52,746 bases of DNA from a virus, in the IMG/VR virus record IMGVR_UViG_3300005264_000083, positions 1 through 52,746 of that record; one strand, 5' to 3'. Numbering within the stretch: the stretch's first letter is position 1; the number at the start of each line of letters is the position of its first letter. Below, in pieces: positions 1-52,746 of this stretch. Below the pieces are notes generated by a model. That model searched no databases and was not told the origin of the DNA. It saw only the letters and a list, made by a program, of their open reading frames with translations. The position numbers and the translations under genes were made by a program.

Positions 1-343
1 CTTTTTCCCTTTTTGTAGGCTCTTGTAGATAATCTATTTCTTCCTCATAATCATCGCCCATCATTTCTTTTGCCCATGCTTCATCTGCTTTTGCTTGAGC
101 TTCTATTTCATATTTACCAGACTTAATATCAGCTTCTATCTCTTTCCATCTATTACTTAGATAGAATTCTAAGAGTAGAGTTTCAAATTCCAACTCTTGA
201 GCTGCCCCACTAGTCACTGGAATATTATATTTGTTGCAATACCAGACAATTAAAAATTTCTCTAATTGTTCCCCATTTTCAGGAGGAAAAGCTAATGTTC
301 CATTTGCAATTTCTCTAATGTTTTCAATCAGTTTATTTATCAT
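1..343 (-). CDS. probable second tail-assembly chaperone (partial, runs off the window)
   Basis: Open from ATG at 343 to the window edge with no stop; 114 residues visible, beginning MINKLIENIREIANG and becoming strongly acidic. It overlaps the end of the preceding chaperone-like gene by 11 bp, lies just after sheath and tube, and precedes where a tape-measure gene is expected. This is the position of the second (GT-type) chaperone of tailed phages. Its ATG lacks a Shine-Dalgarno sequence although almost all neighbours have one, so it may be expressed by frameshifting from the upstream gene (see findings). Function is inferred from position. Confidence 0.6.
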   Translation of the reverse strand, partial: MINKLIENIREIANGTLAFPPENGEQLEKFLIVWYCNKYNIPVTSGAAQELEFETLLLEFYLSNRWKEIEADIKSGKYEIEAQAKADEAWAKEMMGDDYEEEIDYLQEPTKREK

Positions 344-713
344 TTGTTTTCTTTTTTGGCTCTTTTTTAGTTAGTTTTTTTGTCCAATTCTCTTCAAATT
401 TCCTCACTTTATTATAAATTTCAGTAACGATATTAACATCATATAAAGACATCCCTAATTCAGCTTCTTCCCACCACATAGGATACTCAATTAGACCGTA
501 TCTAAGCCATGCAATCATTTCATGGAGCATAGAAACTTCAATAGGAATATTTAGAGCTTCATCTAGGCTAGCTCTCATCTTAGCAGCCTGAGATTTCTCC
601 ATTATATTCAACCGTTTATACTTGAATTTACCATTAAAAACGGCGCCCGTATCGTCGCCTTTTAAGTCTTTGATTTCAAACTCGAATTCCATTGACGGAA
701 GTAAGTCTTTCAT
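333..713 (-). CDS. tail-assembly chaperone (G-like)
   Basis: 126 aa, start set by AGGAG just upstream of ATG 713. The body (D-x-x-G pattern near residue 20, FKYKRLNI, MIAWLRYGLIEYP-WW, a late EIYNKV-x-x-FE segment) matches the common phage tail-assembly-chaperone pattern. Such proteins bind the tape-measure protein during tail assembly and are absent from virions. The C-terminus is a lysine-rich tail ending in an A6G run that overlaps the next frame. It follows the tail tube gene, separated from it only by the inserted plus-strand cassette. Confidence 0.65.
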   Translation of the reverse strand: MKDLLPSMEFEFEIKDLKGDDTGAVFNGKFKYKRLNIMEKSQAAKMRASLDEALNIPIEVSMLHEMIAWLRYGLIEYPMWWEEAELGMSLYDVNIVTEIYNKVRKFEENWTKKLTKKEPKKKTNDK

Positions 714-790
714 ATTCTTCTCCTTTTATCGTTATATTATTGACTACACGTCTTTTATTATTATAATGTATTTTTTTCTAAAAATAAGGG

Positions 791-819
791 TTGACATTTT
801 TTCAGATTTCCTATATTAT
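791..819 (+). promoter_or_regulatory. sigma70-like promoter of plus-strand moron 1
   Basis: Perfect -35 TTGACA (791-796), 17-bp spacer, -10 TATTAT (814-819), 33 bp before the first ATG of the plus-strand cassette. The spacer (TTTTTTCAGATTT) is nearly the same as in the promoter of the second plus-strand island at 18941, suggesting common origin or a phage-specific promoter class. Confidence 0.75.
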
Positions 820-851
820 ATAATTATAGGATGGATATAAAGGAGGTCAAA

Positions 852-1040
852 ATGGCAAGAAAATCTATCGTTCAAAAAGCACACGAAGAATTATTACAAA
901 ACCCAAAATATGTCCAAAAACTTAAAATTTTAGATATAATTAAAAAGAAATATGACAAAGCTTACAATTCAAAAGATAATCAGAAAATAGAACATTATGA
1001 CAAATATTATAAAAAAGTAATGAAAATAATAGTAGCATAG
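852..1040 (+). CDS. hypothetical protein of plus-strand moron 1
   Basis: 62 aa, starting MARKSIVQKAHEELL at ATG 852, chosen because AAAGGAGG lies just upstream; a longer in-frame start at 831 would lie upstream of this SD. Lysine- and tyrosine-rich, mostly helical, pI basic. No family recognised. It is transcribed against the surrounding tail genes from its own promoter at 791 and is followed at 9 bp by another plus-strand gene. Confidence 0.7.
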   Translation: MARKSIVQKAHEELLQNPKYVQKLKILDIIKKKYDKAYNSKDNQKIEHYDKYYKKVMKIIVA

Positions 1041-1049
1041 GAGGTTAAA

Positions 1050-1364
1050 ATGGGTATTTCATGTAATGGTATTTGGATGCAAGCACCTAAGTTTTCTGAA
1101 GAAACAAAGCAGTTTATTAAAGATTCTCTTAAAGAAGCTCGCTTAGAATTTATAGCTCAAAATAGAGAAAAAATTGGTAGAAGTGGATGTTATGAAACTT
1201 GGCATAGATTTAAAGATGATGACAATATTATTAGGACAATTGAATCTGCAACTAAAGAAGGGGATTTTCTTAAAGATCCTAAAAAATGGCTATTAGCTGG
1301 ATTAGAGAATTGTGCTGATCGTGATTATTATTATATGCATGAAAAAGATTGGGGAATGGAATAA
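1050..1364 (+). CDS. hypothetical protein of plus-strand moron 1
   Basis: 104 aa, start supported by TAGGAGG upstream of ATG 1050. Soluble, mixed-charge protein with aromatic-rich C-terminus (DRDYYYMHEKDWG) and four cysteines. No family recognised. Second gene of the plus-strand cassette between tail tube and chaperone genes; its stop codon overlaps the T-tract of a minus-strand terminator, so the two opposing units share a boundary. Confidence 0.7.
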   Translation: MGISCNGIWMQAPKFSEETKQFIKDSLKEARLEFIAQNREKIGRSGCYETWHRFKDDDNIIRTIESATKEGDFLKDPKKWLLAGLENCADRDYYYMHEKDWGME

Positions 1365-1388
1365 AAAAGGGAGAACCGAAATTCTCCC
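1363..1388 (-). terminator. rho-independent terminator after tail tube gene
   Basis: Perfect 7-bp stem (GGGAGAA / TTCTCCC, 1369-1375 and 1382-1388) with 6-nt loop. On the minus strand it is followed by six Ts (1363-1368). It would end leftward transcription after the tube gene and before the oppositely oriented cassette. The plus-strand read-out lacks a T-tract. Confidence 0.65.
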
Positions 1389-1409
1389 TATAAGAAATAT
1401 AGGCGGGCA

Positions 1410-1465
1410 GCTAAAACGTCACATTTAATCCACTCCTGCTAAAACGTCACATTTAATCCACTCCT
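1410..1465. repeat. 28-bp perfect tandem repeat (two copies)
   Basis: Copies 1410-1437 and 1438-1465 are identical and directly adjacent, in the non-coding gap between tail tube gene and moron 1 terminator. On the minus strand each copy carries an AGGAG followed about 10 nt later by GTG-ACG-TTT-TAG, a start-stop micro-ORF. Function unknown; could be a recombination scar of the cassette insertion. Confidence 0.85.
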
Positions 1466-1502
1466 CAACTAGTATAGTGGACACCTATATCAATAACCTT
1501 AT

Positions 1503-1916
1503 TTACGCGCCTTCTTCGTCATTCGCAAGACGTCCAACAAATGCAAGTGTTTCTGTCCAAACTCCTCTAGCATTAACTGTACCAGAACGTCTGATAAGCT
1601 TAACACCAGAAACAGTAAGTAAAATCTCACCACTTACTTTATCAGAAATAGAAACAACAAGTTCAGGCTGTTCTAAAACTGAAGCTAATTTTGGTTGTAA
1701 ACCTAAACTAACTGCACTTTTTCTAGCTACTCTAAATTGTGTGCAATTAAAAGTAATTTCCATACCTATTTCAGCATGTTCAGCTACTTCCAATTGATCA
1801 AGAACCTCAATAGGTTGCACATTGTGTGACCAATCATAACTACAATCAGAAGCAAAAGCTACCTTTGTGTTATTAATTGTAAATACGGCCCTAGCGCCGG
1901 TGATTACATTACTCAT
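1503..1916 (-). CDS. tail tube protein
   Basis: 137 aa beginning MSNVITGARAVFTINNTKVAFA; beta-rich with the layout typical of contractile-tail tube proteins (N-terminal ITGA-R-x-x-F strand, central EVLDQLEV...EHAEIGMEITF, later SGEILLTVSGVKL). Located directly downstream of the sheath gene, the canonical order. It would form the inner tube through which DNA passes. SD AAGGAATAATAAA precedes ATG 1916. Terminator-like hairpins flank it on both sides, so its expression may be set separately from sheath. Confidence 0.8.
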   Translation of the reverse strand: MSNVITGARAVFTINNTKVAFASDCSYDWSHNVQPIEVLDQLEVAEHAEIGMEITFNCTQFRVARKSAVSLGLQPKLASVLEQPELVVSISDKVSGEILLTVSGVKLIRRSGTVNARGVWTETLAFVGRLANDEEGA

Positions 1917-1993
1917 TTTATTATTCCTTTCTTAAAAGTTAGTCTCCTTTAATTGGAGGCTCGCGTCTATATAATAACTTCAACTAGTTAAAT

Positions 1994-2017
1994 GGGGGAG
2001 CTAACCATAACTCCCCC
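1994..2017 (-). terminator. hairpin between sheath and tube genes
   Basis: GGGGGAG (1994-2000) pairs with CTCCCCC (2011-2017), extendable by weaker pairs in the loop. There is no good T-tract on either strand, so this may be an mRNA-processing or attenuating hairpin that adjusts the sheath-to-tube ratio rather than a true terminator. Confidence 0.45.
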
Positions 2018-2037
2018 TATATAAAATTCGCTGTATC

Positions 2038-4079
2038 TTAGGTGGAAATTTGAGCACGATCCAATGTAATTGTTGGAAGGATGAAATCAATACCTTCAAC
2101 AATTGTTACTACTACATTAATATATATAGTATTTCCTTGAACCCTAATGGCTAAATCTTTATAACCAAGACCGTCATTAGTATCATCCCCAACTATGATA
2201 TCCGCACGCTTAAAATCAGCCATTACAGCTGTAATATAAGCAACCAAATCAGCAGGAGTTGACGTCTTATTTTTCTCACCTATGAAAATTGCTTCAAGTT
2301 GTTCTCTCATAGTTCTTGCAACATAATGTCCAGCATAAAGTACTGAAGGTCTGTTGAATGCAAAATTTGAATCTTTAGAATAAGTAGCATTATGAACCAT
2401 AACTCTAACACCGCCAGAAGCTGGTTGTAATAGAGGTAAAATTCCATCTTGGATTGCAAGATCAGCACTTACTCTACTATCAAATTCCTCTAAACTTGAT
2501 GGAGTTAAACCCTGTTTCTTTCTATGCCTTACACCTTGACAATTAATATATTTACGAGTAACTGGTTGTCCAACTTCTGCACCTGCGTGCATTCCAGCTA
2601 CCAAACAAGCTGCCATAAATGGTTGTTTCCATTCAAGGTCTGCTGCTCCTGGTACTAGAATATCTTGCATTAACAAGCTTGTAAATTCACTATTAATTGC
2701 TAAACTTTTAGCTCTACATTCATCAAAAGTTCCTCTATACCCTACGTAACATTGACGTTCTTTTCTAGCTTTAGTTCCACTCATCTTACGACAATGAGTA
2801 TTAACAGCAGCAAGAATTGAATCAACATCATAAGTAGAAGCACTATCTGTTGAAGCTGCATCTTCTGCAAGATCATCAGAAGCATCTTGAGAAACTAGAG
2901 GTATGATAAAATCCAACTCTTCTTTTTCTAATTCAGTTAAAGCAGCTGAGAAATCAGAAGTTGCACTAGCACCTTTTGCTCCACCGCTTAAGAAAGTCTT
3001 TTCAATGGCATCAGGTAAACCAATATAGCTATCTCTTTCTAATTCAACTAAACCACTATTTGCATTGAAATAGTTTGCTAAAGACCAAGCATCTGCCTTG
3101 ATTTTACAAGGCTTTAATGAAGGTGAACTTGCACCCGCACTAACCACTCTATCAAGAATATTTGGATTTAGACCACCATTAACCCCAGCAGGAACACTTG
3201 CACTATAAAGGGCTTTAGAATCAATAAATTCTGCTAAAGAGTCTATAGTGTTAAAATCTGCTAAATTAATATCCATATCTTCTGCTGTAGCAGCTACTGA
3301 AGTAAGCTTTGAAGAATCGATTGAAACCTCACAACTTGAGTCATTACAACCTATTTCTAAATAAACATCCCCACCTACATCACCAGCAATATTATCACTA
3401 TCTTCTGAGACAGAATCTACTTGACGGCTAATAATTGCTCTTAGAGCTGGTTCCTGTGAAGGATTAACTAATCCAGCTGAAAGACTTAGAAAAGCTAACA
3501 AATCACTACCAGATCCTGCAATAAGTTCAGCAACCTGAGACCTACCATTTCGATGATCATTCGCATCAGCAATCTGATCAATAGTAACAATAACTGCATC
3601 ATCTAATCCAGAACTTGAAAAACTAATTTCACTAGGTAACCCAACACTCCAGTTCCCAGCATTTGCCAAAGCAGCGTCTAAAGCGGCTTTATCAGCAACT
3701 GCATCAGGAGCTGTAAAAGTATTGATTGCAGCACCTTGTTCCATAACTGAAAAACTATAACCAGTTAGATCTGTTCCTGATACATCAGCCGCAGAACCAA
3801 CTACTTGACCTAATACCGCATCTGTCTTTGTTAAAGTAGCAGCAATTAGATTTTCAGCAGAACCATAATTTAGTGATTTCAAAGAACCAAAACTAGTAGC
3901 TAAGGCTAAATTAGATTTTGAACTAGAATTTGTCTTGAAAACAAAAATACTAGATGCACCATTAACAATTCTTCCATCATTAGATGGGGCAATGATAAAG
4001 CGCCTGTAGCAGGAACTGTTTTTGTGTAAACACCTGGTACCCATATAGTTGCACCATTAAAAACAACATTAATTCCCAT
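2038..4079 (-). CDS. tail sheath protein, 1-nt frameshift near the N-terminus
   Basis: Contractile tail sheath. The uninterrupted part (from about 3999 to the stop at 2038) is roughly 660 aa. The C-terminal half has typical sheath features: a GYRGTFDEC segment, VPGAADLEWKQPF, then PSVLYAGHYVARTM and a late RADIIVGDDTNDGLGYKDL. The true start is ATG 4079, with SD AAGGAG, coding MGINVVFNGATIWVPGVYTK, a classic sheath N-terminus. That frame leaves the main frame near 3997-3999. One extra T in the TTT run (minus strand) would restore G-A-F-I-I-A-P-S-N-D-G. Because sheath is essential, a sequencing homopolymer error is the simplest reading. Residues about 50-330 are Ala/Ser/Asp-rich, probably an insertion domain. 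Confidence 0.85.
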
Positions 4080-4140
4080 TTTAATCTCCTTAATTTCTTT
4101 TACGTTTTATGAAAGTCATACTTATCTATTATTCTTATAT

Positions 4141-4431
4141 TTAAAATTTCTTAAATAGCTTATCGAACTCCTCTTGTGTAGCTTTTAAACTAGGAATCCT
4201 TTTTTCTATAAAGATCTTAACAATCTCCTTATCCATGAGATGGGCCTTATAAACGTTTATTAATTTAAACCTTTTTAAAGCACTCTCAAAATCAACGAGT
4301 TTAGGTTCTTTGACAACCACTTTAACTTCCTCTTTTACTTTCTTCTTATAGCTGTACTTTTTAGTAGAACCCTTCCTAACCTCTCGTCTGTCTTTACTTC
4401 GTTCCATTCCCATCATTTTTTTGCCACCCAT
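4141..4431 (-). CDS. small lysine-rich hypothetical protein
   Basis: 96 aa, SD AGGAG before ATG 4431. Very basic: residues 1-45 are Lys/Arg-rich and probably disordered, the rest helical (FESALKRFKLINVYKAHLMD). No family recognised. It lies between the neck-region gene and the sheath, so a tail-completion or assembly role is possible but unproven. Confidence 0.65.
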   Translation of the reverse strand: MGGKKMMGMERSKDRREVRKGSTKKYSYKKKVKEEVKVVVKEPKLVDFESALKRFKLINVYKAHLMDKEIVKIFIEKRIPSLKATQEEFDKLFKKF

Positions 4432-4472
4432 TCGATAATCTCCTAATAATTATAATATGTTTCTATATCTTT

Positions 4473-5474
4473 TTAATCGTCTTTCTTTTGGGTCCCTACA
4501 GTCAAATCATCTTCACCTTCTCTAGGGTAATCCTCTTCTCTTTCTATTCTAGTCTTATATTGGCCGTCAGAGGGCTGTGGACCGGCTTCAAACTTGATTG
4601 TCCCTGTATTTATAGTGGTATCGTAACCTAATGAGTCTATAGGTACCAACTCACTATGTCTCCAGCTATTCCCGGCGACGAAATCCATCGTTAGGAACCT
4701 TGAGAACATTTGAACAGGTAAAAAGCTTGTATCCATAGCAAAATCTGAGCCTCTAAATACTTGTAATCTAATCCCTTTATTCCAAAAATTTTCTCTATTC
4801 TTATATAATATATACTTTAAAATATGATATAAGTATTTGGTAAGTAAGCTATTTTGAGTATGAACTCCTATCATTATATTCTCTCTGCTAGGAATTTCAT
4901 GTTCTGAGAATTTTCTAGTATCAATAGCACTTACTATTTTATTTCCTGACATTGAAATAACATCTAAATCAGTGTCTAACTTTATGTATTTATTGCCAGT
5001 TGTATTATTTGATTCTAAAACCCTAATTTCCGTTTCATCTGGAAATACTAACCATCTATTATAATAGACACTTGAAAGATTTACAGAATCATCTACATAA
5101 GCAATCTTTTCATCTTCATCAAAGCTTGTAAAAGCAATAGGATCTATAATCACCTCGGGATCAATATCAACTTCAGCTTCATCTGAAAAATCTCCTAAAA
5201 CATCTAAAGGAGTTTCTTCACTATCACTCTGTAAGTGTATGGAAAAACTAGGTAATTGAGTATCAGCTTGAGGAAATGCATGAAGAATATGAACTTGACC
5301 CTCAAGTAGAATTACCTTAATCTTTTCAACATCTTCGGCGAATTTAGAATTTAAAAGATCTGAAGTTAAATTATGAAAAATATCCTCTAAAGCTATATCT
5401 ACATTATTGCGGAGATCTTCTAATCCATTTCTTACTAATTGCTCAATGACCAGCTCCGATATTACAAATGGCAT
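4473..5474 (-). CDS. putative neck / tail-terminator structural protein
   Basis: 333 aa, start ATG 5474 with GGGGA upstream. Acidic mid-region (about residues 80-115), then beta-rich segments (YYNRWLVFPDETEIRVLESNN, TQNSLLTKYLYHILKYILYKN) and a charged disordered tail ending TVGTQKKDD. Its place between an HK97 gp10-like gene and the sheath is where tail-terminator or neck proteins lie. Family not identified with certainty. The preceding homing endonuclease overlaps its start by 13 bp. Confidence 0.6.
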   Translation of the reverse strand: MPFVISELVIEQLVRNGLEDLRNNVDIALEDIFHNLTSDLLNSKFAEDVEKIKVILLEGQVHILHAFPQADTQLPSFSIHLQSDSEETPLDVLGDFSDEAEVDIDPEVIIDPIAFTSFDEDEKIAYVDDSVNLSSVYYNRWLVFPDETEIRVLESNNTTGNKYIKLDTDLDVISMSGNKIVSAIDTRKFSEHEIPSRENIMIGVHTQNSLLTKYLYHILKYILYKNRENFWNKGIRLQVFRGSDFAMDTSFLPVQMFSRFLTMDFVAGNSWRHSELVPIDSLGYDTTINTGTIKFEAGPQPSDGQYKTRIEREEDYPREGEDDLTVGTQKKDD

Positions 5475-6136
5475 TTAGTTCCCCTTTCATATATAAAAAC
5501 ATATCCCTTACAAGATTTTTGTTTGCCTTTTAGACAGTTATTTATATCTGTAATCCTTAAATTTAACTCTTTAGCACAACGGGTTTGGATTTCCCACCTA
5601 CCAATAAAATACTTATCATTATAATTTTTAGGTTTCCTTCTAATATCTTTTAATTTATAAACTAAAAAAGCTTGAACATTTTTACCTTTAGAAATATTAA
5701 TCCCCCTAATTTTTTCAAAATTATTTACTTCTCTAGCGCATTGGGCCTGAATTAAATATTCTTTTAAAAATTCACAAGTATCTTTTTTATAAACTTTAAA
5801 TAATCTCCCTCCTTGAGATTTTGACATATTTTCTAACCATTTTTGACTAAACTTATTTCTTTTTCTTCCTTTTAAATATTTCCTTTGACCCCCATTTCTT
5901 ATATTATATCCCAATTCCTTAGCTTTTAAATAATCTATCCACCATACTTCAGCTTCGTTAAGTTCTTGTTTTGATTGGCAATATTCTAAAATTTCTTTTC
6001 TAAAATTTTCTTTTCCATATTTATTAATAGCTTTTTTTAATAATAAACCAGATCCTAAATAATTGGGATTGTTTTTTGAATCCTGTCCTATATAAAATTT
6101 ATTATTAATTAAATTAATTGTTTTATAAACTATCAT
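5462..6136 (-). CDS. GIY-YIG homing endonuclease
   Basis: 224 aa. N-terminal GIY-YIG domain: VYKTIN at residues 3-8, FYIGQDS at 14-20, then an E-x-x-W-W-I-DYL catalytic-glutamate helix and GYNIRNGGQ. The C-terminal half carries two NUMOD-type repeats (RLFKVYKKDTCEFLKEY-x5-QCAREV; later RCAKELNLRITDINNCLKG-x12-YVFIYE) that bind target DNA. It is a free-standing, SegA-like mobile gene wedged between two neck genes, overlapping upstream by TAATG and downstream by 13 bp. The start lacks a clear SD, consistent with translational coupling or low expression. Confidence 0.85.
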   Translation of the reverse strand: MIVYKTINLINNKFYIGQDSKNNPNYLGSGLLLKKAINKYGKENFRKEILEYCQSKQELNEAEVWWIDYLKAKELGYNIRNGGQRKYLKGRKRNKFSQKWLENMSKSQGGRLFKVYKKDTCEFLKEYLIQAQCAREVNNFEKIRGINISKGKNVQAFLVYKLKDIRRKPKNYNDKYFIGRWEIQTRCAKELNLRITDINNCLKGKQKSCKGYVFIYERGTKCHL

Positions 6137-6852
6137 TAGTCTAATATTTCCTTCATTATTAGTCTTAAATTATCTTCCACATATCTCTTTAAATCTGGGA
6201 AAATTCTAGCTCCTTGGTATCCTGGATTTATCCATTTACTAGGATCTGTGTTTTCTGAGACTCTACGAAATACAAAATATTGAGATGATTTTCTTTCCTT
6301 TCCGGATTTAGTTTTTGAAATTTGAGTAACTCTGACTAAATTTTTTAACATAGGATCTTCAATTCCTTTATAATGGGTCACCGTCCCACCTTTTATTTCT
6401 TTTTCAATCTTTTGTATTTTATTATCTCTTATAATTCCCTTAATAGCTGCTGCTGTATCAGCTATAGGACCAACTGATCCTTTTGGGGCAGATCCTTTCT
6501 TTTTAAAAGGAACTGTATTATATCTCTTTCCATCCTTACCTACTTTTGATTTAGGTCCATGTAAAAGGCCATGTTTCATGTCGAACTTTTCCCACCCTTT
6601 TTCAAAGAACTTTCCAGCTCCATCAAGATATATAATATAGATATCTTGACCTTTTAATTCTCTATATTTAAGATTATTCACATAATCTTCTCTAGATGTG
6701 TCTAATCTTTGATTAGCTAAACGTTGAGCCTCTGCATAAGTATTTAGAGACAATTGCTTGACAGCAGCTTGTAATTGCTGTTTAACTCTATCGCTTATTG
6801 TATCAATAGATTTGCCTAATTCTTTTGCTATAAGACTCATTTTTACACGCAT
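6136..6852 (-). CDS. HK97 gp10-like neck / tail-completion protein
   Basis: 238 aa. N-terminal helices (residues 5-50), a central DIYIIYLDGAGKFFEKGWEKFDMK segment and a C-terminal WINPGYQGARIFPDL motif near residue 215, typical of gp10-like tail-completion proteins ('hPG..g...f..l'). SD AGGAG lies inside the end of the upstream gene (CCAGGAGAGTAA-ATG), giving tight coupling. Likely part of the head-tail interface. Confidence 0.6.
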   Translation of the reverse strand: MRVKMSLIAKELGKSIDTISDRVKQQLQAAVKQLSLNTYAEAQRLANQRLDTSREDYVNNLKYRELKGQDIYIIYLDGAGKFFEKGWEKFDMKHGLLHGPKSKVGKDGKRYNTVPFKKKGSAPKGSVGPIADTAAAIKGIIRDNKIQKIEKEIKGGTVTHYKGIEDPMLKNLVRVTQISKTKSGKERKSSQYFVFRRVSENTDPSKWINPGYQGARIFPDLKRYVEDNLRLIMKEILD

Positions 6853-7662
6853 TTACTCTCCTGGGGCAAATATTTGATTTACTTCGAGTTTCTTGCCTGT
6901 CCCATCTTCATGTACTACTAAATAATCTAACTGTAATTTCCACTGTTCGCTATATTCTACATTCTCTGTATAATCTCTTTTGTTACTATCTGCTGACCAT
7001 CTTCCTGCGTGCATAGCACTCATAGCCCTTAATGTAACAATTGCATGATAATGTATTGAATATATTGTTCCTTTTGTAGGTCTCTTAGCTCCGCTTGATG
7101 TGGGCAACCATTTAATCCAACCATCAGCATTTATTTCAAAATCCGTATCTTGTTGATATATTTTCCCATTTTTATCAACTAAAAGAGTAACCGTATCTTT
7201 AGCTCTATATCTCAATATATCAACTGCACCTTGTTGTCTTTGAACTAATTGATAAAATGGTTTAGAAAAATCGGGAAGTTCTATCTTAGTATAATAAGTA
7301 AGATTTATGCCAGCTATAAATGTAGCTGATGCACTTCCTTCTTCGTATAAACTACCTATATTCTGTTGATTAAACTCTTGATTCCTGTCTTGCCCTAAGA
7401 ATCCAACTATACTTTCAACATAACTATCTGAATCATATAATTGTTTTCCTTTACACAAAGGACAACTCAATTCATGCTCAGCTCCATCTATTGATTTAAC
7501 ATTAGGACATGGAACAGTAGTATAAATCCGGCATTTTACTCCCAGATTAAATACTAGTGTATTCATAGCCTTAACATCAATTGCAGGTCGAGCTTGCTTA
7601 GGTAGATAATTAATATTATCGGGTACAGATTTACTTCCCCTGTTTGAGTTAATGACTGACAT
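6853..7662 (-). CDS. neck structural protein with Cys cluster
   Basis: 269 aa. Residues about 44-70 hold four cysteines arranged C-x8-C-x4-C-x8-C with a CPLCKG knuckle, a probable zinc site. The rest is beta-rich (GTIYSIHYHAIVTLRAM, WKLQLDYLVVHEDG). It is transcribed just before the gp10-like gene. Function as neck/connector component is inferred from position only. Confidence 0.6.
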   Translation of the reverse strand: MSVINSNRGSKSVPDNINYLPKQARPAIDVKAMNTLVFNLGVKCRIYTTVPCPNVKSIDGAEHELSCPLCKGKQLYDSDSYVESIVGFLGQDRNQEFNQQNIGSLYEEGSASATFIAGINLTYYTKIELPDFSKPFYQLVQRQQGAVDILRYRAKDTVTLLVDKNGKIYQQDTDFEINADGWIKWLPTSSGAKRPTKGTIYSIHYHAIVTLRAMSAMHAGRWSADSNKRDYTENVEYSEQWKLQLDYLVVHEDGTGKKLEVNQIFAPGE

Positions 7663-7733
7663 TTTGATTCTCCCACCTAAATATATAAAATATTTTCGGG
7701 ATGTATATTTAAATATATACCACTACTCATTTA

Positions 7734-8522
7734 TTATCCTTTTTCCTCTATCCCTTTTACTTCTTTACTCAAAAGTTTAGATTGAGAAATTTTTTCTTTT
7801 ATTTTATCTAAGCTAGCAGAAGAAAATCCACTAAATTCTAGAGTACTATTATCTCTCCAATCAATTTCAGCTTCATCCCCAAACATTTCTAGGAGTTCAT
7901 TGTGTATTTTATCTCCGAATTCTTCCCCCGAGTCGGTATCTTGGTCTATATCATTTTTAAAAGATATAGAAATATGATTAACAGACCCACTCCCACCATT
8001 AACTTTCTCTTTTAAATCAGCTATTTTTTCCGATGTAGATTGTTCTGATGTTTCTTTGGGTTTTTCATTTATGCTACCAAATTCACTAAGCATATTCCTC
8101 ACCCCACCATCTACATTTCTATGTCTAGAAATTTTCTCGAGCATCTTATCCCAATTTTTTGGTTTTATTTGCTTTATAGTTTGAATAGCCTCTTTTAATC
8201 CTTCTGAAGATGTGCTTCTACTGGAAATCTTTTTCTTAAGCTCAGCAACTTTAGCTTCTTTACTAATAGAAACTTTATCCTTCTTAGGAGCCTCACCTTC
8301 TTTATCTGTTATTTTTGTAACTCTTTTAACTGGCTCTACTTTTCCGCCACCCCTAACAGAACCAACTTTTTTACCTGCTGAAGGTCCACTAGCGTAATAC
8401 TTTTCACCATTACGGATTACTATTTTAGCTTTCTCAATAATTTCAAGCTTTTGGGTTTCTGTATAAGAATTCCACCTATTCCAATGAATAGTACTTTTAA
8501 TTAAATCAATTATCTTTTTCAT
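7734..8522 (-). CDS. hypothetical protein sharing the RNGxKYYxxGPSAGKKVG module
   Basis: 262 aa. N-terminal helix (1-30), then VIRNGEKYYASGPSAGKKVGS at about 36-56, a module also present at the start of the 924-aa protein immediately upstream (start codons and stops overlap as TAATG). The middle is Lys/Glu/Ser-rich. Residues about 185-262 look like a small alpha/beta domain (HISISFKNDID, NSTLEFSGFSSASLDKIKEKI). Family unknown. Confidence 0.65.
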   Translation of the reverse strand: MKKIIDLIKSTIHWNRWNSYTETQKLEIIEKAKIVIRNGEKYYASGPSAGKKVGSVRGGGKVEPVKRVTKITDKEGEAPKKDKVSISKEAKVAELKKKISSRSTSSEGLKEAIQTIKQIKPKNWDKMLEKISRHRNVDGGVRNMLSEFGSINEKPKETSEQSTSEKIADLKEKVNGGSGSVNHISISFKNDIDQDTDSGEEFGDKIHNELLEMFGDEAEIDWRDNSTLEFSGFSSASLDKIKEKISQSKLLSKEVKGIEEKG

Positions 8523-11296
8523 TATGCCTTCTCCCTGGGCTCAACTTTCTTTTCGCCTGTTTTCATATCATTAATATCATCTTTCTTTTTCTCGTCTTTA
8601 GCCTCTTGATCTTTACCATGAGTTGCTTTTTGTCTTTTCTTACGTTCTTTTTCATTCTCTTTATTTTCACCAACTCCGGCTTTTTCATCTATTTCAAATT
8701 TATCAGCTTTTTCTAATCTCTCATCTTCATCTTTCCAAAAGTCTATTTGATTGGATTTATTAAATTTTTCACTAGCTGTTTCTTCCTTATTCATTGCCTT
8801 TTTGACTTCTTCCTCATCAAAAGGTTTAAATTCATCACCCCAATTTATTTCTTCATATTTAGGTTTCTCAACACTCTTTTTAATCTGATCATTTAAATCT
8901 GATTTAACTTCTTGAGATAATTGATCTTTCCCTTCTTTATACTCAGGAATATCCCAATTCTTATCCTGTTGAACCTGCTTCATAATCTCTCTATCAGAAG
9001 CTTCTTGATTCATTGATTTCTTAACTTCCTCTTCATTATATTCTTTATCTTCAAATATAGGTTTAGGGTTAAGTTTAGCAATCTGATCATTAATACCAGT
9101 GTCTACTGATTTACTTAATTCAACATCCTTCTTTTCAAATTCAGGAATATCAAATCTAGCATCTGCTTCTTCTTTTCTCATATCATTAAGTTCACCGGCA
9201 TCCTTAGGTTGTTTACTATAATCAACTTTAAAATCAGGTTTCTTAATCTCTTCTTTATATTCAACAACTGATTTATAAAGATCTTCACATTCATACTTTT
9301 CAATAAATGTATTCTTAGCAATTTCTTGAGCTTTTTCAAGGTCTTTCCCTTGATTAGCTATTTTCTCACCAAGTATCTCTAAACCAGATTTAGCAAGTTT
9401 TTTATCTTCGTTAGACTCAATTTTCTCTGGCATATTAATATTAAAAACTTTCCACATTCTCTGTAGACGTGATTTCTTCATTACTTTCTTGATTTTCTTT
9501 TTCTTAAGCTCTTCTTCACCTTCTTCTTCTTTAACCTCTGGTGTCGGATCTTCTAATGCTTCAGCTGCGTCTTCAACTTGCTCCTCATCTCCTGATTTAT
9601 TGCAAGTTCTAGCTTTCTCTAAGTATTCCAATACTTTCTCTTCTTGGGCTTTAGAAAGATTTGGAAATTTAGCTTTAAGTTTCTCGATGATTTTCTTAGC
9701 TTGATCCTCATTAGCATTTTCAGCTAATTCATCAGCAGCCATCTCAACCTCATCTGGATCTTTTTCTTCGGTTAACTCTTCTGCAGCATCTTCGGCTTCT
9801 TCTTGCTCATCTTCAACTGTTTCTAAATCCTCAGTTATTTCTTCTTCTTTTTCCTCGGGAGCCTCGCTCTCTTCTTCTTCTTTTTCCTCTTTTGCTTCTT
9901 CCTCTTTTTCATTTATTTCTTCAGCATTTTCTTCAACAGCTTCTTCAACAGGTTTTTCAGTAACCTCTTCCTCTGGGCTTTCTTTTTCAACATTTTCCTG
10001 AACTTCTTCTTCGACTAACTCATCTGGTTCATCTTCTTTCTCTTCTTCAATCTCTTCAGAAACTCTTTCTTGCTCTTCTTTATCCATTTCCTCTTTACCT
10101 TTACCTGACTCAAGATTCTCAGCTTCAGTTAATGGAACTTCTTCCTCGCTAACCTCTTCAGATTCTTCAGCTTCTTCTTCAACTATTCCCTGATCTTCTT
10201 CAATAGCATTTACTTTATCAGCTAAGTCATTAACTACTTCAGCTAAGGCTTCGATATCTTTTTTATGCTCATACTCTTCATGGCCTTCTGGGGCATTATC
10301 TTTTTCAATAATCTTTCCAGTTTTAGGATCTTTATACCAATGTTGTTTTCCACCATCATGAGCAGTAGTTTTTACATACTCGTGATCGTCTTCGATCATT
10401 TCGCCTTCTTCCATTTCTGGATCTTCGATAGGTTCTTTAGCTTTAAGATTTTTACTCTCATCAATTCCTTCATAGTCCTTACCAGCTTTGGTAAGTTCTT
10501 CATATAACTCAGATAACATCTGGATTTTGTCCTTCATTTCTTTCTCCTTTGACTTCATAATTTGGATATTTATGTTTCCATCTTTATCAATATTAATTTC
10601 GGTTTTCTTTGGCTTTTCCATAGGTTCAGCCACCACTACATCATCACTATTAAAAATCTCTTGTTCATCCATTGGACCTTCTTCATAATCCCTACCGAAT
10701 TCATCGGTATTTGATTCATCACCAATTTTAGTAGCTATCATTGAAGCTAAAATTGATAATGTTTGATCTTTAAACTCCATGATAATATTAGAGTTTTTAT
10801 CCATTAAATGACCACTAAAAATTCCATTTTCCTTTTTAAATATACTTATTAAATATCCATCTTTAATATCTTCAACTACAGTTTCATTTAAATCTAAATC
10901 TTTTGTAATCATTCGTAAAAATATTAAAAATGGTAATGCATCTGTATCAAGTTTACTTAATATATTAGTTTCTAAATCAATAGGATCTGAAATAAGATTG
11001 TTTACCACAGTTGGCCAAGCCCCACCTTTTTTAACCATATTTTCGAGATCTTTTCTTGTTTCTGATATTTTTTTCTTTTTCACCCCCATTGCTTCTAGTT
11101 GTTTAATATCTTCAACTTTTTTACCAATAGGGTTCTTTTTTCTTTCTTTCAGTTCTTTCTTAGCATTTTTAACAGCTTGTTTCATAGCTAAATCTCTACC
11201 GGACCCAACTTTTTTACCAGCACTGGGACCATCTACATAATATTTGATTCCATTTCTTGAAACCATCTTAGCTTTTTTAATATCTTCTTTAGGCAT
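8522..11296 (-). CDS. giant acidic virion-region protein (924 aa) with internal repeats
   Basis: Residues about 12-34 carry the VSRNGIKYYVDGPSAGKKVG module. Residues about 310-345 hold a second compact block (TAHDGGKQHWYKDPKTGKI). Roughly 370-620 is almost pure Glu/Lys/Val/Ala with predicted coiled coil. The C-terminal 250 residues contain at least two related units of about 60 aa, each running (F/W)DIPE(F/Y)...LNDQI...K-P...EEEVKK(S/A)MN(Q/K)E. It lies between the connector and neck genes. Candidates are a scaffold, internal head protein or tail-fibre-like spacer; no known family was recognised. Confidence 0.7.
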   Translation of the reverse strand: MPKEDIKKAKMVSRNGIKYYVDGPSAGKKVGSGRDLAMKQAVKNAKKELKERKKNPIGKKVEDIKQLEAMGVKKKKISETRKDLENMVKKGGAWPTVVNNLISDPIDLETNILSKLDTDALPFLIFLRMITKDLDLNETVVEDIKDGYLISIFKKENGIFSGHLMDKNSNIIMEFKDQTLSILASMIATKIGDESNTDEFGRDYEEGPMDEQEIFNSDDVVVAEPMEKPKKTEINIDKDGNINIQIMKSKEKEMKDKIQMLSELYEELTKAGKDYEGIDESKNLKAKEPIEDPEMEEGEMIEDDHEYVKTTAHDGGKQHWYKDPKTGKIIEKDNAPEGHEEYEHKKDIEALAEVVNDLADKVNAIEEDQGIVEEEAEESEEVSEEEVPLTEAENLESGKGKEEMDKEEQERVSEEIEEEKEDEPDELVEEEVQENVEKESPEEEVTEKPVEEAVEENAEEINEKEEEAKEEKEEEESEAPEEKEEEITEDLETVEDEQEEAEDAAEELTEEKDPDEVEMAADELAENANEDQAKKIIEKLKAKFPNLSKAQEEKVLEYLEKARTCNKSGDEEQVEDAAEALEDPTPEVKEEEGEEELKKKKIKKVMKKSRLQRMWKVFNINMPEKIESNEDKKLAKSGLEILGEKIANQGKDLEKAQEIAKNTFIEKYECEDLYKSVVEYKEEIKKPDFKVDYSKQPKDAGELNDMRKEEADARFDIPEFEKKDVELSKSVDTGINDQIAKLNPKPIFEDKEYNEEEVKKSMNQEASDREIMKQVQQDKNWDIPEYKEGKDQLSQEVKSDLNDQIKKSVEKPKYEEINWGDEFKPFDEEEVKKAMNKEETASEKFNKSNQIDFWKDEDERLEKADKFEIDEKAGVGENKENEKERKKRQKATHGKDQEAKDEKKKDDINDMKTGEKKVEPREKA

Positions 11297-11946
11297 TATA
11301 ACACTCCTAATTTTTTTAATTCTTTTTTCATTAATAACTTTATTTTTATATGGGGGTATTCCTTTTTAAATGTTTCATATTTTTCTTTAGAGTTTTCATA
11401 CCACCTCCCTTTAATTTCGACATACTCATTATTATTAATATTAAAATCTGGAATATAATAACAATTCATTGATTTTAAAAAGAATTGTTTGTTTTCATAT
11501 TCCCATTTTATATTATTATTATCTAAATATTTTGCATATTTAATTTCCCAAGAAGATCTCATTAAAACATTTTTATATTTAACTAATTTTTGTTTTGGTT
11601 TATTTTTTTTGTTTATTTTTTTAATAATTTCAAGATGTTGGCTTACATTTTTAACTCCATATTTTTTAAGATTTGTTTGTTCTCTTTTTATTTGTCTCAA
11701 TTCCATTTCTTCTTTTTCAACTTTATAATGCCCTTTTTGAGTTTTTTCTTTATGTATCTCATCTCTTTTTATTTTAGATCTTAAACTAATATTAAATTTT
11801 TTCATCCAATACGAGATTACAGTTCCACTAGTATATAAATCCTTAGCAATTTGTTCACTGCTTTTGTTATTTAGCACATATTCAGTATAAAGATAATCTT
11901 TATCTCTATATTTAGTGTTTGAATATTCGGGTCTTGTATTTCTCAT
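11296..11946 (-). CDS. PD-(D/E)XK-type homing endonuclease
   Basis: 216 aa. N-terminal helix-turn-helix-like region (SSEQIAKDLYTSGTVISYWMKK), a LKKYGVKNVSQHLEI DNA-binding repeat, then a nuclease core: SSWEIKYAKYLDNNNIKWEYE followed by YIPDF-x7-YVEIKG. The last segment is a PD...ExK catalytic motif as in restriction-like and Vsr/TnsA-like nucleases. It is sandwiched between the connector gene and the 924-aa gene, sharing the junction base with the latter. The LKKYGV repeat also occurs in the 547-aa-region endonuclease at 22977, pointing to the same mobile family. Confidence 0.8.
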   Translation of the reverse strand: MRNTRPEYSNTKYRDKDYLYTEYVLNNKSSEQIAKDLYTSGTVISYWMKKFNISLRSKIKRDEIHKEKTQKGHYKVEKEEMELRQIKREQTNLKKYGVKNVSQHLEIIKKINKKNKPKQKLVKYKNVLMRSSWEIKYAKYLDNNNIKWEYENKQFFLKSMNCYYIPDFNINNNEYVEIKGRWYENSKEKYETFKKEYPHIKIKLLMKKELKKLGVL

Positions 11947-11966
11947 AACTATATGAAATCCTTATT

Positions 11967-12761
11967 CTAAATGTAGGCCAAGCTAATTCTTTTATACTTA
12001 CGTTTAAGAGCTTTCATAACCTTTTTATCTAACAATTCTTGATACTTAGCTATAGTCGCCCCAAAAAGATTGTTTGTTGCTGATATGGCTGTTGATAAAC
12101 TCTGACTCATACCATCTAAACTAACACTCTGTGAACTAATACCAGCTCCCCCACCAGGTCCTATGTCTCCTAAAAGTTGAAGCATATATACAGCCGCCAT
12201 TAATCCAATTGCTTGATTTATTAAAAGAGGTACCTCATCTCCAAATCCAGCTTTATATTCAGCTTTTAAAATCATAGGTAAATATTGCCCTCTTAAAGCT
12301 CTCATTGAAAATCCAGTCCCAGTTAATATTAATGAATTAACTGTAGCAACTGTAGGTAATAATTGGACTTGCCCAGATGAAGCATAAATCTTATACCAAT
12401 TCTTTGGAAATTCAATCCCAAATCCAGCTTCACTATCTGTTTCCTCATCATAACCATATGTTAATGTTATCTTAGTTACATCAATAAGGGGATACACAGG
12501 AAGTTGAATATAAGCATATTGCCTGTAATTGTGATACATATAATCTTCATAATACTCAAATTCTTTTTCAGTAATTGGACAGTTCAATTCATGCTCAATA
12601 TAATCTATTGAGATATCAATATAATCTTGAATAGCCTCATCAGGTAATTCTTCACCATTAGCATCCCTAAGATCAACCCCATGGAGAAACCTTCTCTTGA
12701 ATACTTCAACTGTTAATACTGGTTCTCTTTTACTAAACTCAGTTACTCGATTAATACTCAT
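11967..12761 (-). CDS. head-tail connector (gp6-like adaptor)
   Basis: 264 aa. Helical N-terminus with DEAIQDYIDISIDYIEHELN (about 41-60) typical of phage connector/adaptor proteins, followed by beta segments (YAYIQLPVYPLIDVTKITLTYG) and a helix-rich C-terminus (INQAIGLMAAVYMLQLLGDIGPGGG). It would dock on the portal and begin the neck. SD is weak; the start overlaps the upstream 75-aa gene by one base (TAATG). Confidence 0.65.
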   Translation of the reverse strand: MSINRVTEFSKREPVLTVEVFKRRFLHGVDLRDANGEELPDEAIQDYIDISIDYIEHELNCPITEKEFEYYEDYMYHNYRQYAYIQLPVYPLIDVTKITLTYGYDEETDSEAGFGIEFPKNWYKIYASSGQVQLLPTVATVNSLILTGTGFSMRALRGQYLPMILKAEYKAGFGDEVPLLINQAIGLMAAVYMLQLLGDIGPGGGAGISSQSVSLDGMSQSLSTAISATNNLFGATIAKYQELLDKKVMKALKRKYKRISLAYI

Positions 12762-12988
12762 TATTTACCCTTTATATTCTTTAAAATTTCACTTTCTAGT
12801 TTATCTATGCTTTGTTTAACTGTGAAAATCATTTTGTCAATTTTAGCAAGATTAAGACTTAACTTAAGTTTCTGTTCTTCTAATTTAGTAAGTTTAGTTT
12901 TTAACTCGTTGTATTTATTATGAATAATCTTAACCTTATGTACACTCAAATCTAAAATATTTTTATCTGCTATTTGTATAATTCCCAT
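12761..12988 (-). CDS. small coiled-coil protein
   Basis: 75 aa; residues 20-70 form a continuous amphipathic helix (KLTKLEEQKLKLSLNLAKIDK). Overlaps both neighbours by one base, so translationally coupled to the M15 peptidase upstream. Could be a lysis accessory or a neck co-factor; family unknown. Confidence 0.6.
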   Translation of the reverse strand: MGIIQIADKNILDLSVHKVKIIHNKYNELKTKLTKLEEQKLKLSLNLAKIDKMIFTVKQSIDKLESEILKNIKGK

Positions 12989-13374
12989 TATTTTAACCTC
13001 GTTCTGGGGTGAGTTTGGAAATGGAAATGCATTCCAGCTCCAACGTTATGAGCTAGACAAACTTTTTTGCCAGGCCTTCTAAAATCATAAAAGTATTTAT
13101 CATTTATATATTCTTCTATTTTCTTAACTTGATCTTCTGTATAAATCCAAGATCTTAAATCTAAACCTCTCCAAAACATATGAACAGTCATTTTTCTATA
13201 ACCATAAATAGCTTCATTTTCTTCTGCTGTTCTTTGAATTTCTGTAACCATTGGCATTATGCCGAACTCTCGGATTGAGAAGGAGGCTACATCTAGGATA
13301 ATGCTATAAAGCATTGAATTCTTTTCGAAAAGCTGACCCCACTCTTGTTTTTCACGATCGGTTTTAAATTTCAT
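12988..13374 (-). CDS. M15-type peptidoglycan peptidase (endolysin candidate)
   Basis: 128 aa. Contains the M15/VanY-like zinc arrangement H65-x6-D72 (VHMFWRGLDLR) and a C-terminal H-x-H (MHFHFQT, H116/H118). Such enzymes cleave D-Ala-containing peptide cross-links of peptidoglycan. The gene directly follows a small TM coiled-coil gene, as in many phage lysis cassettes. It is short for an endolysin and has no cell-wall-binding domain. Confidence 0.65.
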   Translation of the reverse strand: MKFKTDREKQEWGQLFEKNSMLYSIILDVASFSIREFGIMPMVTEIQRTAEENEAIYGYRKMTVHMFWRGLDLRSWIYTEDQVKKIEEYINDKYFYDFRRPGKKVCLAHNVGAGMHFHFQTHPRTRLK

Positions 13375-13682
13375 TATTGCACCTTACTAAAATAATCAAT
13401 TAATCTAATAACCCCATAAGTTGCACCAGCTACTGTTCCCATAGCTATAACCCATTTTAATAAATATTTTTTGACAATCTTTGGCTCTTCTAAAATATCA
13501 ACTCTAACCTCCAGTGCTTCGGTTCTTGAGATATGTTCTGCAATGTCTTCTTTGTTCTCTTGCAAATCTTTTGTATTAATATTTATGTCCTTTCGTATCT
13601 CGGCAACATCTACTCTCATGTCTGATTGGGTGTCTATTACTTTATCCAGTTTTTGCTCAATGCGATCCAGTTTATCACTCAT
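13374..13682 (-). CDS. coiled-coil protein with C-terminal TM (holin/spanin-like)
   Basis: 102 aa. Residues 1-70 are a heptad-rich coiled coil (LDRIEQKLDKVIDTQSDMRV...), followed by a hydrophobic span at about 76-95 (WVIAMGTVAGATYGVIRLI). SD AGGAG before ATG 13682. Its place between a permuted NlpC/P60 protein and an M15 peptidase suggests a holin-type or membrane-anchor role in lysis. Alternative: tail-associated membrane anchor. Confidence 0.6.
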   Translation of the reverse strand: MSDKLDRIEQKLDKVIDTQSDMRVDVAEIRKDININTKDLQENKEDIAEHISRTEALEVRVDILEEPKIVKKYLLKWVIAMGTVAGATYGVIRLIDYFSKVQ

Positions 13683-13828
13683 CGTCGTATTCTCCTAATT
13701 ATTTGAAATTTTTATGATTTTTATGAAATAAGAACATATTTTGAAACTCCTTATTTAACCACTAGGGTAGTGTGTGATATCCTTATTAATTATAATAGAT
13801 ATGATTATATAATTAAGAGAGGTTATAA

Positions 13829-14326
13829 TTAGATAGGTTTATAGATACGATCGAGAATCATCTTCTCGTGATAGGCAGTTTCATTAGGGGAAATCAAGGA
13901 TTCTTTAGGCTTTCTTAAATCAATACCTGCAAATAAATATGCATTAGCTACAAATCTTGAACATATGCTTTTTCCACCAATACTTAACAGTCCAAAAGTA
14001 ATTATAGCTAACCAATCATATTCTTTTTTAGAATTATTTTTACAATATTCTAGAATCTTTTTTCTTTGTTCATCTGTAAGTCCTTGATATACTACAGAAT
14101 AAACATCATATTTATCCCATTTGATAGGATTTAATCCACCATTGGGCCAGGTAAGTTCATATTGCATTCCAGGAACATCTGATAAAATAGCTACATGATT
14201 AAATGAATCTTCACCATCAACTAACCAATTTCCCACTGTGACTCTAGAAATCCAAGAAATTAATCTTGAAAATATATTTGTTGTTTCTTTATTAATTTTA
14301 TACGCAAGTATATCTCCGGGCTTCAT
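13829..14326 (-). CDS. permuted NlpC/P60 (YiiX/LRAT-like) hydrolase
   Basis: 165 aa. Shows the circularly permuted papain-like layout: N-terminal PGDILAY (3-9), histidine in FNHVAIL (H44) and the nucleophile cysteine late, in ICSRFVANAYLFAGIDL (C122). Family members hydrolyse peptidoglycan peptides or acyl bonds. It lies one gene before the TM/M15 pair, so a role in lysis or wall penetration is likely. No signal peptide. Confidence 0.7.
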   Translation of the reverse strand: MKPGDILAYKINKETTNIFSRLISWISRVTVGNWLVDGEDSFNHVAILSDVPGMQYELTWPNGGLNPIKWDKYDVYSVVYQGLTDEQRKKILEYCKNNSKKEYDWLAIITFGLLSIGGKSICSRFVANAYLFAGIDLRKPKESLISPNETAYHEKMILDRIYKPI

Positions 14327-14329
14327 ATC

Positions 14330-15019
14330 TTACAACTTCTGTGTTAAATTATAGTTAATACCAACTTTACGATCAGATCCTACGCTTGTCGCATAATAAG
14401 TAATTCTTAGATAAAGTCCTGCTGTAATTTTAGCGTTAAGCGGTCTAGTATCTATATAATTAGGACAACTAGGATCTACCCACATTTTGATAACATACTT
14501 AGCTACAGAGGGCCAATCCTCACACATAGCAGATCTATAAGCCTCTGGAATTACTGAATCTTTATCATAAACTTCCGCTATTACGTAATCTCCCATTTCA
14601 GCATTTTCTATGATTAATTTTCCACCAGAAACGTATCTTTCTTCAGTAATTAGGAAATCTATAGCTTCACTGCTATTGCTGGCGACCGTAACTAGATCAC
14701 TAGTAGCGTCTAGTTTGGTTCTATAATCAGGTTTAGCGAATGGATGGGGTTCTGGTTGATCTTCAATAGTTACTGTTTTAGTTTGTAGATCTAGTAGCCA
14801 GTTTTGACCATTTGCGTAATCTAAGTCAGCAGCTCCGTCATTCACGATAATTAAAGCGGGATCATTTATATCAGTATTTATATCAGAAAGTAGTGTAGTT
14901 GTAAGAAAACTGGCTAATTCGGATTCATCTTGAATTTGATGATATTCTCCAGCTAATATATCTTGCCCAGCGTAAGTCCTAGTACTAGCTGTGTTATTTT
15001 TTATCTTTATTATTCTCAT
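14330..15019 (-). CDS. virion surface protein (head-fibre-type N-terminus)
   Basis: 229 aa. The N-terminal about 70 residues (KIKNNTAS...GQDILAGEYHQI...IIVNDGAADLDYANG) resemble those of the protein at 15392-16192, a domain often found at the base of phage fibre proteins. The C-terminal beta-rich domain ends ITAGLYLRITYYATSVGSD. Overlaps the upstream ParB-like gene by 26 bp. Confidence 0.6.
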   Translation of the reverse strand: MRIIKIKNNTASTRTYAGQDILAGEYHQIQDESELASFLTTTLLSDINTDINDPALIIVNDGAADLDYANGQNWLLDLQTKTVTIEDQPEPHPFAKPDYRTKLDATSDLVTVASNSSEAIDFLITEERYVSGGKLIIENAEMGDYVIAEVYDKDSVIPEAYRSAMCEDWPSVAKYVIKMWVDPSCPNYIDTRPLNAKITAGLYLRITYYATSVGSDRKVGINYNLTQKL

Positions 15020-15389
15020 AACTTCTCCAATGTGATATAGGCATATAAGCTTTTACTGTCTTTACTCCTAATTGTTTAGCGGCCTCTATTCTATGATTAC
15101 CATCTTTTACTTGAAATTGAAAGTTCCAAAATGGAATAAACGATCCATCTTTATAATTTCTTCCATAGGTTAGCCAAACATTATCTATTATTTTATTATC
15201 AATATACTCATCTGTTAATTTTGAGTAAGTAGGATAATTATCTATTAATTCAACAGGCACGTCTACCAATATTATATCTTCAAAATTGCCTGACCCATAA
15301 GGTAAATCATGAGGTAATTCGAGGGTTTCGTCTTCTCTTTCTATGGAGAATTCTTTTAAATATAATGTTTTAGCTTCTTCATATTTCAT
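14994..15389 (-). CDS. ParB/sulfiredoxin-fold protein
   Basis: 131 aa. C-terminal VKDGNHRIEAAKQLGVKTV (D96-G-N-H-R100) is the nucleotide/phosphate-binding motif of the ParB/Srx superfamily, preceded by a suitable beta/alpha region (IILVDVPVELIDNYP). Members bind CTP or ATP, or act as nucleases or kinases. No HTH domain, so not a classical partition protein. Oddly placed among virion surface genes, overlapping the next one. Confidence 0.65.
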   Translation of the reverse strand: MKYEEAKTLYLKEFSIEREDETLELPHDLPYGSGNFEDIILVDVPVELIDNYPTYSKLTDEYIDNKIIDNVWLTYGRNYKDGSFIPFWNFQFQVKDGNHRIEAAKQLGVKTVKAYMPISHWRSYENNKDKK

Positions 15390-15391
15390 TA

Positions 15392-16192
15392 TTATGATCC
15401 TCTACTAAAATTACCGCTATAATTTTCTTTAGATTCTTCTTCTGTTTCCTCTATTATTTTAAAATATAAAATACACCTTGAGTCTTTAGGATTCTTTCCT
15501 GCATCTTTGAAGTAAACTCCAACCTTATCTCCTGCATCAAATATGATTGGCGTTGAAAAGTTTGTTTTACGAGCTACTCTAGCGTTATCTAATTCCCATT
15601 TGAATACTTGTGTCACAGGAGTAGAGCCGCCGCCTTCAGGAGCCACGTATATTTCAATATCTACGTCAGCTCCTCTTTCTTTATTATAAAAGACTAATCC
15701 AACTAACTGAGATTTCCAAGGCATAGGAGGATGAATCTCGTTTGATGCACCTTTAGTTCCGTATATACATGTCCATTTATTTTGTTTAGTACCCTTATTT
15801 AAAGCAACTAATTGATGTATGCCTCCTAGCGATGATATACCACCACCAGATTTCAGTGTAACCACGCCATTCCCGTCATCTTCTACGTCAATATTTCCAA
15901 TGCAATTTATTGTTTTAATATATCTAGAAACGGATACACCATTTAATTCAATAGAAGGCTTAATAGATAATGATAAATATCTTAATCCTTCTTCAGCATT
16001 AAGATCCATAGTTCCATTATTAACTATTAAATCTCCACTATTGATATATGGAGTAATTTCAGTAATAGAGTCGGCAAAAGCTACCATATCATATTCCATT
16101 TCATTAAGAACTCTTTGGCCTTGTGCTGGAACTTCCATTCCTGCTTCACCTAATTCAATAACTGAAGTAGTTGTATTCTTTAATATCTTCAT
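15392..16192 (-). CDS. virion surface / head-fibre-like protein
   Basis: 266 aa. N-terminal KILKNTTTSVIELG...EVPAQGQRVLNE...SGDLIVNNGTMDL is paralogous to the N-terminus of 14330-15019. Middle (GVVTLKSGGGISSLGGIHQL) is Gly/Ser-rich; the C-terminal half is a jelly-roll-like beta domain (DVDIEIYVAPEGGG...GDKVGVYFKDAG). Start overlaps the upstream gene by 4 bases (ATGA). Confidence 0.6.
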   Translation of the reverse strand: MKILKNTTTSVIELGEAGMEVPAQGQRVLNEMEYDMVAFADSITEITPYINSGDLIVNNGTMDLNAEEGLRYLSLSIKPSIELNGVSVSRYIKTINCIGNIDVEDDGNGVVTLKSGGGISSLGGIHQLVALNKGTKQNKWTCIYGTKGASNEIHPPMPWKSQLVGLVFYNKERGADVDIEIYVAPEGGGSTPVTQVFKWELDNARVARKTNFSTPIIFDAGDKVGVYFKDAGKNPKDSRCILYFKIIEETEEESKENYSGNFSRGS

Positions 16193-17076
16193 TGTGGTGT
16201 TGAACTCCCTATTATCTGTAAATCAACTCCTATATTTTTAGCACTTCCAGCAGATAATTTAATTGCTATGTGCATATTTCTTGTTAGAGTAGTTCCTGCT
16301 GTAATATTTACTACTTCTTTTCTACTATTAGTTACATTGATTGTAGATATCAAAGTTAAATTTATACTATCTCCACCATGTTGATAAACTTCTAAAGTGT
16401 ATGTATCTAGATCTTCTGATCCAGTAGATACTTGGATAAGTTCTGCATTATATAATCCTACATTAACCCCTGCTTTATTACTAGGAACTTGTCCAGGCCT
16501 TAGAAGCCATGTTCCAGAAGATATATTACCAGATTTACCAAAGCTAAATCCTGGTGAAGCTGAAATTCCAACTTTATCAAATAATGCCTCAATTGCTTCT
16601 TGAACATTTGCTGCAATTATATCTATATTACTATCATCAAAATCAATATCTGAAGCATTAAAAGCTCCTTCCCATTGGTTGTTTTCTTTATGAAAAATTA
16701 TAACTCTATGCCCTGGTCTAACTGTATAAAAGCTTGTACCATCATATAATTGTATGTTTAAATCATAAGTAGAGCTAGAATTTTTAACAAAGAAGAGTCT
16801 TCCCTGTAGAGCATCATCTGTTATCAATAATCCACAAGGAAGACGTAAATACGTGTTATCATTTGTGTGAGAAGATTCTACTATTAGAGGTGCATTTTTA
16901 AGTAACTGTATAGTTCTAGCAGTATCTATTCTTTTATAAACACCGAGATCACTACCTGGAACATAGGGGCCTTCTGAAGCAGAAGTATAGTCTGCTTCTA
17001 AAAGTTCATGATGCTCTGCTGCTAATCCACCAACTGCAAATATGGTTTGATAAAAAGTTTTCTCGCCTTTTGCCAT
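16189..17076 (-). CDS. virion surface protein, paralogue of the 17326-18039 product
   Basis: 295 aa. N-terminus TIFAVGGLAAEHHEL matches IFAAAGFSGETFDI of the neighbouring paralogue. LQGRLFFVKNSSS and an RPGHRVIIFHKENNQWEGAF strand pair also align with it. A second beta domain follows (TYTLEVYQHGGDSINLTLIS), with an N-I-D-I-I-AANVQEAIEALFDK helix linking the two, a motif common in phage head-fibre/decoration proteins. Confidence 0.6.
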   Translation of the reverse strand: MAKGEKTFYQTIFAVGGLAAEHHELLEADYTSASEGPYVPGSDLGVYKRIDTARTIQLLKNAPLIVESSHTNDNTYLRLPCGLLITDDALQGRLFFVKNSSSTYDLNIQLYDGTSFYTVRPGHRVIIFHKENNQWEGAFNASDIDFDDSNIDIIAANVQEAIEALFDKVGISASPGFSFGKSGNISSGTWLLRPGQVPSNKAGVNVGLYNAELIQVSTGSEDLDTYTLEVYQHGGDSINLTLISTINVTNSRKEVVNITAGTTLTRNMHIAIKLSAGSAKNIGVDLQIIGSSTPQ

Positions 17077-17079
17077 TCA

Positions 17080-17277
17080 TTACTCTTCTAATTCTTTCAA
17101 CAACTTCTCTTCTTCTAGTTTTAAAGCATCAACTGCAGCTTTTTTCTTTTTCTTTTGTTCTAAAAGATTTTTAAGCTCCTCAATACTAGAACGTATAGAT
17201 CTCTCTTCTTTCATAAGATCTTCTACGTCTTTTTTTACCTCTTTAACTTTATCTCTTATGCTCATTTTTTTCTCCAA
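17080..17277 (-). CDS. small coiled-coil protein
   Basis: 65 aa, almost entirely charged helix (KEVKKDVEDLMKEERSIRS...LLEQKKKKKAAV). Its start lies next to the terminator hairpin at 17276-17315. Function unknown; perhaps a chaperone or trimerisation factor for the adjacent surface proteins. Confidence 0.6.
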   Translation of the reverse strand: MEKKMSIRDKVKEVKKDVEDLMKEERSIRSSIEELKNLLEQKKKKKAAVDALKLEEEKLLKELEE

Positions 17278-17315
17278 AATGATAATAGACTAGCCCAATA
17301 ATGAGCTAGTCTATT
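17276..17315 (-). terminator. hairpin terminator after 17326-18039
   Basis: Perfect 11-bp stem (17284-17294 with 17305-17315) and 10-nt loop in the gap between two minus-strand genes; on the minus strand it runs into ATCATTTT. Likely a partial terminator reducing expression of downstream surface genes relative to the upstream one. Confidence 0.6.
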
Positions 17316-17325
17316 GATTTTAAAA

Positions 17326-18039
17326 TTAATCCAAGCTACCTACAATTATAGCAACACCATTAAAAGCGGCCCCTAGTCCAGCTTTTAATAGAGTAATGTC
17401 ACCATTAGCAGCAAATTGAATTTCAGCATCAACCATCTCATCTGGAGTATTATCAGTGTTGATAATTTGAACAACATAAGTTCCAGCAGGTGTTAATCCG
17501 TGAGGACCAACTTCCCCAGCACCAGGAACACCAGTTTGAAGAATTGTTATTTCATTCTTAGTTCCAGCGGCCCAATCAGCTACAACAAAAGGAACTCTAG
17601 CAATAGTTGCCAATCCTTCAGCTGGAGTTGGAAGAATATTAACTCTCCAATTACCACTTGAACTGTGATGAAATAAATAATCACCTTCTGTAGCTATTAC
17701 AAGAGTAGCAGCCCCATTTATTGTCCCAGTAGCACTTACAGTAATATTGCTTGCAACAATGTCACTATTTCTAACAGATAGATAGAAAAATCTACCGTTT
17801 AGAGCAGCACCACCCTGAGCAGCATTTTCTGCTTCTAATCCTGAAATATCTAATGCTCTAGCACCACCTAAAGCACCAGTAGATTCTAACATATGGGGTG
17901 CATCGGGTTCTAACGCACCATCACCCACACTTAACAAAACATCGATTACATCAACATTTGCTACGCCCGCTGCTATGTCAAAAGTTTCACCACTAAAACC
18001 TGCAGCTGCGAAGATATGTTCATAATTTAACTTAGCCAT
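17326..18039 (-). CDS. virion surface/decoration protein
   Basis: 237 aa, Ala/Gly/Val-rich and beta-predicted. The C-terminal about 90 residues (VADWAAGTKNEITILQTGVPG-x-GEVGPH ... LLKAGLGAAFNGVAI) are paralogous to the C-terminus of the product at 18232-18735; the N-terminal half is paralogous to 16189-17076. It may therefore be the ancestral two-domain form. Higher GC than most genes here and followed by a terminator, both typical of an abundant structural protein. Confidence 0.6.
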   Translation of the reverse strand: MAKLNYEHIFAAAGFSGETFDIAAGVANVDVIDVLLSVGDGALEPDAPHMLESTGALGGARALDISGLEAENAAQGGAALNGRFFYLSVRNSDIVASNITVSATGTINGAATLVIATEGDYLFHHSSSGNWRVNILPTPAEGLATIARVPFVVADWAAGTKNEITILQTGVPGAGEVGPHGLTPAGTYVVQIINTDNTPDEMVDAEIQFAANGDITLLKAGLGAAFNGVAIIVGSLD

Positions 18040-18222
18040 TTACTTTTCTCCTTCACGTAAAAGAATTTTTTCTACGATATCTAATAAACTATCAGGTATC
18101 TCTTTAATATCTCTTAATTGATTTATCAATAATAAAAATCCTATTTCTAATTTTTCAATCCTCTCGATCAATTCTCTTTTTTCTTTTAAGTTATTCTTAA
18201 TTTCCGTATCTTTACTTTTCAT
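18040..18222 (-). CDS. small coiled-coil protein
   Basis: 60 aa, helical (LKEKRELIERIEKLEIGFLLLINQL). Abuts the next gene with no gap. Similar in size and character to the coiled-coil gene at 17080-17277; both sit beside surface-protein genes. Confidence 0.55.
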   Translation of the reverse strand: MKSKDTEIKNNLKEKRELIERIEKLEIGFLLLINQLRDIKEIPDSLLDIVEKILLREGEK

Positions 18223-18231
18223 ATATTCCTA

Positions 18232-18735
18232 TTATTTTGAGTCCAGAATCACCTTTCCTGAAAAAGCAGGTGCTAAAGGAGCTTTTCGCAATATTACGTC
18301 TCTATTGCTACTATCTATTATAACTTGAACGTACACCCTTTTAAAAGAATCAACGCTAGGAACCCCAATCTTTTTATATATTTGTATCATCATACAGGTA
18401 TTTGTCTGATTATGGGGTCCAATTTCTCCTCTCCCCGGGACTCCGGTGGCTAACACTTTAATTTCATTGTTAACCCAATCTGTAATCTCAAAGCCCACAC
18501 AAACCTCTGTAGGATCTGGAAGGATAGAGGGATCATGATAGTGACCACCTAAACACTCATTGTCTAGCTGATTTACATTAAAAATTGTGGCACCATTATG
18601 TTCTCTTGCTATATTAGCATCGCCGATTTCTGCTGCTTTTGCTCCCCCATCTTTAATACCATGATACATTTTGGATCTTCTTCCCCAAAATACATCAAAT
18701 ATTATAAGCTTTCTAATAAATTCTTGTATTGTCAT
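18232..18735 (-). CDS. virion surface protein (short paralogue)
   Basis: 167 aa. The N-terminal part has MYHGIKDGGAKAAEIGD and a NEC-x-GGHYHDPS segment; the C-terminal part (ITDWVNNEIKVLATGVPGRG, then ILRKAPLAPAFSGKVIL) is homologous to the C-terminal domain of 17326-18039. It is the first minus-strand gene left of the plus-strand island. SD is weak (AAGAAG). Confidence 0.55.
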   Translation of the reverse strand: MTIQEFIRKLIIFDVFWGRRSKMYHGIKDGGAKAAEIGDANIAREHNGATIFNVNQLDNECLGGHYHDPSILPDPTEVCVGFEITDWVNNEIKVLATGVPGRGEIGPHNQTNTCMMIQIYKKIGVPSVDSFKRVYVQVIIDSSNRDVILRKAPLAPAFSGKVILDSK

Positions 18736-18940
18736 AACTTCTTGTTATCATTGGGAATATAAAGGGAGGTATAGAGAGTATAAACTTATGAAATTATTAG
18801 CATAATAACTTATTACTCTTTATCCCATCTTCACATTCACAGTCATTTAAAGCAACACAACTAAAGGCTCTTTTGGCCTAGGTATCAATCAGCAATATAC
18901 TATATATCTATTATAATATAACTTTACTTAAAAATAATCC
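18736..18940. other. divergent intergenic region
   Basis: About 205 bp, AT-rich, between the start of the leftward virion gene (18735) and the rightward moron promoter (18941). It must hold any leftward promoter for the 18.7-13.8 kb virion block, but I see no convincing -35/-10 pair. A short AGGC...GCCT inverted repeat near 18865-18882 is too weak to call a terminator. Confidence 0.5.
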
Positions 18941-18969
18941 GTGCCATTTTCTCAGATTTGTAGTAATAC
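18941..18969 (+). promoter_or_regulatory. sigma70-like promoter of plus-strand moron 2
   Basis: -35 GTGCCA (18941-18946), 17-bp spacer, -10 TAATAC (18964-18969). Spacer (TTTTCTCAGATTTG) nearly matches that of the promoter at 791. Weaker hexamers but same architecture, followed by a matching leader with AAAGGAGGTCGAAATG. Confidence 0.65.
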
Positions 18970-18998
18970 AAGGTATAGGAGATACAAAGGAGGTCGAA

Positions 18999-19235
18999 AT
19001 GACATTCAAAATTAATCAAATAATAGATTTAGGAAAATGGGGAAATGGTCAGATATCAAAAATATACAAATCTAAAAATGGTCAAATAATGGGTGTTGGG
19101 TTTATAGTAAAAAATGAAATGTTTGGAATTGAAGTAGAAGAACGGGCAGCTCCTTTTGAAGTTAATTGGAATGGCCAAAAATGGGCAATTACTAAAAATG
19201 CAATTAAAGAAAGATTAAATCCCAATAATAGGTAA
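18999..19235 (+). CDS. hypothetical protein of plus-strand moron 2
   Basis: 78 aa; SD AAAGGAGG before ATG 18999. Beta-rich with a KWGNGQISKIYKSKNGQIMGV pattern resembling a small SH3-like/KOW-type barrel, but no family is certain. It is cotranscribed with and just upstream of the DHp-like gene, so it may act with it. Confidence 0.7.
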   Translation: MTFKINQIIDLGKWGNGQISKIYKSKNGQIMGVGFIVKNEMFGIEVEERAAPFEVNWNGQKWAITKNAIKERLNPNNR

Positions 19236-19253
19236 AATATAAAGGGGGTAATT

Positions 19254-19463
19254 ATGAGTGAATCTCAAATCAAAGAAATCAGAGAATTTCTACATGATCT
19301 TAAAAATCCTATTTCAGTAATAACTGGATACTTGGAATTAGTAGAAGAAATGTCTAAGAATAAGGAAATAAAAGAGGCCCTATCAATTATTGAAGAACAA
19401 TCTAATAAGGCCCGAGAATTGATTGAAAAGTATCACAAAAAGGTTAAAGAAGAGTATAAATAA
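19254..19463 (+). CDS. stand-alone histidine-kinase DHp (HisKA)-like domain protein
   Basis: 69 aa, SD AAAGGGGG upstream of ATG 19254. Residues 12-31 read FLHDLKNPISVITGYLELVE: a canonical H-box (H14-D-L-K-N-P) of histidine-kinase dimerisation/phosphoacceptor domains, followed by a second helix (37-66) to complete the helical hairpin. No ATP-binding (HATPase), sensor or membrane region is present. A dimer would form a four-helix bundle like Spo0B or an HPt, able in principle to accept or pass phosphate or to pair with a host kinase. Its 3' end overlaps the opposing virion gene by 20 bp. Confidence 0.7.
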   Translation: MSESQIKEIREFLHDLKNPISVITGYLELVEEMSKNKEIKEALSIIEEQSNKARELIEKYHKKVKEEYK

Positions 19464-19980
19464 AATGCAAGGATCTTTCGGATCCTCCATGAAAACGAAA
19501 TTTCTCATTAAAGGCTTTAGCGTAAACTGTTATATCTCCAGCCCCGTATGTGCTCAAATCTACCGTAACAGAAAATGCCCCACTAGCAACATCTCCTTTT
19601 CCTAAGAGATTATCTGTATTAGCATCATAAATCTCAACAAAATCACCATCTTTCACTATATCTCCGCCTATAGTTCCTTCTATATTTGGAGAAGTAGAGG
19701 CATTAGGTGAGGCTGGAGTCGAATTGGTTATCACTGGTTTATCAGGAACTCTTATGTCTAAATTATTAACATACTCTGCCTTAGCAACCTTTAGGGCATT
19801 AGTAAGATTATAACAGTCATCATAGAATAAATCTACAGCATCACATGGATCCCCAATTTTAGCGTTTGGCCTAAAATAACGTATTTGAATAGGATTTCCA
19901 CATGATCCCCAGATTATTCTGGTACCATTTCTATCTTCAATATCCCCTCTTCTTGAGGCAGATCCTGAACCTTTACTCAT
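19444..19980 (-). CDS. virion protein with C-terminal Ig-like (Big) domain
   Basis: 178 aa. Residues 1-78 form a Cys-containing N-terminal part (WGSCGNPIQIRYF, DPCDAVDLFYDDCYNL). From about 80, DKPVITNSTPASPNAST...IEGTI then KDGDFVEIYDANTDNLLGKG and GAFSVTVDLSTYGAGDITVYAKA make a bacterial Ig-like fold common on phage capsids and tails. Probably a head-decoration protein that binds host-associated sugars. Convergent overlap with the plus-strand DHp gene. Confidence 0.65.
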   Translation of the reverse strand: MSKGSGSASRRGDIEDRNGTRIIWGSCGNPIQIRYFRPNAKIGDPCDAVDLFYDDCYNLTNALKVAKAEYVNNLDIRVPDKPVITNSTPASPNASTSPNIEGTIGGDIVKDGDFVEIYDANTDNLLGKGDVASGAFSVTVDLSTYGAGDITVYAKAFNEKFRFHGGSERSLHFIYTLL

Positions 19981-20277
19981 TTAAATTCTTTCTATTTCAA
20001 CAACATTGGCATTGGCTGGAATTTTTATTTGTCCAAACCCACGCGGGCCTACATCAATAAAATGAACCCCCACCGACATATAAATATCTACATCTTTACT
20101 AACAGCCCATCCAGCGAGAGCTCCTAATGTGCTCCTATCATTACTTAATCTTAAATAAGTATCAGCTGTAAATATCGTTATCCTATACGCTGTATTTTTC
20201 TTTAAATTATAAACACCTTGGGCGTCTGGCTTAATCGCTGGGCCTAAACGAGCGGACTTAACTTCTAGAGAATACAT
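19981..20277 (-). CDS. small beta-rich virion-region protein
   Basis: 98 aa, beta-predicted (YRITIFTADTYLRLS, KDVDIYMSVGVHFIDVGPRG, IKIPANANVVEIERI). Abuts the Ig-domain gene. No family recognised; size and context fit a minor head or decoration component. Confidence 0.55.
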   Translation of the reverse strand: MYSLEVKSARLGPAIKPDAQGVYNLKKNTAYRITIFTADTYLRLSNDRSTLGALAGWAVSKDVDIYMSVGVHFIDVGPRGFGQIKIPANANVVEIERI

Positions 20278-20283
20278 ATTTTG

Positions 20284-20952
20284 TTACTCCTTATATTTAA
20301 AAATATAATTTTTAATAGATTTATACTTATCAGGATAATTTAAGCACCTACTTATTCTGCTAGCTGGGAGTTTTAATACCCTAGCACACTCTGCTTTATT
20401 TATCCATTCCCTCATAAACTCATTGGTATCTTTTTTATATACTAAAAATAATTTAGATCCTTTACTAATAGACATTTTTAATTTAGTTTTATTTTTCCGC
20501 TTAGTTCCTGATCTGCATTTACGTATATTTTCTACGTGTTGATCTGACAATTCTCTTCCTTTTAGTTTAATAGATATAGCTGGGCGTGAAACCCCTTTCA
20601 TCTTATTGGATATTTTATTAGATATTTCTAACATTTTATTACTTGTTTGTTTAGTTAATCCTTTATTCCAAGGAATTCTTCCACTTACACCACCCCCACC
20701 TTCACTAAAATTAGCTTCACAATATCCTAAATCTTTATAATATTTTATAAATTCTATTTCTTTTTCAAAAGCTCCTTCTTCAGTTAAATTATCCTCAATA
20801 ATTTCAACCTTATAACCTACTGAATTTACAATATTATGCCATCTGTTATTTCTAGAATATTTCTTAAAAGCTCTATTATTTTTCCCCTTACCAACATAGA
20901 AGGGAGTATTTTTGTCTAATCTAATATGTCTATAAATATAAAAATTATTCAT
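20284..20952 (-). CDS. GIY-YIG homing endonuclease with NUMOD domains
   Basis: 222 aa. GIY-YIG core: FYIYRHIRLDK at 4-14, PFYVGKGKNNRA at 17-28, then E-K-E-IEFIKYYKDLG with the catalytic glutamate. NUMOD3-like helices follow (GVSRPAISIKLKGRELSD), then a NUMOD1-like repeat (KLFLVYKKDTNEFMREW-x4-ECARVL...YIFKYK) closely related to that of the endonuclease at 5462. Inserted between two small head genes. No SD visible. Confidence 0.85.
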   Translation of the reverse strand: MNNFYIYRHIRLDKNTPFYVGKGKNNRAFKKYSRNNRWHNIVNSVGYKVEIIEDNLTEEGAFEKEIEFIKYYKDLGYCEANFSEGGGGVSGRIPWNKGLTKQTSNKMLEISNKISNKMKGVSRPAISIKLKGRELSDQHVENIRKCRSGTKRKNKTKLKMSISKGSKLFLVYKKDTNEFMREWINKAECARVLKLPASRISRCLNYPDKYKSIKNYIFKYKE

Positions 20953-20957
20953 ATAAT

Positions 20958-21233
20958 TTAGGCCTTGCCGAGTTCATCATTTATAACCCTTTTGTAGTAG
21001 AACAATAAATCTCGGTAGCGCTTACATTCTGAAAATCTAAATTCAATTTCTAAATCTTTACCTCTTTCTTCAGGATCTAAGAAATAGAAATCAACTTTCA
21101 CTCTACCATTCTTTCCACGAGAGAGTTCAGCTTTGGCAAATTTTAACCCATTTAATTCAAGATAAGCAGTCAAGGCAAATTGATCAGTTATAAAGTATTT
21201 TGGTTTTTCGGTTACATCTTTGATATCACTCAT
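20958..21233 (-). CDS. DUF5659-like phage protein
   Basis: 91 aa. KYFITDQFALTAYLELNGLKFAKAEL followed by VKVDFYFLDPEERGKDLEIEF and a C-terminal RDLLFYYKRV matches the pattern of DUF5659 phage proteins ('T.D..laayL...G'). Function unknown; frequently near phage head genes. One-base overlap with the upstream gene. Confidence 0.6.
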   Translation of the reverse strand: MSDIKDVTEKPKYFITDQFALTAYLELNGLKFAKAELSRGKNGRVKVDFYFLDPEERGKDLEIEFRFSECKRYRDLLFYYKRVINDELGKA

Positions 21234-21901
21234 TATTTTTCCCCATTCTCACGAAAGAACTCACCACTAACTGGATCCTTTCTTAATTTACCTTTCTTCT
21301 TACTTTTCTTTTTTGCTTTGGGTTTTGCCTTAGGTTTTACTGGCGCAGATTCTACTTTTTCTTCTAGCTCTTTCTTCTCTGCTAAATCTTTGATTACTTC
21401 TTTAGATTCTTCATTTAACTTAGATTCTTCTTTAAATTCAACAGGTTTAATCTCTTCTGATTTTTTAATCTCTTCTTTAAAAGCCTTTAATTCAGCTTTT
21501 TGCTCTATCTTGGGTTTCCCAGATTTCTTAAGTTCATTCTTCTTTTCAATAAGGGCATTAATCTTGTCTGTTTGTCCATCTACTATTAATCTCTCATCTA
21601 CTTTTTTCTTGTCTTCTTTTAATGGATCTGGATCAACAGCTTTTACCATAGCTTCTTTTCTAGCTGCAGATAAAGCTCTCTGTTCACATACACATCTTAC
21701 TTTAATCTTTTTACACCCATCACAAGTTTCTGGTTTAATATCAACGGGTTGTTTAGTATCTACAATATCTTTTTCATCTACTAAATCCTTCAATTCATCA
21801 GATACTACAACATCATTTCCTGGGACAATTTTTTGGGCTAGATTAAATTTCTGAGGGTACTTTTTCAATAGCTCAAGATAAGCTATATACTTAATTTTCA
21901 T
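21233..21901 (-). CDS. charged low-complexity protein with Cys knuckle
   Basis: 222 aa. Residues 59-71 read ETCDGCKKIKVRCVC, a likely zinc knuckle. The rest is Lys/Glu-rich (KEEIKKSEEIKPVEFKEES...) and ends with a very basic PKAKPKAKKKSKKKGKL stretch plus DPVSGEFFRENG. Could bind nucleic acid inside the head. Family unknown. Confidence 0.6.
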   Translation of the reverse strand: MKIKYIAYLELLKKYPQKFNLAQKIVPGNDVVVSDELKDLVDEKDIVDTKQPVDIKPETCDGCKKIKVRCVCEQRALSAARKEAMVKAVDPDPLKEDKKKVDERLIVDGQTDKINALIEKKNELKKSGKPKIEQKAELKAFKEEIKKSEEIKPVEFKEESKLNEESKEVIKDLAEKKELEEKVESAPVKPKAKPKAKKKSKKKGKLRKDPVSGEFFRENGEK

Positions 21902-21971
21902 CTTATTCTCCTTTTATTTATCTTATATATTTATATATTTTCATAAATTATAATATGTTTTTCCAAGAACT

Positions 21972-22000
21972 TAAAAGAGGGAGACAAACTCCCTCTTTTA
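21972..22000 (-). terminator. bidirectional hairpin terminator
   Basis: Perfect 12-bp stem: TAAAAGAGGGAG (21972-21983) and its complement (21989-22000) with a 5-nt loop; A/T ends give T-tracts on both strands. It lies just after the stop of the 22016-22540 gene, ending the capsid-proximal transcript. Confidence 0.75.
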
Positions 22001-22015
22001 TAAGTCCATGAATAA

Positions 22016-22540
22016 TTACATATTAGCTAGAAAATCTAGATATGCTCTGTTGTCACAAAACATCCATCTCATGATTTTCTTAGTATTGGAACTTAAAGCA
22101 CTTGAGCCTGATCCATTTTCAATAGCAGCAACTAGCTCTTCATAAGCCTCATCATCACACATTCCATTTCTAAGCTCAAATTTAGCGATGTCTGATAAAG
22201 TTCCATTACTTGATGCAGCATCTACTCCACCAGAAATTTCAACCACATCTAGGTCTTTTAAAATGCTTGCACCGCCAGCAGAAACTGTGTATCCAGCTCC
22301 AATTAGTGTATCACAATCACTTACGCCATCACCAACAATTTGTTTGTCTCCAGCTACACCAGCAACATCTGCTTCAACTGTTAATGTGAAAGTTCCACCC
22401 CCTTCTAAATTAACTGTCCCGTCAAAACTAGATTTAACTGCAGCAATATCTTCTAAAGCTGCGTCTAATTCATCATTAACGCCTTTCATATCTCTTAAAG
22501 CGTCTGCCAATACCTTTTTACTTCTATTTGTTAATGCCAT
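22016..22540 (-). CDS. putative head protein with inserted beta domain
   Basis: 174 aa. The N-terminal helix (KVLADALRDMKGVNDELDAAL) and C-terminal helices (AKFELRNGMCDDEAYEELV..., TKKIMRWMFCDNRAYLDFLA) flank an inserted Gly/Val-rich beta domain (residues about 38-105, TVNLEGGGTFTLTVEADVAG...). Composition and terminator suggest an abundant structural or decoration protein. Confidence 0.6.
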   Translation of the reverse strand: MALTNRSKKVLADALRDMKGVNDELDAALEDIAAVKSSFDGTVNLEGGGTFTLTVEADVAGVAGDKQIVGDGVSDCDTLIGAGYTVSAGGASILKDLDVVEISGGVDAASSNGTLSDIAKFELRNGMCDDEAYEELVAAIENGSGSSALSSNTKKIMRWMFCDNRAYLDFLANM

Positions 22541-22632
22541 CCCGTATCTCCTTTCGATAGGTAGGTGATTCCGTAGGAATCCCTAAAATGGTTTAGATTT
22601 ATTATTTAATTATAAAGAATTAATATAAGGAA

Positions 22633-22980
22633 TTAATGGGTTTCAGAACTATCTTCGTATTGCTCAAACAATCTATCTTCATTAAATTTTTTATATGCCT
22701 CTTCATCCCAATATGTACCCGTCTCATTACAATAAACCACATCTGTAAAAAATTTAATGTCAAACTCATGGAGTGCTTTAGGTATATCAAATATAAATTC
22801 CTCAGGTGCATCTATAGTAAAATTAATTGATAAGAATTCTTCTTTTTGATCATCTATTTTAGTTATGAAACCAAAAGGAAAATGAATCATATCATAGATA
22901 TCATCACTTTCTTTAGGGTTAAAATAAGCAAACTCATCATCTTCGAAAAAAGTATTTAATATTTTTACTATTTTTTTCAT
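22633..22980 (-). CDS. hypothetical acidic protein
   Basis: 115 aa, acidic and aromatic (FFEDDEFAYFNPKESDDIYD...). ATGA overlap with the homing endonuclease upstream. No family recognised; the 91 bp after its stop contain nothing but the SD of the next gene's neighbourhood and AT-rich sequence. Confidence 0.6.
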   Translation of the reverse strand: MKKIVKILNTFFEDDEFAYFNPKESDDIYDMIHFPFGFITKIDDQKEEFLSINFTIDAPEEFIFDIPKALHEFDIKFFTDVVYCNETGTYWDEEAYKKFNEDRLFEQYEDSSETH

Positions 22981-24566
22981 TTTTTAGCCCTCACATATAA
23001 TCTTTGTCCTGCATCATATATTTTAAACCATCCAAATTCATTAGCATATTCTCTTTCAGATAAATTTCTAGAATCCATATTAGCTCTACATCTTAATCTA
23101 TTAAAAGTATTTTTCCCATCCGTCCATTTCCACCCTAAAGTCTCATGGGATAATTTAAAATTATAATTGAATAAATAATCTCCAGTTCCATACCTAAGAT
23201 CAACCCAATAATGAATTTCATTAAACTGGAGATTATTTTCTAACCATTTCAAACACTTACCAAAACCCCCAACTATGTTCATATTAATTTTACTGCATAG
23301 TCTTTCTATTTTTAAATTGTCCTTAATTATCTTATAGCTAACTATAAATACTAATTCACCATTATAGAATAATCCCACATGTTTAGCATTATATTTCCCC
23401 ATTAAATGATTATTTTCTAAAAACATATTAGCATCTTTTTGGCTGATTACTCTTAATTTAGCTTTTCTAGCATATAAACACCTAGATTTATTAAGCAAAT
23501 TGTTAATCATAGATTTAACTATATTAATTTTTTTTCTAACCTCATCACCTCTAAATTGAAAAATTCTCAGATTATTTTTTTCAAATATTTTCCTAAGTTT
23601 AAAATGATACATCCTATCTTTATTTTTTAATTCACTATGCCAATATAACCCATCCACATTTAAGTATATGTTATCATTAAGTTTAAAATCTGGTCTTTTA
23701 TTTTCTTCTATGTTTTTTGGCTTTTTATTATATTTTTTTATATTTAGAGATTTATGAATAATATATTCTATATTAGTAAAACTATCAGTAAATTTTTCAC
23801 AAAATTCAAAAACCTCAGTTAAAGAAGCATTAGGATTTTGATTTATAAAATTACATATTGTAGTCCTACTAATCTCATATTTTTCCATTATTTTTGTGGT
23901 AGAAACTCCTTCTATACAATTATATTTCCCATTTTTTTGATTAGTTTTAATCATATTCCGTATTACTTTTTCTTTTATAGAATTAATATAAAGAGGATTC
24001 GTAACTCCGTATTTTTCAACAAAATTCCTTTCAAAATTATCCACCCTCTTTTGTTTTTGTTCTTGGGTTTCATTTTGTCTTGTTTTTGATAAGGATATTC
24101 CTTGGCTCCTATGAAAAGACTCAAAATCCTCTTTGTCCATATTTTGAAATCCTTTGATAATATTTTTACTCATTATTTGTTTAATTTCAAGATTTTCAGA
24201 AGCATTTTCTACCCCATATTTTTTTAAATTAGTTTCTTTTCTCTTGTTTTCAATTTCTAATTTTTCTTCTTTGGATCTAAATTGTTGAATTTGTTTTATT
24301 TTTTTACTTTGACTTTTTCTCATTTTTGGATCTTTATTCCGACATTTAATACAACAATAATCTTGGTAATTATGTTTATCTCCCTGATATTTAGTTTTAT
24401 TCTCACAATCTGGGTGAGAACATATTTTTGGAGTTATTTTTAGTAAAATATCTCTATACTTTATTTTATCCATGCCTTTATGATTAGATTTCCAATGAGC
24501 TGGCCAATGAGTTAATAAAACTTCTTTGCCACATATTGGACATATTTTATGGTATTGTTTTTTCAT
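22977..24566 (-). CDS. large homing endonuclease (Zn finger, LKKYGV repeats, Vsr-like nuclease)
   Basis: About 529 aa from ATG 24566 (MKKQYHKICPICGKEV); a longer open frame to 24620 runs through the capsid terminator and is not credible. Order: C2-type zinc finger (CPICGKEV-x12-H), second Cys cluster (CSHPDCENKTKY...CCIKC), LKKYGVENASENLEI repeats, an HTH region (ISRTTICNFINQNP), then a nuclease core (RPDFKLNDNIYLNVDGLYWH) with a FQFRGDE segment as in Vsr/EDxHD-like phage endonucleases. It sits immediately after the major capsid gene and its terminator and overlaps the next gene by ATGA. Confidence 0.75.
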   Translation of the reverse strand: MKKQYHKICPICGKEVLLTHWPAHWKSNHKGMDKIKYRDILLKITPKICSHPDCENKTKYQGDKHNYQDYCCIKCRNKDPKMRKSQSKKIKQIQQFRSKEEKLEIENKRKETNLKKYGVENASENLEIKQIMSKNIIKGFQNMDKEDFESFHRSQGISLSKTRQNETQEQKQKRVDNFERNFVEKYGVTNPLYINSIKEKVIRNMIKTNQKNGKYNCIEGVSTTKIMEKYEISRTTICNFINQNPNASLTEVFEFCEKFTDSFTNIEYIIHKSLNIKKYNKKPKNIEENKRPDFKLNDNIYLNVDGLYWHSELKNKDRMYHFKLRKIFEKNNLRIFQFRGDEVRKKINIVKSMINNLLNKSRCLYARKAKLRVISQKDANMFLENNHLMGKYNAKHVGLFYNGELVFIVSYKIIKDNLKIERLCSKINMNIVGGFGKCLKWLENNLQFNEIHYWVDLRYGTGDYLFNYNFKLSHETLGWKWTDGKNTFNRLRCRANMDSRNLSEREYANEFGWFKIYDAGQRLYVRAKK

Positions 24567-24607
24567 GATTACATTATACAAGAAGGGACACAAAATCATA
24601 TCCCAAT

Positions 24608-24636
24608 AAAAAAGGGACACAAGAATGTGTCCCTTT
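24608..24636 (-). terminator. terminator of the major capsid gene
   Basis: Perfect 11-bp stem (AAAGGGACACA 24611-24621 with 24626-24636), 4-nt loop, followed on the minus strand by a T6 run. Located 26 bp after the capsid stop codon, typical of a highly expressed capsid transcript. Confidence 0.85.
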
Positions 24637-24661
24637 ATAAATTTCCGAATAATTCCAACAA

Positions 24662-26134
24662 TTAAATGTTAGAAGCAGCCTCATTAATGTTATCGATGAT
24701 AACGCTATAATTAGGTTTAAAAACAATAGGTGTACCATAAAATACTTGTACCCAGTGTTTATAAAGACCAATCGTTGCGAAATCAATCTTTAACATAGGA
24801 GTTAACTGACGAAGTGTCATACTGTCAGCATCAGCTTGTAGTAAGTAAGCCTGTGAACTACCTGGTTTCATGTTGTTTAAGTCAATGAAAGGAGTAGTAG
24901 CGGCAGCACGAAGTACATAACCGATAAATTTGGCTGTAGAAGCAGCACCATCTTTTTCAGAACGATAAACTGCATAAGCATCAGGAGTAACACCAGAAGC
25001 AGGATCCGCAATGTTGATCTGAACTCTATCACCAGCAGCTACTGTAATAGCAGCTGAATCAACAGGAGCACTCTCACCATTCTTATTTACAGAAGCAACT
25101 CTGTAAATGTAATCACCAGCTTCAAGATCTGTGTTAGCTGCATTTGTATCAACTTCAACTGCACTTGCAGGAGCATTAGGAGTTGAGCTATTGTCAGCTA
25201 CGCCACGAGATTTTGATTTAGGGGTTAGGAACCTTGAACTCATTAAGTCAATCATGCCAAGACAAGTATACATTCCAGGAACTACTGTACCAGGACGGAT
25301 ATTACCTTTACCATCATTGAAACGTTCTTTAGGATAATAAGATCTTGAGAAATCACTGTGAGCTTTAGGAGAAAGTAAAAGTCTGTCTGGAGCACCGAAG
25401 TCCTCAAGAGCAACTCTGCAGCTTTCTTCAATAGCTTCAGGGCTCAAAATCTGATCGTCCATAGAAACAACATGAGAAAGTTCATCACCAAAACCAGCGA
25501 AATCTTTCTGTTTAAACTGCTCTTCATTAAAACCACGTCTTAACTGATTATCAATTCCTCTAAATGCATAGAATTCATTATCAAAAGCAGCACTTCCATC
25601 GAACTCACCATCAACAGAGAAAAAACCAGAACCTGAAAAACAGGCACGTTCAATTTCTCTCAAAAGGTATGATACGCCATTCTTAGTTTCTTTAGCAATT
25701 ACATCGCCATGTCCACTACTAACTTGTGTCATAACATGATGGATTCTTTTCTTTACACCTAAGTACTTGACGATCTCGAAACGTCTGTTGTACTGTGCAT
25801 CTTCTTCTCTTGGTTCTTCATCTGACTCTTCGATCCACGCTGTTCCAGCTCCGCCCATTTTTGATTGAAGAGAATACTCTTCGACCAAGTTATAAGCACG
25901 AGATTTGGAAAGCATATTAAAAAGAATCACGTGTTTGTCTATCTCGGAAACAATTTTTAGGGTAGGTTCTAGAGACTCAGTCATAAACACACCACCGCCT
26001 GTTAAGCTATCTGGTGTACCTGTATATTGAGGACCCCCAGGATTTAAAGCCTTATTAAGACTTTCAACTTCCTGATTAGTACCTGTGCCCATAAAAGATT
26101 CATTGTTTGCGAGTTTTTCAATATTTTCACTCAT
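24662..26134 (-). CDS. major capsid protein (HK97 fold) with inserted Ig/FN3-like domain
   Basis: 490 aa. Head-forming subunit. Recognisable features: YNLVEEYSLQSKMGGAGTAW (81-100), RRFEIVKYLGVKKRIHHVMTQVS (117-139), VSYLLREIERACFSGSG (154-170) and RLLLSPKAHSDFS (251-263), followed after an insertion by DFATIGLYKHWVQVFYGTPIVFKP (451-474). Residues about 312-422 are an inserted beta-sandwich (AGDYIYRVASVNKNGES ... DAYAVYRSEKDG) of Ig/FN3 type that would project from the capsid. No N-terminal scaffold or protease gene lies directly upstream. Higher GC than neighbours and a strong terminator fit abundant expression. Confidence 0.85.
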   Translation of the reverse strand: MSENIEKLANNESFMGTGTNQEVESLNKALNPGGPQYTGTPDSLTGGGVFMTESLEPTLKIVSEIDKHVILFNMLSKSRAYNLVEEYSLQSKMGGAGTAWIEESDEEPREEDAQYNRRFEIVKYLGVKKRIHHVMTQVSSGHGDVIAKETKNGVSYLLREIERACFSGSGFFSVDGEFDGSAAFDNEFYAFRGIDNQLRRGFNEEQFKQKDFAGFGDELSHVVSMDDQILSPEAIEESCRVALEDFGAPDRLLLSPKAHSDFSRSYYPKERFNDGKGNIRPGTVVPGMYTCLGMIDLMSSRFLTPKSKSRGVADNSSTPNAPASAVEVDTNAANTDLEAGDYIYRVASVNKNGESAPVDSAAITVAAGDRVQINIADPASGVTPDAYAVYRSEKDGAASTAKFIGYVLRAAATTPFIDLNNMKPGSSQAYLLQADADSMTLRQLTPMLKIDFATIGLYKHWVQVFYGTPIVFKPNYSVIIDNINEAASNI

Positions 26135-26310
26135 TTTAAATCCCTTTTAGGTTAAATTATTAAAACTAAACTAATATCCTTGCATATTTTTATTATTTAC
26201 TCGATTACTCGGTTAGAACAACCATTTAGGCGAACAAACTTTTTTTAACGTGAAAGTGTAACACTAATTGATATTATAAGACAATATGAAAATTTTTTAA
26301 AGTATTTTGT
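26135..26310 (-). promoter_or_regulatory. capsid leader region with possible promoter
   Basis: 176-bp gap, the longest leader in the late region. On the minus strand TATAAT (26273-26278) has a weak TTAAAA box 17 bp upstream (26296-26301), giving about a 140-nt untranslated leader to the capsid ATG. No ORF is seen. It probably separates accessory from late transcription, but AT-richness makes the promoter call tentative. Confidence 0.4.
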
Positions 26311-27690
26311 CTATTTATATGAATGATAGTAGAATTCTGATGCTAAAGTGACAGCTAATACTTTGTCTTCTTGACCTAATTCACCAGCTATTACTTTGTC
26401 TTTTAGATATTTTTTGACTTCACCAATTATAGGGCCACCAGTTAAATCTAATAGAATCATTATTTCTCTTCCATCAAGTGGACTCTTAATTGGCGGGATT
26501 TGCATTTCTAAATATACATCAACTGCTTTTTTGATAAGATCCATCCCCTCATCCCACCATTCTTCTTTCATGCCTAAATAATCACATATTAGGATTTCAC
26601 ACATATCTTGGAACATAGTAGGAGACTCTTCTTTACATTCATTTATAAATTTTCTTAATGCTTTCTTAGATTTAGAGAGGTGTAATCTCATATGATTTTT
26701 AATAATCCATTTTATACGTCTGGTATCTTTAATAGGTAATTTCATATTATAACAGAACTTTTCAGCTATTTGATCAGCTCCTACTATCTGATGATCATAG
26801 AAGTGATCTATATTATTCTCATCGGTTGTTTTACAGAATGGCTTACCTGAATCATGGAGTAGCCAAGCTAATGATAATATTGGATCTTTTTTAGATGATA
26901 AATATTCTAATCCTGGAAGTGTATGATTATATACATCAAATTTATGATGTCTACAGTTTTGGGTACACTGATTCATGGGATGTAGAAATGGAAATAATTT
27001 GCATATCTCATTTACATGATTTTCAAATATTTTTTTAACATCCTGCCCTAATAATAATTTTAAAGATTCTTCTTTTACTCTTTCAGTACTACAGAATATA
27101 AGTGCATCATCTAGAAAATATTCTGCATCCATTTCACATATAGGATTTCCACTCAATCCCCCTATTTGAGAAAGAAATCTAAAGAATCTAATAGCTCTTA
27201 AATAATCCTCTTGAATTCTATTTTCACCTTTACCAACAAATCTAAGAGTTTTACTTTTAATGTCTTCCAATCCATAAATATAATCAAATACTTCCTTAGT
27301 ATTCAAATCCATATATAAAGCATTTATAGTAAAATCTCTTCTTTTAGCATCCTCTTCAAATGATGTGGTATATTCAACCTTAGTATGCCTGCCATCACAA
27401 TCTACATCCTTCCTGAGTGTTGTAATTTCATAAAAATATTTAGTATCTCCTAATTGGACTATAGCTGTTAATGTCCCATGTTTCAATCCTGTGGGAATCC
27501 AACTAATTCCACCATAATCAAATATGTCCATCATTTCTTCTGGGGTGGCTGTTGTTGCTAAGTCTATGTCATTATAAGGTCTTTTTAATAAATAATCTCT
27601 TACAAAACCCCCACAGGCAAAAGTAGGATGTTCACGATTCTCTAAAGTTTCTTGTATAATCTGAGCTCCTAAATAATAATTATTCTCCAT
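26311..27690 (-). CDS. cca: CCA-adding tRNA nucleotidyltransferase
   Basis: 459 aa, class II nucleotidyltransferase that builds or repairs the 3' CCA of tRNAs. Motifs: CGGFVRD (26-32), metal-binding D41-I-D43 (NDIDLA), RRDFTINALYMD, YLRAIRFFRF, and a C-terminal HD domain (LLHDSGKP, then H-R-H-x-like KNHMRLH). Length and order match bacterial CCA enzymes with HD domain. It belongs to the tRNA/RNA-repair theme of this genome (RlaP, RNA ligase, RtcB remnant). The start overlaps the upstream gene by 11 bp. Confidence 0.9.
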   Translation of the reverse strand: MENNYYLGAQIIQETLENREHPTFACGGFVRDYLLKRPYNDIDLATTATPEEMMDIFDYGGISWIPTGLKHGTLTAIVQLGDTKYFYEITTLRKDVDCDGRHTKVEYTTSFEEDAKRRDFTINALYMDLNTKEVFDYIYGLEDIKSKTLRFVGKGENRIQEDYLRAIRFFRFLSQIGGLSGNPICEMDAEYFLDDALIFCSTERVKEESLKLLLGQDVKKIFENHVNEICKLFPFLHPMNQCTQNCRHHKFDVYNHTLPGLEYLSSKKDPILSLAWLLHDSGKPFCKTTDENNIDHFYDHQIVGADQIAEKFCYNMKLPIKDTRRIKWIIKNHMRLHLSKSKKALRKFINECKEESPTMFQDMCEILICDYLGMKEEWWDEGMDLIKKAVDVYLEMQIPPIKSPLDGREIMILLDLTGGPIIGEVKKYLKDKVIAGELGQEDKVLAVTLASEFYYHSYK

Positions 27691-28117
27691 ATATATCCAC
27701 CTTCATTGGGTTATCTAATCCATATTGTTTTATATATTTAAGTTTATCATACAATTCTGTATTAGTTTGCATAATATTAGATATGTGAGATTTAAGTTCT
27801 TCATTTTCTTTTTTAAGCTGTTCTACTTCTTCATTTAATCTAGCTGATTCTAACAACATATCCGTTCCGGAGGCTGGAGGCATTGCAGCTTCAAAATATT
27901 CAGCATCATTATCAAAATAAGAGTTTCCCCACCCCGCCCAATTTACCGCCCAATCTTTGATGGCATCGTTGATGTCTTTAATATATTCAACAGAATGAGA
28001 GTGGGTATAAGCTTCGTCTGTTACTGTGTTGTCATCTAAATCTTTTCTCCTCCCTCTTAAATATATTGTATCCTTAAAAATTTGAAGGCATTCATCTGAT
28101 TTTATTTTTAGCATCAT
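27680..28117 (-). CDS. hypothetical protein with leucine-zipper-like coil
   Basis: 145 aa from ATG 28117 (MMLKIKSDECLQIFKD), preferred over 28159 because AGGTG precedes it and a small gene with a strong SD occupies the upstream stretch. Contains WAVNWAGWGNSYFDND and a C-terminal coiled coil (LNEEVEQLKKENEELKSHI). Overlaps the CCA gene start. Confidence 0.6.
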   Translation of the reverse strand: MMLKIKSDECLQIFKDTIYLRGRRKDLDDNTVTDEAYTHSHSVEYIKDINDAIKDWAVNWAGWGNSYFDNDAEYFEAAMPPASGTDMLLESARLNEEVEQLKKENEELKSHISNIMQTNTELYDKLKYIKQYGLDNPMKVDIYGE

Positions 28118-28256
28118 ATTTAAGACACCTACTTTCTTCTTTATTCCTAAATTTCTCATTCATATCAAATATTTGGAATACTATTTTATATTGATCTGTT
28201 CCTATTTGTTGAGCATCAATCATATAATCAATTCTGTCTGGTATATTAATTCTCAT
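28092..28256 (-). CDS. small hypothetical protein
   Basis: 54 aa (MRINIPDRIDYMIDAQQ...), with a strong AGGAGG SD 4-5 nt before ATG 28256. Overlaps the next gene by 26 bp. No family recognised. Confidence 0.55.
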   Translation of the reverse strand: MRINIPDRIDYMIDAQQIGTDQYKIVFQIFDMNEKFRNKEESRCLKYDAKNKIR

Positions 28257-28264
28257 ATTTCCTC

Positions 28265-28480
28265 CTACTGAATTTCCTTTAATATTTCAAGTAGTTCTTC
28301 ACTATTTATTATATTCTTTTTACTAAGAAAAGCTAGTAAGCTAGAGTTAAATTTTACTAATTTTTCCATAGTTTTTTCCATATCCTCTAACTGGCCTTGA
28401 TCATAATCTCCACCATCAAAAGCCCTCTTAAAATTCCCATTCTTAATCATATCCATTAAATCTTCTTCAAATATATACAT
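28265..28480 (-). CDS. small acidic helical protein
   Basis: 71 aa, GGGGG SD before ATG 28480. Two helices (LEDMEKTMEKLVKFNSSLLAFL; SEELLEILKEIQ). Function unknown. Confidence 0.6.
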   Translation of the reverse strand: MYIFEEDLMDMIKNGNFKRAFDGGDYDQGQLEDMEKTMEKLVKFNSSLLAFLSKKNIINSEELLEILKEIQ

Positions 28481-28488
28481 ATTACCCC

Positions 28489-28794
28489 CTATTCATCATC
28501 CCAATTTAAATCTGTTTTTATCATATCCTCCCTGTCTCTTCTAACAAACTCTTCATTTTCTTTGTCTAGCTCAATAAACTGAATATTTGGACAAACAGAA
28601 TATATTTTTTTACAGTTATCACATTGAAAATAATAGAAAAACTCTTCATCTACATGGCTATGAGTCCCACATTCACAATGAATGTCCATACACACATCAG
28701 TACCTTTCCATTGAATCCACCCAGAAGTTCCTTCATGTACAATTTCTCTTTCTTTCATCCATTCCCAGTGTTTATTCCATTCATCATAACTCAT
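28489..28794 (-). CDS. phage zinc-ribbon protein
   Basis: 101 aa. A central four-cysteine/His ribbon (CECGTHSHVDEEFFYYFQCDNCKKIY, given here in outline: C-x-C near 39, C-x2-C near 58) sits after an aromatic-rich N-terminus (WNKHWEWMKE). This small ribbon type recurs in large phages; function unknown. ATGA overlap with the ligase gene. Confidence 0.65.
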   Translation of the reverse strand: MSYDEWNKHWEWMKEREIVHEGTSGWIQWKGTDVCMDIHCECGTHSHVDEEFFYYFQCDNCKKIYSVCPNIQFIELDKENEEFVRRDREDMIKTDLNWDDE

Positions 28795-29995
28795 ACTTCC
28801 CTCCTATCTCCATGTATACATTTTACAATTGGGAACCTCAAACTATATTCACCTTTTTGATTTTTTGTTTCTTCGAAGTATTGTACTGTGATTGTCTTAC
28901 CAATAATATCTTGAGGATCATTATAATATTGTTTTCTTTCATCTAAAGTGAATCCAGATCCAACTCCAACAACATTCCCTTTGTGTTCAATATTAACATT
29001 CGTGACAGTTGTAATAGTTTCTTCTAATCCCGTATCTTTATTTATCATTCTAACTGGACCGACATCTACGCTTTTAACAACATATTCAGAATCAAACATC
29101 TTCTTTACTTTCAATAAGTTATTAGATCTTTTACCTTCATAAGGAACATCTTTTCTGATGATTAGTCCCTCCCATTTATTATCTGTGGCAAATTGAGATT
29201 TTCTTGTTAGCTGCTCTTTATCATTTATTTTAGTTTGTTCTAGAACTTCTAAATGAGGAAGATTTTCAATTTCTTGGCCCAATTCTCCCTTTAAGACTCC
29301 ATACCTTTTGGTTAGTTCAAAATGACTACTTTTATTATCAAATTCTTCGACATCTAATATATCAAATATATAATATTTTGGATTTTTAATAATATGATCT
29401 TTCTTTCTAATTTGCTTCATAATTCCCTGAAAGTCTTCATTCCCATCTTTATCTACTAAGCATACTTCTCCGTCCAATATCATATCATGCATACTTTCTT
29501 AACAATAATACATCTAACTCCATCGAGTTTTCTTGAAGCATACCAATCTTCTTTTTCAAAATCAATCTTGCCAGCCCTGTCTTCGTATTTATTAGCTAGG
29601 GCCACGTTAAATGTAGGAATACATTTTGGAAATACTTTATTTATTGATTTAGCATCCATTCTAATCTTTAGATCTTTGTCAATAATATTATAGATAAGCT
29701 CTTGATATTGTGGATATTCTTCAATATAACTATTAACCAACGCAATAGCCTTATGCCCTGTTACTTTTCTATCTTTTAATTTATCTAAAACTTCAATGAT
29801 ATTAAGATGACAATTTTCCACCAAATCTTGTCTCTTCTTAATATTCTTAGACGTAACATGAAACTGATAAAATGGATTATAAACGTAGAATAACAACTCT
29901 TTACACTGTGGATATTTAGCTAATATCTCTTTCTTCTCGTTTGATGAGTTGGTTGTATTTAATTCATTAACCATATTTTGTAAATCTGCTAACAT
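28791..29995 (-). pseudogene. ATP-dependent DNA ligase, broken by internal deletion and frameshift
   Basis: Two adjacent frames make one ligase. 29480-29995 ends with motif I, WYASRKLDGVRCI (nucleophile K156), and stops soon after. 28791-29492 resumes with motif III ILDGEVCLVD, YIFDILD, then motif IV WEGLIIRK and motif V LLKVKK, plus a C-terminal OB-like domain. Only about 20 residues separate motif I from motif III, where family members have about 40-60, and the SRxG motif Ia is absent. A deletion not divisible by three has therefore removed part of the adenylation domain. Without recoding, no active ligase can be made. Confidence 0.8.
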
Positions 29996-30003
29996 ATTAC
30001 CTC

Positions 30004-30312
30004 CTAATTACAATCTATTTTTTTAAATAACAAATGAGCATGCCCAAACGTCTCAGTTTTATAATGGCTGAAATATCTAACGTCTCTTAACATATATTTA
30101 CGTTTACCCACCCTAAATACTTTATATTTAATTGAAAAATCTAATTTTTCCCACTCCCATTCCTCATAATCATCCTTATCCCAATTATATGCTAGACAAT
30201 CCCCCTCTTTAAAATCAGGATTAATATTTACAAATCTAGATGCAATAAAACAAATAGTTGGTATTATTATAATTAAAAGTATTATTGGAAAAAATTCTTT
30301 TAAATGCTTCAT
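30004..30312 (-). CDS. membrane-anchored hypothetical protein
   Basis: 102 aa. One N-terminal TM helix (FFPIILLIIIIPTICFIASRF, residues 7-27) followed by a soluble domain with acidic WDKDDYEEWEWEKLDF and aromatic/basic segments. SD AGGAGG. Likely displayed outside the inner membrane; role unknown. Confidence 0.6.
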   Translation of the reverse strand: MKHLKEFFPIILLIIIIPTICFIASRFVNINPDFKEGDCLAYNWDKDDYEEWEWEKLDFSIKYKVFRVGKRKYMLRDVRYFSHYKTETFGHAHLLFKKIDCN

Positions 30313-30313
30313 A

Positions 30314-30436
30314 TTACCTCCTAATTCTTCTTCTAATCAATCCACATCTTAAACATATGTTATTATTCCATTTATGATCAAAATAATAACACCATAATTC
30401 TCTAAGATCTTGAAAAAACTTATAAAACTTTTTCAT
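30314..30436 (-). CDS. mini zinc-ribbon protein (40 aa)
   Basis: Starts MKKFYKFFQDLRELW at ATG 30436, SD GGAAGAAG. The remainder, C-x4-DHKW-x4-ICLRCG, is a minimal zinc-binding knuckle. Overlaps the gene upstream by 17 bp and ends 1 bp before the TM gene's start region. Confidence 0.5.
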   Translation of the reverse strand: MKKFYKFFQDLRELWCYYFDHKWNNNICLRCGLIRRRIRR

Positions 30437-30785
30437 CTTCTTCCTTCTGTTCTTTACAAGCTTTCAAAATTACTTCCTTAATATACCTAGCTGCCTGATA
30501 AATCTCATCATATCTGAAAAATTTTCTATCTCTCCAATTTTCATCGTTTGCTGGCAAATTACTTGGAAATTTTACTTCCTTATATTTATATACTACAATA
30601 TTATCCGAATTTCTATTCTCACAGAATGCAATATTTGTATTTCCGGTTTTGATTACATACCCTTGTTCACGACAATTATCAAAACATTCAACCCAATTAT
30701 CCACCTTATCATCACTAGAAAACATTGAATTAAGAATATTTAGAATTGATTCAGCAACTAGTAAACCTTGACATTTTTTAATCAT
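30420..30785 (-). CDS. hypothetical protein
   Basis: 121 aa. Helical N-terminus (VAESILNILNSMF), mixed alpha/beta centre (NTNIAFCENRNSDNIVVYKYKEV), helical acidic end. Overlaps the small gene upstream by 8 bp. No family recognised. Confidence 0.55.
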   Translation of the reverse strand: MIKKCQGLLVAESILNILNSMFSSDDKVDNWVECFDNCREQGYVIKTGNTNIAFCENRNSDNIVVYKYKEVKFPSNLPANDENWRDRKFFRYDEIYQAARYIKEVILKACKEQKEEDEKVL

Positions 30786-30933
30786 TTTTCTTCTCCTCTT
30801 TATCTGTGCTTAAAATATAATCCTTTAACTCTTTGAATTTCATCTCATAAATAACACTCCAAGCTTCCCTTTTCTCTGTTGCATACCTATAATAGTATTG
30901 ACATAATTTTTCTGTTAATTTTGTTTCATCCAT
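30778..30933 (-). CDS. small helical protein (51 aa)
   Basis: MDETKLTEKLCQYYYRYATE..., SD GGGGG before ATG 30933. Charged C-terminus KEEKKND. Unknown function; coupled to its neighbours by overlap. Confidence 0.5.
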   Translation of the reverse strand: MDETKLTEKLCQYYYRYATEKREAWSVIYEMKFKELKDYILSTDKEEKKND

Positions 30934-30935
30934 TT

Positions 30936-31166
30936 TTACCCCCTTTTATATTTTATCTTACCTTCTACAATAGCCTTTTCTAATTCCTCTGTTGTCATAA
31001 GTGTATATTTATTCTTTTTAGTATATACTTTATGTAAATCTCCCATCAAAATTTTTCTCATGGACATCCCATCTAAACCTGAAATACCCCTATCATATTT
31101 ATTCTTAAACTCCTGTATTAGTTTTGGAAGTGGCCATTCATTTATATCATAATAATTTTTACTCAT
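30936..31166 (-). CDS. hypothetical protein
   Basis: 76 aa (MSKNYYDINEWPLPKLIQEF...), SD AGGAGG. First gene after the promoter at 31186-31214. Mixed alpha/beta, C-terminal TTEELEKAIVEGKI helix. Family unknown. Confidence 0.6.
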   Translation of the reverse strand: MSKNYYDINEWPLPKLIQEFKNKYDRGISGLDGMSMRKILMGDLHKVYTKKNKYTLMTTEELEKAIVEGKIKYKRG

Positions 31167-31185
31167 CCCTACCTCCTATAATTCT

Positions 31186-31214
31186 ATTATATAACAACTA
31201 GGAGATAATGTCAC
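31186..31214 (-). promoter_or_regulatory. sigma70-like promoter
   Basis: Minus strand: -35 GTGACA (31209-31214), 17-bp spacer, -10 TATAAT (31186-31191). The spacer starts TTATCTC and ends AGTTGTTA, resembling the other promoters found here at 791, 18941 and 34035. It overlaps the end of the Fic-like gene and drives 30936 and downstream genes. Confidence 0.7.
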
Positions 31215-31857
31215 GAACTTTCTTCAGAAATTCTTCCTCTATTTTATCTGAATCATAGACAAAACATTGGAAGTCAAGATATTCATGATATATTGGGACA
31301 AAATTCCATTGGGATAATATAGAGTTAACTTGAGCCATACAAAGGCTAAAATTAATCTTTTCAAATGGATGGGTTATTACGAATAAATACATATAGTTAG
31401 CTAGTAGTCGTAAGTCCTTAGATTTCATTAGTTTATCCATATATTCCGATAATTTATTTAAGTAACTATCGAGATATTTTGGATCGGGAAGTATTAATTG
31501 ATATGTGTCATTCTTGTTGATTAAACTATGTGTCATTCGCTCAGAAATGCCTTTTATGCGCGGCTTTAATATAGGTTCATTGGTTTGTATAATATACCAT
31601 TCTTTCTTTAAATTGGGCCGTTCTATTTCGTCTACGTTAGGGTGATTTCTGAATAAACTCTTAATGCTATCTGGTGATTTTGTACAGTTAGTATATCCAT
31701 TATAACCCTTTGAAATTATTCGGTGCATATTGATTAGCATAAATTTATAAGGAATGGTTGGGTTATTAAACCATGATAAGAAATAGTTGGTGGCTTTTTC
31801 TATATTCTTTAAATAAGTAGGATCCACGTTTTCTTGTGGGAATCTGGTGAACTTCAT
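31198..31857 (-). CDS. Fic/Doc-fold protein with degenerate catalytic motif
   Basis: 219 aa. Fold signature: LINMHRIISKGY (43-52), a flap-like RIKGISERMTHSL region, helix LRLLANYMYLFVITHPF and motif H163-P-F-E-K-I-N-F-S-L. Fic enzymes (AMPylators) carry HPF-x-(D/E)-GNGR-x2-R; here His, Pro, Phe and one Glu/Asn remain, but the GNGR phosphate-binding loop and final Arg are replaced. It is therefore probably catalytically dead or altered, perhaps a binding decoy or antitoxin-like protein. The start overlaps a TM gene by 92 bp, which makes the exact N-terminus uncertain. Confidence 0.6.
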   Translation of the reverse strand: MKFTRFPQENVDPTYLKNIEKATNYFLSWFNNPTIPYKFMLINMHRIISKGYNGYTNCTKSPDSIKSLFRNHPNVDEIERPNLKKEWYIIQTNEPILKPRIKGISERMTHSLINKNDTYQLILPDPKYLDSYLNKLSEYMDKLMKSKDLRLLANYMYLFVITHPFEKINFSLCMAQVNSILSQWNFVPIYHEYLDFQCFVYDSDKIEEEFLKKVRDIIS

Positions 31858-31987
31858 GCATCTTCTCTAAAAGATCTCTTCTAAATTCTCTCATTAATTT
31901 TTTTCTATGTCTCCTCCCTAAAATAAGAAATATAGTATTGAATAATACAAAGCCAACCACACATCCTAAAATAAATGAATAATTCAT
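31766..31987 (-). CDS. small membrane protein
   Basis: 73 aa. N-terminal TM helix (FILGCVVGFVLFNTIFLIL) then a basic tail (GRRHRKKLMREFRRDLLEKM). The last 30 residues overlap the Fic-like gene in another frame and look less natural, so the protein may truly end sooner or the region may carry an indel. Confidence 0.5.
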   Translation of the reverse strand: MNYSFILGCVVGFVLFNTIFLILGRRHRKKLMREFRRDLLEKMHEVHQIPTRKRGSYLFKEYRKSHQLFLIMV

Positions 31988-31988
31988 A

Positions 31989-32552
31989 CTACCTCCAAAT
32001 TAATATCAAATCATGATCGTCATTAAATTCAATGATTTCATCGGGATTACATATCTCCTGCCATTGTTCTTTAGTCATTAACCTCTCATCCCCACCAGTT
32101 GGTTTTTTATATTTAGCGGACGGAACATAATGAATCAGATTATTACATATCTCTTTCTGATGGCTAATTATATCTCTAATTGTTCCATCTGAGAAATGCT
32201 CAAGGACTCCATGTGAATGAATAATATCAAACTTTAAAGTTCCTTTATATGGGTGAATTATATCATGATTTTTGATATAAGACATACTAGAAACCACATT
32301 TTGACTGGCTAACTCTAACATTTTATTACTGTTATCAAATAAATGATGATAAGCTCTTCCTACCCTAGCCTGTAATAATCTGCTAATATTTCCAGCTCCA
32401 CATCCGAATTCAGCTACATTCAATTTATTTCCAGAATATATTTCATTAGCTAAATCTACAATCTTGTTTAAGAATGGTTCATACTTTTTTCCTAAGTATT
32501 CTCTATATTTATCATTCATTCTTTTAAGATAAAAATCATACCAGTCTACCAT
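31989..32552 (-). CDS. class I SAM-dependent methyltransferase
   Basis: 187 aa. Motif I NVAEFGCGAGNISRLL (about 45-60), acidic Asp after strand 2 (HHLFDNSNKMLELA), DIIHPYKGTLKFDIIHSHGVLEHF as motifs II/III with the 'HGVLEH' post-III signature. A Rossmann methyltransferase of the methyltransf_11/25 type; substrate unknown. Lies beside the Fic-like protein and the receiver gene. Confidence 0.75.
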   Translation of the reverse strand: MVDWYDFYLKRMNDKYREYLGKKYEPFLNKIVDLANEIYSGNKLNVAEFGCGAGNISRLLQARVGRAYHHLFDNSNKMLELASQNVVSSMSYIKNHDIIHPYKGTLKFDIIHSHGVLEHFSDGTIRDIISHQKEICNNLIHYVPSAKYKKPTGGDERLMTKEQWQEICNPDEIIEFNDDHDLILIWR

Positions 32553-32560
32553 AATCTCTC

Positions 32561-33004
32561 CTATTTAAAACAATCTTTATCTGTACTAGGTATATAATCA
32601 ATAGCAATATCATATAGTTCTCCCATTAATACCCTAACATCCGTAGCCATTTTTCTTCCACAGAAATGTAACATGCAATTTTCTTGTTCATTAAATTGCA
32701 TATTAGAACATCCATCAAATCTAATATTCCCCGATAAAAATATCTGAGCTTCTTCTAAATCAGTAACCACATCCATTCCATGATCAGCATTATCTCTTTC
32801 ATAAACTCTTTTAATTGTGTTTTTATAAATTCCTGGCTCAGTAGGTGTCTCAGTGGTTTCACTTATTATCTTATATGTTTTAAATCCCATTACTGCTTCA
32901 TTAATAAGCCAATACCTAGCTGTATATTCAATATTATCAAAATGTTTTGTGCATATCTTCATTTTAAGCTGCCTTTCGTAATTATGAGTAAATATTTCTT
33001 TCAT
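32561..33004 (-). CDS. hypothetical protein
   Basis: 147 aa from ATG 33004, or 133 aa from ATG 32962 (MKICTKHFDN), which has a better SD (AAAGG, 9-nt spacing) and is my preferred start. Soluble, with several Cys/His (CSNMQFNEQENCMLHFCGRK). Family unknown. Confidence 0.6.
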   Translation of the reverse strand: MKEIFTHNYERQLKMKICTKHFDNIEYTARYWLINEAVMGFKTYKIISETTETPTEPGIYKNTIKRVYERDNADHGMDVVTDLEEAQIFLSGNIRFDGCSNMQFNEQENCMLHFCGRKMATDVRVLMGELYDIAIDYIPSTDKDCFK

Positions 33005-33011
33005 TATATTA

Positions 33012-33352
33012 TTACAAACTTCCCTCTAATACCCCCTTCACAGTTTCTAATAATTCCTGTTTGCTAGAAGGTTTAGTTAAAACAAAATCACTTACAGCAT
33101 CAGTCTCAGTAAGAGTTCCACTGATAATCAAACTCTTAAGCTCTTTTTCTCTCTAAGTCTTTGAATTAATTCAACTCCATTCATTTCAGGCATGTGATAA
33201 TCTGTAATTAAAAGATCATAATCCCCCATTAAAAACGCCCTATAGGCTCTTAATGGGCTTGATGTCACATTTACTCTGTAATGACCTTTTAGGAATTTCT
33301 TGTAGATTGTAAATAAATGTTTTTCATCATCCACTATTAGAACTTTTTTCAT
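33012..33352 (-). CDS. stand-alone response-regulator receiver (REC) domain, frameshifted
   Basis: Residues 1-70 read MKKVLIVDDEKHLF with acidic pair D8/D9 and LLITDYHMPEMNG with phosphoacceptor D51. The frame then ends early (stop at 33128). Restoring one A to the A5 run at 33144-33148 continues ELKSLIISGTLTETDAV and FVLTKPSSKQELLETV to a stop at 33012, supplying the conserved Ser (S78) and Lys (K94). The result is a complete 113-aa receiver without an output domain. If intact it could be a CheY-like phosphate acceptor that interferes with host signalling. Whether the indel is real or a sequencing error cannot be told here. Confidence 0.8.
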
Positions 33353-33483
33353 TATTCCTCCTCATCAGCCAGTCTTAAATTAAACTTAAGTAAGTAATAA
33401 TCAGAATACTCGTTTGTTGATATTTTGTAATTCTTTGGGAGATCTTTATCAAGAAACAATTTTTTAAAAATAAATCTAATCAT
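33352..33483 (-). CDS. small hypothetical protein (43 aa)
   Basis: MIRFIFKKLFLDKDLPKNYK..., ending acidic LRLADEEE. ATGA overlap upstream, TAATG overlap with the receiver gene downstream; SD AGGAGG lies in the upstream gene's end. Unknown, but translationally coupled to the receiver. Confidence 0.55.
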   Translation of the reverse strand: MIRFIFKKLFLDKDLPKNYKISTNEYSDYYLLKFNLRLADEEE

Positions 33484-33665
33484 TTCAACCTCCTAATAAC
33501 TTTATCAACTATCCACGATTTAGCTGGACGATCATACATCTTAGCTAATTTTATTTGAGCTATTTCGGCAGCATCTTCGTCGTTCTTAGCAGTAACTTCT
33601 AGCGCTCCCTCATAAAATGTCCACATTCCTGGCTCACTATGAGCCCATACTTCATATTTATTCAT
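33480..33665 (-). CDS. hypothetical protein
   Basis: 61 aa: a short beta pair (KYEVWAHSEPGMWTFYEGALEV) then a helix (NDEDAAEIAQIKLAKMY). SD AGGAGG. A plausible small alpha/beta fold; family unknown. Confidence 0.6.
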   Translation of the reverse strand: MNKYEVWAHSEPGMWTFYEGALEVTAKNDEDAAEIAQIKLAKMYDRPAKSWIVDKVIRRLK

Positions 33666-33674
33666 TTCAACCTC

Positions 33675-34007
33675 CTAAAAATTATAGTCGTAAAACTCTC
33701 TACGATATCCAATACCAACTTTACCTTGTTTACTGTGATATCTACCATCTTTTCTAAGTCTAGCTTTGATAGTAAAACCTTCTGGATCTTGTTCATATGA
33801 ATAAGTCTGTTCGTCTTGATTTGAACAATGTCCAACAAAACCACCAGGTTCAATTTCTGGCTTAAAATTAGGATCCATTGTTGCTTTATCTTTTTGAAGT
33901 GTGATTGTTTTACCAGATTTGGTAACACCAACGATTGTGTATGCATGGGAATCTGAATACATATGTATTGTTGCTCCCATTCCAACTTTAGGTTCTTGCT
34001 TATCCAT
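33675..34007 (-). CDS. conserved phage protein (beta-rich)
   Basis: 110 aa. Pattern VGMGATIHMYSDSHAYTIVGV, then KSGKTITLQKDKATMD and a C-terminal RLRKDGRYH...GYRREFYDYNF is a recognisable conserved phage family of unknown function. SD AGGAGG; preceded by the promoter at 34035-34063. A competing frame over the same bases is a shadow. Confidence 0.7.
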   Translation of the reverse strand: MDKQEPKVGMGATIHMYSDSHAYTIVGVTKSGKTITLQKDKATMDPNFKPEIEPGGFVGHCSNQDEQTYSYEQDPEGFTIKARLRKDGRYHSKQGKVGIGYRREFYDYNF

Positions 34008-34034
34008 TTTACCTCCTAATTATCCTCTATCTCT

Positions 34035-34063
34035 ATATTACAACAATTAGACGAAAAGGTCAA
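34035..34063 (-). promoter_or_regulatory. sigma70-like promoter
   Basis: Minus strand: -35 TTGACC (34058-34063), 17-bp spacer, -10 TAATAT (34035-34040). The spacer begins TTTTCGTC and ends ATTGTTG, close to the promoter at 31186. Serves the operon 33675 and leftward. Confidence 0.7.
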
Positions 34064-34105
34064 GCTTTTTATTCAAATTTTATTTAGATTGTTAAAGGGT
34101 TGATA

Positions 34106-34360
34106 TTATTCGTCTTCTCCGAATAAACACTGGCCCTCACCAGCTTCAAATTCACTACATATATCAGGTTTTATCTTATGGAGCTTACATATCATCTTTT
34201 TCTTGTCTAGTGCTTTACAATATCCTCTAGAGTCTTGAGCCATAACTAGGCCAAATTCTTCATCTTTAGTTACATATGAATATGGAATCCTCAATAGGTC
34301 TTTTCTGCTTAATTCTACAACTAGATTCCTACAACAATGGCCGCATTTTTTGCATCTCAT
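34106..34360 (-). CDS. YkgJ-family Cys-cluster protein
   Basis: 84 aa. MRCKKCGHCCRNLVVEL at the N-terminus and GYCKALDKKKMICKLHKIKPDIC followed by FEAGEG near the end match the YkgJ/FliB-like cysteine family thought to bind zinc or an Fe-S cluster. Shorter than bacterial homologues but with the key cysteines. Role in phage unknown. Confidence 0.75.
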   Translation of the reverse strand: MRCKKCGHCCRNLVVELSRKDLLRIPYSYVTKDEEFGLVMAQDSRGYCKALDKKKMICKLHKIKPDICSEFEAGEGQCLFGEDE

Positions 34361-34401
34361 TTTGATCTCTCTTTTGAATTTCTATTAATGATAATATACT
34401 T

Positions 34402-35448
34402 TTAAATTAATTTATACTTCTTCCAATACTTTAAATATATTTCTTGTTGTAGTTTGTCTATAGCCTTAAAGTCAGGTTTATGAGGAATACTGGAAGATTT
34501 AGCTATTTCCTGAATCTCATCATCTAAATCCTTAGACAAATCCAACAACTCCTCTAATGTATATTTACCTTCTCGTATATTCTTGAAGAACTCAGCTCTT
34601 TCACATGGAAATTTTAATTCACCGGTTTGGAGCAACTCTTTAGCCTCATCAAATAATCTGAATAAATGATAAGCAAATTTAACGTCATATCCATATTGTT
34701 CTAAATGGGTTGTTCTATGTCCATATTTATTTACTTCATTAGTTACATTTTCTAGTATAGTTTGGACGTCCATTCCATAATTATATATTTTTCCACCTAT
34801 TCTAATACAATCGGCTCCACCTTGATCTTGATAATATTTGATCCATTCATAGTTTCCCTTAATAACTACATGAGTTAATTCAACTACTTGGTCAATTTCA
34901 TCTTTATATTTCTTCTTCTTTCTTATCTCATATATATCGAGATCTCCTATTATTTGAGCTCCATTTAGTATTTCAGCTTCTAGAACCACTTGAAATTTAA
35001 CTAGTTCCTCATATCTTTTCTTTTTTCCAGATAGCTTCTTTCTTTGACTCATAGCATAACCTGAGAAGGAATGTAGTAGTTTCTTAGATATGAATAGATG
35101 TTTATTACATTCAATATCAAACCATATAGATGTTTCAAACATCTTATTCTTCTCTGGGACAAAGAAGTATTCGATTTTATTAGGGTTAGCGTCAGCTGCT
35201 AACTTAAAGAAGGTTCTAAGTGAATATAGCTTATAGTCCACATCTTTTTTAGTATTTCTTATATTTGTTTTATTTGTAGACAAATCAACTTCTCTTATAT
35301 TCTTTGTTCCCAATATATATTCAGGTGGTTCAATAAAGATACCCTCATAATCTTCATCTGATTTAGGAGTATTAGTTCCGTAAAGATGGCTACCTGTTTT
35401 AAAAAGGAATATCATATTATCTTTGGCCATTTTTTGTTCTTTAGTCAT
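34402..35448 (-). CDS. RlaP/YcgL-like nucleotidyltransferase (RNA repair)
   Basis: 348 aa. Polymerase-beta-type nucleotidyltransferase: GSHLYGT (19-25) then KSDEDYEGIFI with metal-binding D31/D33, the signature of the COG3541/RlaP family. RlaP proteins are linked in gene neighbourhoods to RNA ligases (RtcB, Rnl5/DRB0094) and proposed to repair RNA ends (Burroughs and Aravind's survey of RNA repair systems). Here an Rnl5-like ligase, an RtcB fragment and a CCA enzyme occur in the same 26-kb region. SD AGGAG before ATG 35448. Helical C-terminal half (residues 140-348). Confidence 0.75.
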   Translation of the reverse strand: MTKEQKMAKDNMIFLFKTGSHLYGTNTPKSDEDYEGIFIEPPEYILGTKNIREVDLSTNKTNIRNTKKDVDYKLYSLRTFFKLAADANPNKIEYFFVPEKNKMFETSIWFDIECNKHLFISKKLLHSFSGYAMSQRKKLSGKKKRYEELVKFQVVLEAEILNGAQIIGDLDIYEIRKKKKYKDEIDQVVELTHVVIKGNYEWIKYYQDQGGADCIRIGGKIYNYGMDVQTILENVTNEVNKYGHRTTHLEQYGYDVKFAYHLFRLFDEAKELLQTGELKFPCERAEFFKNIREGKYTLEELLDLSKDLDDEIQEIAKSSSIPHKPDFKAIDKLQQEIYLKYWKKYKLI

Positions 35449-35800
35449 TTGAAAAGCTCCTATTCACGAAATCAATAAACTCCTTTAATAAAAGACTATC
35501 TTCGTCTAATGATTCTATATTACAAAGAGCATCCTTAATATATTTATATTCTGACGTACGAGTATCAATTATATGAACCCACCAAACATATCTGTCAACA
35601 TCTTTTGGTTTGTCTAATGAAATTGCAGCATAATAATTTCCATTTTGCCATTCTATCTCATAAAATTCGTTCCCATCATGAGTATCTTCATGTGCGGCAA
35701 ATCCACTAGGAAGTATTGATAGTTTAGTATGTTGAGTAAGTGTTGTCATTAGATCACAAACTGCTTGTAATTTTTCAATTTTAGTCATACTACTTCCCAT
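35441..35800 (-). CDS. hypothetical protein
   Basis: 119 aa, or 115 from ATG 35788 (MTKIEKLQAV), which lies in the overlap with the upstream stop at 35785. Beta-rich centre (NEFYEIEWQNGNYYAAISLDKP, YVWWVHIIDT) and acidic helical end. Unknown. Confidence 0.6.
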   Translation of the reverse strand: MGSSMTKIEKLQAVCDLMTTLTQHTKLSILPSGFAAHEDTHDGNEFYEIEWQNGNYYAAISLDKPKDVDRYVWWVHIIDTRTSEYKYIKDALCNIESLDEDSLLLKEFIDFVNRSFSND

Positions 35801-36021
35801 TCTTCAATAGACATATAAAATTCATCACTTTCCCACATATTCTCTGAAGTAGTATTTTTCCAGCTCTCCTTTAACCCCCTCCAATCCATTGTTTCTTGCA
35901 TATCCTTAACAGCAATCATTGCTTTCTCTCTGTTTTCATATACACCTTCTATATTAGTATACAAATCTCTATCAATAGTATTATAGCTTTGCCCATACTC
36001 TAATATCCAAACTGTCTTCAT
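35785..36021 (-). CDS. hypothetical protein
   Basis: 78 aa: KTVWILEYGQSYNTID strand, GVYENREKAMIAVKDM helix, then a Trp-rich end (WKNTTSENMWESDEFYMSIEEWEVV). This 'w-i-l..y..yy....gvf..ke.A' pattern is common in small phage proteins of unknown role. Confidence 0.6.
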   Translation of the reverse strand: MKTVWILEYGQSYNTIDRDLYTNIEGVYENREKAMIAVKDMQETMDWRGLKESWKNTTSENMWESDEFYMSIEEWEVV

Positions 36022-36022
36022 A

Positions 36023-36223
36023 CTACTTCCCCAAATGATTAGTTCCTCTTGGTCTAGTTGCGAATTGTAAGTATCCGTTTTTACTTCTCATAGTTATATA
36101 ATAAGGATGTAAGTCTTTGTTTTCTTTAAGAAATATATCTAAAGTAAAAGAATCTTTCATATTTACATCTAATATTTTAAAATCATCGTGCCCTAAATAT
36201 TTGTTTAGCTTCTCTCTAATCAT
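36023..36223 (-). CDS. hypothetical protein
   Basis: 66 aa, beta-rich (FKILDVNMKDSFTLDIFLKEN, YYITMRSKNGYLQF). ATGA overlap with the upstream gene. Unknown. Confidence 0.55.
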   Translation of the reverse strand: MIREKLNKYLGHDDFKILDVNMKDSFTLDIFLKENKDLHPYYITMRSKNGYLQFATRPRGTNHLGK

Positions 36224-36468
36224 ATATCTGTAACCTCTCTATGTTTTACATGAACCCTTGAAATCAAATCAAGATGTTTCTTATCTATTATATTATCACC
36301 AATCTCTAATATAGTCCACTGATTATCACCAATCTCTAATATAGTCCACTGATTATTTTTATTTTCTATCCAAACCCTCTTACCCACTTTAGCTAGCTTC
36401 AATTCTACCCAGCAAGTTGTAAATGTGTTATCTCCTTGTTTTAATTTACATTGTCTGTATTTTTTCAT
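36220..36468 (-). CDS. hypothetical protein containing an in-frame 10-aa duplication
   Basis: 82 aa. QWTILEIGDN is repeated twice in tandem because of the exact 30-bp DNA duplication at 36292-36351. Without it the protein would be a 72-aa beta-rich fold (FTTCWVELKLAKVGKRVWIE). Reading frame kept, so probably tolerated. Confidence 0.6.
   Translation of the reverse strand: MKKYRQCKLKQGDNTFTTCWVELKLAKVGKRVWIENKNNQWTILEIGDNQWTILEIGDNIIDKKHLDLISRVHVKHREVTDI
36292..36351. repeat. 30-bp perfect tandem duplication inside a gene
   Basis: 36292-36321 and 36322-36351 are identical, and the next 5 bases begin a third copy. Length divisible by three, so the host gene stays open. Looks like recent replication slippage. 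Confidence 0.9.
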
Positions 36469-36711
36469 TTAATGATTATCCACCCAATAAACAAAAAACA
36501 TAATTGCAACTATTCCTACAAGGATAGTTCCTCCAATATATGATACTTTAAAAGCAGTTAACCAAGTGAATCCTGTCCAAAGAAATACTGCTGGAACACA
36601 TAATAAGAATAATCCAACAGGAATCATCATCAGAATAAACAAGGTAACAAGAGTAAATACTAAATTCTCATTCTCTTTACACCATTTCCCTAATTTCTCT
36701 AAATCACTCAT
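36469..36711 (-). CDS. two-TM small membrane protein
   Basis: 80 aa. Two hydrophobic spans (LVFTLVTLFILMMIPVGLFL and VSYIGGTILVGIVAIMFFVY) after a short soluble N-terminus (DLEKLGKWCKENE). Possible superinfection or membrane-modifying protein; directly before a lipoprotein gene in the transcript order. Confidence 0.6.
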   Translation of the reverse strand: MSDLEKLGKWCKENENLVFTLVTLFILMMIPVGLFLLCVPAVFLWTGFTWLTAFKVSYIGGTILVGIVAIMFFVYWVDNH

Positions 36712-36893
36712 TTATGCCTCCATCTGTCTGTTCTATCTCTTCCTGGTTCAGGAATAGCTTGAATTTCTTTACAACAACAAAAATAATCTTTCTTAGCTCC
36801 TAATGGATTTACTGTATAACAAAAATCGTTGTCTCCTTTATCAAATGTTGCGCATGAACTTAACAATAACACTAACAATATCAAATACTTCAC
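36708..36893 (-). CDS. small lipoprotein
   Basis: 61 aa. Signal peptide MKYLILLVLLLSSC with lipobox LLSSC (Cys 14), then a short mature part rich in Cys (DYFCCCKEI). Overlaps neighbours by ATGA on both sides. Probably lipid-anchored in the envelope. Confidence 0.65.
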   Translation of the reverse strand: MKYLILLVLLLSSCATFDKGDNDFCYTVNPLGAKKDYFCCCKEIQAIPEPGRDRTDRWRHK

Positions 36894-37249
36894 ATTATCA
36901 CCTCATAAACTGGTTTATTTAATTCTTTCATATTATATTTCATATTTCTAGAACCTCTTGATTCTCCATCCCAAATTAATAATAAAGCATCTCCGTATTC
37001 TGCCATTTGTTTATTTCTAATTGGTCCGGCAGCTCTACCATGGGTTTCCCAATCTGGTTTAAATAAAGTTACCGGAATACTATAGAATTCTCCATATATT
37101 TCTCCAGCATGATCGGCTCCAGTTGGACAACATCCTGAAACTATTTCTGTAGCAAATAATATTTCATGGTCTTCTATTCTAAGCTCAACTATCTTAGCAT
37201 AAGCTTCTTCCCAACTAATATCTCTGCTTCCAGCTATTATGAGTCTCAT
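36890..37249 (-). CDS. SLOG-superfamily (DUF2493/YspA-like) protein
   Basis: 119 aa. MRLIIAGSRDISWEEAY, VSGCCPTGADHAGEIYG, then KPDWETHGRAAGPIRNKQMAEYGDALLLIWDGESRGSRNM: the DUF2493 pattern of the SLOG Rossmann-like fold. Such proteins bind nucleotides or nucleotide-derived ligands. Note CCPTGAD where most have GGA-x-GAD. Role in phages unclear. Confidence 0.8.
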   Translation of the reverse strand: MRLIIAGSRDISWEEAYAKIVELRIEDHEILFATEIVSGCCPTGADHAGEIYGEFYSIPVTLFKPDWETHGRAAGPIRNKQMAEYGDALLLIWDGESRGSRNMKYNMKELNKPVYEVIM

Positions 37250-37445
37250 TTAACCCCTCCGTCAAATCAGTGCTTACAAATGTAGTTTTTCCTTCTGCCA
37301 TAATATCAATCCAATAACCACCATTTCCAATTTCTAATTGATGTTTTAAAAGGAAATCTAAAGTAAAATCCCTCATTTCTCTTTCAGTTTTAAAATATTT
37401 GATCTTAGGAGTACAATCATCTACGTAATGCATAAAATATTTCAT
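37215..37445 (-). CDS. hypothetical protein
   Basis: 76 aa. YFMHYVDDCTPKIKYFKTEREMRDFTLDFLL then YWIDIMAEGKTTFVS. The last dozen residues overlap the SLOG gene's start and may be read-through past an indel. Family unknown. Confidence 0.55.
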   Translation of the reverse strand: MKYFMHYVDDCTPKIKYFKTEREMRDFTLDFLLKHQLEIGNGGYWIDIMAEGKTTFVSTDLTEGLNETHNSWKQRY

Positions 37446-37963
37446 TTTTCCCTCCTGATTAGTTTATCAAATTTATATTTTAAACTATAATATTTCCTTT
37501 TAGCTTTCCATTTGAATGTATTATACATGATTACAACATATCGAATTTGTCTCTTTATAAACTTCTTAGGTAGATATTTTTGTTCAATAGCACATTTAGT
37601 ACATAAAGTTCTATTCCATACACCACCTCTAATTTTACCTTTTTTACCGCATGTTTCACATGTTTTATATGATTTATGTTCATATTCCCCAATTATATCA
37701 TATATTTCAGGTGTTGCACAAGTCATATAAAACCGAAGCCCACCAAACTTTTCTTTAACCTGACTTGCACACATTGGATATTCTTGAGGTCCTTCTTTAA
37801 CAATAAGGGATTCTAGTTTAGCTGATAATTCCCAGATAAGATCAAACCAACCTTCACCACATTCAAAACCCCAACACATACAAGTTCTTCTCTTATCTCC
37901 GTGCCTATCTTTATATAGATTAGGAAATGTCTCAACTAACAATCTATCTGATTCATCTTTCAT
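37442..37963 (-). CDS. conserved phage protein with zinc ribbon
   Basis: 173 aa. Recognisable layout: MCWGFECGEGWFDLIWELS, SQVKEKFGGLRFYM, then zinc ribbon TCETCGKKGKIRGG-x5-LCTKCA, followed by a basic helical C-terminus (KFIKRQIRYVVI...). The WGFECG...GWF...KFGGLRFY block is widespread in tailed phages; function unknown. Confidence 0.7.
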   Translation of the reverse strand: MKDESDRLLVETFPNLYKDRHGDKRRTCMCWGFECGEGWFDLIWELSAKLESLIVKEGPQEYPMCASQVKEKFGGLRFYMTCATPEIYDIIGEYEHKSYKTCETCGKKGKIRGGVWNRTLCTKCAIEQKYLPKKFIKRQIRYVVIMYNTFKWKAKRKYYSLKYKFDKLIRREK

Positions 37964-38223
37964 TTATTTACCTTTCTGAGTATTTCGTCCATACTCTCTT
38001 TGACTGCATAAGACATGTTATCACTTCCACCCCCTTTATACCCATAGGCTCTCATTCTAGTTGTTATTATTCTGGTTATTTTTATTTTTTCTTTTCTACG
38101 CAGAGCATTCCCTGATACTTCCATTTCACAAGGGAATATCATAATAATATGATCTAGATTAAATATAACTTTATTATCCCCTGTTGAATTCTCATTAACC
38201 TCTGTTAATTCTATGAATGTCAT
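37960..38223 (-). CDS. FlbD-like small protein
   Basis: 87 aa. FIELTEVNENSTGDNKVIFNLDHIIMI and the late SYAVKESMDEILRKV resemble the FlbD/'uncharacterised flagellar' small barrel often found in phages ('fi.lt...g..v.in...I..i......t.i.l.....i.V.Es..eI'). A basic loop interrupts the middle. Function unknown. Confidence 0.5.
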   Translation of the reverse strand: MTFIELTEVNENSTGDNKVIFNLDHIIMIFPCEMEVSGNALRRKEKIKITRIITTRMRAYGYKGGGSDNMSYAVKESMDEILRKVNK

Positions 38224-38531
38224 TATTCCTCCTTTAAATAAGGGCCTAACAATTCACTTATTCTGTCTAAGTTTTCTTTTAGCTCCCTATTTTCATTTTC
38301 TAGTTTTTCTATATATTCTTGATCCTTAAGAACCAATCTAACCTGTTGTTTTAGTTCTACTTTAGGTTCACGAGTATCTGGGTCAATATTGTGGATTAAT
38401 ACTGGTTGAGTCTCTACTACTAATAAATTTCTTGAGATGCGTTCATTTAGTTGGTCTAAAATTATCTTCTCTTTTTGTTTAGAAATCTCTTTAATCATTA
38501 TAGATGAATAACTATCTGTTATACTTTTCAC
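38223..38531 (-). CDS. hypothetical coiled-coil protein
   Basis: 102 aa; helical N-terminus (MIKEISKQKEKIILDQLNERI), beta middle, C-terminal coiled coil (EYIEKLENENRELKENLDRI). Overlaps the two-TM gene upstream by ATGTGA-type junction. Unknown. Confidence 0.55.
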   Translation of the reverse strand: MKSITDSYSSIMIKEISKQKEKIILDQLNERISRNLLVVETQPVLIHNIDPDTREPKVELKQQVRLVLKDQEYIEKLENENRELKENLDRISELLGPYLKEE

Positions 38532-38707
38532 ATTCCACTCCCTTTTAAAATTAAATAAACACCAATGACTATAGGTATATAAACTAGAATAAAGTTTACA
38601 CTTCCCCTATTGACAACTGCTGATGCTAAAGATGAAATGAACATAACTGTCCCTATAGTACATAAAAATACCCCACCTAAAATCATAAACCCTGGTATTG
38701 TTAGCAT
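38528..38707 (-). CDS. two-TM mini-protein (holin-like size)
   Basis: 59 aa, MLTIPGFMILGGVFLCTIGT..., two hydrophobic helices (about 5-30 and 38-55) joined by VVNRGSV. SD AGGAGAT before ATG 38707. Could be a membrane modulator; no direct link to lysis genes. Confidence 0.55.
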   Translation of the reverse strand: MLTIPGFMILGGVFLCTIGTVMFISSLASAVVNRGSVNFILVYIPIVIGVYLILKGSGM

Positions 38708-38715
38708 ATTATCTC

Positions 38716-38877
38716 CTAAAATTTAACAGTTTTATATTTACTCCACCTACAATCCAGACATACTTGCATAATAGCAAACCCTACTATATGCCTAAACATA
38801 CCTTTTGATGAGTAGGTTGATGGTATGGTTGTTGAATTTTCATATATATTATCTGATTTACATTTGGGACATTTCAT
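38716..38877 (-). CDS. zinc-ribbon mini-protein
   Basis: 53 aa: MKCPKCKSDNIYEN at the start and QVCLDCRWSKYK near the end form a four-Cys ribbon. Overlaps the end of the saccharopine-dehydrogenase-like gene by ATGA. Function unknown. Confidence 0.6.
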   Translation of the reverse strand: MKCPKCKSDNIYENSTTIPSTYSSKGMFRHIVGFAIMQVCLDCRWSKYKTVKF

Positions 38878-39980
38878 TTTATCTCTACTCCATTCTTTTT
38901 CAAATACCCTATGACATAATTATACAAATTTCTTTTCTCTGCAATATGCTCAGGTGCGAATACTCCTGTTTTATTGAATTGTCCAGCTGCTATTAATTTA
39001 ACCATAGCTACTACTGGTAACCCTGTTGCTCGAGCCATACTATGATTTGTTCCGTCGTGCTTATCATACATACTAAATTTATTAGTTAATTTATCATCCT
39101 TATATCCCTTAACTTGTAGTATGCTTATATCCTTATCATATTTACCTAATTTCCACTTATCTATCAACACTTTAGCTGTATTTTCTATATGTTCTGGTTT
39201 GAAGAATCCATCTTGTCTTAGATGATCCATCTTTTGCCAATGCTTTTCATACCGTAAAGTATATTCAACTAGATTCTTTAGTTTAGTTGTTTTAAGTAAG
39301 CTTCTTAATCCATCACTTATAAAAGCTAATGTATGAGTGTGTCCTGGGCCAAACCATTCATAGACATGCTCAAATGGAGTTTCTATCTCTATATGCCCAT
39401 TCTTAACATATCTAGCAGGACGAGTATATTCCTCAATGATATCTCTAGGGCTAAATACTGCTTTATATTCATCATCTTCATTCTCAGGTAATCCACCTAC
39501 AAATATCTTAATATAATCATCACCCTTTTTCTCGAATCGTTTAGTTACCATATGGCATATGCCTGGAGCAAATCCAAAATCACATACAGCTAAACCATTA
39601 TTATCTTTAGCTAATTTATCTAACTCTAGAAAATCTTCTTCCATAAATGAGAAGTCTACAACCTTCTTTCCAAATTGCATACATATAGCTAATACTGTAT
39701 GAGCCATTCTTCCTGGTAAAGCGTTTACTATTAGCTTCTCACTTGATATAATACTTTCAATTGAATCTAAATCTCCTAAGTTAGCTTGGTATTGGCATAT
39801 GTTTTTGTCTAGTTTAGGATTTTCTCTTATGTCACAGGTAGCTACTTCAAACCCTTCTTCATATAATTTATTAGCAACAAACCCACCTACCAGACCCGTT
39901 CCCAATACCATTACACGTTTCTTTTTACCTTTTTTATTCATGGCTTTTCTAAGATTGCTCATTTGCGTGTCCTTAGCCAT
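38874..39980 (-). CDS. saccharopine-dehydrogenase-like oxidoreductase
   Basis: 368 aa. N-terminal NAD(P)-binding Rossmann motif VMVLGTGLVGG (G27-x-G29-x2-G32) after a short lysine-rich leader, acidic D at strand 2 end (VATCDIRENP), then IVNALPGRMAHTVLAICMQFGKKVVDFSFMEED and AVCDFGFAPGICH, typical of the saccharopine dehydrogenase family, followed by a substrate domain and the ATGLPVVAMVKLI helix. Possible roles: lysine or polyamine-related metabolism. An auxiliary metabolic gene unusual for a phage. ATG 39980 has a poor SD; ATG 39941 is an alternative. Confidence 0.75.
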   Translation of the reverse strand: MAKDTQMSNLRKAMNKKGKKKRVMVLGTGLVGGFVANKLYEEGFEVATCDIRENPKLDKNICQYQANLGDLDSIESIISSEKLIVNALPGRMAHTVLAICMQFGKKVVDFSFMEEDFLELDKLAKDNNGLAVCDFGFAPGICHMVTKRFEKKGDDYIKIFVGGLPENEDDEYKAVFSPRDIIEEYTRPARYVKNGHIEIETPFEHVYEWFGPGHTHTLAFISDGLRSLLKTTKLKNLVEYTLRYEKHWQKMDHLRQDGFFKPEHIENTAKVLIDKWKLGKYDKDISILQVKGYKDDKLTNKFSMYDKHDGTNHSMARATGLPVVAMVKLIAAGQFNKTGVFAPEHIAEKRNLYNYVIGYLKKNGVEIK

Positions 39981-40315
39981 TCGCCTAATGCTTCGTAAAT
40001 AGTGTGAACATCTCTAATAGGAATTTCAACTCCACCAGCTTCAACTACATTTTCAAAGAATACTAAAGGACTACACATACAATCAACCTTTAATTTACCT
40101 TCTCGCATATGCTCAATTGAATTAATAATTTCAATCTCATTAGCAGAATATCTATGACTCCGGAAATCTCCAGATTTCATTAAAAAAGTAAGTTGTCCCC
40201 AAATGTTAATATAATCAAATTTACCTGTTTTCTTTTTGCCACCCTTTAACGTAAGATTAATAATATCTCCACTCTCACAATTCTTTAAATCTCTTTTTAA
40301 ATCATGTTCTCTCAT
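39959..40315 (-). CDS. hypothetical protein
   Basis: 118 aa. DIINLTLKGGKKKTGKFDYINIWGQLTFLM is a possible small Sm/SH3-like barrel; C-terminal helix DVHTIYEALGEWLRTRK. Overlaps the next gene by 22 bp. Unknown. Confidence 0.55.
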   Translation of the reverse strand: MREHDLKRDLKNCESGDIINLTLKGGKKKTGKFDYINIWGQLTFLMKSGDFRSHRYSANEIEIINSIEHMREGKLKVDCMCSPLVFFENVVEAGGVEIPIRDVHTIYEALGEWLRTRK

Positions 40316-40317
40316 AA

Positions 40318-40530
40318 TTATCTCCTATAGTTAAATTTTATACCATTAATTTTAGACTCGGATTCTGATCCCCTGTCCATAGATATATTTAGTTTTGTGT
40401 TTAAATTTACTCTTAGAATTTTACAGATTAGTCTTACTAGTATGTTATTATTGATATTTTTATTAAATATCCACTTACTTAATTTCCGTCTCCAAAGCTC
40501 TTTAAAAACAAATAGTTGATCATAAGACAT
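40318..40530 (-). CDS. small basic hypothetical protein
   Basis: 70 aa, basic and helical N-terminus (FKELWRRKLSKWIFNKNI). SD GGAGG. A -10-like TATAAT lies at 40548-40553 upstream without a -35. Unknown. Confidence 0.5.
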   Translation of the reverse strand: MSYDQLFVFKELWRRKLSKWIFNKNINNNILVRLICKILRVNLNTKLNISMDRGSESESKINGIKFNYRR

Positions 40531-40543
40531 AGTACCTCCAGAT

Positions 40544-40735
40544 CTATATTATACAACTACCGTCTCTCATATCTATTCTTAACTCTATGTATTTGCATTT
40601 ACTATTCCAAAGCCAACTCCATTTGTCCTTTTTCATTAGATTATATACTTTTATAAATGAATCAACGTGATCCCAAACATTATGATAATCTTTTTGTTCA
40701 ACTGTTTTTGCTTCAATTATTTCATCATCACTCAT
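40544..40735 (-). CDS. small hypothetical protein
   Basis: 63 aa, Trp-rich helix (VYNLMKKDKWSWLWNSKCKY). ATGA overlap upstream. Unknown. Confidence 0.5.
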   Translation of the reverse strand: MSDDEIIEAKTVEQKDYHNVWDHVDSFIKVYNLMKKDKWSWLWNSKCKYIELRIDMRDGSCII

Positions 40736-40923
40736 TCTACTATCTCTCTAACAACCTTCTTTTCTATCTTTTCAACTTCTGTCCAAGTTTTCATAGTTGC
40801 TCCTTGACGACCATCTGGGTTTACAGACAATATAGATCCATCTGTGAAATATATAGTTAGGCATGTTTTCCCGTCTCCTAATATCTTATCTACAGTTTTT
40901 CCTTTAAAATCAATTAGTTTCAT
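40732..40923 (-). CDS. small hypothetical protein
   Basis: 63 aa, beta-rich (KTVDKILGDGKTCLTIYFTDGSILSV) followed by a helix (WTEVEKIEKKVV). Overlap with both neighbours by 4 bases. Unknown. Confidence 0.55.
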   Translation of the reverse strand: MKLIDFKGKTVDKILGDGKTCLTIYFTDGSILSVNPDGRQGATMKTWTEVEKIEKKVVREIVE

Positions 40924-41324
40924 ATTTTACTCCCTAGAGATCTTAGTGCAGCTAAACATATTGCACGAGATAAATTCTCACAAGTAACTGAATCCTTACC
41001 ACCAAGTACCCTATAACTAATTGTCCACATATTATTTTCATATGATATAACTGGACCAACTTTTTTAAGAAGATCTAATAATGGAATTGTGTCTTCTACA
41101 TCTCTGCTAAAATAAGGTACCCATTTAGTAGTTCCATCAGTTCTATCTTTTCCGTTTACATGACAAACAGGATGACCACCATATGCGTCAATTGCATAAA
41201 CCAATTTGTCATCTTTATAGAATCCCCAAACTTCATGATCAAAATGATCAAATGGCATAAGTCTCTTTTCAAACCCCATTACCTTTTCAGCTATTAACAT
41301 GTCTAACTTTCTGTTATCTTTCAT
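40920..41324 (-). CDS. phage 'ABA sandwich' domain protein
   Basis: 134 aa. LDMLIAEKVMGFEKR at the start, VPYFSRDVEDTIPLLDLL in the middle and WTISYRVLGG...LSRAICLAALRSLG at the end match the phage ABA-sandwich family (DUF2591-like), including the diagnostic 'ISRAICLAAL' helix. Function unknown; common in large dsDNA phages. Confidence 0.75.
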   Translation of the reverse strand: MKDNRKLDMLIAEKVMGFEKRLMPFDHFDHEVWGFYKDDKLVYAIDAYGGHPVCHVNGKDRTDGTTKWVPYFSRDVEDTIPLLDLLKKVGPVISYENNMWTISYRVLGGKDSVTCENLSRAICLAALRSLGSKI

Positions 41325-41333
41325 TTTTATCTC

Positions 41334-41465
41334 CTACCAAGAATAAACTTCCTTTTCAAAATACCATCTATCACAAATCTGCTTACCGTTTATATCTATC
41401 TTACACTTAGGAAATGAGATACAACCTGATAAGCTTAATAGGATTATACAAATTAAGAGTTTCAC
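41334..41465 (-). CDS. mini-lipoprotein (43 aa)
   Basis: GTG start at 41465 within a GTGA overlap. KLLICIILLSLSGC is a signal peptide with lipobox SLSGC; the mature part is only about 29 residues with two further Cys (FPKCKIDINGKQICDRWYF). One of several lipoprotein genes here. Confidence 0.6.
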   Translation of the reverse strand: MKLLICIILLSLSGCISFPKCKIDINGKQICDRWYFEKEVYSW

Positions 41466-41701
41466 AATATTATCTTCTTCTTTTTACTTTTATAATAGGC
41501 TTTGGCTACTTCTGGTTTCAATCTGATATAAGGAATATCATCTACTTTATTTTTTCTCCAATGAAGTATCAATCCTAATGCATTAGCTAATATAAACAAT
41601 AAGCTAGCAGACGCACCTATAAGTGAATCTATATTATTAATGAATAATAAGGTGGATGCTGTGATTAACATGTATCCTTGTAATGTTCTGTTTAGTTTCA
41701 T
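41462..41701 (-). CDS. small membrane protein
   Basis: 79 aa. One or two TM helices (MLITASTLLFINNIDSLIGASASLLFILAN region, residues 11-46) and a basic C-terminus. The upstream 48-bp gap carries a partial duplicate of the upstream gene's 3' end (AACAAGCCTA). Unknown. Confidence 0.55.
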   Translation of the reverse strand: MKLNRTLQGYMLITASTLLFINNIDSLIGASASLLFILANALGLILHWRKNKVDDIPYIRLKPEVAKAYYKSKKKKIIL

Positions 41702-41749
41702 AACCGTCCCTAATAGGCTTGTTAACCTATGGTTTCGCGCATAATAGTC

Positions 41750-41941
41750 CTATTTAGGCTTGTTCTTTCTCTTACGCCTTTCACAAGATTTTCTATCTAT
41801 ACACTCTAATTTCCAAGCCCCATGGTGTATTTTAGCTTCATTTTCTTCTGGTTTACGTTTAGATTGACAAATATCACATATATTAGGTTTACCCTCTCCT
41901 AACATTTTATTAATATTCACAATCATCCTCAGTTGGATCAC
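41750..41941 (-). CDS. Cys-rich mini-protein
   Basis: 63 aa from GTG 41941; other starts inside are possible and none has a clear SD. PNICDICQSKRKP and LECIDRKSCERRKRK form a likely zinc site. Basic C-terminus. Overlaps a lipoprotein gene by 32 bp. Confidence 0.5.
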   Translation of the reverse strand: MIQLRMIVNINKMLGEGKPNICDICQSKRKPEENEAKIHHGAWKLECIDRKSCERRKRKNKPK

Positions 41942-42059
41942 AAGCTAATTCTTCTAAATCCCAAATACTCAATTCTTCTTCTGGCATTATATAATAATGA
42001 TTAGTTGCACATCCGGTAAATAGGAGAATTGTTAGAATAGCTAATATTTTAATAATCAT
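41910..42059 (-). CDS. mini-lipoprotein (49 aa)
   Basis: MIIKILAILTILLFTGC: signal peptide with lipobox LFTGC (Cys 17), then a short acidic mature part (PEEELSIWDLEELACD). ATGA overlap with the upstream TM gene. Confidence 0.6.
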   Translation of the reverse strand: MIIKILAILTILLFTGCATNHYYIMPEEELSIWDLEELACDPTEDDCEY

Positions 42060-42406
42060 TGACCTCTCCTATAGGATTTCCTTAATAATTCCATAGCCTT
42101 ATTGTAATCTTTAGCTAATGCTTTAGACTGTTTTAGAAGCTCAGAATATTCTTTATGAGCCTTACTTACCATATCCTGCTCAAAAGGTCTCAAGACAGTA
42201 AAGACAAACACTGCCATTAGCGCTAAACTAATGCCAAAATAGATTACACCATTTCTCATCTCTTTCATATGGTCTTTCTTCTTAATCGGCTTAGCTGGTT
42301 CAGTATATATCTGGACAACTTCTCGTTTTAGTTCATCACCATTTTGAGTCTCTGTTAATCTTTGTTCAGCCAGTTGTTGGTTTACTTTCTTAATTGGATA
42401 CTTCAT
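42056..42406 (-). CDS. single-TM protein
   Basis: 116 aa. Cytoplasmic N-terminus (about 1-50), TM at about 54-72 (VIYFGISLALMAVFVFTVL), then a helical outer part (MVSKAHKEYSELLKQSKALAKDY). Type II membrane topology. Coupled with lipoprotein genes on both sides; role unknown. Confidence 0.6.
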   Translation of the reverse strand: MKYPIKKVNQQLAEQRLTETQNGDELKREVVQIYTEPAKPIKKKDHMKEMRNGVIYFGISLALMAVFVFTVLRPFEQDMVSKAHKEYSELLKQSKALAKDYNKAMELLRKSYRRGQ

Positions 42407-42581
42407 TATTCACCTCCACCATATCCACCAAGCAATAATGTCCAGAGATTTCTTTAGGGAGTAGTATCCTATAACATGTTTTACCTTTTGCTTTAGCTTT
42501 TAAATGAGCTTTTATCCAGGGATTCTTAGAATCACACGAGACTAGTACAAATAATGTACATAATAGAATAAATCCTTTCAT
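42390..42581 (-). CDS. small lipoprotein
   Basis: 63 aa. MKGFILLCTLFVLVSC with lipobox VLVSC (Cys 16), mature part basic with CYRILLPKEISGHYCLVD. SD GGAG. Overlaps the TM gene by 17 bp. Confidence 0.65.
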   Translation of the reverse strand: MKGFILLCTLFVLVSCDSKNPWIKAHLKAKAKGKTCYRILLPKEISGHYCLVDMVEVNNEVSN

Positions 42582-42623
42582 GACTTGCTCCAGGGTACGG
42601 GTTGATCAAAGCTGTTGAGCGGT

Positions 42624-42968
42624 TTATTTCATTAACCTATCTAATAACTCTTTATCTAATCTTTTATAAAATCTAAGTCTTTGTAATAATGAGAAATTCT
42701 TAATTCCATTAATATCAAATCCATATGGTCTATTTGAGACCCAAACTTTTATTCCAGAACCTGTGGCATTATGACTTCCAGCTTCAAAATCTTCTGCAGA
42801 GAATAACTTATCCATTAAATCGCTAAACTCTTTGTCAGTCATTCCTCCTTTGAAGAATTGAATAGGATTACATCCAGTAATTAACCCTCCAAAGAGGAAA
42901 AAGAAAATGACCATTATTAATAAAATAATCCCATCACAATCTCCTATAATTTTATATCCGATAGGCAA
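42624..42968 (-). CDS. membrane/lipoprotein-like protein
   Basis: 114 aa. Hydrophobic IILLIMVIFFFLFGGLITGC (residues about 14-33) could be a TM or a long signal peptide with an ITGC lipobox. The soluble remainder (TDKEFSDLMDKLFSAEDFEAG...) is helical. Overlaps the upstream gene by 25 bp. Confidence 0.6.
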   Translation of the reverse strand: MPIGYKIIGDCDGIILLIMVIFFFLFGGLITGCNPIQFFKGGMTDKEFSDLMDKLFSAEDFEAGSHNATGSGIKVWVSNRPYGFDINGIKNFSLLQRLRFYKRLDKELLDRLMK

Positions 42969-43141
42969 TTAATTATATCTTTACCAGTCGGATATGTTTT
43001 AAACTTCTGAGACCAGAATACAACAAATTGTCTAATCGTCTCATAGGTGTTTCTATCTGGATATTTCTTAACAAATATAGACTTAATAAATACGTTTTTG
43101 TCTAATGCTACTGTTGTTTTGTTTATTCTCACTTCATCCAT
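42944..43141 (-). CDS. small hypothetical protein
   Basis: 65 aa (MDEVRINKTTVALDKNVF...YETIRQFVVFWSQKFKTYP). A TATAAT (43157-43162) precedes it but with no -35. Unknown. Confidence 0.5.
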   Translation of the reverse strand: MDEVRINKTTVALDKNVFIKSIFVKKYPDRNTYETIRQFVVFWSQKFKTYPTGKDIINCLSDIKL

Positions 43142-43157
43142 CTAATACCCCTTGATA

Positions 43158-43379
43158 TTATAATACAAGATTCACCAATAATCCTATATTCTCTCCTCTT
43201 TTCCAAGGAGCACAATGAGCGAAGAATTCTACACCCTTTACGATATATATTTTCCCATCTATACTTACTTCTTGATCTCTTAAGTGTTTGAAATCATCAC
43301 ATTTTTTAGGATTCTTTACACAAAATACCAATCCACGGCCAGTTATTGTATGTTGTGACAATGATTTAAATTTATACAT
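43158..43379 (-). CDS. hypothetical phage protein
   Basis: 73 aa. GRGLVFCVKNPKKCDDFKHLRDQEVSIDG then YIVKGVEFFAHCAPWKRGENIGLLV: a small beta barrel pattern seen in many phages ('F.V.GVE.f......G..IGLLV'). Unknown function. Confidence 0.6.
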   Translation of the reverse strand: MYKFKSLSQHTITGRGLVFCVKNPKKCDDFKHLRDQEVSIDGKIYIVKGVEFFAHCAPWKRGENIGLLVNLVL

Positions 43380-43387
43380 ATTATCTC

Positions 43388-43684
43388 CTAATAATCATAA
43401 TCTTCAGGCTTTACGTTTGTTAATGCTACTATCTTTTCCATAAAACATTTAGGACAAATGTCTAATTCATATTTTTTACCAGATCCCCCATCTGGATAAT
43501 TATCTCCAAATGTATATTCTAGTTTTGTTTCTGTATCGAAGTAAGAAGAATTATGGTCGTCTTTATGAGGGTCATTTCTCCAGTCCTCATATTGTTCTCT
43601 TTCTTCTCCACATATATCACAAACTATCTTAGCTATTTGAGTTTCTTTATGTTTTGGAATTATTACTACTTTTAGTATTTTCAC
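43388..43684 (-). CDS. zinc-ribbon protein
   Basis: 98 aa. CDICGEEREQYEDW (about 22-35) and DICPKCFMEKI (about 78-88) make a four-Cys ribbon interrupted by an acidic His/Asp loop; resembles small phage/bacterial 'C..CG....' proteins. ATGA overlap upstream. Confidence 0.6.
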   Translation of the reverse strand: MKILKVVIIPKHKETQIAKIVCDICGEEREQYEDWRNDPHKDDHNSSYFDTETKLEYTFGDNYPDGGSGKKYELDICPKCFMEKIVALTNVKPEDYDY

Positions 43685-43893
43685 TTAATACCCCATTTCT
43701 TCATACTTTCTAGCACTGTTTTAGCATAATCCTCAGTCATACATCCTAATAAATATAATACAAGTTTCTCGGCTTTCTCGTCAATTCTCTTTCCGTCTAT
43801 ATGTACTTCCTTTTGAGGATCTTCTAGGTCAGTTGGATCCATAGCTCCAAATATGCTAATGGGTTTAACTCTATAGGTTATTTCTACTTTCAT
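43681..43893 (-). CDS. small hypothetical protein
   Basis: 70 aa. KVEITYRVKPISIFG strand, HIDGKRIDEKAEKLVLYLLGCM helix. Overlaps both neighbours by 4 bases. Unknown. Confidence 0.55.
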   Translation of the reverse strand: MKVEITYRVKPISIFGAMDPTDLEDPQKEVHIDGKRIDEKAEKLVLYLLGCMTEDYAKTVLESMKKWGIK

Positions 43894-44084
43894 TTCTCAT
43901 GCCCCTTAATAATATCCTTCATATCCTTAGATCTATCTGCCTTAGTTAAATCATAACTCACTTCATATCCACAACTACACCATTTGAGTTCTAGTTTGGT
44001 TCCTGGAAATAATGCTTCAACCTTACACTCTTTATGACAAGGCAAAAAGAATTTACCTTTCATCATTCCTACTCCAATAATCAT
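43890..44084 (-). CDS. small Cys-motif protein
   Basis: 64 aa. CHKECKVEALFPGTKLELKWCSCG is a likely zinc ribbon (C-x3-C and C-x-C). Start may be the internal MMKGKFFLPC rather than MIIGVG. Unknown. Confidence 0.5.
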   Translation of the reverse strand: MIIGVGMMKGKFFLPCHKECKVEALFPGTKLELKWCSCGYEVSYDLTKADRSKDMKDIIKGHEK

Positions 44085-44356
44085 TTGTCCTCCAATACTT
44101 TATTAACACACATATTAGCTATCTTTTCTAACTGATCAACACTGTCAACAGTAAAGAACGAATTGTCTACTAAACAAGTGCATAACTCTTTAGCGAACTC
44201 TTCATTCATATTCAAATCAGATTCATAGGTATTTGTACATACCTTAATTCTCTCTTGCTCTATATTCATCTGTCTAACTGTGTAGACTGTATATAAAGCA
44301 ATAAAGAATAATATTAGGAGTCCAATTACAGTTAAACCTCTTCTACCTTTGTCCAT
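44081..44356 (-). CDS. membrane-anchored Cys protein
   Basis: 91 aa. N-terminal TM (LTVIGLLILFFIALYTVYTV, 9-28) and a soluble helical part with four cysteines (VCTNTYESDL, KELCTCLVDN, ANMCVNKV) likely disulphide-bonded outside the inner membrane. Unknown. Confidence 0.6.
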   Translation of the reverse strand: MDKGRRGLTVIGLLILFFIALYTVYTVRQMNIEQERIKVCTNTYESDLNMNEEFAKELCTCLVDNSFFTVDSVDQLEKIANMCVNKVLEDK

Positions 44357-44594
44357 TTTTTACCTCATCTATTTTTAAATTGGCATAATTATCACACCAT
44401 TCCATTCTAAATGCTTGAATCTCTATCTTCTTACATATTTTACAATAACGCACACCATGATAGGATGGATTATTTCCTACCTTCCAACTGTGTGAGCATA
44501 AATGTTCAGGTTTTGGTATATAATCATATATAAAATCAAACACTACTGCTAATGTCAATATGGCAGGTATTGACCATAATAATAATTCTTCCAT
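44343..44594 (-). CDS. membrane-anchored zinc-ribbon protein
   Basis: 83 aa from ATG 44594 (MEELLLWSIPAIL), chosen for the AAAGGAG SD; an upstream ATG at 44612 lacks one. TM helix at 4-22, then CSHSWKVGNNP and RYCKICKKIEIQ forming a C-x2-H/C-x2-C ribbon. Unknown. Confidence 0.55.
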   Translation of the reverse strand: MEELLLWSIPAILTLAVVFDFIYDYIPKPEHLCSHSWKVGNNPSYHGVRYCKICKKIEIQAFRMEWCDNYANLKIDEVKNGQR

Positions 44595-44596
44595 AT

Positions 44597-44824
44597 TTAC
44601 TCCTTTGGGCAATCTATTTTTATATAATCATTAAACTTAGTGATATCTCTGGCCACTTTATAGCCATCCCCTTCCATGACTTTTGGATAAAGGTCTAAAT
44701 TTACTAAGTATTTTACTTTTCCCACTTTTAGTATTTTAAAATATATCTCATTTCTACTATTAGGATTAACTTCATCGTCAAACTCTTCTTTTTTATCATA
44801 ATCCTCTTTAGATTCAGGATCCAT
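44597..44824 (-). CDS. acidic hypothetical protein
   Basis: 75 aa from ATG 44824 (MDPESKEDYDKKEEF) with SD AGGAGG; a longer frame from 44866 is not preferred. Acidic N-terminus then RNEIYFKILKVGKVKYLVNLD. The YFKI-x-KVGK-x-KYL part resembles the soluble domain of the TM protein at 30004 (FRVGKRKYMLRD), perhaps a shared small beta domain. Confidence 0.55.
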   Translation of the reverse strand: MDPESKEDYDKKEEFDDEVNPNSRNEIYFKILKVGKVKYLVNLDLYPKVMEGDGYKVARDITKFNDYIKIDCPKE

Positions 44825-44933
44825 CACACAACCTCCTACATCTAAGTTTAAAGGTGTAGTTGGCATACCTAATCATTGATAGTGTATATAGACCTAGTGT
44901 GAAACCTCCCCGCATAGCTATTGTGTTAATCAT
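44814..44933 (-). CDS. possible 39-aa basic peptide
   Basis: MINTIAMRGGFTLGLYTLSM..., SD AAGGA 6 nt before ATG 44933. Amphipathic, Arg/Cys-rich end. It contains the SD of the next gene. Small and unique, so only tentatively coding. Confidence 0.35.
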   Translation of the reverse strand: MINTIAMRGGFTLGLYTLSMIRYANYTFKLRCRRLCDGS

Positions 44934-44983
44934 ATGTTTTCCTTAGTTAAATTATTTGTCTAATTAATCCCCAATAATATCAA

Positions 44984-45138
44984 CTATTTAAGTTCTTCTT
45001 CTAATTCCTTTATTATTGTCTTAAGTGTGTGTCCGGATTTGCTATCATTTGTGGATGTAGTTTCTCATTGTTTACTACCATTTCTAGTTGATTCTTTGCG
45101 ACACTTAGTTTCTTTGCTTGTAGTTCTTTAGGATGCAT
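44984..45138 (-). pseudogene. small helical ORF with probable frameshift
   Basis: From ATG 45138 (SD GGAGG) the frame reads MHPKELQAKKLSVAKNQLEM and stops at 45013. The other frame continues naturally as SGHTLKTIIKELEEELK to a stop at 44984. One-base indel near 45040 would join them into about 51 aa. No family known. Confidence 0.4.
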
Positions 45139-45541
45139 TTAGTACCTCCATTGCTGCTAGGAAGGCTATTCTTCCTGGACATATATATTCTAATTCTTTT
45201 GACTTGGCTTTAATATGAGCTATGAGATCTTGTTTGGTAGTTAGCTTAGATGCTTTACCTATATTGATTGCTTCATCCATAGTTATTTCTCTAGGTAGGA
45301 ATTCATCTATTATATCTACTTCTTTATTTGTTTTTAGAATGAAGTCTTCTGGAATACCTTTTATTTCTGTGGCTTTTTGTAGTTTCTTTTTATATGCTTG
45401 GATGACATCTATATCTTGTCTAGATTTTTTCTTTTTGGATTCTTCCTCTAGTTGGCTTTTCATCATACGTAGGACATCTCTACGGAAGGAGTTTTTGTCA
45501 CTCATGGCTTGTCTAATTTCACTGTTTAGTTTTTTTATCAT
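45128..45541 (-). CDS. YqeY/GatB-domain-like protein
   Basis: 137 aa. Begins KKLNSEIRQAMSDKNSFRRDVLRMMKSQLEEE and continues DVIQAYKKKLQKATEI and DIIDEFLPREITMDEAI: the YqeY pattern, a helical domain related to the C-terminus of GatB (Glu-tRNA(Gln) amidotransferase) and linked to tRNA. Length matches YqeY proteins (about 145 aa). Fits the tRNA/RNA theme here. TCATTT overlap with the upstream gene. Confidence 0.7.
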   Translation of the reverse strand: MIKKLNSEIRQAMSDKNSFRRDVLRMMKSQLEEESKKKKSRQDIDVIQAYKKKLQKATEIKGIPEDFILKTNKEVDIIDEFLPREITMDEAINIGKASKLTTKQDLIAHIKAKSKELEYICPGRIAFLAAMEVLNAS

Positions 45542-45987
45542 TTATTAACCATCCCATTTAGTTTAAGAATTCGTTTGGTTCTTCTATCTTTAATAGTACG
45601 CTTCTCTATACATATTTCAACTCCACGATGAGGTCCTTGATAATATATTTTTTCATCGGGTCTAGTCTCTATGTAGTTAGAATCATTACTCAATTTAGCT
45701 AATATCTTCTTTTCTATTTCTAATGAGTATGCCAATCTATCATATTTATCCTCTGGGAGATATACTGATTCTGTTGTTGGATTGTGTAAGAGTTGTTCAT
45801 ACTTGCTAAGTATTGTTGATTGAACTTCCCTCTCGTGTGCTAATACTTCATTATAGTTGTTTTTCTGCTTCTTAACATTCTTGGCTTCTTTATTCTTCTC
45901 CACTAGAGTAGTTATTTTATCCTTAGCCTTATTAAAATCATTTTTAAATTCGTCTAATAATTTCTTCATTTTACTTTTATCCTCCAT
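45538..45987 (-). CDS. hypothetical coiled-coil protein
   Basis: 149 aa. Residues 1-70 highly charged coil (LLDEFKNDFNKAKDKITTLVEKN), then a basic mixed part (YYQGPHRGVEICIEKRTIKDRRTKR). Unknown. Confidence 0.55.
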   Translation of the reverse strand: MEDKSKMKKLLDEFKNDFNKAKDKITTLVEKNKEAKNVKKQKNNYNEVLAHEREVQSTILSKYEQLLHNPTTESVYLPEDKYDRLAYSLEIEKKILAKLSNDSNYIETRPDEKIYYQGPHRGVEICIEKRTIKDRRTKRILKLNGMVNK

Positions 45988-46172
45988 ATCTCAAAGAATG
46001 GTCCATATCTCTTTGAAGGTTTTTGTATTCTCTGTAGTACTTCTAAATCTTCATATCTTTCTACGACTTTCATAGCTCCACCTATCCATTTAGCTCTACA
46101 CCAGAATGTCTTATCCTTAGCTTCTGCTTTATATATTTGTTTGGCTGGGACTAATAGTTCTTTCATTAGCAT
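45966..46172 (-). CDS. small hypothetical protein
   Basis: 68 aa (or 66 from the second ATG, 46166). KTFWCRAKWIGGAMKVVERYEDLEVLQRI...GPFFEIWRIKVK; mixed alpha/beta. SD AGGAGG. Unknown. Confidence 0.55.
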   Translation of the reverse strand: MLMKELLVPAKQIYKAEAKDKTFWCRAKWIGGAMKVVERYEDLEVLQRIQKPSKRYGPFFEIWRIKVK

Positions 46173-46465
46173 AAGTCCTCCTTTGTATGTATTTGATAAT
46201 CTTTGTTTAATTCTGTCTTTATATCAAATGATGGATCTATTAATTCTTCTACTTCTGAATAATCTGCGAAGTCTATTGATCCTGTAGACATTTCTAATAT
46301 TCCATATATATTTGTCCAATTGTTTTCACATACTGTAGGGTCATTCCAATTATCTCCACATGTAATTGATGTTCCCTCTGCTTCTACTATTAACTTAGCT
46401 ATTTCACCACTGGTTAATTCAACTTCTAATTCTCTATTAACATAAATATAATCTTTAATCACCAT
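46166..46465 (-). CDS. hypothetical protein next to truncated HNH
   Basis: 99 aa from ATG 46465 (MVIKDYIYVNRELEVEL), the natural start. A longer frame to 46510 reads HNH-coding bases in another frame. Its ATG lies inside the last codons of the HNH fragment (AAT-AAT-GGT-GAT-TAA), so the endonuclease appears to have landed exactly at this gene's start. Beta-rich N-terminus, acidic C-terminus; unknown role. Confidence 0.55.
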   Translation of the reverse strand: MVIKDYIYVNRELEVELTSGEIAKLIVEAEGTSITCGDNWNDPTVCENNWTNIYGILEMSTGSIDFADYSEVEELIDPSFDIKTELNKDYQIHTKEDLC

Positions 46466-46682
46466 TATTACATTTATCACATAATAATCCTCTAATTTTG
46501 CCTGTTTCATGACAATGATCTATACATAATTTCCTTTTTAAATTATCAGGAGATATTTTACATATTTTACACTTATTGCTCTGCTTTTTTAACATCTCAT
46601 TATAATCATCTAAAGTTATTCCATAACGTCTTTTAAATCTCTCGTTTCTTCGTCTATTTTGATAATCTTCACAATTTTTCAC
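46455..46682 (-). pseudogene. endonuclease VII-like HNH endonuclease fragment
   Basis: 75 aa from GTG 46682. NRRRNERFKRRYGITLDDYNEML, then NKCKICKISPDNLKRKLCIDHCHETGKIRGLLCDKCNNGD is the zinc-binding HNH core of phage recombination-endonuclease-VII homing enzymes. The usual extension after CNNG is missing, and the N-terminal zinc finger is fused to the preceding phosphoesterase in another frame. In its own frame the upstream bases read KKYYEKVKN, so deleting one A from the A7 run near 46715 would join both parts into one protein. Confidence 0.7.
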
Positions 46683-47505
46683 TTTTTCGTAATATTTTTT
46701 TACGAATCTCTTTTTTATTCGGTTGAGGTCTTTTTTTAAAACATTCTTTGCATATATGTTTATAAGTATTTTTATATTTGCTATAATAAAAATTCCTTAA
46801 GTGTTTTTCTTTTTGACACTTATTACATACTTTATAACTTGAAAATTTACTGATCTTAGTCATTTTTTTAGAATTAATAGAAAATATAATCGGATCATTA
46901 ATGGGCTCGTATTCTTCATTACAACAACTCGCGTTTATATATAAAATATCACCAATTCTTTTAGTCCCCCTCCCGTTGTGGATATGACCAAATACCATAG
47001 CCTTTAATTCTTTTAAGGTGTTAATTTTGTTAAGTAATATTCTATCTCCAAGATTCTCCCTATGTAAATCATCTAATATTCCATATGGAGGTCCGTGGGT
47101 GATTAATATATTGGTATCGCTTGGGATCATATCATAAATATATAATCTTTTTGAATCAGAATGATTAAATGCCCAATTACAGAATGGTTTTTGAGACGCG
47201 GTGCCCCATATTTTTATTCCATTTATTTTATACCCACTATCGTTTAAATATATTATACCCCTCTCTTTGCACATATCTGAACATAGTAATTCATTTTTTT
47301 CAAAACCCCAATCATGGTTTCCTGGGGTTAAAATTTTATAGGTGTGGGGTAATTTTTGATACCAGTCTAAAAATCTCTGTATATCTGATATTTCTCCTAC
47401 ATTAGATATATCCCCTGAACATATAACAATATCCCCATCTGGAACCCATATGTTGTCATGAAGACTGTGTGTATCCGAAATACATACAATTTTGAGTGTT
47501 TTCAT
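46669..47505 (-). CDS. metallophosphoesterase fused to a homing-endonuclease zinc finger
   Basis: 278 aa. Calcineurin-like motifs: SDTH (10-13), SGD (30-32), GNHD (62-65), THGPP (about 136-140) and GHIH (about 172-175), with GDIVICSGDISNVGE of the small MPPED-like class. Residues about 222-278 are unlike a phosphoesterase: KVCNKCQKEKHLRNFY-x9-HICKECFKKR is the N-terminal zinc finger of endonuclease-VII-type HNH enzymes. The frame ends where an A7 run shifts it out of the HNH frame. The N-terminal enzyme should remain functional; substrate unknown (2',3'-cyclic or 5' phosphates possible). Confidence 0.8.
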   Translation of the reverse strand: MKTLKIVCISDTHSLHDNIWVPDGDIVICSGDISNVGEISDIQRFLDWYQKLPHTYKILTPGNHDWGFEKNELLCSDMCKERGIIYLNDSGYKINGIKIWGTASQKPFCNWAFNHSDSKRLYIYDMIPSDTNILITHGPPYGILDDLHRENLGDRILLNKINTLKELKAMVFGHIHNGRGTKRIGDILYINASCCNEEYEPINDPIIFSINSKKMTKISKFSSYKVCNKCQKEKHLRNFYYSKYKNTYKHICKECFKKRPQPNKKEIRKKILRKSEKL

Positions 47506-48122
47506 TTATCTTCCTTATCCATAATTGATATTAATTCTCTTATTCCAACAGGCTTAAAATCCCATTGATCTACACCTACATTTATATTCTTCCCTCTCAC
47601 TTTCCAAGCTGTGTGAACATGCCCACAAAATGTCCAATTTTTATTAGCTCTCTTATATCTCTTCCATTCATTCTTTATTCTGCCAAATACTTGCCTCCAA
47701 GTTCTCTTTCTTCTTTTCATTTCTCTAACATATACTTTACATAATCTAAAGAATTCTATTGGAGCTCTTCTAGGTATATGATTTAGATATACTTGTCTCT
47801 TACCTACTTTAATAGTAGCATCACATACTACCGCTGAGAATCCGCAATTATAATAACTAGTTACTCCCCACTTATCATGATTTCCCAATACTAATATTTT
47901 AATTCCATTAAGGCTATTTATTAATTCTTTTAGATTTTCAAATCCATAAAATCCCATATCTCCCAAGAAATAAGTAATGTCATTCTTGTTGACCTTCTTA
48001 TTAAACTCTGTTACAATTTTCTTGTGCATTCCATCTGTGTTCTTGAATGGCCTATTACAATAATGCAAAATATTATCATGGAAGGAGTGCCAATCCGCCG
48101 TGAAGTATATATTCCTTTTCAA
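47502..48122 (-). CDS. metallophosphoesterase
   Basis: 206 aa. Motifs: FTADWHSFHDNIL (7-19), YFLGDMGFYG, VLGNHDKWG, LNHIPRRAP, CGHVHTAW, ending NVGVDQWDFKPVG. Calcineurin-like fold of the phage/bacterial type with D-x-H, GD, GNHD, H and GHVH ligands. ATGA overlap with the second phosphoesterase, which suggests a pair acting on the same pathway, plausibly nucleic-acid end healing next to RNA-ligase genes (inference). Confidence 0.85.
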   Translation of the reverse strand: MKRNIYFTADWHSFHDNILHYCNRPFKNTDGMHKKIVTEFNKKVNKNDITYFLGDMGFYGFENLKELINSLNGIKILVLGNHDKWGVTSYYNCGFSAVVCDATIKVGKRQVYLNHIPRRAPIEFFRLCKVYVREMKRRKRTWRQVFGRIKNEWKRYKRANKNWTFCGHVHTAWKVRGKNINVGVDQWDFKPVGIRELISIMDKEDK

Positions 48123-48125
48123 TTC

Positions 48126-48314
48126 TTATCTCCCCGCGAAATAATATATTCCACCTTCCTTAGTTATAGTAAATGTGAATTTCTCTTTTTCGCTTTTAAT
48201 GAAGATTACCTTTACTTCTTCATTAATTCCTGTTTCTTTTATTTCTACTTTCATTCCTTTATATGTATCGTATCCCTTGACAATTTCAATAGCTTCTTTT
48301 TGCTTATTCGTCAT
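48126..48314 (-). CDS. small hypothetical protein
   Basis: 62 aa, beta-rich with a helical N-terminus (NKQKEAIEIVKGYDTYKGMKV...EKEKFTFTITKEGGIYYFAGR). Overlaps the upstream gene by 11 bp. Unknown. Confidence 0.55.
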   Translation of the reverse strand: MTNKQKEAIEIVKGYDTYKGMKVEIKETGINEEVKVIFIKSEKEKFTFTITKEGGIYYFAGR

Positions 48315-48498
48315 AATCCATGTCCCTTATAGAAGATATTATCTCCTTAAGAAGAGCCTGGGGAACTGGTTTATTATCTTCTGTGCAAAGAGCTTCTAAG
48401 AGACCTCCAATTTTCTCTATAAATTCTCTATAATCTGGACAATTACAATAAAAACTTGAACTACTTGAATTACTTACGAAACCTATTCTTGCTTTCAT
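48304..48498 (-). CDS. 'GFVSNSSSSSF' phage protein
   Basis: 64 aa. Starts MKARIGFVSNSSSSSFYC, a motif found at the N-terminus of many small phage proteins, then a Cys/acidic helix (EFIEKIGGLLEALCTEDN). Function unknown; the Ser-rich start may be a processing or targeting signal. Confidence 0.6.
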   Translation of the reverse strand: MKARIGFVSNSSSSSFYCNCPDYREFIEKIGGLLEALCTEDNKPVPQALLKEIISSIRDMDYDE

Positions 48499-48500
48499 AT

Positions 48501-49469
48501 TTATCCTTTTATTACGGCTAAAGGTTCTAATTTAACAACAATATCAACAAGATCCTGTTGTTCTTCCATTACTACATCTATATCTTTATACGCGCCAGAT
48601 GCCTCGTCTAGATCCTTTTTATTTCTTATAGAATGAATTACTCCCTTTTCATTTAATTTGATAATTTCTTCTTCAAAACTTAGTTCTTTCTGGGCTTTAG
48701 TTCTGCTCATTTTTCTACCTGCCCCGTGAGAACAACTCATAAATGATTCAGGATTTCCTTTACCTTTTACTATATAACTAGATGTTCCTTGAGATCCTGG
48801 AATTATACCTAATTGTCCTTCTTTTGCTGATGTAGCTCCTTTTCTATGAACCCATACATTCTTTCCAAAATGGTTTTCAATGGCTGCATAATTGTGATGT
48901 ATATTTATATAATCTGTAAACGAAACTATTTCTCCGTGAATATAATTGTTATAAAAAGACCCTGTTCCACTACAATCAATACATTTTTCTCCTTTTACTC
49001 CCCCATGTTTAATGGAATGACAATTTGCGCACAACAAATCACACTTTTTAAGTTCTTCTAATATATTCCCCATAGATTTATCCATGCCCAAAGAGCTTAA
49101 AGCAAATTCTTTAGTTTGTGGATTTTTGTGGTGAAAATGAAATGCTACTGCGTTTTTACCATTATATTTATAAGCACATTTTTGACATTTTCCCCCTCGA
49201 GATCTTATTAACTTAGCCCTTCTTTTCCTTTGGCGTTTAATTTTATATTTTTGCATAGATTCCCGATTACGATAAGTCCATTCTAGCTTACATTGTTTCG
49301 GATCCTCATATTTCCTATTATTATGTCCATTCACATATTCTCTATTTCTCCCATACTCGTTTCTATTTTTAATCAATTCTCCACAACCACACCTACATTC
49401 TATAGTTGGGGCATTAGAATATGCTTTTTGATCACACTTTTGTCGTCTTCTTTTAGCCTTCTCGTCCAC
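48501..49469 (-). CDS. HNH homing endonuclease fused to the C-terminal part of RtcB
   Basis: 322 aa from GTG 49469 (SD GGAGGAG; the longer frame to 49499 starts within the terminator's T-tract). Residues about 1-155 are an HNH enzyme: CRCGCGELI, GGKCQKCAYKYNGKNA, HFHHKNPQTKEFALSS, CDLLCANCHSIKHGG. From about 178, GEIVSFTDYINIHHNYAAIENHFG, VHRKGATSAKEG, IIPGSQG-x-SYIVKGKGNPESF and SCSHGAGRKMSRTKA are RtcB, including the GMP-accepting His (about H248). The entire N-terminal RtcB region with most metal ligands is absent here, and no such sequence lies upstream. An RNA-ligase function is therefore unlikely; this is a fusion remnant or part of a split system. Confidence 0.85.
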   Translation of the reverse strand: MDEKAKRRRQKCDQKAYSNAPTIECRCGCGELIKNRNEYGRNREYVNGHNNRKYEDPKQCKLEWTYRNRESMQKYKIKRQRKRRAKLIRSRGGKCQKCAYKYNGKNAVAFHFHHKNPQTKEFALSSLGMDKSMGNILEELKKCDLLCANCHSIKHGGVKGEKCIDCSGTGSFYNNYIHGEIVSFTDYINIHHNYAAIENHFGKNVWVHRKGATSAKEGQLGIIPGSQGTSSYIVKGKGNPESFMSCSHGAGRKMSRTKAQKELSFEEEIIKLNEKGVIHSIRNKKDLDEASGAYKDIDVVMEEQQDLVDIVVKLEPLAVIKG

Positions 49470-49497
49470 ACTCTCCTCCAAGTTATAGATATTATAC

Positions 49498-49534
49498 AAA
49501 AAAAAACCCCTTAACTATCTAAAGTTAAAGGGTT
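49498..49534 (-). terminator. rho-independent terminator
   Basis: 12-bp stem (49505-49516 with 49523-49534, one G-T wobble on the minus strand), 6-nt loop, followed by nine Ts on the minus strand (49498-49506). Ends the transcript of the KE-rich gene 49564-50388 before the HNH-RtcB gene. Confidence 0.85.
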
Positions 49535-49563
49535 TTAGAGGGAGAATTATACGAGACTTATGA

Positions 49564-50388
49564 TTATAAACCTAGTTTTTCCTTAGCATTAGCTGATAGA
49601 GCTCCTAAACCAGATAGTTTCCTATTGGCATTAAAAGCAATACACTCATCATCACTAACTTCACCAGATTTACGTAATTCCATTAGTTTGTCCATTATAT
49701 CGTCTGTTGTTTTATAAACATTCTCTGATTGTTCACCTGATTTCTTAATTGGTTCTAAATTTGAAACTGACTTACGTGTTGAAGCTGGTTTCTTGAGGGC
49801 TTTTTCAAGCTTTTCTTCTGTATCTTTCAATGATTTCTCAAGGTTATCAATCTTATCTGACATAGATTTCATTAGATTCTCTTCTTCGACTTTCTCAGCC
49901 TTTTCAATTATCTCTTCAATCTCATCTTTTTCTTCAGATTTTTCCACAACTTCTTCAGTTTCTTCTTTAGGCTTTTCTTCGCTTTTTTCAACTGTTTCTT
50001 CAACCACTTCTTCAGTCTTTTCTTCAACTGGTTCTTCTTTGCTTTCAAGGCTTGAAGCAATTGCTTCCACTTTCTCTGTAAGAGAAGTGATAGCTTTTTT
50101 AATCTCATCAATTTCATTAACTTCTTCAACTTTTTCTTCCTCCTTGACTTCCTCAGATTTCTCTACAGTTTCCTTAACCTCTTCTTTTTCTTCAGCTTTT
50201 TCAATAACTTCTTCTTCTTTTTTCTCGGATTTTTCTGTAGGTTCCTCTACTTTATTTTCATTTTCGATAATTTCGTCAACAGCAGCAAGGAGTTCGGCTT
50301 CGTCAAGCGTATCTTCTTGCTTTACTTCCTCTGATTTTTTGACGTCGTCTTCTTTTATTTCAACGTCTTTTTTAATTTCTTTACTCAT
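49564..50388 (-). CDS. KE-rich protein, possible prohead scaffold
   Basis: 274 aa. Residues 1-180 are almost only Glu/Lys/Val/Ser (EEKVEEVNEIDEIKKAITSL embedded in long acidic repeats); residues 180-215 coiled coil; the C-terminus ALKKPASTRKSVSNLEPIKKS...DDIMDKLMELRKSGEVSDDECIAFNANRKLSGL is more folded. The C-terminal pattern recalls scaffold/prohead-core proteins of Gram-positive phages, but it lies 23 kb from the capsid gene. SD AGGAG; own strong terminator, so a separate, well-expressed unit. Confidence 0.55.
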   Translation of the reverse strand: MSKEIKKDVEIKEDDVKKSEEVKQEDTLDEAELLAAVDEIIENENKVEEPTEKSEKKEEEVIEKAEEKEEVKETVEKSEEVKEEEKVEEVNEIDEIKKAITSLTEKVEAIASSLESKEEPVEEKTEEVVEETVEKSEEKPKEETEEVVEKSEEKDEIEEIIEKAEKVEEENLMKSMSDKIDNLEKSLKDTEEKLEKALKKPASTRKSVSNLEPIKKSGEQSENVYKTTDDIMDKLMELRKSGEVSDDECIAFNANRKLSGLGALSANAKEKLGL

Positions 50389-50471
50389 GATAAAACTCCT
50401 ATTTTATAATGATTTGGCCAAAACATTAAAATTTTCAATATATTTATCTTTATTATAATATTATTAAGAAT

Positions 50472-50648
50472 TTATTTAAATTCAGGATTTTTCTTGATAT
50501 TTAGGGTTATTCTCTCCTCGGTTTTACCACTTTCTTCAGTATAACCACAGAATCTACATTTGTTATATCTCCACGTTTCAGGATGCTCTGCCAAACAAGC
50601 TAAATGACAATTTGGACATAATGTAGATAGTAGTTGTTCATCATTCAT
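50472..50648 (-). CDS. zinc-ribbon mini-protein
   Basis: 58 aa: CPNCHLACLAEHPE and NKCRFCGYTEES form a four-Cys ribbon (C-x2-C x2). No clear SD. The region 50389-50471 between it and the KE-rich gene holds only AT-rich leader sequence. Confidence 0.5.
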   Translation of the reverse strand: MNDEQLLSTLCPNCHLACLAEHPETWRYNKCRFCGYTEESGKTEERITLNIKKNPEFK

Positions 50649-50674
50649 ATATTTTATTATAAAGGATTTGTCAA

Positions 50675-50956
50675 TTATTCTACAGCCTCTTTAATCTTCT
50701 CTTTGATTTCTTCTTTAACTTCTTCTCTTAATTCCTTCTTTGATTTCTCAGTGTTGTCTTCTTTTTTCTTTAATTCCTTAACAACTCTGTCAAGAACCGT
50801 AGTTTGTAGTCTACTGTCTCTTTTATCATGTTTGAACATAAGCATTGTTTGCTTTGTAAACTTCATTGTCTTATAGCAGACAACAAAGGTAGAGATGAAT
50901 ATAAAACAGAATACTGCGTTAAATATTAAGTTAGTAGTATTAACGTCTATAATCAC
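50675..50956 (-). CDS. single-TM protein with charged tail
   Basis: 93 aa. TM helix LIFNAVFCFIFISTFVVCY (10-28), then a basic/acidic coiled-coil tail (RVVKELKKKEDNTEKSKKELREEVKEEI). ATGA overlap with the upstream gene. Unknown. Confidence 0.6.
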   Translation of the reverse strand: MIIDVNTTNLIFNAVFCFIFISTFVVCYKTMKFTKQTMLMFKHDKRDSRLQTTVLDRVVKELKKKEDNTEKSKKELREEVKEEIKEKIKEAVE

Positions 50957-51336
50957 ACATCACCATTCTGAATAATTTTAACGTCTTCATATGAAGCTAC
51001 CATCCGCCTATAAAATTCATGGTCTACACCTTTGAATACTCCCAACATATCTTCTATATCTGGTTCAACCCTATTATAAAATTTATAAACAATATTGTAT
51101 ATATCATTACTAATTTTAGCTGCTGATTCTAATCTTAAATCTTGATATACTGCTGCTTCAAATTTAGTCTTTGCCACTTCGATAGCACCTAATAATTTGT
51201 TGTAATTATAATAATTCTCTCCAGCTACTTTAATATATTCTTTGCATAGTTTAGTAATTGTATAGTTTAATTCTCCTACATCCTTAGGATCTCTATCTAA
51301 TAATTCTTTTCTAAATTCATCTTTAATATAAGGCAT
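50953..51336 (-). CDS. hypothetical helical protein
   Basis: 127 aa, helical (YTITKLCKEYIKVAGENYYNYN, AAKISNDIYNIVYKFYNRV). SD AGGAGG. No family recognised. Confidence 0.6.
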   Translation of the reverse strand: MPYIKDEFRKELLDRDPKDVGELNYTITKLCKEYIKVAGENYYNYNKLLGAIEVAKTKFEAAVYQDLRLESAAKISNDIYNIVYKFYNRVEPDIEDMLGVFKGVDHEFYRRMVASYEDVKIIQNGDV

Positions 51337-51501
51337 TTAGTCCTCCTTTACAGTTACTTCTTTTACTCTGCACCACCTTGGTTTTTTATCTAAGGCGTGT
51401 CTTCTTCTAAGTTTTTTATAAATAGTACACTTATAAAAATCATATACATCATGACAAAGAAACTGACATTTTTTACACTTATCTGGTATTTTTATTTTCA
51501 T
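51337..51501 (-). CDS. Cys-rich mini-protein
   Basis: 54 aa from ATG 51501 (SD AAGGAG); the longer frame to 51552 lacks an SD and overlaps the ligase. DKCKKCQFLCHDVYDFYKC then RWCRVKE: five cysteines, likely zinc site. Basic. Confidence 0.6.
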   Translation of the reverse strand: MKIKIPDKCKKCQFLCHDVYDFYKCTIYKKLRRRHALDKKPRWCRVKEVTVKED

Positions 51502-51508
51502 GTGCTCC

Positions 51509-52596
51509 TTAATGATAATCAGTATTACCTTTTTGTAATAGATAATCATCACTTATATATTTTAAAACTTTTCTACCCATATGGCATTTTTCTTCTTTCA
51601 TAGGCTTTATTACAACACCTTCTCTAACTTTTTGAATGGGAACTAATACAGAGTTTCCTAAAGTCAAATTTTTAATTTTATCTAAATCGAATGGCCCTTC
51701 ATATAATATGGGAACATATTCTAACCCTAATTTCTCACACCATATAACCACTTCATAAAAATTAATATATTTTCCATCTATCATCATATCAAACACAACA
51801 AGTTTGTGTTCTCCGATTTATAATTCTTTTGAATCCCATCCCCATATATTTCACCGTAGATAACCATATTCTTTGGGATCTTATTTTTTAGATCATATTT
51901 CTTAACAGCTTCAGCATATACATTCTTATCATAGTAAGTTTTAACTAACATCTTTTGTTGTAATTGTACGTTATGGCTTCCAAATACAAACTCATTGGCT
52001 CCGCCAAATCCAAAAAATGATTTAATTTTATACCATAAACTATATCCTTTAACATATCCGGCTCTAAAGTTGGTTCCATGTATTTTTTCTGTAACTATTA
52101 CATCATCTTCTGGTGTAAATACTTTATTATAATTCTTAAAATTTTCTATGCTTGTATATTTTCTAAAGTGAGGATTCGTTTGTTTTTTAGTAGCTCTAAC
52201 CCCTCCACCACAAACATTTCCACCGCCTCTTTTAGGTGGCTCATATTTTGTTATTTTAAATTTCTTAGTTAAATCAGTTCCTATTGCTGTATCTTCTGGG
52301 ATGTCAAACAGATGTAATGGAGTGATTAACCCTTGAGATATAGCCCCTCTGAGCTTAATAGTTTTAACTCTACTCTTACTTAATTTAACCTTAGAGTTAG
52401 GACCAAATATCTTAGTTTCAATCTCTATGGGTAATACACTATCTATAGGAAAATAAATAGCCTTATCTCCTTGTTTATATACTCCCTTTTGAGCTACACA
52501 TTGCCATCCCTTGATTGTTGCTAGATCAAGCCTATCTGCATTTGGATGATTATTTATTTCTGCTATCTCGACTATTTCTACTTTTAACTCACTCAT
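51509..52596 (-). pseudogene. RNA ligase (Rnl5/DraRnl DRB0094-like), 1-nt frameshift
   Basis: N-terminal OB-like domain (1-110, LDLATIKGWQCVAQKGVYKQ), then the nucleotidyltransferase: motif I TEKIHGTNFRAGY (K171), FGSHNVQL, motif III MVIYGEIYGDGIQKNY. This frame then ends at 51784. The remaining part is in another frame: KLVVFDMMIDGKYINF, motif IV VREGVVIKP and motif V KVLKYISDDYLL, to a stop at 51509. One extra base near 51812 (GG to GGG) restores about 361 aa, close to DraRnl's 342. The family seals 3'-OH/5'-P RNA nicks. Real inactivation or a sequencing error are both possible. Confidence 0.85.
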
Positions 52597-52709
52597 TTAT
52601 CTCTCCACTTTATTACAAGGTTTATCATGCTTTTTATAGCTAAAAACCAAATAAAACAAACTAAAAATCCCATTACACCCATAGCTATCCAAGGTATATA
52701 ACTATTCAT
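52593..52709 (-). CDS. single-TM mini-protein (38 aa)
   Basis: MNSYIPWIAMGVMGFLVCF..., one TM helix (about 5-27) and a basic end (IKSMINLVIKWRDK). SD GGAGAAAG. ATGA overlap with the RNA ligase gene. No coding is visible from 52710 to the window end. Confidence 0.55.
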   Translation of the reverse strand: MNSYIPWIAMGVMGFLVCFIWFLAIKSMINLVIKWRDK

Positions 52710-52746
52710 CTTCTTTCTCCTTTTTTATAGGGAAAAATAGAACATT

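Follow-up and report, generated by a model that had tools for sequence, protein, structure and literature searches.

Our analysis confirms, on sequence criteria, that the plus strand of an uncultivated phage record carries an intact gene for a HisKA/DHp domain of the histidine-kinase type and nothing else. The best explanation for the 69-residue product, although we give it somewhat less than an even chance, is that a homodimer dephosphorylates, or drains phosphate from, phosphorylated response regulators of the host. As far as the collections searched here go, the DHp-only form appears to be new for phages, and it is of a kind already known from bacteria and archaea.

The protein contains FLHDLKNPISVITG, in which the histidine is residue 14, and the motif H-E/D-x-x-T/N is complete (H14 D15 L16 K17 N18) and followed by P19. 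By motif, H14 would be the phospho-acceptor, D15 the kinase-type acid and N18 the phosphatase-type amide. The Pfam HisKA model (PF00512) matches with an E-value of 3.1e-10 and 40.4 bits, against a curated cut-off of 26.9; positions 10-56 of its 66 align with residues 13-59. Matches to NCBIfam kinase models, PhoR, CreC and VanS among them, are confined to the DHp stretch, Pfam SPOB_a scores just below its cut-off (E 5.1e-06, 26.4 bits; cut-off 28.1) and there is a weak match to a ChpT profile. With an HMM made from the DHp domains of bacterial kinases the protein scored 61.4 bits, while the top score among 5,000 shuffles was 14.1 and no other of the 691 frames of the window (the whole stretch of DNA analysed, 52,746 bases) scored above 4.7 bits; the kinases for this HMM were picked by BLAST similarity to the protein itself, so that the independent score is that of Pfam. 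The codon score of the gene is 0.40 in frame and negative in the other five frames, phage genes lying mostly between 0.3 and 0.6. Translation, HisKA match, codon score and a well-placed Shine-Dalgarno sequence (Table 1) together bear out the intact 69-residue frame with an H-box at H14 that the initial annotation had described.

A hairpin had likewise been anticipated, and AlphaFold2, run on the single sequence as a monomer, predicts one: two helices, spanning residues 3-35 and 37-67, with a mean pLDDT of 85. The protein has a high content of E, K and I, its C-terminal end is highly charged, and it stops at residue 69, after helix 2. A Foldseek search with this model found nothing in the PDB and two BFVD matches, neither of them significant, a two-helix hairpin being an uninformative query. 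When the PDB was searched by sequence, the top matches were designed repeat proteins, due to composition, and the true kinases SrrB and HK853 ranked lower, with E-values from 3e-4 to about 1. HATPase_c was absent from the protein and from the whole record in a search that was positive for 14 of 14 control genomes; together with the match to HisKA only, this upholds the earlier description of a stand-alone DHp domain with no HATPase part. Directly downstream is a convergent gene that overlaps the DHp gene by 20 bases. We also considered that a frameshift nearby might have truncated a kinase, and ruled this out because HATPase_c is found in no frame of the record and the convergent gene follows immediately.

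Table 1. Positions of the DHp-only gene and of other features of the window.
Feature	Position	Strand	Basis or remarks
DHp-only protein, 69 aa	19254-19463	+	Pfam HisKA, AlphaFold2 hairpin, codon score, shuffle control
Shine-Dalgarno of the DHp gene, AAAGGGGGT	19241-19249	+	Sequence; 4 nt upstream of ATG
Cassette gene 1 (P0002), 78 aa, no known family	18999-19235	+	Codon score 0.40 in frame, negative elsewhere
Putative promoter and leader block of the DHp cassette	18923-19001	+	Local alignment to 773-854
Second leader copy	773-854	+	TTGACA 791-796, 17 nt, TATTAT 814-819, Shine-Dalgarno AAAGGAGGTC 839-848
Other antisense cassette, no known family	852-1364	+	Genes 852-1040 (62 aa) and 1050-1364 (104 aa)
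Terminator-like stem-loop	19469-19487	-	Between convergent ends; one found, 1.1 expected by chance
Stand-alone receiver (REC), two frames	33012-33343	-	Pfam Response_reg E 1.1e-13 on first part; sequence
Tail sheath	2038-4044	-	PHROG 279
Major capsid protein	24662-26134	-	PHROG 752

The DHp gene is the second of two genes in a plus-strand cassette, 18 nt after the first. Nearly all genes of the record, including all of those flanking the cassette, are on the minus strand. The first cassette gene, P0002, has no Pfam match and a PHROG match only at E 0.08, and its structure model is mostly beta and of low confidence (pLDDT 50). A relationship of P0002 to terminases was rejected: the IMG/VR match spans 21 residues, the phage match likewise falls in a terminase, and the resemblance was judged to be due to chance. 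The leader of the DHp cassette has a -35-like GTGCCA (18941-18946), a 17-nt spacer containing TTTTCTCAGATTT and a -10-like TAATAC (18964-18969), and then the Shine-Dalgarno sequence AAAGGAGGTC (18986-18995) and the ATG at 18999. Local alignment to the second copy scored 72, where the background has a mean of 20 (sd 4.6) and the next-best place in the window reaches 49. The 15-base core CATTTTYTCAGATTT has just two exact occurrences in the window, at 795 and 18945. Both leaders, of about 80 nt, have hexamers 17 nt apart around TTTT[CT]TCAGATTT, followed by AAAGGAGGTC and a start codon. Besides the DHp cassette, the only sustained plus-strand coding signal in the window is at the other antisense cassette, which the initial annotation had overlooked. 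We read the shared leader as a putative promoter of the phage, reserved for accessory genes in antisense orientation. Of the two claims first made about this setting, that of an own promoter is supported by the repeated promoter-like leader and draws nothing from a sigma-70 match at 18873-18901, which at 9/12 is within chance expectation. As for a position backwards within a virion operon, the antisense orientation stands and the operon is plausible only: the immediate neighbours of the cassette matched no family, and the sheath and capsid genes are on the same minus strand as these neighbours.

No DHp-only relative was found in PHROGs, in 50,697 phage records or in four IMG/VR scans, for which the protein and three alignments served as queries. 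The PHROGs matches are stretches inside larger profiles. The best four matches among the phage records, which were examined, are parts of full kinases on unannotated contigs that are probably contaminating bacterial DNA, and the single locus that the IMG/VR scans gave encodes a complete kinase of 293 aa, on an element that also has a site-specific recombinase. Since there is no such PHROG, and since every phage-record and viral-contig match examined belonged to a full kinase, the view that this is not a recognised phage gene class holds.

The closest bacterial matches are the DHp domains of full kinases, which share 36-43% identity with the protein over 45 residues. Searching 297 genomes from one bacterial phylum with a profile gave 13 DHp-only proteins in 12 of the genomes (loci L039-L042, L054-L061 and L063; 79-151 aa by longest ORF). 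Six were compared with Pfam HisKA, of which four scored above the cut-off, one just below it and one weakly. Nine of the 13 (L039, L040, L041 and L054-L059), from nine genomes, form a related group with a mostly common chromosomal neighbourhood, between genes that we take to be lolA/nadA and ligA. One genome, G136, has two DHp-only paralogues, L063 and L042, each beside a receiver gene. At L063 the DHp-only gene (5014-5433, 139 aa; HisKA E 3.2e-06) ends 8 nt upstream of a receiver-only gene (5442-5867, 141 aa; Response_reg E 8.8e-12), and at L042 the DHp-only gene adjoins a gene for a REC-HD-GYP protein. Cellular genomes thus do contain bare DHp domains, if rarely, and offer a parallel for the pairing of such a domain with a bare receiver. 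The supposition that a DHp-only form would be unheard of is therefore not borne out, given these 13 chromosomal proteins and the archaeal proteins with HisKA and no HATPase (PMC5847659).

The residue at H+4 is Gln in all 13 bacterial DHp-only proteins and Asn in the phage protein; the following Pro is kept in all 13, and the acid next to the His is missing in four. Retention of the amide and the Pro, together with loss of the kinase-only acid in 4/13, fits use without a kinase domain. By sequence, the phage protein seems to resemble the DHp domains of ordinary kinases more closely than it does these proteins. Its descent is not settled by an alignment of about 50 residues, and we saw no sign either way of a link by descent to the bacterial stand-alone forms.

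Comparison with known systems places the protein near several of them. It shares the H-box His, acid, Asn/Thr and Pro and the two-helix hairpin with HisKA kinases such as L010 and the Candidatus Binatia PAS kinase L003 (FLHDLKNPVTAILGY), but these carry a sensor and HATPase_c and the phage protein has neither. The bacterial stand-alone proteins likewise consist of a HisKA hairpin only, with no HATPase, and some adjoin receiver genes; they differ in the Gln at the Asn/Thr position and are 25-28% identical to the phage protein. Spo0B and ChpT are DHp-type hairpin dimers that pass phosphate between receivers. The phage protein resembles them in its hairpin and in its weak SPOB_a and ChpT profile matches, whereas they keep a degenerate ATPase-like C-terminal domain that it lacks. 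Archaeal HisKA-like proteins without HATPase, for which a phosphatase role has been proposed, also have the conserved His and no ATPase domain, but are cellular and carry N-terminal PAS/GAF sensors (PMC5847659). PIT4 is, similarly, a small phage protein directed at host two-component systems; in its case binding to kinase domains has been demonstrated, and the text of the paper mentions no HisKA domain (PMC10714779).

In the reading that we favour, the bare DHp domain would pair with itself to form a four-helix bundle which, having no ATP-binding domain, could not phosphorylate itself. The dimer may then dock on host response regulators whose receiver domains are phosphorylated, where N18 would position a water for hydrolysis of the phospho-aspartate, H14 would accept the phosphate, or both. 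The host response would thereby be kept unphosphorylated during infection, which could benefit the phage. The mechanism with the best precedent, in our assessment, is that a DHp domain by itself works as a phosphatase, which the initial annotation had not considered. The DHp domains of EnvZ and NtrB alone suffice for this both in vitro and in vivo, although with weaker activity than when the CA domain is present (PMC3510030). In HisKA kinases the two motif residues divide the work: the T/N residue is required for phosphatase activity only, and the E/D residue for kinase activity only (PMC3510030). Because of the EnvZ/NtrB precedent and the archaeal proposal, draining of host regulators is the simplest reading (PMC3510030, PMC5847659). 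A HisKA score above the cut-off, intact H14, D15, N18 and P19 and the predicted helical hairpin all argue for it, as does the conservation of amide and Pro in the bacterial DHp-only proteins; since the amide there is Gln, not Asn/Thr, the latter is an analogy and not proof. Against it, D15 is retained though a pure phosphatase would not need it, a DHp domain is a weak phosphatase when CA is missing, and the searches found no phage homologue by which conservation of H14 and N18 could be gauged.

The principal alternatives are distinguished by what the DHp protein would partner with. We consider it unlikely, but deserving of serious weight, that the protein acts as a Spo0B-like relay, carrying phosphate from a host receiver or kinase to a phage receiver, or the reverse, so that host signalling is rewired. 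The same record does encode a receiver-only protein, in which the REC signatures (DD, the phospho-acceptor Asp in TDYHMPEMNG, ISG and TKP) are kept across two frames. The bacterial DHp-only and receiver-only pair at L063, the REC-HD-GYP neighbour at L042 and the near-threshold SPOB_a match also point in this direction. However, the phage receiver changes frame near 33130-33152, in an A-rich stretch, and lies 14 kb from the DHp gene on the other strand, in a separate transcription unit without the shared leader. The receiver named in the initial annotation is real; in this record, however, a frameshift divides it, and it is distant from its supposed partner. Less probable is a more specific form, in which the DHp-only and receiver-only proteins would make up a kinase-less split phosphorelay that siphons phosphate from host regulators into the phage receiver, as a sensor/output in infection.

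Lower again in our estimation is a dominant-negative role, in which the protein would pair with a subunit of a host histidine kinase and block autophosphorylation or regulator docking. DHp is the dimerisation domain of kinases and identity to full bacterial kinases reaches 43% over 45 residues, but kinase DHp pairing is usually specific. Moreover, the HisKA match stops at position 56 of 66, the segment toward the ATP-binding domain being unrecognisable and the end charged, and a kinase blocker would not need both H14 and N18 intact. PIT4, which acts on kinase domains, offers a loose precedent (PMC10714779). More doubtful still is that the protein is a receiver-binding adaptor, or a decaying fragment of a captured kinase, that no longer transfers phosphate. 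Constraint cannot be gauged with no phage homologue found, and the DNA ligase and receiver of the record also look broken; set against this are the intact frame, good ribosome-binding site, phage-like codons, own cassette, twice-used leader and presence of all motif residues. We find it barely credible that a helical hairpin of another kind, for example a virion or coiled-coil protein, mimics DHp by chance. The E/K/I-rich composition, the simple fold and the Foldseek outcome would suit such a protein, but the HisKA score, the gap between 61.4 bits and the best shuffle, and the residue-by-residue match to the H-box all speak against it.

Direct action on bacterial two-component signalling is known for few phage proteins, and the PIT4 paper (2023) states that there had been no earlier report of any (PMC10714779). 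If draining of host regulators, or another of the phosphate-transferring roles, proves true, a natural DHp-only protein of 69 residues would be a minimal and readily testable phage switch or rewiring of host responses. The gene also raises the question of what stand-alone DHp proteins do generally, two of the bacterial ones being beside receiver genes.

The record is the complete IMG/VR entry IMGVR_UViG_3300005264_000083, a linear fragment. Judged by its sheath and major capsid matches, the source virus is an uncultivated contractile-tailed phage. Both proteins are distant from their closest relatives, the capsid being nearest to SPO1-like Bacillus phages (31% identity) and the sheath to Myxococcus phage Mx1 (27%). 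No capsid relative was found in 99 genomes of the sampled bacterial phylum, in a search run without a positive control.

Several other genes on the minus strand may be mentioned. An ATP-dependent DNA ligase (28791-29995) is spread over two frames, and the spacing between its halves looks short, so that part of it may be missing or misassembled; the ligase and receiver splits alike could stem either from assembly error or from real decay. Two free-standing homing endonuclease-like genes (5462-6136 and 20284-20952; GIY-YIG/NUMOD-like, PHROG 314) lie within the structural region. A pair of nucleotidyltransferase genes (34402-35448 and 26311-27690) comprises an RlaP-type RNA-repair enzyme by Pfam and one that, by eye, resembles a tRNA nucleotidyltransferase of the CCA-adding type and has an HD-like part; ARAGORN found no tRNA genes in the record. 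The gene at 31198-31857 encodes a Fic/DOC-family protein (Pfam 24.9 bits, cut-off 24.0), possibly an AMP-transferring effector acting on host proteins. That at 38874-39980 encodes a saccharopine dehydrogenase-family enzyme, an auxiliary metabolic gene that is unusual in a phage.
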